The notes beneath the pieces are model-generated. The model did no database searches, was not told where the DNA came from, and saw only the letters and a program-made list of their open reading frames with translations. The translations under genes and the position numbers were made by a program. A DNA stretch of 64,000 bases, from the NCBI GenBank assembly GCA_037783545.1, contig JBBELK010000457.1, positions 248,001-312,000 on the forward strand, read 5' to 3'. Positions within the stretch are counted from its first letter, which is position 1. The number at the start of each line of letters is the position of its first letter. Source of the stretch: Henricia sp. BOLD:AAB3569. Taxonomy: Eukaryota > Echinodermata > Asteroidea > Spinulosida > Echinasteridae. Positions 1-64,000 of the stretch are shown here, piece by piece.

Positions 1-455
1 CAGTGCACAATTAGGCATCAGCAGTGCACAATTAGGCATCAGCAGTGCACAATTAGGCATCAGCAGCGCACAATTAGGCATCAGCAGTGCACAATTAGGC
101 ATCAGCAGCGCACAATTAGGCACCACTAGCGCACAATTAGGCACCACTAGCGCACAATTAGGCATCAGCAGCGCACAATTAGGCATCAGCAGTGCACAAT
201 TAGGCATCAGCAGTTCACAATTAGGCATCAGCAGCGCACAATGACATGTATTAGGCATCAGCAGTGCACTGGGGCATCAGCAGTGCACAAAAGGCATCAT
301 CAGTGCACAAGGCATCAGCAGTGCACAAGGGCATCAGCAGTGCACAATAAAAAGGCATCAGGGAGTGCGTTAAAGGGGCACTGTTTTAAGAGGATGCAGT
401 GCACAAGGCATCAGCAGTGCAATAGGGCATCAGCAGGGCACAATTGGTCGCGTTT
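1..455. repeat. Tandem repeat, 21-bp unit
   Basis: Unit CAGTGCACAATTAGGCATCAG. The first 240 bases hold about 11 near-perfect copies, some with CAGCGCAC or CACCACTAG variants. The array then degrades to irregular GGCATCAGCAGTGCACA pieces up to about 455. It touches the window edge, so its full length is unknown. Confidence 0.95.
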
Positions 456-1660
456 TCCCCATACTGACGAACATGGCCAAACTGCAGTTTCGAGTATATC
501 GCGAGAAATGATAAAGCTGTAAACGTGTTCGTCGCTACCCGTAACGCTCTGCACTTTCGGGTTCGTCACTGAGAAAAACTCAAAACGTTGCTCGCCATAG
601 TGTGTGTTTCCGCGGCGGTCCTCCATATTAGCGGTTATATTACTCCATCGGGGCTGCGGACGAGTCTTATCTTTAAGTAATCCATTTTCGTGACGTCACA
701 CTATTGTTCAAACTGTACATTATTTTTAAGAATGTACTCGAACTGTAGATTATTTTTAAGAATGTACCGGTACTCAAAATTACTTGACATGGCGATATAG
801 TAGTTGTTGCTTGCAGCACACCAGGACTCCATGTCCTTAGCACCAGAATGCAGCGTGTTCGCACGAGTGATTCTATTCTATACACCAAACCAAACGCCGT
901 GCATTGTATCCGTATTGACACAATGACTTGCTGGCGCTTTTCTTTGTTCCGGGGCGGTGAAATGTATTACGTGCGTTGCACCGTGTAACAGGGGGTTTAC
1001 ACCGGGGGAAGCCTCCAGAAGATGCAAAACGAACGACACATGGTTTCGCTTTGAATTCTGGGAACACAGGTCAAACTTTCGATTGTTGCCGGGTGAGGCT
1101 TTATAAACGCTGTTATCGTTTGACTCACAATGCGATGGAAAATGAAGCCGGCGCCACGCAAAAATAGTTGCCCTAAAGTACCACAATAAACTTTGTCAAT
1201 GCCCACAGACATAGGCTACTGATTAAGCAAAATGTATTTACAGCCCTATTCCCTCGTATTTTGTGTCATAAATCCGTACTCGCGACGCGATTCCAAACTG
1301 TCCGCCATGTTTTACTATAGGCCCAACTTTCCTTCCTCCATGCTAGGCCCTACTGATCGCGGTACGTTACTAGGTGACTATAGGGAAGGCCCTTCTTGTG
1401 CCACGACTGTCTCTTAAAAGGAGTGACTGCTGTCCAAAGGAGCGGCTACTCACCCGACGTCTCTGGCGTCCTTCCACAGCGAGTCCGCCGACCGTCACCA
1501 TGTACCAAAGAACAAATTGCGAAGCAGCCGCGAGAGAACACATGCAACAGGCAAGTCCGCTTGAGTAACTGAGAAGAATAGTGTCAATAGCGCGTCAGGT
1601 GCGCACTTATATATAAAACACGCCGGGCACCAGCTACACTACTAGCTGCGGCCCAGGCAG
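456..1660. other. No gene seen
   Basis: CpG-containing, mixed sequence without a supportable exon. A 30-base direct duplication (AACTGTA..ATTATTTTTAAGAATGTAC) lies at about 711-770. Confidence 0.5.
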
Positions 1661-1669
1661 TCCAAAGTA

Positions 1670-1998
1670 TAGATTGGTTCCCGATCACTATAGATTGGTT
1701 CGCTTATTGCGAAAATATAGGGATCGGTAAAGGGCAGCCATGCACGTGGTTATTATTATTTTTATATTTTTAGTAAGTGCGCAGATTTTGAATTGACATT
1801 TGTAACTTGGCCGTGCGTGTCGAACATATCCAATTATGTAAATAAAGTACATTGCCTAAAGCAAAAGACTTGGCCAATTTTTAAATATAAAAAACACAAT
1901 GCGCACGCGCAAAGACGACCAATTACAGATCAATATGAAGCGCCCTTTACCTGTCCTTATATTCTCCTGTGTGGAATATGTGGACGGGAACCAGTCTA
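1670..1998. mobile_element. Mutator-like MITE copy 1, 9-bp target duplication
   Basis: Ends are TAGATTGGTTCCCG and, inverted, CGGGAACCAGTCTA. It is flanked on both sides by TCCAAAGTA (1661-1669 and 1999-2007), a 9-base target site duplication typical of Mutator-like elements. The inside matches the copy at 3349-3673 in opposite orientation. It has no coding capacity. Confidence 0.85.
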
Positions 1999-2052
1999 TC
2001 CAAAGTACACCGTACCAGCACACAGCACAGCTACGGAATGCACGGTGCTCTG

Positions 2053-2400
2053 AAAGTGCCATCCTACTTGTTAAAATACCGAGATAATTTATCTCACTAA
2101 GTTGACTTATAACGTGGATTATGTCGACTTGGCAAGATAATTTGTGGTGCGAAGTCAACTTCATGAGATGAATTATCTCGGCATCTAAAAGGATGGCACT
2201 CACAGAGCGCCGTAGGAATGGCAACTCAACAATACGGCGTTCTGTGCGTGCCATCCCACTTGTTTAGATGCCGAGGTAATTCATCTCACTAAGTTGATTT
2301 ATAACGCAAAACAAGTCGACTTGGCGAGATAATTATGTATGTCAAGTCGACGGCAATATTAATTCTCTCAACAAGTCGACTTATTGAATAAAGAAAGGTT
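2053..2400. repeat. Fold-back MITE and a partial second copy
   Basis: The first unit (about 2053-2207) begins AGTGCCATCC and ends GGATGGCACT, with further pairing between ACCGAGATAATT and AATTATCTCGG. A second, partial unit with GTGCCATCCCACTTG starts near 2246 and contains several TAAGTTGA and AGTCGACTT motifs. Confidence 0.7.
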
Positions 2401-3244
2401 ACTTGGCAATATAAAATAAATTGTTGTTACATTACCGACAAATTCCGCAGAGCGGCTCATTACGCTTGTAATCTAAAGCTAGCCCTGAAACCCAACATGA
2501 CGAAACTTCCCGTATTCTTTCACAACTTGGAAAATTACGACGCATATCGCATTCTCACTGGGACAGCTTAAATTCCTAAACTCGTTCCACTTCCTTGCGA
2601 GCTCGTTAGATAAGTTGACCAAAATGTGTTCAAAAGACCAATTCAAAGGGTCGCTGTACCGAAAAACCCCGAATAGGTCTATTCCATTTAGATCATGGTG
2701 TCATGGGTATTTGTTGCTATTTGTTTAGACCTATAGATAAACATGTTTCCACAATCAAGAAAACTTAAAGGTAACACCGGCCTACCGTTTACATGATTTA
2801 GTGATTTAGCATCACTGACAACAATTTTTGGATGGTCGTTGTGACAAAAAATAATCAAAATGTCACGTAAGTAAGTAAAAATGTTTAAAATTAACAAATA
2901 AGGTTCATATTGGGCTATACGCTTTACCAACCGTCCATCGCTGTATAATACCATGTGTTTTATAAAGTGGCGTATACGGGCTGACACGTGTTTAAACCGC
3001 GTTTTCCCTGACTCAATCACACCTTGCAAGATCATCCAAGGTCAGCGCTGACTCGCGGAAGGTACTTGCACGTCCGCAATGCATGGTGCTTCTTTCTTCG
3101 GATATTATTTGTATCGCCGCAAAATCCGCGAAAATCTGAGAGATTCTCTCGTTCATATCAACACCAAGAAACCCTTCTAATGAAACCTGCTGATAGATTT
3201 GTCTACAAATTTGAAAATACAGTATGTAAATAGTGATTTTCCAT
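2401..3244. other. No gene seen
   Basis: AT-rich sequence with no splice-bounded open frame or recognised repeat. Confidence 0.4.
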
Positions 3245-3860
3245 TAAGAAGAGAATTCAACAAAAGCAACTCGCACTTCACGCTGGTTTCTACGGCTGGA
3301 AATAAAACTAACTCCAAGACCACGTGATTTTCTGGAACCGAAATCTGGTAGACTGGTTCCCGTCCACATATTCCACACAGGAGAATATAAGGACAGGTAA
3401 AGGGCGCTTCATCTTGATCTGTAATTGGTCGTCTTTGCGCGTGCGCATTGTGTTTTTTATATTTAAAAATTGGCCAAGCCCTTTGCTTTAGGAAATTTAC
3501 TTTATTTACATAAGTTACAAATGTCAATGCAAAATCTGCGCACTTACTAAAAAAAATAAATAAATAATAATAACCACGTGACGGGCAGAATTCTGCCCGT
3601 CATGACTGCCTTTTACCGATCCCTATATTTTCGCAATAAGCGAACCAATCTATAGGGATCGGAAACCAGTCTACGAAATCTGGTACCAGAAAATCATGTG
3701 ACCTTGGTTTCGTTGACAAATCCTCAATAACGGCCAAATTTGATGGTTTCTTTTCAAGATCTATTTAGGTTATATCTGAAAGAATTTTTGAATCTTGTAT
3801 GGGTCCATTTCGAACCCAAAAAGCCCGAAATAGCCCAACAAAGCCGGTGTGTCCCTTTAA
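3245..3860 (+). repeat. Family K repeat interrupted by a MITE
   Basis: The outer parts (3245-3348 and 3674-3860) match 19590-19860 and partly 38880-38990, including ACCACGTGA, AGCCCAACAAAG and similar phrases. The middle is the Mutator-like MITE at 3349-3673. Confidence 0.7.
3349..3673. mobile_element. Mutator-like MITE copy 2, 9-10 bp target duplication
   Basis: Ends TAGACTGGTTCCCG and GGAAACCAGTCTA are inverted. CGAAATCTGG flanks both sides (3339-3348 and 3674-3683). The uninterrupted paralogue near 19670 lacks the insert. Confidence 0.88.
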
Positions 3861-4413
3861 ACATACACTGCAACTTACTCAAGGTGCTTGCAAAATATCA
3901 TTTATGATGTACACTTATAGTGCTAGCCGAAAGCTTTTGCAAAATGGTATACTACACGTTTGCCACTAATTCTGTGATGACATGCCAAAAAACTTCTTGT
4001 GTTGGCCTAAATTTGTTTAAAAATAATTATTTGGTATAAATATCGACACTAATTCTACCTAATATGACATGATAATGCCCCAGAAAGTGTCAACTTGGCT
4101 AGGAAACATGATTTTATGTCATGCTCCATAGTCTTACTAAGTGCATGGAGTCTCAACTGGCGAGGGTGTAGTTTTTCCTGCACTATAATTCACAAAACAA
4201 CATTGACAGTGCATTCATGCCGCTTGCCTGCCGGCCGCGGTGCGCGTATGCGGAATGTTACTCACTGATCGTCTCGAAATCGCAAAAATTCCTTCAAATA
4301 ACCCCGTCTGAAGTTCCCCGAACCAGACGTTTCAGTACCAGAAATAAATAATAATAATAATAACAGTTTTTTTGCTGGCGAACGTACTTTTCCAACTGTC
4401 CACAAAGCATCAG

Positions 4414-4927
4414 TATATGTAGTCTTTGTGAAAGACTATTGCTTGGTTCGTGTACGTGCGCGCGGTCGACATTGCACCGTGTGGACAGGGTACTAGTTTA
4501 TGCGTCATCTGGGTTCAGTCTGTAAAGCCAAGGCCTTTTTCCAAATCTCGACTTCGTCTCCGTCTCCGTCTCCGGCTCCATGTGGTTTACATGGAGCCTG
4601 AGCCTGAGCCCAAGTCGAGATTTGGAAAAGGGCCCTAGTTTCCATATAATCGTAACGCGCGCAAGCAGATTAGACGCAAACAACTGCGACGCAAACACTG
4701 ATGGAAACAATCGGAAAAGTTAAACTTGGTTCAACTTTGCCGTTTCTGTTTGCGTTGCTAGTTTGCGGTACTCTCCGTGTTTGTTGCGATGATATGGAAA
4801 CCAGGCTTAAGACACGGAACACAGATGGCGCATAAACTAGTACCCTGTCCACACGGTGCAATGTCGACCGCGCGCACGTACACGAACCAATCAACGTTAG
4901 ACAGTCTTTCACAAAGACTACAGTATA
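4414..4927. mobile_element. Fold-back element with about 95-bp inverted ends
   Basis: The arms at 4414-4505 and 4835-4927 are nearly perfect reverse complements, sharing for example ACATTGCACCGTGTGGACAG and GGTACTAGTTTATGCG. A second hairpin made of CTCCGT and GAGCCT hexamers around a CCATGTGGTTTACATGG core lies at 4535-4635. Confidence 0.85.
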
Positions 4928-6679
4928 TGTATACAACACATACAAGATGAGCATGGGGGAGAAAGCGATAATAACTGTGACCATAGACCTACCACTCCAC
5001 ATTAAGTAGTGAATAAAATAAAATTTAAAACAGTTTTATTTTGTGCTACATTTTAAAGGTGTAATATGCTCTAGTCATCATGAAATTTGGGTCATTAGGC
5101 TATAACATCATTTGCAATGATTCAGAGAAGCTCCTAAAATATTGATTCTTTCTTTCAAGCAGATAAGATGTACGTATTAAATAAATAAGGAAATTTATAT
5201 ATACAGTATAGATAATGCTTGTTTATTGGGATTTATGTTGCCCTTACCCAAAATAACTTTATTAGCACTTAGTATCTCGCTTTCCCTCGCTTCCCGTGGG
5301 GAAAAAACTTCATAGTGTGCTCGGGTAGGACTCAAACCCACAACATCCTACCTGCTTAATAGGCAGATGACTTTAAAAGCAATTGACCACTGAGCTGGTC
5401 AGTGTTGAATGGTCAAGGCAAACCATTTGGCACCAGCAACCACAACAAATGTGAGAAGCTGATTGAATTTGTGTGTAGGATCAAAAACTCTCCATTGCGT
5501 GCATCGGAAGATGCAGTAAAACAATTGTTATTACAGGTTTTTTTTTACCTAGCTTAAAGCTGGGTGGAAATCTCCCTTCACTTCATGGTTTTCAACAGTA
5601 TTTCTTTCTTGGAAAAGTCAGATAATTTCAGTCCTTTTCCGGGACCCTTTTCACGCGAAACTGAAAACGAAAAGTCACGTCAATCAACTCGAGCTATGTG
5701 TGTGACGTCATAGCGAGGAGACACACAGAGCTGCTTTACTGACTATGGTCGTATGCATGCACAGAACTTGCGTGTTGAATCTGACAGGTTTTGGGACGGT
5801 TTTTTAGCGTAGAATCAGCCTGCTTAGCGACTCGTATTCGTATTTGGAAGATGCAGAGAACCCAAGCGAAGGTCCAGTTGAGAGGGTAATGCATAGTTCC
5901 GATTTTGCCTAGTTAACCCCACTCCTGGATATTGTTGCTATGCCTCGCACGCTATCGTCAAAATGTCCACACACACACACACTGCACAAACCAATAGGAC
6001 TTTCAACGGAAAACACAGATTCATTGGAGAAAACTCAAAGGTATTCATGTTTCAGGGTCGACAGTTATCTTTAACACACTGAAATACGACGTGCTTTCTT
6101 ACCTTTGAACAGCGAAACGCCCGGCCTTGAAACCAAAAATTCACCCGGATCACCGCATACAACACTGTACAAACTGTATGTGCAGAAAATAGCGTGATGT
6201 TGTTGGGAGGCAATACACTTTGACCTATGTGGGCGATGTCTGCTAGCTCTGTTGTGATTGGTCGGCGGGTTCGGCTTGATTGACAGGTCGGAACTGTATA
6301 TGTATTGTTTCCGCGGTGCCGAACCGTAACTATTTGAGCCGCTTTCTACCCTGGTCGCAGCCTAGCCGTGGGCGATGCGATGAGCTCGATCATGCCGATG
6401 AAAATGACTTTCCACCGGGTCCCTTCAACCCAACAAACACGTGCGTCAGCAATAAAGATAAGGAAAACGCAACTTTATCAAGTAACATCCGTTTTATGAA
6501 ATAACTTTTTTCCTCGCCAAATAGCTCCAAGCTTACAGCCCAGCTTTAATCCAAACTCAGAACAACCTTGACATTCGTCAACAATATAAGCAGGTTGTCT
6601 TTACACAGCTCGGCGACATACCTCCTTTGATAATTGTTTTTACAAAACAAGTGGAGAACATGCATTGTATTAATTACAG
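4928..6679. other. No gene seen; one tRNA-like stretch
   Basis: The minus strand at about 5326-5402 reads like a decayed tRNA-derived sequence (GAGCTCAGTGG-type A box region and GGGTTTGAGTCC as B box). A short CA repeat is at 5970-5983. The rest shows no supported exon. Confidence 0.4.
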
Positions 6680-7075
6680 ATGTTGTCAAGTGTAGGCAAA
6701 CTCAGTGCAGCAATAATAAATTATTGTGTCTTTGAAGAGTTGCCAAGTTCTCAAAAAGTAGCAATACCCGAGGAAGAAACAAACAATTTTAATTACATTG
6801 GTGTTGTGAGAAATGTTTGTCAAAGAGCAATCAAATTATCTGATTACAATGAGCGAATAAAAGTCTCTGATTTGGTGAATGATATTGCAAGTCGTGATTC
6901 ATCAACGGATCTCCAACAGCAGGACATGATCAACCGAGGTGGACTAAATCGACCTTGTCCAAACATATTCCATATAGAATCTGCTTTCTGTTCAATAGAC
7001 GCAACATTAACATTTCGCCGTCTTTTCCCCATTAGTTCAACAATGAAAGAGGACGACTTCACCAAGCCAGTCTAG
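6680..7075 (+). pseudogene. Orphan ORF of 131 residues, possibly a transposase C-terminal remnant
   Basis: An open frame preceded by TTACAG, which could be a splice acceptor, so it may be a terminal exon rather than a complete gene. Composition is AT-rich but coding-like. The phrase DMINRGGLNRP resembles the INRGGL-type segment I associate with C-terminal parts of some THAP/P-type transposases; this is from memory and weak. The stop is 13 bases before an 822-bp inverted-repeat element, and AATAAA follows that element near 7957. No other exon was found upstream. Confidence 0.3.
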
Positions 7076-7087
7076 AAAACAAACATA

Positions 7088-7909
7088 TTAGGCCCGCTTC
7101 AAACGCCGAACTTCTGCCGTGTCTAATGCAATGTATTTGAATCGGCAAAAGAGCGGCAGAGATTCGGCAGTTGCTTCAAACGCCGTTTTCTGTCGAACGT
7201 AATGCTTTTTTTCCTTCTCAAGATGAGAGACCATGATGAGACGAGTCAATCATTCTGCGACACCGCCCCCGCTCCCCCTCCCCCGGTCTTGTCGGCGTTT
7301 GATCAGAGAAACAGAAACACAGGTGCCATAGATAATTGTGATGCTGAATGCAAATTCTAAGAAAAAAGATTCAAAAAGGTGTTTGGGGTTTCCTGGGCAA
7401 CTTTTGAAAATCATCTCTCACAATAAACATGATTTAGAACGAAACACTGTCACAGAAATCCTCATATCTCCCATGCATCAGGAGATTATAATTACACTAT
7501 TGCAGAAATGACCGGTTTTAGTGCACAATCTCAACAATAGTTACATAAGTGTGTGAATCCATCATCATAAACATGTGGCACATGTCAATAACCAAATAGT
7601 TTTAAAAAAAAGGACATTTCCATTTGGTTTAACGTTGCAATGAAACGGCTGTATAGTAGGCGCATGCGCATTTTAAAACGGTACAACTGCAATTCTCATT
7701 TGGGATGTACCAAATGAATTAGACACGGCAGAAATTCGCCGATTGAAGCCGTGCCGCTCTATTGCCGTTAAAAGTGACAAGACCTGTCGAAATTTCGGCA
7801 GAAGAGCGGCAGTTGCTTCAAACGCCGAACTTCTGCCGTGTCTAATTCAAATTGTTGGCCATTATTTGAATTAGACACGGCAGAAGTTCGGCGTTTGAAG
7901 CGGGCCTAA
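7088..7909. mobile_element. Terminal inverted-repeat element, 822 bp
   Basis: It begins TTAGGCCCGCTTCAAACGCC and ends with the exact reverse complement; the arms extend at least 43 bases. An internal part (7795-7855) repeats the arm sequence, so nested folding is possible. There is no coding capacity and no certain target duplication. Confidence 0.85.
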
Positions 7910-8019
7910 CATGTGGCTATTATGAATCTATATGTGAAGTTGACTGCTGTGACAGAATAAAAGAGAAAGTTCTCAGAATTATCCCGAGTCTGTTCTTGGT
8001 TGGTTAAAGGAGGTGTTCC

Positions 8020-8320
8020 AATTTTTGCCAGAAATGGATTTCGTTTTAATCTGACAATCATATAAAATACCTCCCAAAAATACTATTCATGAGAAGAAAA
8101 TGGGAAATTTGCAATTTGCAAAAAGGTTGGTGTAATTACTGGAACTAGATAAATTAGTGGGGGTTTATAAATTATGGTTTTTTGTTAACGATATCCTTAG
8201 TAATATACGAAATTAAAACGCGAAATTTCAGAATGGTCAGCAAACCTCATGAGAAAAATATGACAAATTATAATGGCATCAAAATCTCAACACCCATGGA
8301 AAAAATGGGGGGGGTCAATT
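8020..8320. repeat. Family C dispersed repeat
   Basis: A copy of a roughly 340-bp repeat marked by TTTCGTTTTAA, TCATATAAAATA, GGTTGGTGTAATTAC and a final CACCCATGGAAAAAATGGGG. Other copies lie at 12795-13065, 24225-24570, 28700-29075 and 44690-45185. Confidence 0.75.
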
Positions 8321-8998
8321 ATTCCTAAAATTAACATAGGCCTACATTTATAAATTATGCACAGGAAAATGATTATGCACCTATCAATTTTCCCCAATCC
8401 CAACACATGAGACTGGCTAGTGGCTGAAAACAATTCAGTGTTTTCTCACAAATTCTTACAAAACTTTCACTCCTAATTTGTTTTAGCGAATCTGCACTTG
8501 ATGAGTTAATTTAAGGGGGACATGTGATCAACTTCTCAACTCTTATCCAATTGATTGGTGCATTATTGCAGCAAGCTTAAACTTGCAGTAGCGTGTGGCT
8601 TCAATTGCTCCATGGTTAATTATTGCATTCCGCCTCGTCTTTGCGCCGCTTTTTAGCCGGATCTGCCCTCTTCGGTTACGTAGTCCATGGAAATCTATAC
8701 CCCCTATTTCTGCCTTTACAGGCACTGCAACCAACAATTGCACAATATTTGCTGGTAATTTAATGGGAAAAGCTGCACACTATCTGTATTTACGCGGCGA
8801 CAACTTAAAACCGGACGTTTTCTGTGCCGGTAACTTTGCTACTTCCGGTTGACGCAACATATGAGCGCGCCCGCTGGAGCTGTTAGTCCATTGATTTTTC
8901 TTCTCTAGCCTCTGGTACAATAGCAAACGAGTCTGCTGCCACCAGGTGTTGCCAGGATGGCGTCCAACCAGTGGTGGACTCTAGTCGTTGAATCGAAG
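8321..8998. other. No gene seen
   Basis: An open frame at 8595-8852 has no recognisable domain and is matched by one on the other strand. I do not support a gene here. Confidence 0.4.
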
Positions 8999-9148
8999 AG
9001 CAAGTTCGGGCGAGCGACTATAGTTAACTAGACTAACCATAGTCGATCTAGATGTCACCGAACGCTGCGTGGTTTGACAAGAGGAATCAAGCCCCGTGGA
9101 CGTGGGTAGGTTAGTCTAGTTAACTATAGTCGCCCGCACGAACTTGCT
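8999..9148. mobile_element. Short fold-back element, AGCAAGTTCGGG ends
   Basis: A 150-bp inverted repeat; the arms share GACTATAGTTAACTAGACTAACC. The flanks CGAAG and CGAAC form an imperfect 5-bp duplication. It is the short cousin of the element at 36913-37347. Confidence 0.75.
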
Positions 9149-9205
9149 CGAACTTGTGCTCTGCTGTCACAAATCGTCAAACGTGGCAAAACGAGTCTGC
9201 TGCCG

Positions 9206-9300
9206 CCAAATCTCGACTTGGGCTCAGACTCAGGCTCCGGCTCCATGTAAACCACATGGAGCCGGAGCCTGAGCCTGAGCCCAAGATTTGGAAAAGGGCC
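9206..9300. repeat. Hairpin of GGCTCC/GGAGCC hexamers
   Basis: It has a CCATGTAAACCACATGG core flanked by GGCTCAG/CTGAGCC-type hexamers and closed by AAATCT/AGATTT. It shares core and arms with the hairpin at 4535-4635. Confidence 0.7.
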
Positions 9301-10934
9301 ATGGTCCAACTTACGGATTAGACTAGTTCCCGGACCCACATGATCCACATACGCACACGAATATGAGGACCGATATTGGATAATTTTCCCTCCTAATTTT
9401 GTTTTCGTATTCACGTCACGATACCATAATGTCCGCCATGTTTCGATACTTGCAACTTCCGGCACGATTACTAGGCGACGTTTTAACACCGAGCCTTACA
9501 CCAGAGACCCGGGCAGTGACATCCTCTTGCAACAGTGCCCCTTTAACGCACTCCCTAACTCCTGCGTACAGTGGCCCTGTTGAAACAGGCCCCATTTCAC
9601 GGTGGAACAAGCGACAGAAATCTTGTCGCCTCTGCTGGACCAATCAGGACGCTTGGCAGTGCATTGCAGCACGATTGCAGGCATTCAAATGTAACGCGCG
9701 CAGATTGTAAACACCGTGCATGCATGTGATACATGTACTCGGTAATGCTGGCCGTTGTCTGCGTCGGCGATTGGCTGATATTTAAAGCATACTGGGGAAT
9801 CCGTTCCATTACATTCGTCAGCATGCATCCCTGTTATTAATTTGAAAAAACTGCGGAGTAAATTAAGATCGTCGTTTGAAAGTTTGGTAGGAATGGGACA
9901 GTCATAAGGAACTGAACCCAATACAATTTCTGGAAAGTATAGAAATCGTTTCTTTTCGGCATTACATGACCGAATTAATTAAAATACATCAAAATGACCC
10001 GGGCGTGAGTTGGCTCAAGACAACAGCCGGCTCACCCCACAGATTTGCGTGGATTTCCTCAGGGTATTGTTACGTCGCTTTGCAGAGTGGAAATTCCCTG
10101 AGATCTCAGGATGGGGCAGTGACGGCTAGCACTGGCGGCAGACACGTGTATCACACAATGACAAAAATAATGCTCTCGTGTAAGTTGGTGTTACACGGTG
10201 TTAGGTAAACGAAGCATGCATATGTTCGCCATATTGCTCCTAGACCAACAATACCTAGACTGGTTAAACTGTACATGAACTGCTTTTACTATATGCATGT
10301 ACATGTGTACATTGTATATGGTAAGTTGAAAGAAGCGATTTTGTGGGTCTAAGCGAAAACCAGCGAACTGTTTCTCTTCGCGTTAACAATAGACGTTTCA
10401 GAATACATGTACCAGCGAATGTTTAGAACCAGTTGCCACTATAATGTCACACTTTAGTAGAGTACTAAAATGAGAACTTCTCTAAAGTGAAAACTTCTCT
10501 CAGAGAAATCGACCGTCAATCCAGTATCTGATTTTTCAATAGTTTGACTTATGCGAACGTTATGCGAAAGTTTCGAGCGTTCGCCATAGTGACCAGCTTT
10601 CAATAGACCTGTTTACAAAAGTGACCAATGCTGGCAAACTTTGGCAACGTTCGTGTGATACAACGGACAACAACTTACTAACGACCAGTGACTAATTGAC
10701 CTCGTGATTACATCAAAAGCATGTATCTGGACATGTAATCATGAGTACAAAAAGGTCGGCCCAACTTCGGTTGATAAACCTTTGCACTTTTGACATCAAC
10801 CGCTGCAGGTCCTGGCACCCCTCTAGCTAAAATGACTCGTGAGAAAGTTCACATACAGTTGAACAAAGAAACGCAAATATCACTTTGACCAAAAGAACGA
10901 GGAGGCTGCGATATGTAAAATAATCTGTCTGTAA
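9301..10934. other. No gene seen
   Basis: Positions 9523-9570 match, in reverse complement, about 40 bases at 355-395 inside the first tandem array (GGGAGTGCGTTAAAGGGGCA). Otherwise there is no supported feature. Confidence 0.4.
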
Positions 10935-11370
10935 CATGTATGGCTACCTCTTGTGGCAATGCTTACTGCATGAGCCATCGTAAGAGCCACTGAGGCAGGG
11001 TGTGCCATTCTGCTTGAAGTACCTCCTGAGCTTCTGCACTTCTGGGACATGTTTGGGACATGCCCACATCCAGAGGTCAGATCATCCCACGCATATCAGG
11101 TTGGGAACCCAACAAAATTGGTTTCCTGGCAGCCCTCAACCGCAAGATTCTCCCTGTAAATGAAAATGAAAATATCACACTTCGTTGTCGTGAGAATCAC
11201 TTTGTTCAACCACTTGGACCTAAATGAAATCACTGAAGCGGAACAGCCTGAAAAGCAATTTCAAAGTGATTGTTCGATTTGTGCCGTGTTACCAATAAGT
11301 TCACTATATTCAACAAAGTCCCGTTCTGATCAAGAATCGGTATTTTAAGACCATTGTGTTTCAGTTTTTG
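10935..11370 (+). repeat. Dispersed repeat, copy 1
   Basis: Matches 43225-43735 throughout (CTCTTGTGGCAA, AGAGCCACTGAGGCAGG, GAAATCACTGAAGCGGAAC) and a fragment at 53946-54030. The short open frame at 11160-11348 belongs to the repeat. Confidence 0.75.
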
Positions 11371-11849
11371 TCACTATATAGCTTTGAAAACCCTAAACAA
11401 TTTATTTGTATCTCCTTTTTATGACTTTGGGTTGCGCGACATGAGTTATCTCGTGACTGGTGAAGTAGGTGCTTAGAGCTGATACCAGCCGGTAAATGTA
11501 AACACCGCGTGTTCTCGTGACTCGGTCAGGTGACTGCCAGGAGATACGTGAAGTGTTTGGGGAACTCCGATTAACTCTATCAGTTAGTTTCGAGGGCACA
11601 AATCATGATGACTTGCACAATTAGAGAATTAAACTCGATAAACAAACCAACAAGCAAAGGTGTTATTGTGATGTTATAAATTAAGGAAATATAACAACTT
11701 TTCATTTTGTTTTAATGTTATTTTATTATAGTAATTCGTTCTGGTATTGAAACCAAAGATTCTTTAAAGGTACCGATGCACATACATCTGTAGTTCATAA
11801 GCCTGACGAACCTGTAAAAAGAAGACAATGAAGAAATGCTCAATTGTTA
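11371..11849. other. No gene seen
   Basis: AT-rich sequence with no supported exon or repeat. Confidence 0.4.
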
Positions 11850-11955
11850 AGGTGGGAGGAAACACCCATCACAATTCTGTATTGGGGAAAACCCAGGGAA
11901 TCAAGCAGGGACTGAGAACCCAATCCACACACTGACCCGGACGGGATTCAAAACA
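11850..11955 (-). mobile_element. tRNA-derived SINE fragment
   Basis: A reverse-orientation piece with GGTGGGAGGAAAC, AATCAAGCAGGGACTG and ACCCAATCCACAC, the same order of motifs as the SINE at 13984-14226. Confidence 0.6.
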
Positions 11956-12084
11956 GGGCCACAGAAGTGGAAGGCGGGAAAGTATACCACATACGACATT
12001 TGTACATACACAAAGTCAAAAGGAAGTGTATGTATACAGCTCTGCTTTATAACGAATTTTATTGTAACAGGTCATTTTAGATTG

Positions 12085-12320
12085 ACGTATTGGTTCTTTT
12101 CCCCGCTTTTTACCTCTGTCCGGGCTCGATTCCTGGACGTGCGTGTGGGTTGGCTTTGCAGTCCCTATACTAGACAGCGTGGGGGTTTTCCTAGGAGATT
12201 TCACCGGGGTTTTTCCTCCCACTTCTAAAACTACATGGACATCGTCACCTCAAGTTAAAGCGAATACCATAGTTGATTTCAAAAAGGTCTTGATTGTCGA
12301 AGTTGCCATAAAATTAACAA
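12085..12320 (+). mobile_element. tRNA-derived SINE
   Basis: It starts with a Pol III B-box-like GGCTCGATTCC, then TTTGCAGTCCCTA, a CCCACTTCTAAAACTACAT stretch, CTCAAGTTAA and an AATTAAC-type tail. Same family as the copies near 13984, 40610, 44323, 51690 and 51880. Confidence 0.7.
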
Positions 12321-13819
12321 ATTAACAATAACACATTTTTGTGACAGTGTTTAAGGTGTAAACAACATAACTGTTAACCCTAATAGCATAAATTTCTTAC
12401 ATATATTATTTAAAAGGGGTTAAGTTTAATTTATATTTAGCTCGTTGACCACGGACACCGAACTAATCTAGTGAACTTTAACCAAACGTATTATCAGCCG
12501 AGATGGGTACCAAATATAGCCTCATGGATGAGTTTGCGTTTTACGTATTTCTGTTTACATTTAGCGATAAACCATCTGTGGGAAGCACGCAATACCAGGG
12601 GAAACAGATAATATATCCTTTTCTTTTGTTTTCATCGCAATATTTTTTTCTGATTACATTGCAAAAACAAAAATAACGACCTTTCAAAAACTACGACGTA
12701 CAGGTATAGGACTGATAATACGCCTCAATCAAGAATAAAACGAACAAAAGATTGTGGTAACTGCGAGCTTTTATGGCGTTTTTTGCTGTTAAAGGCGTGT
12801 GTCCAGATCAATGTTTGACCGCCATTTTTTTCTCATGGATATTGAGATTTTGATATACCATATAACTTTTCATTTGTTTTCTCCTCACTATTCTGAAAGT
12901 TCGTGCTCTCAATCCGTATATTTTCAAGGATATCGTTAAAAAAAACACTGATGTTTTGTAAACTAATTTATCTGGTTCAAAATTGGAGATTGTAAATATC
13001 ATGTTTTCTTCCCATGGATAGTATTTTGGGAGGTTATTTATATGATCGGTAGGTTAGAACGAAATCTGGAAAAATCTGAATATCGGGAAATGTCAACAAA
13101 TCTTACATTGTGTAACAGCTTTCTCACAGACGTGTTGTTAACGATTGTTTGTTCCTGTATAAAGTTTTCAATAACCATTTCTCCGTCACCAATGCCAACC
13201 CATTTAGCTTATATGTACCTTCCCGCGGGACAAGATTTGCCGACAAACACATCCTGCACGTCCCAAGAAGTCACACTAATGTTGTAAAGCGCGAGAGGCT
13301 TAATTCGTCTTCATTCGACAACATAATACAGTAGGATCCCTGGGAAGTGTGAATGCTTCTGAAAGGAGATTTACTGTGCCCTTTTGTCTCGTAATGTTTA
13401 AGTATTATTTAACTCTTGCCATTTAATTTATAATACACAACACAGTCTGTAAGACATGTACATGGTCTCCGATTGTATTTGCTATGTGTTTGTTTTAAAA
13501 CTAAATAACTTATTTTATATCCTTTACATAAAGATTTTACCTTAATACCTGCACTTTAACCTTGCACAGAGATCTGTCCTACCAATTACGTTTTTTAAGC
13601 TGTGATAGGGAATAGCTATGTATGTAATAAAATAAAATCTTGCATTATGTATATTTTTTCTTTCCTTTGAATTCCTGATTTTTAATCATACAATGTTCCT
13701 AATTCTGAATATATATTTACATGTACATATTCAATAAATTGTATAGATTAATTTTTTACATGTACCTATCCTAATGGCGATTTACTCGCTTAACATTAAG
13801 CAGTCTGCTGAAAAGGTCC
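12321..13819. other. No gene seen; holds one family C copy
   Basis: 12795-13065 is a family C repeat. The rest is AT-rich without a supported exon. Confidence 0.4.
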
Positions 13820-14990
13820 ATTGCACAACGCATGGAAACAGTCACCTTCTCAACTCACAAAATATGACGCATTTTACTAAAAGTCACGAGTGAGTAAAGT
13901 TTGTTTTATTGCATCCAATCACATCATTTTGCTGCAAGATAATGAGAATTTCATGGTTTATGTATTGTATGCAAATGATTTTATGTTGTTGTTGTTGTAT
14001 ATTTCATGGCATCTTCGGCAACTAAGGCCCTTTATGCCATCAACTACACGGTTTTAGCTTTAACTATACTATATTATCAACTTGAGATGACGAAGAAGGA
14101 GTTGCAGTTTTAGAAGTGGGAGGAAAACCCCCAGAGAAATGCCCCAGGGGAAAACCCACGCGGTCAAGTAGGGACTGCAAACCCAATCCACATACACGCC
14201 CCGGATTCGAACCCGGATTCGAACCCGCAAATGATTTTAGTAACAGGTCGTTCCCTATAGCACCAAAAGTGCTTACGTTTTTATCTGAGATAGTAACGAT
14301 TACGTAGGTTTCAAGGGTGACTTGCACAATTCGGCATTTTGTTAAAGGTCAGATTCGACGATTTTTTGTGATAAAAAGCGCCTCGAAAATTATTGAAGAT
14401 ATAGACAGATTGTTCAAAAGTGCAACAGAGATTCGCACAAGTATTTCTTCAAAATGTCTTGTTGGCTATAATAGTCCAGCAAAGATACCCATTGGAGATT
14501 CAGCACAAAAATATTTGTCCTCCAAATTCAGAAATGTTCTCACTTTAGTTGGGACTTTCACCTGACAGACAACATTGCCAATCTTTTCCCACGCAAAACT
14601 TGTTAACGTCGTGCGCGGTCATGACATAATCACATTGAATACATTTCTAGTTACATACCAATTAGCCTGTTGTGTGTTTCGCACGAATAGCGTCTGGTGC
14701 ACTGACTTACTTTCTTTTACATGTACGCTTAGTGTTCACTTGACCAGCCTAAATGTGTGTTTCTGTGTGGCGCACGCGGTAGGTGTGAAGTACAGAATAC
14801 CGTGTTCACAGTCGGAGAGAATGGCATCAAGCACCGAGACTGCTAGGTAATAGCGTGCACCATGTAACAAAAACAGCTTAGTATGTGACTTTAGTACAGT
14901 ACCTCCATTTGAATGTGCAATTTTTCAATTGTTACACGCAAACGGCTAATTTCAGTTAACGATGACAAACGAATTACCTTTAAAGATTAT
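13820..14990. repeat. Composite repeat, split by a SINE
   Basis: Outside the SINE at 13984-14226, this stretch matches 20695-21240 in order (AAACAGTCACCTTCTCAACT, TACTAAAAGTCACGAGT, ACTTGCACA). It ends in a family A segment (14690-14930). Confidence 0.75.
13984..14226 (-). mobile_element. tRNA-derived SINE with 13-bp target duplication
   Basis: On the minus strand it has a B-box GGGTTCGAATCC (with a second short copy), GCAGTCCCTACTTGACCG, CCCACTTCTAAAACTGCAA and an (AAC)n tail. GCAAATGATTTTA flanks it at 13971-13983 and 14227-14239. This is the best-preserved copy. Confidence 0.88.
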
Positions 14991-15975
14991 TTTATCCTAC
15001 CGGAGACATGTGACTGCGTAATATGCGTCAGGTACAAAGTCGATAAATTACAGAATCTGGTTGGGTGATTAAAACTATTTTGGAGCCAAAGAATTATTGC
15101 ATAATTTATGGTGAAATATTGATAACGTAAACTTCAAGAAACGTGGCTTAAATTTCGAGTTAAATATTTTTTTTTAGTTCAGCACATTGTTGACGTGTAT
15201 ATTTTCTTATTATTTATTTATTTAATTGATTCTTTGTTTTGCCTCTTTCGAAATATAAACACCAAAATATTATTAATAATCGGCGAAATGATGCCTCATC
15301 ACCTTTGAACATCCCAACAGTTGGTTAAAACCTTAACTAACCCAGGTTGGTTAAATTTTAATACGTGGTTGGTTAAACTGTTTAACCAATCATTGGTTAA
15401 TTTTATTTTAACCAATCTGTTGGTTAATGCTGAGTTGGGCAAATTTTAACCATGCAGTTGGTTATACCCGAATGGTTGGGCATTTTACTGAAATGCTGTT
15501 CACAGTAATTGGGCAATATTTTACCAACAGTTGGTTAATTTATTATGTTAAAAGTTTATAAAAAAGATATTTGGGTATAAAGGACACTAAATAAAGGCAA
15601 ACACCACACGATGGACTTGACAGTTTTACATTTTTTTTATTTTATTTATTTTGTGATATTTGATGTACATGTATGTACTTTAGCAGCAGGTGTAGGCCAA
15701 ATATATACTGGTATTTTCTAAATGAAAGTGTTTGGCTTCCTTCAAACATTTTCATTTTTAAATGTTTCACCATAACACTGTGTTAACAATGAGTTCGAGA
15801 ATGCTTGTGTGACGTTTAGCTCAGCTGCACTATATGAAGTCAGAGAGCGTACTTTTATTTTTGTGGTTTGCACAGCCAAAGAAAGGTTAAATTCAGATTA
15901 GGAAATAACAATTTCCGAGTTGCAATTACAATTAATGGCAAGTTCGTTCTACAGTTTGAGTAAACAAAAAACGAT

Positions 15976-16442
15976 TATACACTTTTAAAATTACTTTTTG
16001 TGTTTTAGTGTACAAATATTTATATGAGATGTTCTGACATGTATTTTGGATAGGTTCTCCTGTGTCCTTTAAATTATGCTTCATGCATGACCGCACATGA
16101 GGCAAATAAGGATCTCAGGTGGAACACGACTTGCGCCAACATCGGAATAGAAAAAAAAAGAGACCACCAAATTAATTATTTTCCGAAGAACCTGTTGCAA
16201 AATCTGGGACGGATGGCAGCTCTGCACTGGTTCAAATCCTTTTCTTTTTCCTAGCCATACTGAATTGGCGCAAGTCGTGTTCCACCAGACACCCTTATCT
16301 CATTTGCGGTCATGCATGAGACATAATTTAATTAAACTGCTACCAAAAGACACAGGAGAACTTATCCAAAATACATGTTGTCAAAACATCTCAAATAAAT
16401 ATTGATACACTAAAACACAACAAGTAATTTTAAAAGTGTATA
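15976..16442. mobile_element. Fold-back element with about 175-bp arms
   Basis: The arms start TATACACTTTTAAAATTACT and end in the complement. They share CACAGGAGAAC/GTTCTCCTGTG, TCATGCATGA and ACTTGCGCCAA. The loop is about 110 bases. Confidence 0.85.
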
Positions 16443-16832
16443 TATTTTTTTACTCAACCTGTAGTTGTGTCGAAAAAGTGGTCAAAATGCAGCTTTGATC
16501 AAAAAGACGTGGTTCACGCCGAAGCCTTGCTTAGCAGTAGCCTATAGTCAGATCAACTGTGATGTGAATGATGAGTGGTTATGGCCTTGGCCTCTGCTGT
16601 CATAGTTGTTGTCGAGTAACAGTTGCTGCCAAGATGCCAAATCCGATCCGATCCGATCAGCCCCTCCTGTGTGGATAAACAAAATGAAACAAGGACTATT
16701 AACATAGTAAGATTCAAAGGCGGTAGGCCTATATGTGACCCATCCATTCATACTACTATTAAACTAATAGCAACTGATAATCTTTCTGATAGATACCGGC
16801 GCATTACAAATATTCATTATTATTATTAATAA

Positions 16833-17125
16833 TGCACCTATCACTGCCCCCATCCCTCCCCCGCGCTACTCCACCCTGCGATGCCCCACCCCTTAGGTGG
16901 GGATTTGGTCCGACGATTTCCGTGCCCCTGCAGGGTGGGACTTAAACGCATGGAAATCAAATTTTAAGCTCACAGGGAGCAAAACGTGCATCTTTTGGCC
17001 CTTGGGTGGGGAGTTTGTAACCCCAATTTTGCCCCCCGGGTGGAGAATTTGTCATTCGAAAAGTGATAATCCCTACCTCTTACTCTTAGGTGGGGCAGCC
17101 CGCGCCCGGCGGGAGTGGTGGGAAA
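16833..17125. mobile_element. Family B MITE, 3' end decayed
   Basis: It begins TGCACCTATCA after TAA, then has C-rich sequence, GTGGGGATTTGGTC, TTTGTCATTCGAAAAGTGAT and AGGTGGGGCAGCC. Same family as 40789-41191 and 47245-47463. Confidence 0.7.
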
Positions 17126-17862
17126 AGGTTACACGTATACAGGCCGTGCGTAGCGAGTATGGTGTACTGTACATGTGATGTAGTTTGTGGCCCGCACTCG
17201 CTGCACACGGCGCGCTGCATGCAACGTGAAAGTAACGTTATACTCGTGACAACCCGCGCGTACGGGTAAAAAATAATACTTTGAAATCGGCTTAAATCTT
17301 CGAGAAAGGTTTCCAAAACCGACCGCTAGCAACCACTAAAATGTCCCCCCACCATTCACCGATCGGACCAGACAATTAACGAGGCAAAACTTACCTTAAA
17401 TTAGTTGTTTCGGCTCGGAAACACCACTACATTTTGCAAATTTGCCGTCAACACATGAACCATGACACGAGTCCTGTATACGTTTGTGTAGTAGTTTTAC
17501 ACGTACAAGGCACACACACACACACACACGAAACGAACGCACGTGGGCATTTTGTCACTCTTGCCTTTCTGCAGACAATCGAGTCGCTAACCAATGGTAG
17601 CTTTCACTGGACACCACGTGACATGGTTGGGCGAATTTTTTAACCAACTTTCGCTTTGCGGGGGGTGTAAATTATAACCATAGTTGGTTAAAATACAGCC
17701 CTCTGATCTTATATTTTACACAACCCGCTGTTTACCCAACCAAAAAGCATAATATTTCTTAACCAACCCCTGGTTAAAGAAAAATTTACCCAACTCGGAG
17801 AATTTAACCAACATTGGGAGATTTTTAACCAACTGATTTTTAACCAGCGTTCTGAGAGTGTA

Positions 17863-18911
17863 TAGGGATCGGGAACCAATCTAACTGCCTGGGAAGCAAA
17901 ATGTGCACAGTGAATGGGCGGAGCTTACTGGATCAGTGTATTACAATCCTATATAAGTTTGTCGTGGCATTATTAACGTGTCGATTTTTATCGTGTGACC
18001 CCCGACCGTAGATTTACTCTATTCACGCGTTAGAACCAGCGGCGTAGCTACTATACGGGGCGGGGGCCCTGTCGCGCCACCCACTGGAAATGTGGCAAAC
18101 GGAGAAAATTGTTGTGCTACGGTTTTCCCCCAAAAAGTTTCATTTTCTATTTGGTATTGTATTTAATTTGTTTGTAATTCTGTAATTGATTTTGTCGAAA
18201 ATATGTAAATTGGTGTTTCTCTGTTAGAAAGTTCGATGATGTGATTGTAATATACTTGTACACTGAGTGAATTAACCACCAGACTACTAGCATATAGGGC
18301 GTTTCCAAGGGTTGCAAGCTGGTCCACAGTAACCGGCGCGAAAGTCTGTGCGGTACCATGGAATACCTCGAACATTACTATATGCATTTTTTAAGCTGGA
18401 CCTGAAATGAACATTTAAAACATGTTGTCATCGTACATTTTTGTCAAAATAACGAAATAGAACGTGTTTCTGGACTTGAAAAGGTGAAGACTCGAACGTT
18501 TCAAAACTGCAATGATGCATTCAGAAAGTACAGAAACGATTTTGGGCGTTTATATTTGTGCTCAGTGTAGTATAGTGCTTGAGTCAATTGTACGCGAGCG
18601 CCATATAGCGCGGTGGCATTTATGTAAATATATGGCGTTACTCCAGGACTTCTCCAAAAATATCACACAAATGGTATATCCTACGTCAGTCCTACCCCAC
18701 GCCCACCGGTGTACTCCCTCTTCGACGTACTCATATACGCCTAACCACTTCCAGGTAATGAATGATTGGGAGTAGCCCTCAAGGCGCAGCTGAGGGAGAT
18801 AGTACCATTCATTTAACATGAAGGGACCATTAGATTACAGCATTTCACCATCGGTGCAGTGTTCTATTGGTTTTGCCTCAAATAATCGTTAGGCAGCTGT
18901 GCTACTCCATT
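17863..18911. other. No gene seen
   Basis: 17862-17886 is an end fragment of the Mutator-like MITE (GGGATCGGGAACCAATCTA). Beyond that no exon or repeat is supported. Confidence 0.4.
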
Positions 18912-19262
18912 GGACACATTGGTGCGAACGTAACGGTTTGTCGGACACATTGGTGCGGACATAACGGTTTTTCGGACACATTGGTGCGGACATAACGGAT
19001 TTTCGGACACATTGCTGCGGACATAACGGATTTTCGGACACATTGGTGCGGACATAATGGTTTTTCGGACACATTGGTGCGGACATAACGGATTTTCGGA
19101 CACATTGGTGGGGACATAACGGATTTTCGGACACATTGCTGCGGACATAACGGATTTTCGGACACATTGGTGCGGACATAATGGTTTTTCGGACACATTG
19201 GTGCGGACATAATGGTTTTTCGGACACATTGGTGCGGACATAACGGTTTTTCGGATACTATG
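18912..19262. repeat. Minisatellite, 31-bp unit, about 11 copies
   Basis: Unit around GGACACATTGGTGCGGACAT plus AACGGATTTTC; period 31, with single-base variants (ACGG/ATGG, GGTG/GCTG). Partial units continue to about 19325. Because 31 is not a multiple of 3, the minus strand is open in all three frames. Confidence 0.95.
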
Positions 19263-19366
19263 GTGCGGACATAACGGTGCGCAAACATGCGCGGACATAA
19301 TGGTGAAAACGGACATAATGGGCCTGAACAGACGTCCGCGATTGTCAGTGAGTTCACACCGTGCTG

Positions 19367-19860
19367 TGTGTGTGTGCACTCAAGCTATTTGCCGTGTACT
19401 GTGCGCGGGGCAAATTTCTACACTCCACGGTAGCCTGCCGTAGCACGCGCTCGCTCCTGTTCTCCGGACTCTCGAAACAAACAATTATGTTCGAATTTTC
19501 ACACTTATGTTTAACTTTGTTTCATACCTGTATAAATAGTCTCTCTTTTGTGAACTACTTAATAATATTGGGGGGAAATCAGAGTTGAATTTGGTGCAGT
19601 TCTGCAGTTACAAACTTTTATACGGCTGGAAATACAACTAACTCACAAGACCACGTGACTTTTCGGAACCAGAATTTGGTTCCGAAAAGTCACGTGACCT
19701 TGGATTTTTCAAAAGTGCTCAAAAACGGCTAAATTTGACGGCGTCTTTTCAGGATATATCTAATTTACTCTCGAATGCGCTTCAGAATAATGTATGGGTC
19801 TATTTCAAGCCCAAAATAGCCCAACAAAGAAGGTGTGTTCCCGGAACCTGTAACACGGAC
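19367..19860 (+). repeat. Family K repeat, longest copy
   Basis: Matches 38715-38990 (GTGTGCACTCA, CTACACTCCACGGTAGCC, ACCTGTATAAA, TTGGGGGGAAATCAGAGTTG) and 3245-3860 at its right part. Confidence 0.75.
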
Positions 19861-20690
19861 TGCAGGTCACGATTCTGAAACCCACAAGAGCAGTGTCGTC
19901 AGCATACCTATGATGTCATAATATGGAGACTGGGTCGTGACCGTACGCACCCCTGAGGAGCTCCAGTGTATGTGTAAAGATCGGGGAAATTTAGTTTGAC
20001 ACATTGTTTTGACACATTGCCTCCTATTCCTAGCCACTACTGTGAATTTTACAATAAATAGCTGGCAACTCAGCTGCCAAATTACTGTAAAATTTAAAAT
20101 ATTTGTTTACAGTGTACGAAACAGCATTATGGAATGGGAAAAAAGGTTAGATTTGGGAAATGTTCTGCAGCACACTGCATGCATATGACACTAAAGCTTA
20201 TCACGGGTAATTTGTTAGCCAAAGAAAATGATAGTATGGGGTGCCGAAGTGTGACATGTGTTGCCATGGTAATTAGCTCCAAACATCATGCATATGACTG
20301 CCAGATAAAACACAATTGCAAAAGCACATAGAAATGGTTCAGTGATTTTTTAGTGTAGAGCCATTACCTAGGCAACTAACAATAGGGTGACGTATTTACT
20401 TCGGTTGTATATAACTATAGTGAACATCTATTGCCAAAAAGGCATAGGTTGACAACTATGGCAAGTCTCCGTGCCCCCAATATGTGTAAATATCCACAAG
20501 ATATCCTAAAAAGGAAATAAATCCCAAAACATATTCTGCTTGTCCACAAAACTTTACTGTTGTTTTGCCTAAAAACTGGCAGACTTGTGTCAGTTGGCTA
20601 GATACAGTAACACACTTTAAAGTGCAAGCACTAAACGACAGTTCTTTTTGCGTAAGTTTTGTAAAAGAAATTCGGCTAAAAAGTCTCCCA
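19861..20690. other. No gene seen
   Basis: No supported exon or named repeat. Confidence 0.4.
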
Positions 20691-20694
20691 GCAC

Positions 20695-21240
20695 TGCGCA
20701 GGGAAACAGTCACCTTCTCAACTTACAAAATATGACGCATTTACTAAAAGTCACGAGTACATTTTATTGCATACATACTAAAAGTCACGAGTGAGTAATT
20801 TTTTGTATTGCATCCAATCACATGATTTCAGTAACAGGTTCCTCCGTAGCACCAAAAGGTACTTACCTTATTATCTGAGATAACAACGATTAAGTAGGTT
20901 TCAATGGTGACTTGCACAGTTTTGCATTTTGTTAAAGGCCAGATTGGGCAATTTGGGGGACAAAATGATCCCAAAATGATCCTTCCACATGCCCACTTAG
21001 TATCCACTTGACCAGACTAAGTTTTTGTTGCTATGTGGTGCACATGGCAGGTGTGAAGTGCAGAATCAATACCATGTTCATCATAGCAGATAATGGCATA
21101 AAGTAACCAGATTGTTGGGCAATGGCATGCACCACGTAGCAACAATGGTGTAATATGTGACTTTTTAAACTGCACCTTAATTTGAAAGTGAAGAATTCGG
21201 TGCGTCAGCCATAATGCAAATATTTCACGCAAAATACTAA
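20695..21240. repeat. Composite repeat, uninterrupted copy
   Basis: The uninterrupted paralogue of 13820-14990, ending in a family A segment (20990-21215) with inverted GTTGCTATGTGGTGCACAT and ATGCACCACGTAGCAAC ends. Confidence 0.7.
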
Positions 21241-21614
21241 TTTCAGTGAACGATGACCATATTGCATATTTAAGGTACAACATTTAGAAAATAATGTAGT
21301 TTTACAGAATTCGTTATCCTACCGGAGACATGTGACCGCGTAATATGGGCGTCAGGTACAAAGTCGACCAATTTGATCAGAGGTCCCTACTAATAAAAAC
21401 TCCTGGCCTCTGATTTTTCACGCACTCTTGAAGCTGTCGCGCTAACAGTAAGTACGCTCTTTGTTGCGAGATTGAAACATACACGTAGTGAATATTTCAT
21501 TCTAAAGCCAAATATTTATTGTATAAATAGTAAATACTACAGTGAAATATTGACAACAAACGTCTTGAATATTTTCTTAAATTGTGAGATTTAAGATTTT
21601 TTGAGTTAAGCACA

Positions 21615-21715
21615 ATGGTTCACAAATACAAGGTGTCTCTAAAATGTCCATATCAAACCTGGTAACCTCAGAACAGATGTTAAGGTTGCCATGTTTAACG
21701 TGGACTTTTTTTGGA
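21615..21715 (+). repeat. Mariner-end-like repeat, intact form
   Basis: Reads ACAAGGTGTCTCTAAAATGT, then AACCTGGTAACCTCAGAACA and GTTGCCATGTTTAACGTGG. The same text at 22800-23320 is split by a fold-back insert. Confidence 0.55.
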
Positions 21716-21775
21716 GGGGTTGGGGAAGGGGGTTGGGGGGATGGTATGGGGGGGGGGGTTATGGGGGCGGGTTGG

Positions 21776-21838
21776 CGACACCTAAGACCTCTGACACACA
21801 GGGCAGATGCTCTACCAGCTGAGCTATGAGGCACAGTG
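21776..21838 (-). repeat. tRNA-like sequence
   Basis: On the minus strand GTGCCTCATAGCTCAGCTGG, then TAGAGCATCTGCCC, a GTCAGAGGTC variable part and a damaged T arm. Same family as 63440-63511; too decayed for a functional tRNA. Confidence 0.45.
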
Positions 21839-21902
21839 GTATACTCCCTCAGGTTTTCCCTAGGAACCCATTGTTTCTCTTCATGCTGCGTCGATGCACA
21901 AC

Positions 21903-22040
21903 TATATAGGCAAAGGAACGAACGCAATGTGTTTCATTGAAATGAATTGACAACCAAACATGGGATGCTGATCTGCTAAAATTTTAAAATTATTGCTTGG
22001 CGATGTTTCCTCATTCTGCAGCAGTTCCCAATCCAACAAG
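21903..22040 (+). promoter_or_regulatory. 5' region of the cathepsin gene: TATA-like box and candidate leader acceptor
   Basis: A TATATAG sequence lies at 21903-21909, about 135 bases before the start codon. A pyrimidine-rich stretch ending in CTGCAG at 22016-22021 looks like a splice acceptor 19 bases before the ATG. The leader may therefore be one short exon driven from the TATA-like box, or be spliced from an upstream non-coding exon. The sequence alone does not decide between them. Confidence 0.35.
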
Positions 22041-27352
<5,312 letters not shown>

Positions 27353-27865
27353 AGGAGTGGCACCCTCCACCAAAAATATTCTGCCAATTTTAAAATTATA
27401 ACTATCAAGGAAATTTGTTATTGGTCCTATATATTTAAAAATCTTTTACAAGATCAGTATTATTTTGAAAACGCAAGAAGAAAAAACATCATAAACATAA
27501 GCCCGTTTGCTGCCGAAAAGGAGTGATTTTTATAAATAGTTCAAAGCGTAGATGGTCAAATATTTTTTTACCAAGGCTGTAGCATTTCAGGGCAACATTG
27601 TGTCTGCATCAACAACTAGTTTATAATCAATGGATTGTTTTTTAAACATTATTTTTAACCAAGAGATTTTTTTAAAACTATTTGTTTCATGCATTAGTTT
27701 TAGAATATACCTAAAAACGCCATTGTTACTTGTAAAATTAAAAATAATTATTTTACCCGAACTGGACACAGGCTGAATGGCTGTTTTCGTCTCCAATCCG
27801 TTTGTGTCTCTTTGCGAATCGAAATTGTAGCGTTTCATACTTAAATTCTTGTAAGTTGCTATTGC
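27353..27865. other. 3' flank of the cathepsin gene
   Basis: No AATAAA lies close to the stop. The first clear one on the + strand is at 28108-28113, beyond a palindromic MITE, so the 3' UTR may contain that element. A nearer variant signal may be used instead. Confidence 0.35.
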
Positions 27866-28052
27866 CGTAGTACGAAGGCCCAATCGTGCCAACAAAATAT
27901 ATATTTGTATCCAAAAATAATTCGTTGCAACGAATTATTATTTTGTTACAACGAAATAATAATTCGTTGCAACGAAATAATAATTCGTTATAACGAAATA
28001 TTTTTGGATACAAATATATATTTTGTTGGCACGATTGGGCCTTCGTACTACG
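27866..28052. mobile_element. Palindromic MITE, 187 bp
   Basis: About 60-base arms that are perfect reverse complements (outer CGTAGTACGAAGGCCCAATC). The centre repeats AATAATTCGTTGCAACGAA in both orientations. Confidence 0.9.
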
Positions 28053-28699
28053 TGGTTTTTTATTGCAGTATTATCACTATTTCAAAGATGTTCACATACA
28101 AAATCCAAATAAATAGACAAAGCTATTTGCCAGAATATAAAGGCATTTGTGAATTTATTATTCAATTTTTCTTCCCAGATTAATTTTCTTCCTGCAATTT
28201 GTGTAAATATGCTTAAAATGTGCAATCAAAAGAACACAAATCTCAAAATATTCTACATTTGTTTACAAAACGTTATTGTTGTTTTGGATACAAACTGCAT
28301 ACATGTGTTAGTTGGCTATACAAAGAAACACACTTTAAGGAGAAGGTATTAGGAAATAGGAAATATACCAAGCAGCATATAATAATTTTTAAGAAGCCTA
28401 AAAAGTTAATTCGGGTCTGTTTTGCCCTTACCCTAAAACAAAATTCCACCATTTGTGTTTGAAAAAAAATCAATCTGAGAGTGGGAATTTTGAGCACACA
28501 GAAGCTTTATGCAGTCATGCATAATGACGCTTTTATGTGAAAATTATACAAATAAGATTCTCATATTTTGATCAAACTGAAAGTATGTATTTATTTAAAT
28601 TGTTGCTCGGTACAGTTCTTTTTTTTACGTATCCTTCTGTAACAACAATACTGATGAAGGTGTTCCCCATGGAAGTTTGTACAAATTTTATTCTAGTAT

Positions 28700-29075
28700 T
28701 TCCCTTAAAGGAGTGTGACCAGATCACTTTTTTTTACCCATAACTCCCCGGGACTTACCTTATGGGTCATGAGATTTTTATATCATAACATCCGTTATAT
28801 TTTTCTGATTACGAAACTGAAACTCCCGCGCTTCTAGGCCGCATATTTCCGAGGATATCGTCGAAAATCCACCGATTATTTGTAAACTAATTTTCCAGTA
28901 TCAACGTTTATCCGCTGGAAGCCGACTCGATAGTTTTGTTAAATTTTTTACTGGAAATTGCGAATGTTTTCGGGTTTTTGGGACATGGGAGGTGTGTATG
29001 GGAGTTACTTGATAATATTGGTAAGTTACATCGAAAACTATTTTCCAGAAACTCTGGTCACGCTCCTTTAAGAGT
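28700..29075 (+). repeat. Family C repeat
   Basis: A diverged copy in the spacer between the two convergent genes. Confidence 0.6.
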
Positions 29076-29134
29076 CTTTTTGCGATATTAAATATGCTTA
29101 AAGACTTTCTGCATGGCGGCCATCTTAAGGCTCG

Positions 29135-29510
29135 TCTACACTGGCAAACACTCGCAAACCTTTTGTTTGAAAACATTACCAAACATATATATTTGCTGAT
29201 GTTTTTTCTGTGTGCCATCATTCGCAAACAGAAGCAAACTTCTTGATTGGTCATGTGATCACGATTGGCTGGTTCTAATCACATGACCTGAAACTGGTTC
29301 CTGATTGGTTCAGACATACAACATGAGCAAACAGATGTTTGCCAATAGCTGCACGTCCAACCAAACACCGGCAAACACGGTTTGATGAAGTTTGCTGTTG
29401 TTAGCTAATGTGTTATGGGCTGTCGATGTTCACACCTGCAAACGTTTCGGAAAAACATGACCAAACTTGAAGTTTGGTCATGTTTTATGTGAAATGTTGC
29501 CAGTGTAGTT
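29135..29510. mobile_element. MITE with CTACACTGGCAA ends
   Basis: Starts GTCTACACTGGC and ends GCCAGTGTAG. The interior is rich in GCAAAC and TTTGC words. It lies 170 bases past the exchanger stop codon, within its probable 3' UTR. Confidence 0.7.
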
Positions 29511-29681
29511 GTCATTGTTCATCATGAATGAGGAGCTTTGTGGATCTACTGCCATATCATTTAAATATGAAAACCTGCCCCCTGACATGGCCGCCGGTGC
29601 AAAGGGTCTAATTGCGGAATACATGTGCATTATGTCTACATAAAGAAGACGAAATGTAAAGGCTATATTTAGGCCTCCGTT

Positions 29682-32600
29682 TCACCATGCAATTGTCCCT
29701 GTTTCGGTCAAAATGGCCAACGTAAGAAACACCGCATAGAAAATGTACAGTAAGATGGCGTAGACCCTTGTGGCCCAGAACCTGGCTATTATCATGAAGA
29801 ACATTGAGGTGAAGAGGCTGATGCCTAGACCAGCTGCCAGAACAAACTGCAGTGTGTCTGTTTTTAACTGAAACAAAATAAGACACAGCAATGTTCAAAA
29901 TTATCAGAACACATGGCCAAAGGAAAGAAAACGTTTAGGAAAAAGAACATGCTCCTATTACAATCCCATCCTGATTACTGATGCATTTAAAAAATATATA
30001 TTAATGTCTCTTTTTTTTCTTCGTTTATACAAGAAAACTCTTCACGACGACACTGGTTTTGTAACAGTTAAATACGGTCCCTTATAGAGAGACGTATACG
30101 GCGTACCATATACTCTTACCTTGAAAATCCCGCCATTTTGAACCGTTGCTATAGTACATGCCAAACCAATTCCAATAAGCATATCTGTGTGGCCGGTTAA
30201 AGTCATACGAAATGAATTGCACAATGGCGGGAATGCTCTCAAAATGTCGGCTTTGGCTTGGCTATATAATTATTTAAATTATTTGTGTTAGATCAAGCCA
30301 ATTACACCGAGACATACAAAGAAAGAAAACAATTGATACAAACCCAAAGTATTATATATTTATTAAACTCGATACAGATGTGGACAAATGTCCATGAGTT
30401 TGGGAAATCTGGATGCATTGAAAAGCAACTTTCTGCGGACCTTCTGCTTAACGTGCAGATCTCGAATCACTGTATACCGTGATTAGAGAGCACCATTTAC
30501 GTTAAGCAGAAGGTCTGCGGTTCGAATCCTGGTGGAGCCAGGTTGCTTTCCAATGCATCCATATTTTCCAAAGGCAGGACTTTTGTCCACATCTGTATCG
30601 AATTTATTCACCCCGGCGCGGCGGACCCTGGGTCATAATCCATAAAAATAATCACTTATTCACATCTATTATTAAACTTAAGGTCTTTGTACCTATAGTG
30701 CGAGCCAAAATGACAACGCCCATTATCTGCAGTCCGTATAGACCCTTTGCACCTTCGTCGTTTGTCTGTTCTCGTAGCGCGCCGTTGGTTGTGTAATCGA
30801 TTCTGCCGTGCGGTTGTTTCGATGTTGGTATCGATTCTTACCTTTTTGACCAGACTTCCATTGGATACTGTAGTGCGCTTCTGGCTACTGGCAGACCAAT
30901 CACCGATCAGTAACTTGACCCCGTGATTCCCGCCATTAACTTTTATTTCTGCAGTAGATTTCGAGTGGCGATGTTTCTCATGACATTGCCCAGTGATGAG
31001 CTATTTCATGCATATGTTGCTTTAAATTCTATTTCTATGGCTGGAATTCATTTTGCATACAATGTTGCCAGATAGGGCAAGCCTCAAACATGCTTTGTGG
31101 TCGTTAAGAGCAACCCTTTGTTATTCAATTATGCATATAATTGTTATATCTTGCGAGAATCCCCTGTACATTGTTTTAAAGGATACTGAAGATAGGCCCA
31201 CCGAAACAGGCCGAAATGGCCATCTTGGGGGCGCCCTGCTTTGCCATGGCAATGTCAGACACCAGATCTGGTTATTATGCAAATACAAAACAAGACTATA
31301 GTTCGTCAAAAAGATTCGCAACCATTGCTTTTTTAAAGAAAATAAAGAAAATATTATATTTTAACTCGAGGCATAATGCCACAAAATTACCAATTTAACT
31401 TGCCCGTTGGATGAGAGAGGGGTACACTCCCCGCCCCGAGGGTCTTCTTGTTGTTGCTTTAGAGATCAATTTTCCGGTTATTATTTTTAAAAACAAACAA
31501 ACAAACGCTCATTTACTTACGAACCCACATCCAAAACCATGAAACATCAAATTTCTCCCCAAAAAATATTTGCCCATTAGCAAAACACGTTTTGCGTGTT
31601 TGTTTGCCTCAGGGTTGTAGTCGAGTCCATCACTAGTCTATCACAAGTCCAGTAACAAGAAGCAAAGGATGAACACGCACAAAATAATGCCTTTGTTTGA
31701 GTTCATTTGAAAAGCTTGTGACTTGAATTAAGACCCATTGTACAATGCATTGGCATATAAATTAATGATTGGAAATGACAGTGATTTTGTTTTTAAAGTC
31801 TGTTCCCAAATATTTCGACACGATAAGCAACTTCTTTCCCCTGAACTGCATAAACTCTATAATCATAATTATACTGAAAATGGATTATGTTCAGTGATAT
31901 TTTCTGCTAAGCCTCGTTACTTTGGGATATACGGGTACCTTGAAACACGTCACGTTTCTTGCAGAGAATTATTTGATGAAATCGACTCTTTTTGAGTCGT
32001 ATATTTAGAAGTGAAATTGGATATCCGCGTTCAGTTTGGGCTCACGTCGACGCATTTGCTCTGCACACGCGTGTTTATGCCTTTCATATCTTGCAAAATA
32101 TGCGAGAAATGTGACTGGATGGCAAACAAGGTTGGCAACCCTTTATTTACATTAATGTAAAACGGTGGACAAACCTTCCCACAAACTTGTCATGAAGGAA
32201 AGATGCAACATTTTGCCTTCTCTTATTTCTAATTGAGTGTAAATGAAATAAATTTCTAGAACGTTTTATTTAGTATTTTGTTTATTTATTTATCCTTTTT
32301 GCTGCAGCAGTTTATAAAACTAAGAAGGGGCGATACAATTAGTTGAAATACCGTTGCGGGGTAGGAGAGCCAATCAGATGCGCTCTTTTTAGAGTTATAA
32401 ACCAATGATATTATTACATTTTCCTATTTTATACCATTTTCCTGTAATTAGAATAAAAATGCATAAGTCAACATTTCAAAAATTATGCGTGAAGCTCTCT
32501 TGTCAAGTAATTGACAAAAACATACCTCCTATGCAATTTCCCCACGCAAGAAACGTCAGTCCTAAAATGGCGTCGCTCAAGTCGAACACAATGCCGTACA

Positions 32601-35600
32601 TCTAAAAGTGTATCGGGTATCAAAATAGACAATACTAAATTTGTATTTGCCCGTGTGTGAAAATAATTATTTGAAAAAAAATTCAAATCAATCCAATTCC
32701 GTCCGTTGACTAATGCCTTTCCTTAGTCAACAACAAATGAAAACTAAAGTGAACCCGTTTGTTTACCTTCTACTGATGTTGCAACACACACCCAGTTTAT
32801 CACATGTTGAAATTGACTTCACAGATTTATGCGGAGGTTGTTTTTATGCGTGAGGGACAGATAATCAATAACATTGACCAAAAAGAAAAATTTGTTATAT
32901 GTATTTTTGACTATTTCTTAAAAATTTGATGGCACAGTGTGCCCAGTCAAATTTATTCTGTTAATTTTTGTAATACGATTGTAAAATATGGACATTTATT
33001 TACAGATCGAGGTATTATTTTGATTAATTTAAGAAATGTTGAAATCTTCATTCAGTGTTTACCAGTTTTGGATCACGCTCTCTACGTACTTACCCTTAAT
33101 AAATTGACTATTTCGTTGGCGATGGCGTATATCCAACACACGGACATAATGAAGCCCAGAAAAGCAAATGCCTGGAGGAAACACGGACATCGTGTTAGAT
33201 AAAACAAAAATATCACAGTTTGGAAACATGCCAATTTAATCTGTGCTGTGTTTGTCGTTTATTTATTTTTTTATTTTTGTACACAAAACTATATGCATGA
33301 TTACATGATTGAAAAACGGCATACAAACGGCGTTATCTCCATGTGTGATTGAGGATGTGTGTGATAAAAACCAACCTGTGTACAATTCACCCCCAGTACC
33401 TCATCTACATTAAATGGAAAATTGCGTCAATGCTTCCAAGAAAAATGTGCGAAGCGACCGTTCTTATTTATGCTGGTTTCTGATACTGCACGGAAACGAA
33501 GCCATAATACCCCTTTGTAGTCAGGGGACTAATTTCTTTCGCAAGAGGGCGCCGTTGTAAAAAATATGCGTGCGCATACATTTATTTATATTAATCTTCG
33601 GTTATCGTTATCTTACAAAGTGTATCATCTCGGGCGAAATCATTGCATTGGACAGTTGGAACCACTTCTCTCTTCCATTTGGGTAAGGATTTTTTTTCTT
33701 CGGTCAAATGGTTGATTAAAACTTTTAAACATTGTAGAACATTATACGAGCTTTAAGTCACTTACAATGTGATAGGCGGGTGGCTGGTCTGCCCTGGATG
33801 TACAGAAGGCAAGAATCCAGAGAATAGCTCCCAAACACACCATCAAGTGCCACAGGTAGAACCCGTCTGCTAGGACTATGTCGTAACCTGTACATGTATG
33901 ATGTAGCAACCAAACAAACAGCTTCAAAATAGACCGAATATCGAATAGCGGCCATCTTAAGGGCACCTTTTATTTTGTTGTTTAAATTGTTTAACAATGT
34001 AAGTACAAAATGTTCAATTATGCATGTTCTCACGGAACAAACAAACTGCCCTACAAGATGGCAGCCATTTGATACTATATATATCCCCTTCAGTCACAGG
34101 AATTTCGACAGAAAAAGAAATCCCTTTCAACAAATGTACACATGTGATCGAAGGGGATAGGCCCTATATCAACTTTTGATATAAAATTGGTCAACAATGT
34201 AAGCACAAAAATGTACAACTATGCATTTCATGAAGGAACAAAGAAACTGCCACACAAGATGACAGATATTCGACACGTCCTCCGTCGGAAGTCAATTTTT
34301 CTTTCATTTTAAAATTTATCCCATGCGTAACAATTTAACAAAATGTCATCCGCCATCCTTCTCATTTTTATAGCAAGCCACTGTACAAATAGCAGCACAC
34401 ACAAGTTGCCATCACACAGAGTCGATTCTTTGTTCATGCATAGTATAAGCACATTTTATGCATATTCTTGAAACTCTAAAAAAAAACAGTGATAATAATG
34501 CTCATGAGTTGTGTCAAGATAAAGTCAACGATGTGGACCATTTGACTCAAATCTTCATCGGGAGATTCAAATTGCCCGATGAGGGCTATAAAACGTGGCA
34601 CACAAAGTTGACTACATTTCGAAACAACAGACGAATCGTCATAGAACTGAACACAAAATGTATACACAATGTAAACTAGAGTTCAAACTCGCTATAATAT
34701 CACTCACGTATACGGACTGTGTCGCTAATGGGCGACGCCATTTTGGCTTAACGCCAAAATGGCGGCGCCTATAACTTACTCTGCGTGATGACAACACACC
34801 AAAGCGGCCCGATTAGAAGTTGGAAGCAATTCAGGAGCTTGTTCCACGTGCATCGGTCGTGAAGAACGAGAGGAATGGTAATTTGGAGTAATAACTTGAT
34901 GGGGCACTGTAATAGAGAACAAAACCTTTTGCATGTAACCTTTGCTCTATGGCTGGCGTCTGGCGCCCCGAATTCTTCACATTTAAATGGAGGTGCAGTT
35001 TAGAAAGTCACATGCTATGTTATTGTTGCTATGTGGTGCACGCCATCGCCTAGCGTGTCAGGTTGCATTATGTCGATCATTCTCTCCTATATAGTGAACA
35101 CTGTATTGATTCTGTACTTCACACTTGCTGCGTGCACCACATAGCAACAACAATAGTCTGGTCAAATGTACATGAACAATTAATCTTAGCTCAATTTTGT
35201 TTTGTTCCCCAGCGCGGGAACGGCCTTTCAAAAATTTCAGTGTTTTTGACTGGTGCAATGGAATTGAATATTTCTTATTCTTTATTCATTCATATTGTTG
35301 AAAAATTTAAATGACATTTTTTTTGGTACATTTTTCTCTGCATTTAAGCTAGTGGATACGTAAACGTTAATTACCTTGTAAATTTCAAAACATTTCATGA
35401 CGCAGCCCTTTGTTTTCCACGTCGTAGTATCAATGGGGTTGATGTCCCTAACCAGCGCCCTCAACTGATACCCCGAGCTAAGGGTCGGTTTCCGTCTCCC
35501 AGGTAACAATGGCTCCTCTTCCAGGTTTCCGCCGCTGAATTCTTCCGGTTTGTTGGAGATGATTTCAACTGGGGAGGCGGCCCTGTTGCTTTCGTGATTT

Positions 35601-38600
35601 TCCGCGGGCTTGTCCGAAACACCCATTGTACCAAAGTTACTGGTAATCTTCGTTTGGGGCACCAGCGAATCCGTCTCGGCCGTGTCTTTTTCCAGATTTT
35701 CGGAGAGGTCTTTTTTGACGTCAGAGTCGTACATATTCTGAAAAGTTTCATAAGTGTTTGGTTTGCTTGCTGGTATAGATGTCTGGTCAAGATGGTATGG
35801 TATAGATGTCTGGTCAAATATTTCATGAGCATCGTCATTCGAAGTTGGTCCGATGGTCTCACATTTCTCTCCGAGTTTATTTTCACCATGCTCTTCTTCA
35901 GGTTCATGTTTGTCAAAGGAAGCTTTTAATTGGTTAACTTCTTCGTCGACGTCACTCGTGACGTCATGAGGCTGGTCGTTGTTGGGGCCCCCTTGCGGAC
36001 GTTCGGTGCCTTCTTCGACTGTTCGGGGTTCAGTTCGGCGTTTCTCGAACGCCTGCGCCAGAAGCACCACGCAGACGTAGCCGACATACAGCAGAAGAAA
36101 ACCTGAGAAAAGGAGATAAACTATATTCCGGATGTATCAATGGTATAAATAACACATGTAAAGAAGAATGTTGGTATTAGTTTGCATATAAATTTCAGCT
36201 ATATAGATGCATCAATGCTTCAAAAACCTTCAAAACCCATGGTTTTTGGTATATTTGTTTTTAAAAGCCGGTTTTAGTTGTTACAACAAGTACAATTTGG
36301 ATAGAAATAAACTCAGGTTGTGTTTGTTACCGTTGCACTCAGCACGTTCCAAAGTTTCCATGTCAACTCACAAAGTACAATTTTAGCGACTAAAGCGACT
36401 ATGTCACGGTTTGTTCATCCACAAAATTCTGCCGAAATTCGAAAAAGTTGAGCAAATTTGAGCTGTTTCGAAAATGTCCATTTATTTTTTTCAATTAAAA
36501 TAATTTGTTTATGTATAAGGTTCAAAATAGCGATTATTGATCAAAACAGAAGTTTGAACTTGCGGATAGAAATGCACTGATCGACCAATCAATTTGGAAT
36601 CGCTTTCAAGACTGTTCCGATTCAAATCCAGTGAAAGTGATTCCCTATATACGAAATGTGGCACTCAACGTCACGTCTCTTTTCTGAAGACAACTGAAGC
36701 CACGAGAATTTAGGTTGAGAGCGGCATACTACAAATAGTTGGCAACAATAGACTACTAAAGTGTGACGTCAGTTGCTGGGGTAACATGGGTATGAACATT
36801 CGCTGGTAATCGGAAACGTCAGTTGCTAAAGCGCAAGGAAACATTTCACTGGTTTTAGTGCAAGCCCATGTTTTTTTGTTTGGATCAATTGTTTCGTAAA
36901 ATTCATCCATAGAGCAAGTTCGGGCGGGCGACTATAGTTAACTAGACTAACCATAGTCGATCTAGATGTCACCCGAGCGCTGCGTGGTTTGACTAGCTAG
37001 TCTGACTCGAGGAACCAAGCCCCGGGGGTAGGTTCATCTCTAGTCAGTTGTAATCACGTCACTTTTCAAGATGGCGGAATTGAAGTTTTCCCTAAAAAAG
37101 TGTTAATTTATATCAGAATTAAAGATGAATTAATAATCAATTCTATGGTAGCTTTTAGTGAACGAGTTGAAATGTCTTTAATATACGAGGGCAAACAATT
37201 GCTTGTAAGTAGTTTTTGTAAACCGTTGACGGCGGCCAGTGCAGACGATTTTGGCCATGTTTGACTAGATTTGCCTGACGACGCGTTCGGGTGAAAAACA
37301 AACTACGCATGTGCGAAATTGACTAATGGTCAGCACCCGAACTTGCTCATAGAAGCACACAACCTAGTTGCCAACACATCACAAAAGGTGATGTTTTCAC
37401 TTTAGTACTCTATAGCAAACGTAATTTCGGAGTAGTTACATGGCGCTCCGCTGGCTTCAGTTTCACAGTCCGTTATTTATCCATCATTTAGATAAAACTT
37501 CTTACCCACTGCTTCGGCTGTCCCTATCTCCCCCGTGTACAAAATGTAGAAAGTCCAAAAGGCCACGCCCACAACAAAGATGGCGTCCCGTAGAAAGGGT
37601 ACCTCGGCAACGTGGAACGGTTGTAACATCGAAATGGTACCGGCAACACAAGTTGTGATAAACACGGCAGCGCCTTGGGAAAGAATAACACTTTATAAGT
37701 TATGAGTTTATAAGGCTCAAACGAATACATGTACTAGATGGCTTTAGTTGTTGACGATGCTATAAAATTAACACCACTTTTCCCCGTATGGATCGTGTCA
37801 CAAACCAAAACAAGCCTGTCGTTATACGCGCACATCTAATCATGCTTTGTATAATACATTTATGTCAGAATTAGAGGTCAAAATGCTTTTGTATTATGTG
37901 ACCTTTGACGCATTACTACACCAAATTTATGTAAAACACGCGAGCATATGCATATTTTTGCTAAGTAAGACTTAAGGCTATGCATGCATGGAAGTCAACA
38001 CGTGTATTAATGGAACATTCCATCTTTCAACTCATGAGCATGAAGACGATCAGAGGACACTGTTCGAAACGTTGAGTTCACACTCACCGGTTCTATTCAG
38101 AGCCACACATATACAAAAGAGTTTCACATAGTGCTACTGCAAATCCATACACACCAAAGATATCCATGCGAAAGCAATTGAATAAAGTGAAGTGCCTCAA
38201 GGCGCTATTTAAGCAAGCAAACTAGACGCGCCTCTTGTCTGTTTGACATGCCTGTTGTGGATGGTGCTGCCACAACACGTCACGAGAGGCATGTCAAACA
38301 GGCCCGAGACGCGTCTAGTTTGCTTACTAAAATGGCGCCTTGTCGTGTCACATTATTACATGAGTAGCCTATCTTGCGCCTACGGCCCTATATCATCTTA
38401 ACACTTACCAAAGAGAGCTCCTATTGCCAGACCTGCATCACCGTCCTTTGAGTGTGTGATGGCCGCAATGGCGCTGAACACATCAGGAGCACCATTCCCG
38501 AAGGCTAGGAATGTGACTCCGTGCAGAAATACATAGTTAAGGTTTACATTAATGTATTCAGTGTCATTATGAGGACATCTTTCTTAATACATGTGATATT

Positions 38601-41143
38601 TATCACATGACTCTCGTGAAACAAATGATAATGCTCCCTAGTCGAGATGTTCCCAAACCCTTTTTAAAGCAGGATTCAAAATCTTTTTCTAGATTTTTCT
38701 AGAAACATGATACTCGGCCGTGTGTGCACTCAGGCTATTCGCCGTGCTGCGCGAGGCAAATATCCTACACTCCACGGTAGCCGGCCGTTGCACGCGCTCG
38801 CTCCCGTTGTTCAACCTATGTTCAACTTTGTTTCATACCTGTATAAAGAGTCTCTCTTTTGTCAATTACTTATAAATATTGGGGGGAAATCAGAGTTGAA
38901 TTTGGTGCAGTTCTGCAGTAAGAAACTTTCATGCGGCTGGACACAAAACTAACTCGCAAGACCATGTGACTTTTCGGAACCAGACACCTAAAAATATAAT
39001 GTAATGTATTTTTGTTGTGTCCGCCTGTCCGAAACAAGCTGACATAACAAATCTGATGGGCAAAACCCCTCCCTGGTGGTAAAACCCCCTCCTGAAAAAA
39101 ATCCTAGATCTGCCCCTGCACGGTAAACTTTGACTACAACTGTACGCCATTATGACCAGAATGCATAGTTTGGCACCATCCCAATAGGCGGTTTCAATTG
39201 TATAAAGCTAATTCAGGGGACCCGACTGGCTTCCTCATGTAAGGACTTCGTTTTTAAAGTTAATAGTTTGTGTTAAAAGTTTGCTGTAAAGTTTTGTAGG
39301 TTCTCTCCTTGTCGCGAGGTGGCGCCCTTTCACTTAGGCTTCTTACCGCCTGCACAATCTTTACACAGGTAGGGTGTCAGTTTTTGGACTAATATTTCTA
39401 TCACTATTTTGGGAAATATAACATGAACATAATGACCCATTATTATTACCAGTTTATCCGCATATGTTTATAGATCATGGATGGTTGTTCATTATATATA
39501 TGTTTACCGACAAAAGTGTGATTTTGAGGAGGTTTAGGACATGACACTGCCGAGATTTTGAGTACGGCGATATGTTTACGTTACACACGTGCAGCGTATT
39601 GCACTGTGTGTGCATTGTATAATGCGTGTCAATATAGAAACATTACATGTAGTGGAATTATACGTTTATTTGTATTTACATGTGGGTTTGCGCGGGTGTC
39701 ACTGGTGTTACTGGACATCGGGGGTACAGGTGTGTTTCTTGTGTGAGTGATGCTGGGCCCAGCGATGTGTGTTCGTGACTGTAACCCTCTTGCTCGGTAC
39801 ATCTTTGACACTGGTGCAGTACTCACATGCTTGTTATTAGTGATGATCTTTTGCATTTATCAGTTTACTTGCAGACGTGGTTTATTGGACTATGAGGATT
39901 GCTTGTTATTAATTTAAGTGAACTTGGACAACCGAACGTAGTTATTTTAATAACCCACACCGAACACAATTTGTCAAGTTGCATATACTAATTCTGTATT
40001 GTGTCTTTCCGCCTGCACAATCTTTACACAGTTTGTGCAGGCTATCTATTCTAGGCATGGTGAAGGCACTGCGAATAAACCAGTTCCGACTGGAGAGATC
40101 CCAGAAAGAACCTGCTGTCCCCCTGTGTCCCTGATTGGAGTTCTGGCCACCCAAACCCTTGGAGAATCCCTGACCCCCCTTCCCTGTCCTTACACTCAGA
40201 AGCAAGAAAGGATATCGCGACGTTCTCGCTCAGCCTCAACGCTTTCGAAACTGTCAGCAGAGCGGGGCAAAAACTAGGAGGAAAAACAACAGAAAACTCT
40301 GTGAAATTTACAAAACATCGTGCATCATTATTTGCATGCATGGGAAACTCTATTATTAAATTACCAGCAGCCGCATTTATGTGAAGGGTTTTTTTATTTA
40401 AATGAAGTAAAATTGGAAGGCCGAATTTGGAATACTATCTGCATACATAGCGCCACAACGATTGCAAGGATGTATAGGAAGATAAAGTTGCTGCACACGT
40501 TCATGGTGTTCTTGACCAATGTTCAATTCTGAAATTTTTAACGCGTCAAACTTTGATTCTGCTTTAAGGTAATTACAAAAAGGGAGACGGGTTTTCGGAG
40601 AATCAATTCATTACAATATTTCTCTCCCCACCTTTCACCTCTGGCGTCCCGGGTTCGATTCAGGATTGTGTTTGCAGTCCCTACTTGACCGCGTGGGTTT
40701 TATTCCACTTCTAAAACTGCATCTCCTTCTCTATCATCATAAAGTAAAGTTGAACCTAATATATTGATGGCATTAAAGGCAATTTCGATAATGCACCTAT
40801 AAATTGTCCACGCCCCCCCCCCCCCCCCTCGCCCACCCCCCCCCCCCCCCTCCCCCCCCCCCCCTCCCCCCCCCCCCCCCCCTCCCCCTACCCCCCCACC
40901 CCACCCCATCACCCCCTACCCCCCCCCCCCTCCCTGTCCCCCCGCGGTGCGTGGGGGTTTGGTCACGTTTTTTATGCCCCAGGGTGGGGATTTTGACCCA
41001 ACTTTCTATGCATCTGTATACAAGACGAGCATGTTTTGCACCCAAGGGTGGGGATTTTTGTCACCTAAATTTTGCCCCTAAATTTTGCCACCTAATTTTG
41101 TACGCAAAAAGCGACAATCCCCACCTCTTAGGAGGAGCAGCCA

Positions 41144-41174
<31 letters not shown>

Positions 41175-43913
41175 AATTGATGGGTACATAACAGCAACTT
41201 ACAAATTCTTTGCCGTGACTCCGAGACAGACAAACAGGAACGTGAGCCAGACGAACTGAATGGAATAAAGCATTTTTTTCAGTTGTGTTTTAGGCACACA
41301 TGAATTGTTATGCTAATGAATTTACATATTCATGAGCAAAGCTGTGATGACGTCGTCTCACCCCAACAACCACAAAACTCTATCAAACGTAGGAGGAAAT
41401 ATATACAAAGGAAAAGACTTCTGTAAAAATGTCGGTGTCATTTTAAGTGGCTTCTTGATATAATGAACTGCATAGTTTAATCGGTTTGATTATTATGACA
41501 TTTGCAACAATCTTACAAAATTGATTGAGTCAAAACTACATGTACATCAGTGAGCTGTTGCTCTATAAAGTGAAATGCGTTTTTTCTTCTTGTTTTTTTA
41601 ACTGTGGGTTCCCTCCATGGCTAGGTATGAACAGCACTCCCTGTCATTGACATTTTGAAAGGCAAAAGGAGAAATTTCTATGTGAAATAAAAGCAAATTT
41701 GAATTTGCCCTTTTTACTGCAGTAAAAACCATCTATTGATTTGGCGTTAATTTTAATCTCACAAAACATTTAATATGAGACTAAGGTGTTCCCGCACATT
41801 TTAAAACAGTTTTCATTCAAATTCATAACCGGTTAACTTCAATTTCGTCTCGAAAATTACTGACTTTGCATTTCACATTTTCGGGCTGTCCAATTTCGTA
41901 TTTGGTCGCTCGTGATCGTCTTTGTCCAAACCATGTTTGTACGTTTGCATACTTTTTCGAAAAATATTCAATTTCGTCGTCAGCAGTTGCCAAACGTACG
42001 ACGAATGAAGCAATTTCGTCATTTGGAAATCGATTTCACACGTATTTCATTTGAATTAGTCACTGACAGGTTTGTACAGTCTGACCATCTGACTAATTTG
42101 ATAGACAAATTATTGAAGTCGGTTAAACAAAGACGAATTCAATATTTACATGATGTTGATGATCTTCAGGTGAGACGAATTTGACTAAAATCTTACGAAG
42201 TTGAATGGACAATATTGAAATGGATTTAAAGTCATTGATCATTTGGAAAGACCAATGACTAAAATAATTGTAGCATTTGCGCGTTTCACTCGTCTTGGGA
42301 CGAAATTTAATTTAACCGGTTATGAATTTGATTGAAAAGAGTTTTAAAATGTGCAGGAAAACCTATATTATGTAAATTTACTTACCAGAATTATTAGCGC
42401 AAGTACTTGAAGGTCATCGAATGAGCAGTAGGTAAACTCAAGATAGTTGATGAAACCATTCTCTGGTTGACAGTCCTCCGTAGTTCTTATGAACCCACAT
42501 TGCTTGCCCGATTCAAGATCGTGGTAGTAGATGCACTGTAAATACATGGAGGGCAATTGGAGGGAGGGGACAAAATGGACGCCAACAATGACCATCACAT
42601 GTGACGTTGGTCAAAAAAGTCTCGGCTGTGGTTGGCTGCTGCCTCACGTGACAGGCATTCTACTGTGATATTGATCCATTTCATCCAACAAGAAACATGG
42701 CTGGATAAGAAACATTGTTGGATAATGTTGTCGGATGGTGTTCACACCATCCAACTTTAGGTCTGCCGACATCGTAAGATAACAAAATGTTGGCTCGTGT
42801 ATATAAGACAAGCCTTAAGGTTGTATGCCAACGATATTGTCCAAAATAATTAATACATTTTTCAAGGGAAACCCACGCCATTTCACATGTTTTAGACTAT
42901 CACCCACAAATAAAAAGAAAATCACAATCATTTTGTACCTTCACTTTTTGCGTTTGCAAATACTGTATGTTGGATTTAATGTATGCAACAGAAATCTTCA
43001 TTTCAGTCCATTTGGTAACGTATGTCTAGACACTAAACGTTGATATCATTGTCGTCAAAAAATATGCGCTTAATGTAAAAGACGATACATTACACCAACA
43101 GAACATTAAACGTCAATTTACATCACCATCGACTTGAATTTGCTCCTCATGTCTGTGGGTAATGTGTAGTATTTTAGAACATAATCTACATGTATGTAGA
43201 TCTGTGGTCTTTGCGTTGGCGCATCATCAGAAACCGAAGACCTCTGGTGCGCGACATCGGCACCTGCATCCAAGGCCACATTATACGGCTGGATTTACAC
43301 CGAGCTTTTTCGCGCGTGTACGTGGCACCTTTTGTGGCAAGGCTGGTTGCATCAACCCCCATAAGAGCCACCGAGACAGGGTGCCCCACTCCGCTTGAAG
43401 TGCCTTCCTGAGGTCCTGCACTTCTAGCGCTGTTTGGAAGACTCGCGGATCCAAAGGTCAGGTTATCGAGTTTAAAACCCAACAAAACTCCTTTTTTGAG
43501 AACCCTTTACTGTGGGATTCCCCCAGAAACAGGAAATGTCACATTTTATTGCTGTGAGAATCACTTTTTTCAAACAGGTCCTCTTCAATCTGGAGGAAAT
43601 CACTGAAGCGGAACAATTTTGAAAGTGATTCCAACGTAAATGGTCGATCAGTGCCTTCCTATCCACAAGTTAACTGTATTTAACAAACTTCTGTTCTGAT
43701 CAGGAATCAACATTTTAAGAAAATGGTTTTTAACCGTATAATTTTACACTGTAGACTTACAGAGGTGTTGGGCGTACTATCTTGTGCATCTTCGCTGTCA
43801 GCAACGTCTTCCACTTCCAAGCCAGCGAAAATACAGGAGACCACCGTTATTAGAAAAATAAAGGTGGTTCGAATCCGGTATGTGCACCATCGACTTAGGC
43901 AAGGACCATCCAT
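29682..43913 (-). CDS. SLC8B1: Mitochondrial-type Na+/Ca2+ exchanger (NCLX family), 13 coding exons
   Basis: Predicted cation/Ca2+ exchanger of the NCLX branch, which in vertebrates exports Ca2+ from mitochondria in exchange for Na+ or Li+. Exons in transcription order: 43913-43761, 42535-42386, 41255-41203, 40273-40216, 38520-38409, 37673-37506, 36102-35375, 34906-34780, 33887-33766, 33171-33094, 32601-32526, 30250-30120, 29867-29682. Together they encode 713 residues with every phase matching; human NCLX is shorter, at about 584. An N-terminal hydrophobic segment (about 17-31) is followed by the family's cysteine-rich segment (CGFIRTTEDC, 64-73). The alpha-1 repeat has GNGAPD at 146-151. 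Exon 7 encodes a transmembrane segment and then a long acidic cytosolic loop. The alpha-2 repeat reads AWGNCIG (602-608). The last exon gives two membrane helices and ends in TGA. Intron 4 is AT-AC. The exon 12 acceptor is weak; a site 6 bases upstream would add two residues. The 5' UTR is not resolved. Confidence 0.9.
30364..30606. mobile_element. MITE with tRNA-like centre, exchanger intron 11
   Basis: Arms CTCGATACAGATGTGGACAA and the complement TTGTCCACATCTGTATCGA, plus ATGCATTG/CAATGCAT. A GCGGTTCGAATCCTGG B-box-like word is in the centre. Confidence 0.75.
31738..31995 (+). pseudogene. Orphan ORF of 85 residues within an exchanger intron
   Basis: An AT-rich open frame antisense to the NCLX-like gene, inside its intron between 30250 and 32526. 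The product is mixed and plausible (for example SAKPRYFGIYGYLETRHVSC) but I recognise no domain. There is no upstream splice signal of note. It could be a fragment of a decayed mobile-element gene or a chance ORF. Confidence 0.15.
34975..35190. repeat. Family A repeat, exchanger intron 7
   Basis: Inverted ends TTGTTGCTATGTGGTGCACG and GCGTGCACCACATAGCAACA. Other copies: 14690-14930, 20990-21215, 50045-50270, 53485-53730. Confidence 0.75.
35375..36102 (-). other. Exon 7 of the NCLX-like gene: large acidic loop
   Basis: This 728-base exon is far larger than the other exons (53-186 bases). After a hydrophobic segment (FLLLYVGYVCVVLLAQAF, residues 233-250) it encodes about 190 residues rich in Glu, Asp, Ser, Thr and Pro. 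Near its end it returns to family sequence around NPIDTTTWK. In the family this is the cytosolic or matrix loop between the two alpha repeats, where regulatory phosphorylation occurs. A 9-residue unit, DQTSIPYHL, is tandemly repeated (27-base period starting at 35771 and 35798), which shows recent growth of the loop. Confidence 0.8.
36750..37411. mobile_element. Family J MITE, interrupted
   Basis: Ends AGACTACTAAAGTG and CACTTTAGTACTCT flanked by AT. It is interrupted at 36913-37347 by a second element. The uninterrupted copy is at 44821-44984. Confidence 0.8.
36913..37347. mobile_element. Fold-back element nested in a MITE, 5-bp duplication
   Basis: Ends AGCAAGTTCGGG and CCCGAACTTGCT. CATAG flanks both sides (36908-36912 and 37348-37352). 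Same family as 8999-9148. Confidence 0.85.
38199..38342. mobile_element. Short palindromic MITE, exchanger intron 5
   Basis: Arms CAAGGCGC and AAGCAAGCAAACTAGACGCG pair with the right end; an inner pair is TGTTTGACATGCCT/AGGCATGTCAAACA. It lies 67 bases from exon 5. Confidence 0.8.
38521..40215 (-). other. U12-type AT-AC intron (intron 4 of the NCLX-like gene)
   Basis: On the minus strand the intron opens with ATATCCTTT directly after the GCG codon that ends exon 4. It closes with CTGCAC directly before GGA of exon 5. A CCTTAAC branch-point motif (38536-38542) sits about 15 bases from the 3' end. These three features are the consensus of introns removed by the minor (U12) spliceosome. No GT-AG pair nearby restores the conserved reading NVA|GVTFLAFGNGAPD, while the AT-AC boundaries restore it exactly in phase 0. 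Confidence 0.88.
38715..38990 (+). repeat. Family K repeat inside the U12 intron
   Basis: Matches 19367-19690 over almost its whole length. Confidence 0.7.
40610..40788 (+). mobile_element. tRNA-derived SINE, exchanger intron 3
   Basis: CCTTTCACCTCTGGCGTCCC, B box GGGTTCGATTC, TTTGCAGTCCCTACTTGACC and CCACTTCTAAAACTGCATCT. It directly abuts the MITE that starts at 40789. Confidence 0.7.
40789..41191. mobile_element. Family B MITE beside a splice donor, poly-C and poly-G arms
   Basis: Ends TGCACCTATAAATTG and CAATTGATGGGTACA, flanked by TAA on both sides, as in Harbinger-type elements. The left arm holds about 70 bases of almost pure C (from 40813), the right arm about 30 bases of pure G (41143-41172). 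The element stops 11 bases inside the intron after exon 3. Confidence 0.8.
41784..42366. mobile_element. Terminal inverted-repeat element, exchanger intron 2
   Basis: Arms of about 55 bases share CACATTTTAAAAC and CAAATTCATAACCGGTTAA. The open frames inside are not supported as genes. It ends about 20 bases from exon 2. Confidence 0.8.
43225..43735 (+). repeat. Dispersed repeat, copy 2, exchanger intron 1
   Basis: Matches 10935-11370. It ends about 25 bases from exon 1 of the exchanger. Confidence 0.75.
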
Positions 43914-44322
43914 GTTTGTTGGTTTCTAATCACTCTGGCTTGAGGAACGGTCAGACGTATCACACATGGCATTTGCGCCAAACGTTTTGTAGGTACATTG
44001 TAACACTTTACAATTCAGAATGCATTTTGCAGAGTCTATACCCATCATGTAATGTCCTTTGGTCGCGTGCTACCAAACATAATTGCAAAACCTAATGTTA
44101 CCAGTTTTTAGTGACAGAGGTGAATACAGGCTATACTGGCTACATGTACAGGGTCGCGAAAACTCCATTCATTCCAGAGTCCACGTGAACTTTACAAGTT
44201 TACAACAAAAGCAATCAGATGATTACAATCATGTGCTCACGCGAACTTTGGCCCTTTTTGGCATTGAGCTATTTTTTACGGATCCTTATTAAGGACCCTT
44301 GAGACATGAGCAAATCTCAAAT

Positions 44323-44470
44323 AGGGATGATCGGGTTGGTGTAGCGGTTCGTTCCTCGCCTTTCACCTCTGGCGTCCTGGGTTCGACTCCAGGGCATGTG
44401 GATTGGGTTTAAAGTCCCTATTTGACGGCGTGGATTTTCCCCAGGTTTTCATTGGTTTTTATGACAAAAT
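44323..44470 (+). mobile_element. tRNA-derived SINE with both Pol III boxes
   Basis: A-box region GGTTGGTGTAGCGGTTCG and B box GGGTTCGACTCC, then GGGTTTAAAGTCCCTATTTG. The copy with the most tRNA-like head; the tail is lost. Confidence 0.75.
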
Positions 44471-44689
44471 GACAAAAACATGTAGGCACCTGGCTTTGCT
44501 CTACTCATCAGCACCGTGCGTCAGGGAACCTGACCATGCGAAATTGGTACCGTTTTTCATAATCCACGTGCGGAAAATCAGTGGGCAGTCAGTGTTTTGA
44601 TGTAATATTGCCTACACCACAAGATACATCCCTTTCTAAAACTATTGGCAAAAGCCAAAGTAATTTATAAAGGATATAATGCCATATTT

Positions 44690-45185
44690 AACGGAGCGTG
44701 TTCAGAATTTTTCTAACCTAGTAATCATATAAAATACCTCTCCAAAATACTATCCATAGGGAGAAAACAAAACAATTGCATTCTCCAATTTGGATATGCA
44801 AGCAATAAGGTTGGTGTAATAGACTACTAAAGTGTGACGTCAGTTGCCATGTAATTGGGTCTAAAAATTCGCTGGTAGTCTGAAACGTCCATTGCTAAAG
44901 CGCAGGAAAACAGTTCACTGGTTTTAGTGTAGTCCCAAAAACCATGGGAACACACAAAGGGTGACGTTTTCACTTTAGTGCTCTATTACTGCACTGCTTT
45001 ATGTAACCAGATAAATTAGTTCACAAAACATTGGTGAATGTTTGACCATATCCCTGAAAATATACAGATTGGGGGCGCGAAATTTTAGAATGGTAACGAG
45101 AAAAATATGACACATCATGTGGTATCAAAATCTAAACACCCATGGAAAAAAATGGGAGGCTTAAAATGTGATATGGTCACGCTGC
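44690..45185 (-). repeat. Family C repeat interrupted by a family J MITE
   Basis: Continuous with other family C copies once 44821-44984 is set aside. Confidence 0.75.
44821..44984. mobile_element. Family J MITE, complete, AT duplication
   Basis: 164 bp, ends AGACTACTAAAGTG and CACTTTAGTGCTCT. AT is duplicated at 44819-44820 and 44985-44986; family C copies at 8130 and 24410 show the unfilled site GTAATTACTG. Confidence 0.85.
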
Positions 45186-45791
45186 TTTAATCTGCTCGAT
45201 GCACATTTGAACAGCAGAACACATCAGCTGTATTCCGTAGACCGTATAATGGTCCGCCTAGAAGGCGCCATTTACTTCATCTGGATCAAAGAAACTTGTG
45301 CAAAAGTATTTGTTTTATCTCAACTTGCCGTTTTTATTTTTCATTCCAAATTGTTATTCTATCTTCCCCAGAGTCATTGGTATAGTCACTTTCCACAGAG
45401 TAAAATATTCTCGCGATTTCAATTGCAAATGTGATATCCCTGGGCAGTAATAAACGTTTTCCAGAATACAAGAAATAATTTCATCAACATTCACTTTGAA
45501 CAAAATTGAACGGTATACAATAGGGAAGTCAGTGATATCTGGGTCATCGAAATCAACAGAATAGCGGCATTGTGAAACATCGTCCGCTAAAAGGCAACCG
45601 GGACAGGTATCGCTGAATAAACCTTTTAGTCACGTTTATAAACCCAGAAGTAATTTACATGGAACAATATTCAAATCACGGACGCCATGGGGGAAAAATA
45701 GAATATTCCCAGACATCCATAACTCAAATGACCCTTGCTTTCGCAAGAATGACAAGGAACTCGTTTCCGACGTAATCACTGGATGAACCAA

Positions 45792-46040
45792 CACTGCAAA
45801 AACTGTGGTGTTGCATCAACACCACTGGTGTTGTCTTATATAGACTATACCAAGCCTAGTATTAAAAATGTAACACCATACGTGGTATATAGTTTGAATT
45901 CCACACTTGGAGTAAACGCATTATTTTTAACACCCTGGGTGTTAAAACTAATACTTATGGTGTTAAAACTTAACACCAGGCTTGGTATCTATATAAGACA
46001 ACACCACTGGTGTTAATTTAACACCACAGTTTTTGCAGTG
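45792..46040. mobile_element. MITE with CACTGCAAAAACTG ends
   Basis: Arms CACTGCAAAAACTGTGGTG and the complement, then CAACACCACTGGTGTT and TCTTATATAGA/TCTATATAAGA. The interior is built of GTGTTAAAA words. Confidence 0.9.
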
Positions 46041-47244
46041 AATGATGAGTTGTAGTTGCCAACGACCATAGCAAACGATTGGTCAAATATATACCTGTAT
46101 TTTGGTCCCGAAATATCGGCCCTGGTTTGACCCTGGCGCAGTAAAATGGCGTTTCAAGTCGCTCTCGTGTCGTTATGTTCAAGAATCCTATCGGTCTAGC
46201 ACTCTGGTTCTCAAACTTTTTCTAGCCATTCCCCCTGTACGGGGTCTTGGTCCACTTCGTGTTTTTTTCTACCCCATGACCGAGATATCTCTCCCTGCCC
46301 CTGCAAATGCTGTAGTTTTCAGGAGGGATTTCCCAGGAGTGATTTCCCTGGAGGGAATCCCCCACCCACCCCGCACCCCCGGTTTGAGAACCACGGGTGC
46401 AGCGCCTGACACTCCATTTTCAATCGTATCCCTGAATCAGGTCAGAATCTATACTGTTTTCGTTCGTTTTGTTTTCAAACCGTGTTTCCAATTCCCTCAA
46501 ACAAATGGAAAAACGTGCGACAATTATATGTATTTGCTTATTAATGATAGATTTATTCGTTACAATTATTAAAAAATTCACAAATCCGCGCATTCTGAAA
46601 ATGCAATATTCAGCACAATCCGATAATTTTAATACTCAAACTTCTTTAATTTTGCTACAGCTTCAGTGATATTGACATTACATATTCTTTGTCAAGCACC
46701 AGATTTTACATTTATTAATTTCTTTATTAGAAAGAGCAGATAGGTCTTGACAAAAAAATAATCATTTAATATACCCCCAGAATTAGAAGAGGTATACGAC
46801 ACTGGGTACGATGCTAATTAGTGAAAAGAAATGTCGCCACCGCCGCCTGGGTGGACCAAAAGACATGCGTATTTGTATTGTAGTAGAATCGATAATAGAC
46901 GAATCCAAAATCAGCCCGTTCTATGCACTTAACTTCCGCATTGAAACCGAGGGTCTTCGTGTCAAGTCGGCACTACGCATGCGCAATAGGTACTGTATTG
47001 TACAGTGAGTTCACTTGCGGGTTTGATAAAGAGGCTCTTCATGTTAAGGAACGGAAGTGCGCAGACCGGTCTTAAATACTCAAATTGGTTAATTTGGGAT
47101 TCGTCTATTAGTTTATTTGTGAGAGTTGTGTCGAAACGCGCATCAGCTGCTATAGCTGGGCGGACTTTTGCGTCTTACATGTAAAATATTACAGATTATG
47201 AGCAAGTCTATTCGACGGTGTATGTCGCATAGGTCCGAGCTTTA

Positions 47245-47463
47245 TGCACTTATCAATTGCCGCTCCCCCAACCCCCTTGCCCCACCACGTAGGTGGGGGA
47301 CTTTGACACACAGAAATCAGATTGTCAGCGCATAATATAGGAGCAAACGCGCACGTTGTGTACCACTAGTGGGTATTTTGTCACTCGAAAAGTGACAATC
47401 CCCACCTCTCAGGTGGGGTAGCCCGGGAGGGGGATGAGTGGGGGAAAACAACTGATAGGTGCA
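47245..47463. mobile_element. Family B MITE, complete
   Basis: Ends TGCACTTATCAATTG and CAACTGATAGGTGCA; GTCACTCGAAAAGTGACAAT lies inside. Flanks are TTA and TAA. Confidence 0.8.
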
Positions 47464-48500
47464 TAATACCTGTTCATTCTACGTGAGTTTTGTTGTTCTT
47501 TAAATATTCACGAGTATATAATATGCCTGCATAAAAAGCTAATGCCAACATTAAACCAAAAAATCGTGGTAATACCGTGGCAAAGAACGGTAGCATTGGC
47601 ACGAACCGCAGCGTTCTATAACTAAAGGCGTTGCTAGGTTTTCCTACTATGTTAGTTGGATGATTCACTGTTTTCCAAACATAAAAAGCACAGGCGAGAA
47701 TTTGTACATTTACAAAAAGTGCAGAATTTCACTGCCCGGGAGTAAAGTTACAGCTAAAAGTATTTGATTTACTCAAGAAACTGCTGAACTTGACACCACA
47801 TCTATATTTGCTGATCTAACATTCGCACATAAACAAAGTCTTCGGCGAAAAGCCATTTAAAAGATGCTTTCCTGACATATAATTAACTTTTGTATGTTAG
47901 ACCAATAAGGTTTTGCAGAAAGGACTTCAAAACACCCAAGCAAAAGTGTATTTACTTTTAAGTTATAATGTCGCTTACATACATCATACCTACAAAATGT
48001 ATGTTGGTTTAAGGATATGGATCTGACCAATTTGAAACTAGTCAATTTGCCCAATGAGGGGAGCATACTTTGCACCGGAAATATACAGTTGAAGTCAGAA
48101 GTATAAATACATGTACACCACTACCATCATCACCCAAAATGGTAAACAGGACTACCCGAACCATTGCAAGGTGTACAAGCTATGTTTTTAAGTACTGCAT
48201 GCACGTGAGGAATTCCACAAAATCAAGACTTTAGTAAAGACTGTTACAAAAATGGTGTAAGCATACCAGTTCAACACTTGGTTGCATGCAGTTGCATTTA
48301 TACTTCTAACTTCCACTGTATATTTTATACAAGTTACTGCATATCTTTGCCATTTCGTTTTCCCATGCATATATTAAGATTCAAATGGCGCCTCCAGTCT
48401 AGCAAGTATAATAATGATTTTCCACGTCAGTTTTCTATTGGATACACATATCCATGAACAGGTTTAAAGGAGCAGTACTATACGAAAAAAAAGACATTCT

Positions 48501-48825
48501 GCTAAACAAGTGCAACTCGTGCTTTGTTGTTACACAAAAAAATTAACCCACTGAAAAGCGAATACAAACTTCACAAAGAATTGCAGCGATGCCTTTGTAA
48601 TATGGGCGCCGCTATTTTGTCCGAAAACTGGACATGACTTTTTCGTGCATTCCTATGGCATTACACAGAAAAGTTGTACGCAAAAACGTAATTTTACATC
48701 AAAATAACGACGCCCATGCTGCTAAGGCATCGCTGAAATTGCCAGTCTTCGGGAAGTTTGTATCTGCTTTTCATATTTTTTGTTCTTTGTACAACAATAA
48801 TGTTTGAGTTACACTTGTTTAGCAC
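48501..48825. mobile_element. Family E MITE
   Basis: Ends GCTAAACAAGTGCAACTCGT and the complement AAGTGTAACTC.. form; inner GAAGTTTGTATCTGCTTTTC pairs with GAAAAGCGAATACAAACTTC. Related to 62574-62925 and 49554-49806. Confidence 0.75.
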
Positions 48826-49294
48826 AATATATTTTGTATCTTGGGCATTTAAGCCAGTATATCTTCGTTCCCTGATCTGACAATATCCTCCATGTATGAC
48901 TTAGGAGTAGGGTCGGCAAACAGACAACCAGAAACAGCACAACTGTAAAATATAAAAATCACCAAATCTATTCAAGGCTTAACGTAAACCATTTTAAAAG
49001 AGTCGATTTTTAGTTTTGTCCCAATTACCGTGGAATTGCCCGTCAGTATTTTACAACATTAGTTGTATAACCAACAAATCTATCCCATTATAAAAATGGC
49101 ACCAAAAGTCAACATTATCATTCGTTCAAAGCCAACATAAATGACATTTCCTCGGGAGTATATATAAACCCAAAAGAAACAATGCGTCGGACAAGCTCCA
49201 GAAATGTCATCAAATGTCATTTTTTAAAACGTAAATCGGCAATGGAAAGTTCAACAGATTCACCCTGCGGCATACATCCACTTTTAACCACGGT

Positions 49295-49606
49295 GTGATC
49301 CGTCCCATTCTCATATTCCCAATTCGTACGTCTAAAGGAATGGAATATTGCGCAAAATATTGCATCATTTTACATAATTGCCTGTCTGACAAGTCACTGT
49401 ACAAGTTTAAAATTACTGACAAGCTTATACGGGCGTACAACGAGTATATTGTATCGAATTTCTTTGATTTTCTTGGCACAATAAAACCTCTGCGAAGGAA
49501 AAAAGAATTGTTGCCTTCGATTAACGGAGAATACCCAGGAAACAAAAGCCATTGTGCTGAACAGGTGAAACTCGTACATTATTGTTATACAAATAGCAAG
49601 AAATAA
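49295..49606 (+). pseudogene. Orphan ORF of 103 residues, function unknown
   Basis: An open frame with coding-like content (such as FKITDKLIRAYNEYIVSNFF) whose last third runs into a MITE copy that begins near 49554. The pre-MITE part (49295-49550) may be a coding fragment cut off by the insertion. No homologue is recognised, and an overlapping antisense frame of similar length exists, so it may be chance. Confidence 0.15.
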
Positions 49607-49806
49607 GGACGAAAAATGGCAATACACGAAACAAACGTTGTATATACGTAAATACGTAATTCTTTACCCAGTTTTTTAACCAAATGGCGGCGCCCATATA
49701 CCATAAGGTATTGGCACAGATACCATCCCTAGTGAAGTTCAGTGGGTCATATTTTTGTCCTTTTATAATAGGACAATGCACGATTTGCACTTGTTTAGCA
49801 CAGTGC
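49554..49806. mobile_element. Family E MITE, shortened
   Basis: GTGCTGAACAGGTGAAACTC at the left and TTGCACTTGTTTAGCAC at the right; a GGCGGCGCCCAT centre is retained. Confidence 0.65.
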
Positions 49807-50044
49807 TTTTGTTTCTTTGGTATACTTCTTTAACTAAAGGTTGAAACTATACTATCCGACAAAATTTTTTTTTCGTGCTTAACACAACTCCTTTGCTACT
49901 CAAATTTCGTATACTAGTTGCGCTACAGGTACTCAAATTACATGACACACGCATTTGTTGAGCCCAAACTAATACTACCTATAAGTTTGTTTTTCCCAAA
50001 ATAAATACCAATCAGCCTTTTGCGTGTAACATTTACATAATGGC

Positions 50045-50270
50045 TGGCGCCCCAAATTCTTCACTTTCAAATGGAGGTGCAGTTTAGAAAGTTACATACT
50101 ATGTTATTGTTGCTACGTGATGCACGCCATTGCCCAGCAATCAACAGTCTGATTGCTTTATTCCATTCTGTCCTATGGTGAACACGGTTGATTCCATTCT
50201 TCACACCTGGCACGTGCACCACATAGCAACAAAACACTGGTCAAGTGGATACTACGTGCATGTGAAAGGA
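50045..50270. repeat. Family A repeat
   Basis: GTTGCTACGTGATGCACGCC and CACGTGCACCACATAGCAAC as inverted halves. Confidence 0.7.
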
Positions 50271-51078
50271 CGTACATGTACGTCAGTACGCCAGACGCTA
50301 TTCATGCAAGACACGCAAAAGGCTAATTCAAAAAGTCTTTATGTACGGAAGATAAAATAAACCAGCTGGCCTCGCATTTAGCGAAACTTTGTAAGAGAGC
50401 ATTAAATAATTACATTATAGTACGTTTTATCTCAAAGTCGTCGATGAGTGGTTGTCGAGGTCATTAATTAATAAATTTCGCCAGGCTTTGGAAAAATTGG
50501 CGTTGGTGTGAGTCTTACATAGCTACCTCAACAGCACCAGCAAATAATGGGTGTTGTGTTCTATCTACCAATCTAACGCATTGTCTATTGTGTCAGATAA
50601 AAATTTTGTATTATAGAATATGAGCTTTATATTTTATGGCAAGATAAGCATCAAAGTGTAGCAGAAGCACCAACAGAAGATGTTTAGTAAGATGGGTCTA
50701 CGTGAGCTGTTGCCCAATCATTGTCTATTCTGAAAACGAAGAACGAAAACATAATATAGCGGCCTCATTCCTTAACCAAATTTATGTAAAACATGGTGCG
50801 TGCGCATAACGCCGGACATGTTTTGGTTCGTTGTGACGACCGATGGCATATCGTCTATAGACCTATAGGATTATGACGTCATGGTTCGTTTGCAAACATG
50901 TACCTACAAACCGCGACTCTCATAGAAATGCTCACATGTAAACAAAGCATGACGTCATCATGACATCATTTACTGACTTGTGATTGACCTGACTACACTT
51001 TTGTCTGGCACACAGTCTTTGTCCATATATTTCACCGAGTCCCGTTCTGTTGTCGTTGGCGGCCAATTAGTACAAAGT

Positions 51079-51474
51079 CTATCCGTGAATTTGTCTTTTG
51101 CAGTCCCTTTCCAATCTTTGAAGTCTCAAGATGAACACGTCTTCCACTTCAGCAACCAGCTCATCGATGTCTTGACTCGATCCCCGTGCTTCCCTCAACC
51201 GGGAGAACATCCTGACGAGCCGGTTGTTGCCGTGTGGGGGCGCTGGTGCCACGGCTAGGTCTTGCCCGAAGTACCGGTTATACGTGTCTGCCACGCGGTC
51301 CTGAAATCGCCGCACGGTGCTCACGAAGAGCGAATTGGTACCACCTTCTAGGTCCCTGCAGTAGGACGTGTAGCTGAAGGGAGCTCCCGACGATACAGGC
51401 CGAGGGATCTCCAGTATCAAAGGCACTAGAAGAACTAAGATCGCCGAGCAGCCAGCGAAGATTCGCCTCTCCAT
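51079..51474 (-). CDS. Small predicted secreted protein of unknown function
   Basis: A 131-residue open frame with GC-rich, coding-like composition. Residues 1-29 form a strong signal peptide (basic start, then a Leu/Ile/Val core). The rest, about 100 residues, has two cysteines only (Cys39 near the start and Cys125 near the end). It is rich in Arg, Leu and Glu with heptad-like spacing (around FVSTVRRFQDRVADTYNRYF and DIDELVAEVEDVFILRLQRLERDC), so a helical bundle closed by one disulfide is plausible. An acceptor (CCAAAACAG) ends 12 bases before the ATG, implying an upstream non-coding exon; one lies at 58581-58762. I do not recognise the family. A helical secreted ligand is one possibility, but no motif proves it. 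The stop follows IHG; a further coding exon cannot be excluded. Confidence 0.55.
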   Translation of the reverse strand: MERRIFAGCSAILVLLVPLILEIPRPVSSGAPFSYTSYCRDLEGGTNSLFVSTVRRFQDRVADTYNRYFGQDLAVAPAPPHGNNRLVRMFSRLREARGSSQDIDELVAEVEDVFILRLQRLERDCKRQIHG

Positions 51475-51689
51475 TGTATCTGCTGTCTGTTTTGGAAGAG
51501 CAAAGGAATCTTTAAGTAATCATGCAAATAAGTGACAGGTGTTTTAAACCGAATCTAAAAACCACTTTGTATAGATGTCAAGGTACAGATATGAAAACAA
51601 ACCCGCTTAAAAGCAATCGCGGTACTGTATCATATAAGGCTGAAGAAATCTGTGAAAAGAAGAGATGAAAATGTATTCCATATACGCAT

Positions 51690-52240
51690 ATGGCAGAAAC
51701 CCACGGGGTCAAGCATGGACTGCAAACCCAACCTACGCAGCGGTCCGTACGGTATCCCACTCGGTTTTTGATCTTGATCGTGCAGATGAGGTGAGAAAAG
51801 TTCAAATTCATCAACTTGCTCAAAGTACTTATACTTTTTAATGAATGAAACAAAATAGACATGGCGTTCCAAATCACTACTATTAGGGCATCTGGGTTGA
51901 CGTAGAACTCTTTCCCCGCCTTTCACCTCTGGCGTCCCGGCTTCGATTCTATATCCTGGACGAGCATGTGGATTGGGTTTGCAGTCTCTATACTTGACCG
52001 CGTGGGTTTCCCCCAGGATATTTCCCTAGGGGTTTCCTCCCACCTCTAAATCTGCATCTCTTCTTTCGTCATCTCAAGTTGATAATGAATGGCCTTATAA
52101 AATGCCATAAAATCAACAATGTATCTTCCAGTTGAGTAAGATTTTTTTCGGTCAAATTTTGGGACATTGCAAATCATGTACACGGGCCTTATGTTAACAG
52201 TAAAGTAAAGTTAAAATTAATACCATAGAGTTAAAGGCAG
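51690..52240. mobile_element. Two opposed tRNA-derived SINE copies
   Basis: A minus-strand fragment (about 51690-51775: AAACCCACGGGGTCAAG and GACTGCAAACCCAACCTA) is followed by a plus-strand copy (51880-52130) with CCTTTCACCTCTGGCGTCCC, TTTGCAGTCTCTATACTTGA, CCCACCTCTAAATCTGCATC and CTCAAGTTGATAATGAATGG. They lie in the long leader intron. Confidence 0.7.
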
Positions 52241-52389
52241 TATACATCATTGGTAATCTCGAAAATCAGAAATGTTCACAGATTTACGCCTAACTTACAC
52301 AATATAAACATGATGACCGTAGAAAACCTCCCCTGAAATGGTTTTATCTGAAGTGTTATAGTCTTTAAGAAATGAGTAAAACAATTAGT

Positions 52390-52610
52390 TTTCGTCTCAT
52401 GAGACGAAAATTCAATTCGCCCCAAAACCATTTCGCCCAAGTGCCATTTCGCCCCAAACCACTTTGCCCGAGTGCCACTTCGCCCCAAATTACTTCGTCC
52501 AAACACTACATCGCCAAAATGCCACTTCGCCCCAAAACCACTTCGTGCACAGGCCGTGGTTCAGGGCGAAATGGCTCAGGGCGAAGTGGTTTTGGGACGA
52601 AATGACTGCA
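52390..52610. repeat. CGCCCCAAAACCA repeat block with inverted end
   Basis: Begins near a perfect palindrome TTTTCGTCTCATGAGACGAA(AA) at 52389-52410. Then come six or so units of the type TGCCACTTCGCCCCAAAACC, and finally the inverted form GGGCGAAGTGGTTTTGGG. Confidence 0.75.
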
Positions 52611-53484
52611 AAACCTTTTTTGACTGTTTTCTCAAAAGTTAGACGAAGTACGGAGCTGGTTTTTGCTCAGGTTGGTTTTAATCATACATATCTTCAATTA
52701 CACAAGGGCATAAAACTATTTTTAACAGTTTACCAATCATGTATACTATCTTTAAGAAGACAGTTATCAAAACGGTTAAACGTAGTTATTGTATCTTCCC
52801 GATCAGTTTCAGATAAAAAGACGTCATGCACAGCAAAGATATTTCATTCATTAATATCAATAATATTAATGAAACAGTGAAAGTAACAGGTTAAAGTCCG
52901 TTTACTCAATTAGTGGCTACAGACGTAACAATAATCTATACGTTTGTCACCAATCCTCTTACAGGAAAAAAATGAGATCTGCATGTTTTCAGTACATAGG
53001 TTTTTGGTTCAAAAAATGAATAGGGCGATTCGATGTATGCACCTGGAGCTTATAAGGCGCCGAGTTTTTCTGGAGTGGGCACAGCGATACCTCTTGTGGT
53101 AATGTGCCTATTATGACTAGGTTCGGGATATGAAATGGACCACGTTAAATGAGAAATAATTACGCCAAACTTCCTAGTGCGAGTGTGAAATTACGGTATA
53201 TTAATTTGAGAATTCAGGGCTGCTAAGGTTAAAGAGCGGTTGTTTCTGTGCCTTGCGAATGATTTAGCCTGTTCCATGCAACCTGTGCATGCATGTGTGA
53301 ATCCACATAGAATCGCGGACGTCCCTTTGTTCCTCTTTTGTTTGGACATAGTCTATTTTTCCTTACTCTCGTTGGTTTTGTACAGGAGCGAATCGCGGAC
53401 GTTCGCTTGCCAATCGCGGACGATATTGTTCTCTTTGTTAGACCTCCCTAAAACGTCCACGATTGTTTGGGAGAACAAGCGCAC
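52611..53484. other. No gene seen
   Basis: Part of the long leader intron; AT-rich, without supported features. Confidence 0.35.
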
Positions 53485-53730
53485 AATGGCTGGCTTCCCG
53501 AATGTTATCACTTCGAATGGGGGTTCAGTTTAGAAAGTCACACACTACGCTGTTGTTGCTACGTGGTGCACGCCAGTGGCTAGCAATCAACAGTCTGTTG
53601 CTTTATACCATTTTCTCCTATACGGTAAACATTGTATTGATTCTGTACTTCAAACCTGCAGCGTGCACCACCTAGCAACAACAATTCAGTCCGGTCAAGC
53701 GGATACCAAGTGTGCATGTGAAAGGAAGTA
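53485..53730. repeat. Family A repeat
   Basis: GTTGCTACGTGGTGCACGCC and GCGTGCACCACCTAGCAACA as inverted halves. Confidence 0.7.
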
Positions 53731-54137
53731 CGTCAGGACACCAGACGCTATTCGTGTGAAAACTGGCAACTTGAAGGCTATTTCGCGTTGGTAGAGCATA
53801 ACAGTATATGCACGTAGTGCACACGTCATGTTTTTTTTTTTTAATTCGGACAGTAGGAGTGATCTGGCATCATTATACGGTTAAAAATATTCTGACTTTC
53901 AGGAGGCTGAAAGATGTAACAAATTTTATTTTATCGGCCATTAACATGTATGGACGCCTCTTGTGGCAAGGCTGACTGCACCCGCCTTCGTTGGAGCCGC
54001 TGAGGCAGTGTGTGCCACCCTTTCTAAAATCGGCGATATGTATTAATTTTTGGGTTCATCAGAATAATGGAGTTAGGACCACATTTCTCCTAACTTTTCC
54101 AGCAACCATAAACCTTGGAACGTTTTAGTGTGTCGAG

Positions 54138-54502
54138 TGTGTCTACACTGTCACTATCAGATTTTGTTTTCGACAGAGAATTGTTTGATGTTGTTTGGTT
54201 TTGTCCAAAGACCTCGTCCACACTATTAGACAAGTCTGATGATGTTTGACGATTTTGTTCAATCATGTGGCTACTCAAAGGTCACGGGTTATGCTGATCA
54301 AACTGTCCACTGATTGGCTGTTGTCTGTCCAGACTTCAGACTTTGTCTGAATTTAGCTGCATGTTCAATCTTTTGGCAGACAAGTTTGGTCATGTCTCGC
54401 AGTGTCTGATGGTGTTTGGCGCGCAGTCCATTCTGTAAGAATTTTGTGTGACAGGCGTGACAGACATTGTCAGTCAGACAAACATCTGATAGTGTAGACA
54501 CA
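54138..54502. mobile_element. MITE with TGTGTCTACACT ends
   Basis: Ends TGTGTCTACACTGTC and CTGATAGTGTAGACACA; inside, many TGTCTGA and CAGACA words. It resembles the 29135-29510 element in end sequence. Confidence 0.75.
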
Positions 54503-55219
54503 AGAAAGCGTTTTGATGGAACATTCATTCATGGAAAACATACATTAATTTCAAAATATCTCAACGAAATTTGGAGAACCACACGTTACAGCGTGGGCGT
54601 TTATCATCCTGTTAACGATGTTATGAGAATGACGCACATGATGGGATGTAATAAAGGCCACTTGGGCCAGACACAAAGTTCGTTGCCCCATAATAAATTC
54701 AAAATGAAACACTAGTATTTATTAAGAAAAAAATCACCTACGGAAGATCCCAACATACTTGTTATTGAATACATTGGGTTTGTGTCAGTTAATTGTTCGA
54801 CGTGAGCCCGGGCAAATGCGGTCTTGGATCGGACGCAGTAAACCGGGCTTGGTGCCATTACACCGCACGGCAGGTACCGTGTTCGTTAAAGACATAGGCC
54901 TAGATACAGTGCTCCAGAAAACCCGAACAATCTATGCATGGTTTTTGTGTCTAAAAAATTGGTAAAAAGTTGTTTGCAGACAAAAAAACACCTTAAGTTG
55001 GCAATATCTCTCACAAAGGTAAAATTTTACAAAAGCAAAATCAATATATATATTAGTCCTAACCGATAATGTAAAAGAAATACACTGTTACTACAGTAAT
55101 CGTAACATTCTATTACTCTATCGGTAAAATTGTGTTACATTAGTGAGGTTTCAGTTGCACACGGTTAGGCAAGACGACGACTTTTAGTGAAGTTTGCGTC
55201 ATTGTGTATGTTCGTACTA

Positions 55220-55825
55220 TACAAGGTGTCCCAGAAAAAAAACGGAACAGTTAGGAAAATCGTGATTGTGGGGAAACCAAATATCACAACCATGTAAAAT
55301 TGGTTTTGCTAGATGTGCCAGAGCATAAGCTTCATTTTCATACCAATTTCATGTTGGTACAGGTAAAAAGACAATTGCCGCATGTTTCAATGATACTTTT
55401 GATAATTCCTGAGAATGGTACTTTTTGAAGGGACACGGCGACCAGGGTAACGAAGGGCAAAAGCATTTCTGACCGCTGCAAGGCTTCCAAGTCGTGCATA
55501 TTCAGTCACCACAAATGACCTTTGCTGATAAGTTAGCACCATGCATGTTAAATGACCAGCAGAGAGCCCATGGCAAATTTTGTATGTCTGTGCTTATGTA
55601 ATCAGTCAAAAAGTCCATTCTGCAGAGGATTATGCAATGAAATTCACAATCAAAAAACATGCGGCAATTGTTATTTCACCGCACCTCAGTTAAACAACGA
55701 TTGTGCAGCCATCCGGAACTCGATTAACTTGCAATTGGTATGAAGTTATAGCTTATGCTATGGTATTTGTTTTCCCCACAATCACGATTTTTCTAACTGT
55801 TCCGTTTTTTCTGGGACACCCTGTA
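55220..55825. mobile_element. Mariner-type non-autonomous element, TA flanks
   Basis: Begins TACAAGGTGTCCCAGAAAAA after a TA and ends GGGACACCCTGTA. The arms extend about 55 bases (ACGGAACAGTTAG, AATCGTGATTGTGGGG). The ACAGGGTGTCCCAGAA terminus and TA duplication are those of mariner elements. No transposase remains. Confidence 0.85.
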
Positions 55826-56030
55826 TAGTGGCGTTTACACAAAATGTCCCAATGTTGTTGTCTACATTGATAGCAACGCCCCTACACTTAATTAGGAACT
55901 GATAGCGAAACGTAAAGATTTTGAGATTTGGCTAATCGTATATGTAGTCGTATAATCCCTAAAAATGCACACCAACACCTCACTATTATTGGTTGGTGAT
56001 AATGTTATCCGTCGGTTACTATATTATATT

Positions 56031-56331
56031 AGGGAGGTTTTAAGATGCACGTAAAACGCAAACGTTTAACGTTTAGATGCACGTAAAACGCAAACGTTTA
56101 ACGTTTAGATGCACGTAAAACGTGAACGAGAAATTCTTTCAGCACCGGTCACCTCATGAGGAGGTCTTAGAACTCGGGCTCGAATCTTGGTCACATCAAA
56201 AGTTTGATATCGCCACGAAAGTCAAAGATGTAGGTTTTTGTTTTCATCTGTTCTATAAGATCTCGGTCCTCAGAATAATGACCAAGTATTAAAAGCATTT
56301 CACGTTCGCGTTCGCGTTTTACCTCCCTAAT
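56031..56331. mobile_element. MITE with 32-bp tandem units, left of a pair
   Basis: Ends TTAGGGAGGTTTTA and GTTTTACCTCCCTAA. Two and a half 32-base units (GATGCACGTAAAACGCAAAC plus 12 bases) start at 56044, 56076 and 56108. Confidence 0.8.
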
Positions 56332-56332
56332 A

Positions 56333-56774
56333 GCGAGGTTTCGCAATGTGACGAATACGGTTACGGATACGGATATGATAACGGTAACCGTTCACGTTGA
56401 TATGATGCGCACCGTACCGAACTGGGTTTCGCACTGTGTGAATACGATCTGCTAAATCTGCTCTGCGCTTGGTTTTGTTTTCACCCGAGTTTCCTCAGTT
56501 TCACGTGGGCATGACTCATTAAATTCGATCGGTATTCATGGAAGATACATCACAAAGAAACAAAATGCATACAACTTATTAATCCACCACGGAAAAAGCG
56601 AAAAATCCGCATAACCGGTATCCGTTTTTATGCTACGCGTATGGAGGCCGATAACCGTTGCTCACGCGTATGCAAACATGTGTACTACGGTTACGCGTCA
56701 CGAGAAGCGCATAAAGTCATGACGTATCCGTATCCGTATTGGTATCCGTGACGGTGCGAAACCTCCCTAATATC
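56333..56774. mobile_element. MITE abutting its neighbour, GAGGTTTCGCA ends
   Basis: Left GCGAGGTTTCGCAATGTGAC, right GTGCGAAACCTCCCTAAT. The arms are full of TACGGATACGG and CCGTATCCGTA. The interior has no coding capacity. Confidence 0.8.
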
Positions 56775-58580
56775 CCCACGTATATGACTTTTTCCCATTT
56801 TGAGGTGTTAATTCAAAGAAACCATTGGGTTTATTCACTCGTTAAAATCAGTTACTCGTTTAAGAACATAACAGGAAAGGAATAGTTTTTGTCGAAATGT
56901 TAGAATTAATTAGCACATGGTATACACAGCAACGATATATTTTCTATATAAAAAAAAAGAAGACGATGATGGTTCTACTTAACTTCATTATACAGAAAAT
57001 ATATTGTACGTTGTTGTTAAAGAAATTCATCTGGCTAAAAGTCTACCCAAAGTTTAGGTTAGTAGAAATAAGAAAATGGAAAATCCTTGCAGGCATCTAC
57101 TGTATAAAGAAAGCGTCTTGAATGAACTACAGCGATAAATGAAGAATATAATTATCTGCACAGACGTTGCCAGTTTATAAGTGAATTAGTTGCAATAAAA
57201 GTAACATATCTATCCGTGGGCATCTGCGCAACATTAAGTGAAACCTCAATCATTATCTAACAGTAACAGTTAAAAATGATAGAATCTTGCCAGTGGCAAT
57301 TCGTGTGTAATTTCCGATGGAATTTATGGACGTTTAAAATGCGCCCAACTACCCAAAGCATTATACGCGCACTTTTAACGTGTATTAGAATTGATTGTTT
57401 AATATGGAGTTCCCAAATCCTCTAACATCATAGGCCTATACAAGTATTAAAGTCCCACAGGTGTAATTCTGGTAATTGACATAAAGGCCGAGCAGGTGGA
57501 ATTGCTTAGTCACGTGACAAAATCAGACGCGATCAATAAGTCAATAGTATTTTTATACCCGTTTTGCGTTGCTTTGGCGAGGATTTTCATATGGATTTCG
57601 AGAAAATTTTTCATAGCATTAAATTATGTTAATTGAAAATGCTTTTATGGGAGAGAGTGGTAATCTGATTGTTTAACGGCCAACACCATAAGCAAAATAC
57701 AATAGGTGGCGCGTGAATCCATATCGGGCAACAAAAGCAACGCCAAAAAAGATTGTCACACACTGTACCATCGGGCAATGCTTGCTTTGCCTATATTGCA
57801 ACTGTGCCTCGCTAAAATACAGTGTTTAAAGAAAATTTTGCCTTTATTTCAATTAATTTGATGTCGACTTATTTAGAAGAGAAATTTTCTAAATTTGCTT
57901 CTGGAGAGAATTTGCATTGCTCTTGTTGCTCGGTATACGTTTAATAATAGAGGAAATTTTGCTAACGCTATTAGCTTCATGTTTAGGTACATGAAAATTT
58001 ACAATCAGATGTTTGCATGAAATGTTTCCAGTATAAACCTTTGGCATAAAAACTGAATATTTTTACTTCATGAATTAACACTGAAAATTGACAAATGATT
58101 ACTGGAAATCATTTCGAAACACCAAGCAGATATGTGAACGTAGGGCCTATATTATATGATTCTATACCAACATTTAAAACTTAAAAGAAAAAAATTAATG
58201 TCAGCAAAATGCGGCAAATGTACAATTGTCTTAATACGACGATTCGAATTTTGCAGTGCAAGGTACATCAAAGATATAAGACATATAAGATATATAACTT
58301 CAAAACAGCGTACGATATAACTTGGGAATCTGTCGAGTTGAATTAATCTGATTAATGCGTTTTAACGAGTCTAATTGTTTCAACCCATAAGATTCAGCCA
58401 AATTAGTATTTTGCGGAATACCATACACGTATTACGTGTAGTCACTTAACGAAGGGAACTATACTCGGAAGGGAAATGTTAGAACAAAATACGAGGAGAC
58501 AGTGTGAAATTGCATTTTACACAGTACGGAGTAAAATAAATTAAATCAAAAGCTTTTAAAAGCAAAATTATAAGTCTTAC
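56775..58580. other. No gene seen; AT-rich leader intron
   Basis: Low-GC sequence without an exon that fits a splice model. Confidence 0.4.
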
Positions 58581-58762
58581 CTGAATGGAACGGGTCTCCC
58601 CGGAGAACGTAAAGTGTTGATCGTTCTAGACGAAGCAACTTCGTTAATATGCCGCTCTTCGTGTTGTTTTAGTGTCAGTCTAAGAAACGAAAAAAACCTC
58701 TAGGCGGGAAAAGTTAGTTCAGTTGTTCGACGTGCCTGCTGGACAAATGTGCGGTGTCGTCT
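58581..58762 (-). other. Probable non-coding first exon
   Basis: On the minus strand, sequence downstream of a TATA box runs to CCATTCAG followed by the donor GTAAGA at 58575-58580. It contains no ATG, as expected of a leader exon. The next suitable acceptor on the same strand is just before the secreted-protein ATG at 51474. An acceptor-like ATTAG also precedes the exchanger start at 43913, so either gene could use this leader. The 5' end given here is inferred from TATA spacing. Confidence 0.45.
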
Positions 58763-58788
58763 GCTCGTTTACCGCGCTAACGGCCAAG

Positions 58789-58796
58789 CTTTTATA
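58789..58796 (-). promoter_or_regulatory. TATA box (TATAAAAG)
   Basis: A perfect TATAAAAG on the minus strand, about 30 bases upstream of the presumed start of the 58.6-58.8 kb leader exon. It lies in a CpG-richer stretch (58700-59250) that contrasts with the AT-rich flanks. Confidence 0.45.
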
Positions 58797-58799
58797 CAC

Positions 58800-61700
58800 A
58801 CCCGAGGCTTGCCGCGACACAAGTATCCCCATAGAATCAAAAATCATCCATTGACGACGAATTAAACGCCCCGGCACATGGACACAAAATGATGTTTTGT
58901 GACGAGGCTGCTATGCAACAGGCCGCGCGCCAAAACGATATTTTTTTTCTTCTTAGATTGTGTGAATGCCGTCTCGTGGGAGGGCTATCAAAGGCGCGAT
59001 ATTCACACTTCCGACTCACTTATATTCCCGCTCTTTTTTCTCAACCATAGAAGAACTGAAGCTCGATGGAATTCAACCGGGACACCTTTTGCTCAATCCG
59101 AAGTATTAAACGATTGTGTGCGGGAAAAGTTACAAAGGGATCATGTATCGTGCTTCCGATTGCCCGCCCAATTCCGAACGACGATCACCGATCTCTCGAC
59201 CTGCATGAGGGTCACGTGGTCCAGCGTCCAGCAGGCTCAATGCGCACTTTCGATGCAAGGCGTATTTGTACAAATAGGTAATTAATGGCGTTGTCTTTCG
59301 GGTATACGATTCGATTAACGAGAAAGCAAGAACTTCAATTTGTTGGACATCATGTGCAACAATCTTGTAAAAAGTATGTCCATGACAGATAGATAATATA
59401 TTATGGCGTAAAATACCGTGCATTATAATCTCACGGCGAATCAGACCACGAGCACCACTCAGTGAACGTCTATGGGTATTAAACGTTGTGACGATATTCT
59501 TTGATTTGTCACTTTACCGTATACGCGTTATAAGCTTCTACTACGCCAATCAACTGAAATAGCACCTTAAATTCTATACCGAATCAATAAATAAAATGCT
59601 ACTTATTTGTTGCCCCATGCATAAACCCCCATGGGAACCCGGGGCACGTGTTTTCAACGTTGGTGATAAACTTTGAAACTTTGAAACCAATGTGCTATTA
59701 AACTTTTGGAAAGGATCGGAGGATGACGTCAACCAAGCAACAGTTGCATTGATGACGTCAGGGTAGAAAGCTAATTGTTTCCCCGACTCCATTCAACACG
59801 CCACGAAGTATGAAAAATCTGTTGTGACCCGACTCACGCCATCTCGAATCCGAGCGCTGAGCTCCAAAACATGGCGACTACGCAAATTAAAAGTGATTTT
59901 TCAAATAATACTCAAAAGGGATAAGCTTCAGTGTTCTGCTTTTATAACAAATTTTGCCATGGTGGCAATATTCTCAAGAATTAAGCATTATTCTACAAGT
60001 GTTTCTTTTTCTTTTAAGGTATAGGGACATTAGTAGGCCAGGAGACCTCATGTTACAAATCGTGCTTGGTGTAGGGTACCGTGTTGGGAAGGGACCAATC
60101 GCGTTTTCCAATTAAAATGGATAATCTTTCAGATACCACAAATACCACCGGGACTTATCGTACCAAGTACATTCGATACTGCAAGTATTGCCATCTCAAA
60201 CGTCGACTCAAAACACGTGTCAGAAATTAACATCCAAATATTTAATCCTTTCGGCTGAAATTACCATTACGTTCAAACGACCTTGTCCTATTCTTCCACC
60301 CATATTACCGGTTCAAACATTAGCCAAGCACTTATGATCTCAATGTTCAGAGAAGAACAATTATTGACCTCACACAGGATGGAGCCGTTTTAAATCGTGT
60401 CTGCTGAATTACTTTTACAGAAAGTAGACATCTGGTTGAATGGTACCAGACTACTTTGGAATAGTCATGAATTTTAAAGCACATAACATCTAGTCCAAGT
60501 TCGAACAGTGACTATATATTATAGTTCGACCACTTTCCCTTGAACAATGGATGATATCCGTTGTTCGAACCACTCTAGTCGAACTATACAGGGTGTCCTT
60601 AAAAATATACAATAATAGTTTACATTCATATTGTCACGGTCGCAAAACTATACCTACATGTAATATTGTATAAACAGAAAAATATCTTTGTTTCATGTCT
60701 CCTAGTAGTACTGCCTGCCATCCCACGGTCTTGGCGTAGATGATTCGCTTCATCCACTTTTCGGGAAACCTATCACAGTGCGGATTTCAATACTTTTCAT
60801 AGTTGTGTTTGTTAAGTCAATGGCAATGACATAATAAACCTGATACCATTTGATAGAGGACAATCTAACCTTACCACAGAAATCTGCCTTTTTCCGAAAT
60901 TATGAATTTAAAAAGGGGATACCTTTTAAGGATCACATACATCGATTTGTACTTTATACATTCTCGTGGAAACAACATTCAACATTATATATGCCACCCC
61001 CTCACATGAATATAACCACTTTTTCTCCATCAGAAACCATACGGAAACTTTACACATTTCACCCCAACAGTTGGCAGACATTTTATTGTTTTTCGCCTTC
61101 CGGCTAAATTTGGATCTGACAAGACTTCTAGTGTATGTATCGGAGAAAAATGCACCGCGTGCGTAGAGGGGGATAATATTTCCCATTCGTGTGGGCCAGG
61201 TAATAATTGGCAAAAAAAAGCGAGGATACATTCATCGTTAGTGTGGGCTGGGGGACATTAGAGGACCCTGGGGATTGATGTGTGTCGACACCATTTTTGA
61301 AACAAATTTTATAAGAAATATCTTAAATTTGACACCGATTGTATGTCATTATCCGCGATATCGTTGGTTAAACCTTAACTTTTTGAGGCGCTCGGATAAA
61401 GAAATTAGAGCAGACACAATACAAGATAGTCCTTAACGTCGTTCTTTGTTATTCTTTACTAAGCCGTCACCTGTTTGACTCCACGCTAAGGTGGGTGGAG
61501 GATGGGTCAGATAGTGCCCTTTATTTTTCAAATGTTACACATTTGTTATTATACTACTTTGCACACGTGTATCTTCTGAAGACACGTGCACGTTGGAATT
61601 CTACATTGTCACACTGATAGTGTATATATATCTCATTAAAGGAAATGTCAGACCCACACAAAATTACGTGGACAAAGTAAGCAAGTGAGTGATACAGAGT

Positions 61701-61950
61701 GTCCCCTCCCCCATCAGACCAAAACAGGCAACCTCACAATTTAAGCACGGAATATTGCGTCTTTATGTACAGTCTTATAACACGAACAATCACTGCACTT
61801 AGAAGCTTTGTTTTCAAATGGATTATCAAGTCAAGGGAATGCGATTAAGCTTGTGTCGGGGAGAATGAATATCAATTTTCTCCGACGCAAGCTAAATCAC
61901 ATTCTCTCATCAGTTGCGGTACCCGCTGCTAAATGATTCGAACCGGCTGC
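58800..61950. other. No gene seen
   Basis: Divergent flank of the TATA promoter. A small inverted repeat around TATAGTTCGAC/GTCGAACTATA lies at 60527-60595, followed by a TACAGGGTGTCC mariner-end fragment. Another palindrome lies at about 61845-61900 (TTGTGTCGGGGAGAA/TTCTCCGACGCAA). Confidence 0.4.
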
Positions 61951-61960
61951 TCAACATCGG

Positions 61961-62028
61961 CCAGCTCGGTGGTCGAGTGGTTAAGACGTCTGCCTAGTAA
62001 GTCGTGGGTTCGCGTCCCACCAGAGTAC
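61961..62028 (+). tRNA. tRNA-like sequence, probably not functional
   Basis: GCTCGGTGGTCGAGTGGTTA resembles a D-arm region and GTGGGTTCGCGTCCCAC a perfect T arm. The anticodon arm is poor and no acceptor stem pairs well. More likely a SINE head or pseudo-tRNA. Confidence 0.3.
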
Positions 62029-62573
62029 GCGATGAAGTTTTTTTCTCATAGTGTCCAGGCAAGCACTGAATATACAGTGCTAACCAAGTTACGTCGAGCA
62101 TTGGAGACCGTAACATTTTATTTATATCAAGTCCTTATTTTGAGTATTGGTGTCAAGCCTTAAGGTATCGAATATTGTGTTTAGTTGGTTCTGAGTCTTG
62201 GTATCGAATATTGTGTTTTGATGTGCAGACCGTTGTTAAGATTGAGAGTCGATACCGAATTGTCGAGCCTTTTGCTATCGAGTCTTAATCGATCATCATC
62301 GTCCAAGAGTCTGAGGCTGACATTTCCACAGCCAGGCCAAGTACCGCTTGCGGTACACATCATTGACGGAGTTGTTTCACCCCCTCGTCCGGCACGTCCG
62401 AAAGCTCCAACATGGCCTTCTTGAGCTGTTTCCCGGAGTCGCGGGTTCCTTTGCATCTTTTTTCCCAAAACATTTCAAGACCGAGCGATCATTCTGGGCA
62501 AGGGAAACTCCCAACTCCAAACGTACAGAAAACAGTCTTAAGTATACCCATAAGAAACTAAATACAAGTGGAA

Positions 62574-62925
62574 GATCAAGTGCAACTCGTACAAATTTTT
62601 TTTTACGAAAAACAAGAAATATAACTTACTGAAAAGCAGATACGAACTTCACAAAGAATGGCTTACGGGCGCCGCCATTTTGTACCAAAACTGGGCAAAG
62701 AATGACGATTTTGCGTACAGTTTCTTCGTGTATTGTCATGTACCAAATACGAAAAACGCCACCGTTGCCCGGTTTTCGGACAAAATGGCGGCGCGCGCGC
62801 CCATACAAGATACAACAACATGTTGACGTTGCCATTCTTTGTGAGCTTCGTGTATCCGTTTTTCAGTGGGTCCTCCTTCTTGTTCTTTGTACAACAATAA
62901 TGTACGAGTTGCACTTGTTTAGCAC
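62574..62925. mobile_element. Family E MITE, complete
   Basis: Ends CAAGTGCAACTCGTACA and TGTACGAGTTGCACTTG. Paired inner words are GGGCGCCGCCATTTTGT and ACAAAATGGCGGCGCGC. Confidence 0.8.
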
Positions 62926-63439
62926 AATGCCCTTTTGTTTCTTGGGTATACAAGATGGGTCACGGTAAAGGAATATTTGACGACAGAGATGATATTTTAT
63001 CTGAAAATATAAAAAAAATACTTGTTCTAAAAAGTGTAGCAACTTTTGTGCTAACGTGCCTTTCTAAGCTATAAGACCTTCCGATAACAATTTCCCTCGT
63101 GAATTTCCCCTGCAAATAATTTCCAGTAAAAAATTCCCCTGTGACATTATAACTGGCGCAAAACTTCCCAAAGGGAGTTTGAAATCTATACTCTTTCGCA
63201 AGAAGTCACTTACTGCATAATATGTTTGCCTTCAATGTTTGTAAATTCTGTATATTACACTCTTCAAGCCCATATACAGGATTCGCAGTGTCTCTAAATT
63301 TTAAACAACCATTTCACCGGAAAATCTTACTTAAAAGATAGAAGCGGTCCCATGTGTACAATACGTCCAATGCAATGATTCCGCCTGAGATGATAATTGT
63401 TGGGGTCCATAAGGATAACCTGAGGAATTATACCAACTG

Positions 63440-63511
63440 TGCCTTATAGCTCAGCTAGTAGAGCGTCTGCCCGGTGATTCAGAGGTCTCGGGTTCGAATC
63501 CCGATAAGGTC
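63440..63511 (+). tRNA. tRNA-like sequence with good D and T arms
   Basis: GCCTTA pairs with TAAGGT as most of an acceptor stem. GCTC/GAGC forms the D stem and CGGGTTCGAATCCCG a perfect T arm. The anticodon arm has 18 rather than 17 bases (TCTGCCCGGTGATTCAGA), and no encoded identity is clear. A partial second copy lies at 63641-63678. Likely a tRNA-derived repeat rather than a working gene. Confidence 0.4.
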
Positions 63512-64000
63512 CTTACGAAGTTTGGTTGTTTTATTTCAATGGTGATCAGGAACCATACCAGATGTTGCGTTTGTTACTTTGCCCAGTTGCGCTACCATGC
63601 AACACCGAGAGAAGAACGGGGTCCATAGAGAAATCCTGGTAGAGCGTCTGCCCGGCGAGTCAGAGGTCTCGGGTTATCACACATGGGGATAGCGCCGTTT
63701 GTAACAGTCGTCCAATCGTGCAATCCATATTTAATTAGCGTGGTTGTTTAAAAAAACTTGTCAACATACCAAATGTGGTATGTGTTTTAAAAAGCGAGGT
63801 ACACAAATTAAAACATTACGAAGCAAATTGCACCTCTTCAAAACACCGCATCATACAGTTATTTGGTCTGTTAACAAAAAAATTAGTAACGTTAAAAGTA
63901 TATCATGTCCTGAAAATGTTCTCCTCAAATGACAGGTTTCATAATTTGCAACCAAAGGTAAACACAAGCATGTGTGACTCTCTATGTACTCATGTGTAAT
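63512..64000. other. No gene seen
   Basis: Apart from the partial tRNA-like copy at 63641-63678 there is no supported feature. Confidence 0.4.

Follow-up and report, generated by a model that had tools for sequence, protein, structure and literature searches.

Does the intron with AT-AC ends that interrupts the first ion-binding repeat of an NCLX-like exchanger gene belong to the U12 class, and which spliceosome would the gene then depend on? According to published abstracts, minor introns make up less than 0.5% of all introns. To answer the question, we analysed the gene in the window, i.e. the whole stretch of 64 kb that contains it, and searched the genome from which the window comes for further copies and for parts of the minor spliceosome.

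The window contains an NCLX-type exchanger gene

The coding part of the gene lies on the minus strand and was modelled from 43913 to 29682 (Table 1). When comparing the predicted protein to the PDB, the top match is NCLX (9ps1, E 5.2e-117) with both halves aligned, and the next family is NCX1 (E 2.2e-4). The Pfam family PF01699 (Na_Ca_ex) matches two stretches of the protein with 164 bits. Both alpha repeats match NCLX better than other Na_Ca_ex proteins. By its sequence, the gene is an NCLX/SLC8B1-type exchanger, for which mitochondrial location and Na+/Ca2+ exchange are predicted properties. It is very improbable that the gene is a pseudogene, whose introns would carry little weight: 718 residues are open across the 14 exons without a stop, the NCLX match is strong across both repeats, and a second gene has the same intron positions where these were compared.

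Table 1. Coordinates in the window of the NCLX-like gene and of the parts that surround its two putative minor introns
Feature	Position	Strand	Description
NCLX/SLC8B1-like gene, coding part	29682..43913	-	14 exons, 718 aa, 13 introns; open spliced model
Exon 4	40216..40273	-	58 nt; ends ...SENVA, phase 0
Intron 4	38521..40215	-	predicted U12-type, AT-AC, phase 0, 1695 nt
Intron 4, U12-type 5' splice site	40207..40215	-	ATATCCTTT, 0 mismatches to RTATCCTTT
Intron 4, branch-site core	38536..38542	-	CCTTAAC, 0 mismatches to CCTTRAY
Exon 5	38409..38520	-	112 nt; GVTFLAFGNGAPD..., first ion-binding repeat
Exon 12	31187..31267	-	81 nt; ends ...ACFGGPIF + one base, second ion-binding repeat
Intron 12	30185..31186	-	second predicted U12-type, GT-AG, phase 1, 1002 nt, second ion-binding repeat
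Exon 13	30120..30184	-	starts in Asn codon of GGPIFNMLIGIG

Of the 48 open frames listed for the window, 20 further long ones were compared to Pfam and matched no family, and we thus name no neighbouring gene. Overlapping open frames at 18864-19384 on the minus strand consist of tandem units, each about 20 residues long and MSAPMCPKNRYVRTNVSE-like. A tRNA match with 39.5 bits is present at 63440-63512 on the plus strand, and by eye, similar tRNA-like stretches at about 40620 and 44340 resemble SINE copies. Furthermore, intron 3 of the NCLX-like gene contains long C-rich and G-rich tracts at 40800-41180.

Intron 4 has the ends and signals of a U12-type intron

A preliminary description of this locus had proposed an AT-AC intron in phase 0 together with its branch motif, and we found its coordinates, ends, motif and phase to be exact to the base. 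On the minus strand, the exon ending ...GAGAACGTCGCG is followed by ATATCCTTTCTTGC at 40216/40215, and AACCTTAACTATGTATTTCTGCAC precedes GGAGTCACATTCC at 38521/38520. The placement is fixed: the intron opens with A but the next exon with G, and exon 4 closes with G but the intron with C, so that the junction cannot slide. Splicing at these boundaries results in SENVAGVTFLAFGNGAPD, which is gap-free at the junction when compared to the NCLX chain 9ps1 (LSENVAGVTFLAFGNGAPD); the AT-AC boundaries do restore the conserved family motif, as had been claimed. If the intron is retained, translation stops 54 codons past NVA.

To score the 13 introns of the model, we counted mismatches to the U12-type donor RTATCCTTT and to the branch core CCTTRAY. 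Intron 4 matches both exactly, and its CCTTAAC core ends 15 nt before the 3' end of the intron. The first two places of the longer branch consensus TTCCTTRAY are unmatched (AACCTTAAC, compared by eye). Intron 4 thus combines the U12-type donor, a branch core near the 3' end and AT-AC termini that join the coding frame. Apart from intron 12, which is described below, the other 11 introns have two to six mismatches in the donor and two to four in the branch core.

Across both strands of the window, the exact donor RTATCCTTT occurs five times, compared to 1.8 occurrences expected from base composition, and two of its three matches on the minus strand lie exactly at exon ends of the NCLX-like gene (40215 and 31186). 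An exact CCTTRAY is located 7-20 nt upstream of 32 of the 14186 AC/AG positions in the window; with up to one mismatch, this number rises to 660. As a rough product that assumes independence and is no formal test, the signals of intron 4 would coincide by chance about once in ten million for a given exon pair.

Could the transcript instead use ordinary splice sites close by, so that the AT-AC ends are an artefact? We considered GT/GC-AG pairs in which, counted from the AT-AC ends, the donor lies between -57 and about +400 and the acceptor between -400 and about +100. None of the 50 pairs that are open and in frame restores SENVAGVTFLAFGNGAPD, in agreement with the earlier statement that no GT-AG alternative does so. 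Cryptic U2 sites are known to occur near U12 sites, and the pair that ranks first among the 50 on a simple ad hoc consensus score, donor 40193 (AGT/GTAAGG) with acceptor 38517, is open and in frame. However, this pair replaces GV in a conserved helix by ISFLASEF and thus disrupts a stretch that is common to the NCLX chain in the PDB. In addition, the paralogue described below has no AG at the place matching acceptor 38517, where it reads CAAC/GGTG, whereas it keeps the exact U12 donor, the branch core and the AC end of intron 4. We thus consider the use of such a nearby pair extremely unlikely.

The opening codons of intron 4 (ISFLAS, 40198-40215, minus strand) are similar to the opening codons of exon 5 (GVTFLAF). 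This likeness is probably a coincidence, since the paralogue keeps only ISF, which is fixed by the donor consensus.

Equally improbable is that intron 4 has genuine AT-AC ends and is nevertheless spliced by the major spliceosome. Such AT-AC U2-type introns do exist, as in some sodium channel genes; in the available text of PMC2831892 they have G at +5, whereas intron 4 has C at this position, next to the full donor ATATCCTTT and the exact branch core. Based on these sequence signals, the assignment of intron 4 to the U12 class is near certain.

A second putative minor intron interrupts the second repeat

The earlier account of intron 4 was correct but incomplete, as the same gene appears to contain a second U12-type intron. 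The donor of intron 12, GTATCCTTT, has no mismatch to the U12-type consensus, and a branch core, CTTTAAC, is found 11 nt before the 3' end with one mismatch. The junction is gap-free compared to NCLX in the PDB (ACFGGPIFNMLIGIG). When intron 12 is retained, a stop follows right after SIL. The inexact branch core counts against the assignment of intron 12, as both the window gene and the paralogue deviate from the consensus at one place.

As the two introns lie in two repeats of one protein, we also considered that they arose by duplication of the repeat. We rejected this origin because neither their positions in the repeats (NVA/GVTF compared to GGPIF/N) nor their phases are alike.

The paralogous NCLX gene shares both introns

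We searched the genome (740.7 Mb, 2104 contigs), which judging by its gene content is probably that of an animal, with PF01699 and the NCLX protein as queries and found NCLX exons on three contigs, i.e. C457, which carries the window gene (A), C564 and C720. The copies on C564 and C720 align in 43 pieces, some of which overlap, with a mean identity of 92.9%. They probably represent two alleles of one paralogue or stem from a recent duplication, and we counted them as a single independent gene (B). Aligned over the first repeat, 121 of 181 residues are shared between A and B, 90 of 179 between A and the PDB chain, and 107 of 180 between B and the PDB chain.

Both introns are present in all three NCLX loci at identical codon positions and with the same termini, AT-AC for intron 4 and GT-AG for intron 12. 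In B, intron 4 reads CAGAATATTGCA/ATATCCTTTTG...TTCCTTAATGACAAACCAAC/GGTGTAACC, with lengths of 2520 and 5539 nt in the two copies, and both copies have the branch core CCTTAAT 11 nt from the 3' end. Intron 12 of B reads GGACCTCTGTTCA/GTATCCTTTTACC...TTCCTTAAACTAGTCCTTTTCAG/ACATGCTCC (847 and 779 nt) and has the donor GTATCCTTT and, 14 nt from the 3' end, the branch core CCTTAAA with one mismatch. Nine of the ten introns scored on C564 are ordinary and the tenth is intron 4; this scoring left out the cytosolic-loop exons and the last intron, the first exon lay outside the comparison, and intron 12 was read separately. Within intron 4 of C564 and C720, a further exact ATATCCTTT occurs with near-identical sequence before it, and no exon ends there.

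In six other Na_Ca_ex loci of the genome (L002, L003, L004, L005, L018 and L020), the position of intron 4 lies inside one continuous exon. L002 and L003 are identical where aligned, as are L018 and L020. The count of six excludes L011, whose match begins two residues before the position, as well as matches of the second-repeat kind. Since these loci read through, the position of intron 4 seems to be a feature of the NCLX branch in this genome. A scan with a three-sequence NCLX alignment for contigs encoding a relative returned 34 pattern matches on viral contigs and 47 on genome contigs, none of which was confirmed.

As the paralogous copies share codon positions and termini, both putative U12-type introns are older than the duplication that separated A and B. 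The preliminary description had suggested that intron 4 may be ancient; judged from these sequences, the age of both introns goes back to this duplication and only that far.

Parts of the minor spliceosome are found in the same genome

A full-length gene for U6atac was detected in the genome (Rfam RF00619, 138 bits, E 2.5e-35). Its 5' region is complementary to six or seven nucleotides of each donor; for intron 4 these are the seven nucleotides TCCTTTC, which extend one base beyond the 9-mer ATATCCTTT. According to the available text of PMC7367187, the 48K protein makes sequence-specific contacts with the U12-type donor. We found three zinc-finger matches of the U11-48K type in the genome. One of them is a U11-48K-like CHHC exon that matches 2vy4 (E 4.9e-5), with GTSF1 third (3.5e-4). 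The other two, L031 and L032, are about 0.7 kb apart on contig C387 and were not counted. L031 was rejected as U11-48K, its best match being GTSF1, which is a protein of the piRNA pathway.

The U12 snRNA was not found with its Rfam family in a search in which just 44 of 89056 candidates were scored and which was positive in none of 14 control genomes. Two U12 core patterns, which a diverged gene could escape, matched nowhere in the genome, one allowing two mismatches over 28 nt and the other one mismatch over 19 nt. The missing match is a gap in the evidence and no sign that the U12 snRNA is absent.

From what is established about the minor spliceosome, U11 with its 48K protein would read the donor, U12 would pair with the branch site, and U6atac would take over from U11 at TCCTT(T). 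Introns 4 and 12 would thus be directed to the minor spliceosome and the 11 ordinary introns to the major one. The proposal that intron 4 has the minor-spliceosome consensus is borne out by the exact donor and branch core, by the same termini in both other NCLX copies and by the spliceosome parts in the genome. We are therefore highly confident that a true U12-type AT-AC intron in the first alpha repeat and a U12-type GT-AG intron in the second are present in this NCLX gene, and we infer that the minor spliceosome removes them. That expression of the exchanger should depend on minor splicing, as the preliminary description had suggested, is a fair expectation that follows from the U12 class. 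Because retention of either intron stops the frame within or near an ion-binding repeat, a functional exchanger should need minor splicing twice per transcript.

Implications and comparison with known minor introns

We compared our results to the available parts of five publications on minor introns (PMC7367187, PMC2831892, PMC10639083, PMC6865273 and PMC6717393). Several U12 introns per gene are a known pattern there (PMC7367187, PMC2831892), and in each of 21 genomes tested, U12 introns are clustered within the same genes (PMC7367187). AT-AC introns are reported to account for 26% of human U12 introns (PMC7367187), and phase 0 is reported to account for 22% of minor introns on average. Intron 4 is therefore of a less common subtype and phase, and ordinary in kind. 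As far as the available text of PMC10639083 states, minor introns are generally not conserved any better than major ones, so that age should not be assumed from the U12 class. The class is well known, and among the matches listed in the literature searches there was no mention of minor introns in SLC8B1/SLC24A6/NCLX; U12DB, MIDB, IAOD or supplementary lists may include this gene.

A gene with two minor introns is a candidate for control via minor splicing. It is possible, though we would not expect it, that NCLX is an ancient gene with two minor introns across animals, and that the main Na+-driven exit of calcium from mitochondria is thereby bound to the capacity of the minor spliceosome, alongside voltage-gated Na+ and Ca2+ channels. 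If this were true, changes in the level of U6atac would shift mitochondrial calcium efflux. Should both introns prove widespread in NCLX genes, the efflux of calcium from mitochondria would be added to the ion-handling functions that are expressed via the minor spliceosome, with possible consequences for how defects of this machinery act. If the introns are instead confined to this lineage, they would present a clean case of the AT-AC and GT-AG subtypes being retained together across a gene duplication.

Among known systems, NCLX/SLC8B1, the mitochondrial Na+/Ca2+ exchanger, is of the same protein family as the window gene, by sequence. SLC9A7/Nhe3, a Na+/H+ exchanger, belongs to a protein family unrelated to NCLX. 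Like the gene described here, it is a cation exchanger gene with an AT-AC U12-type intron; its row in the fly-human table of PMC2831892, as available, gives U12 in both last columns, whose meaning is uncertain, and lists one such intron, compared to two U12-type introns here. A further parallel is given by the SCN and CACNA1 genes, which also function in ion transport: in the available text of PMC2831892, most mammalian members have two U12-type introns, and these were kept through gene duplication. They encode another protein family, whereas the gene presented here encodes a Na_Ca_ex exchanger and would carry an AT-AC intron in the first ion-binding repeat and a GT-AG intron in the second.
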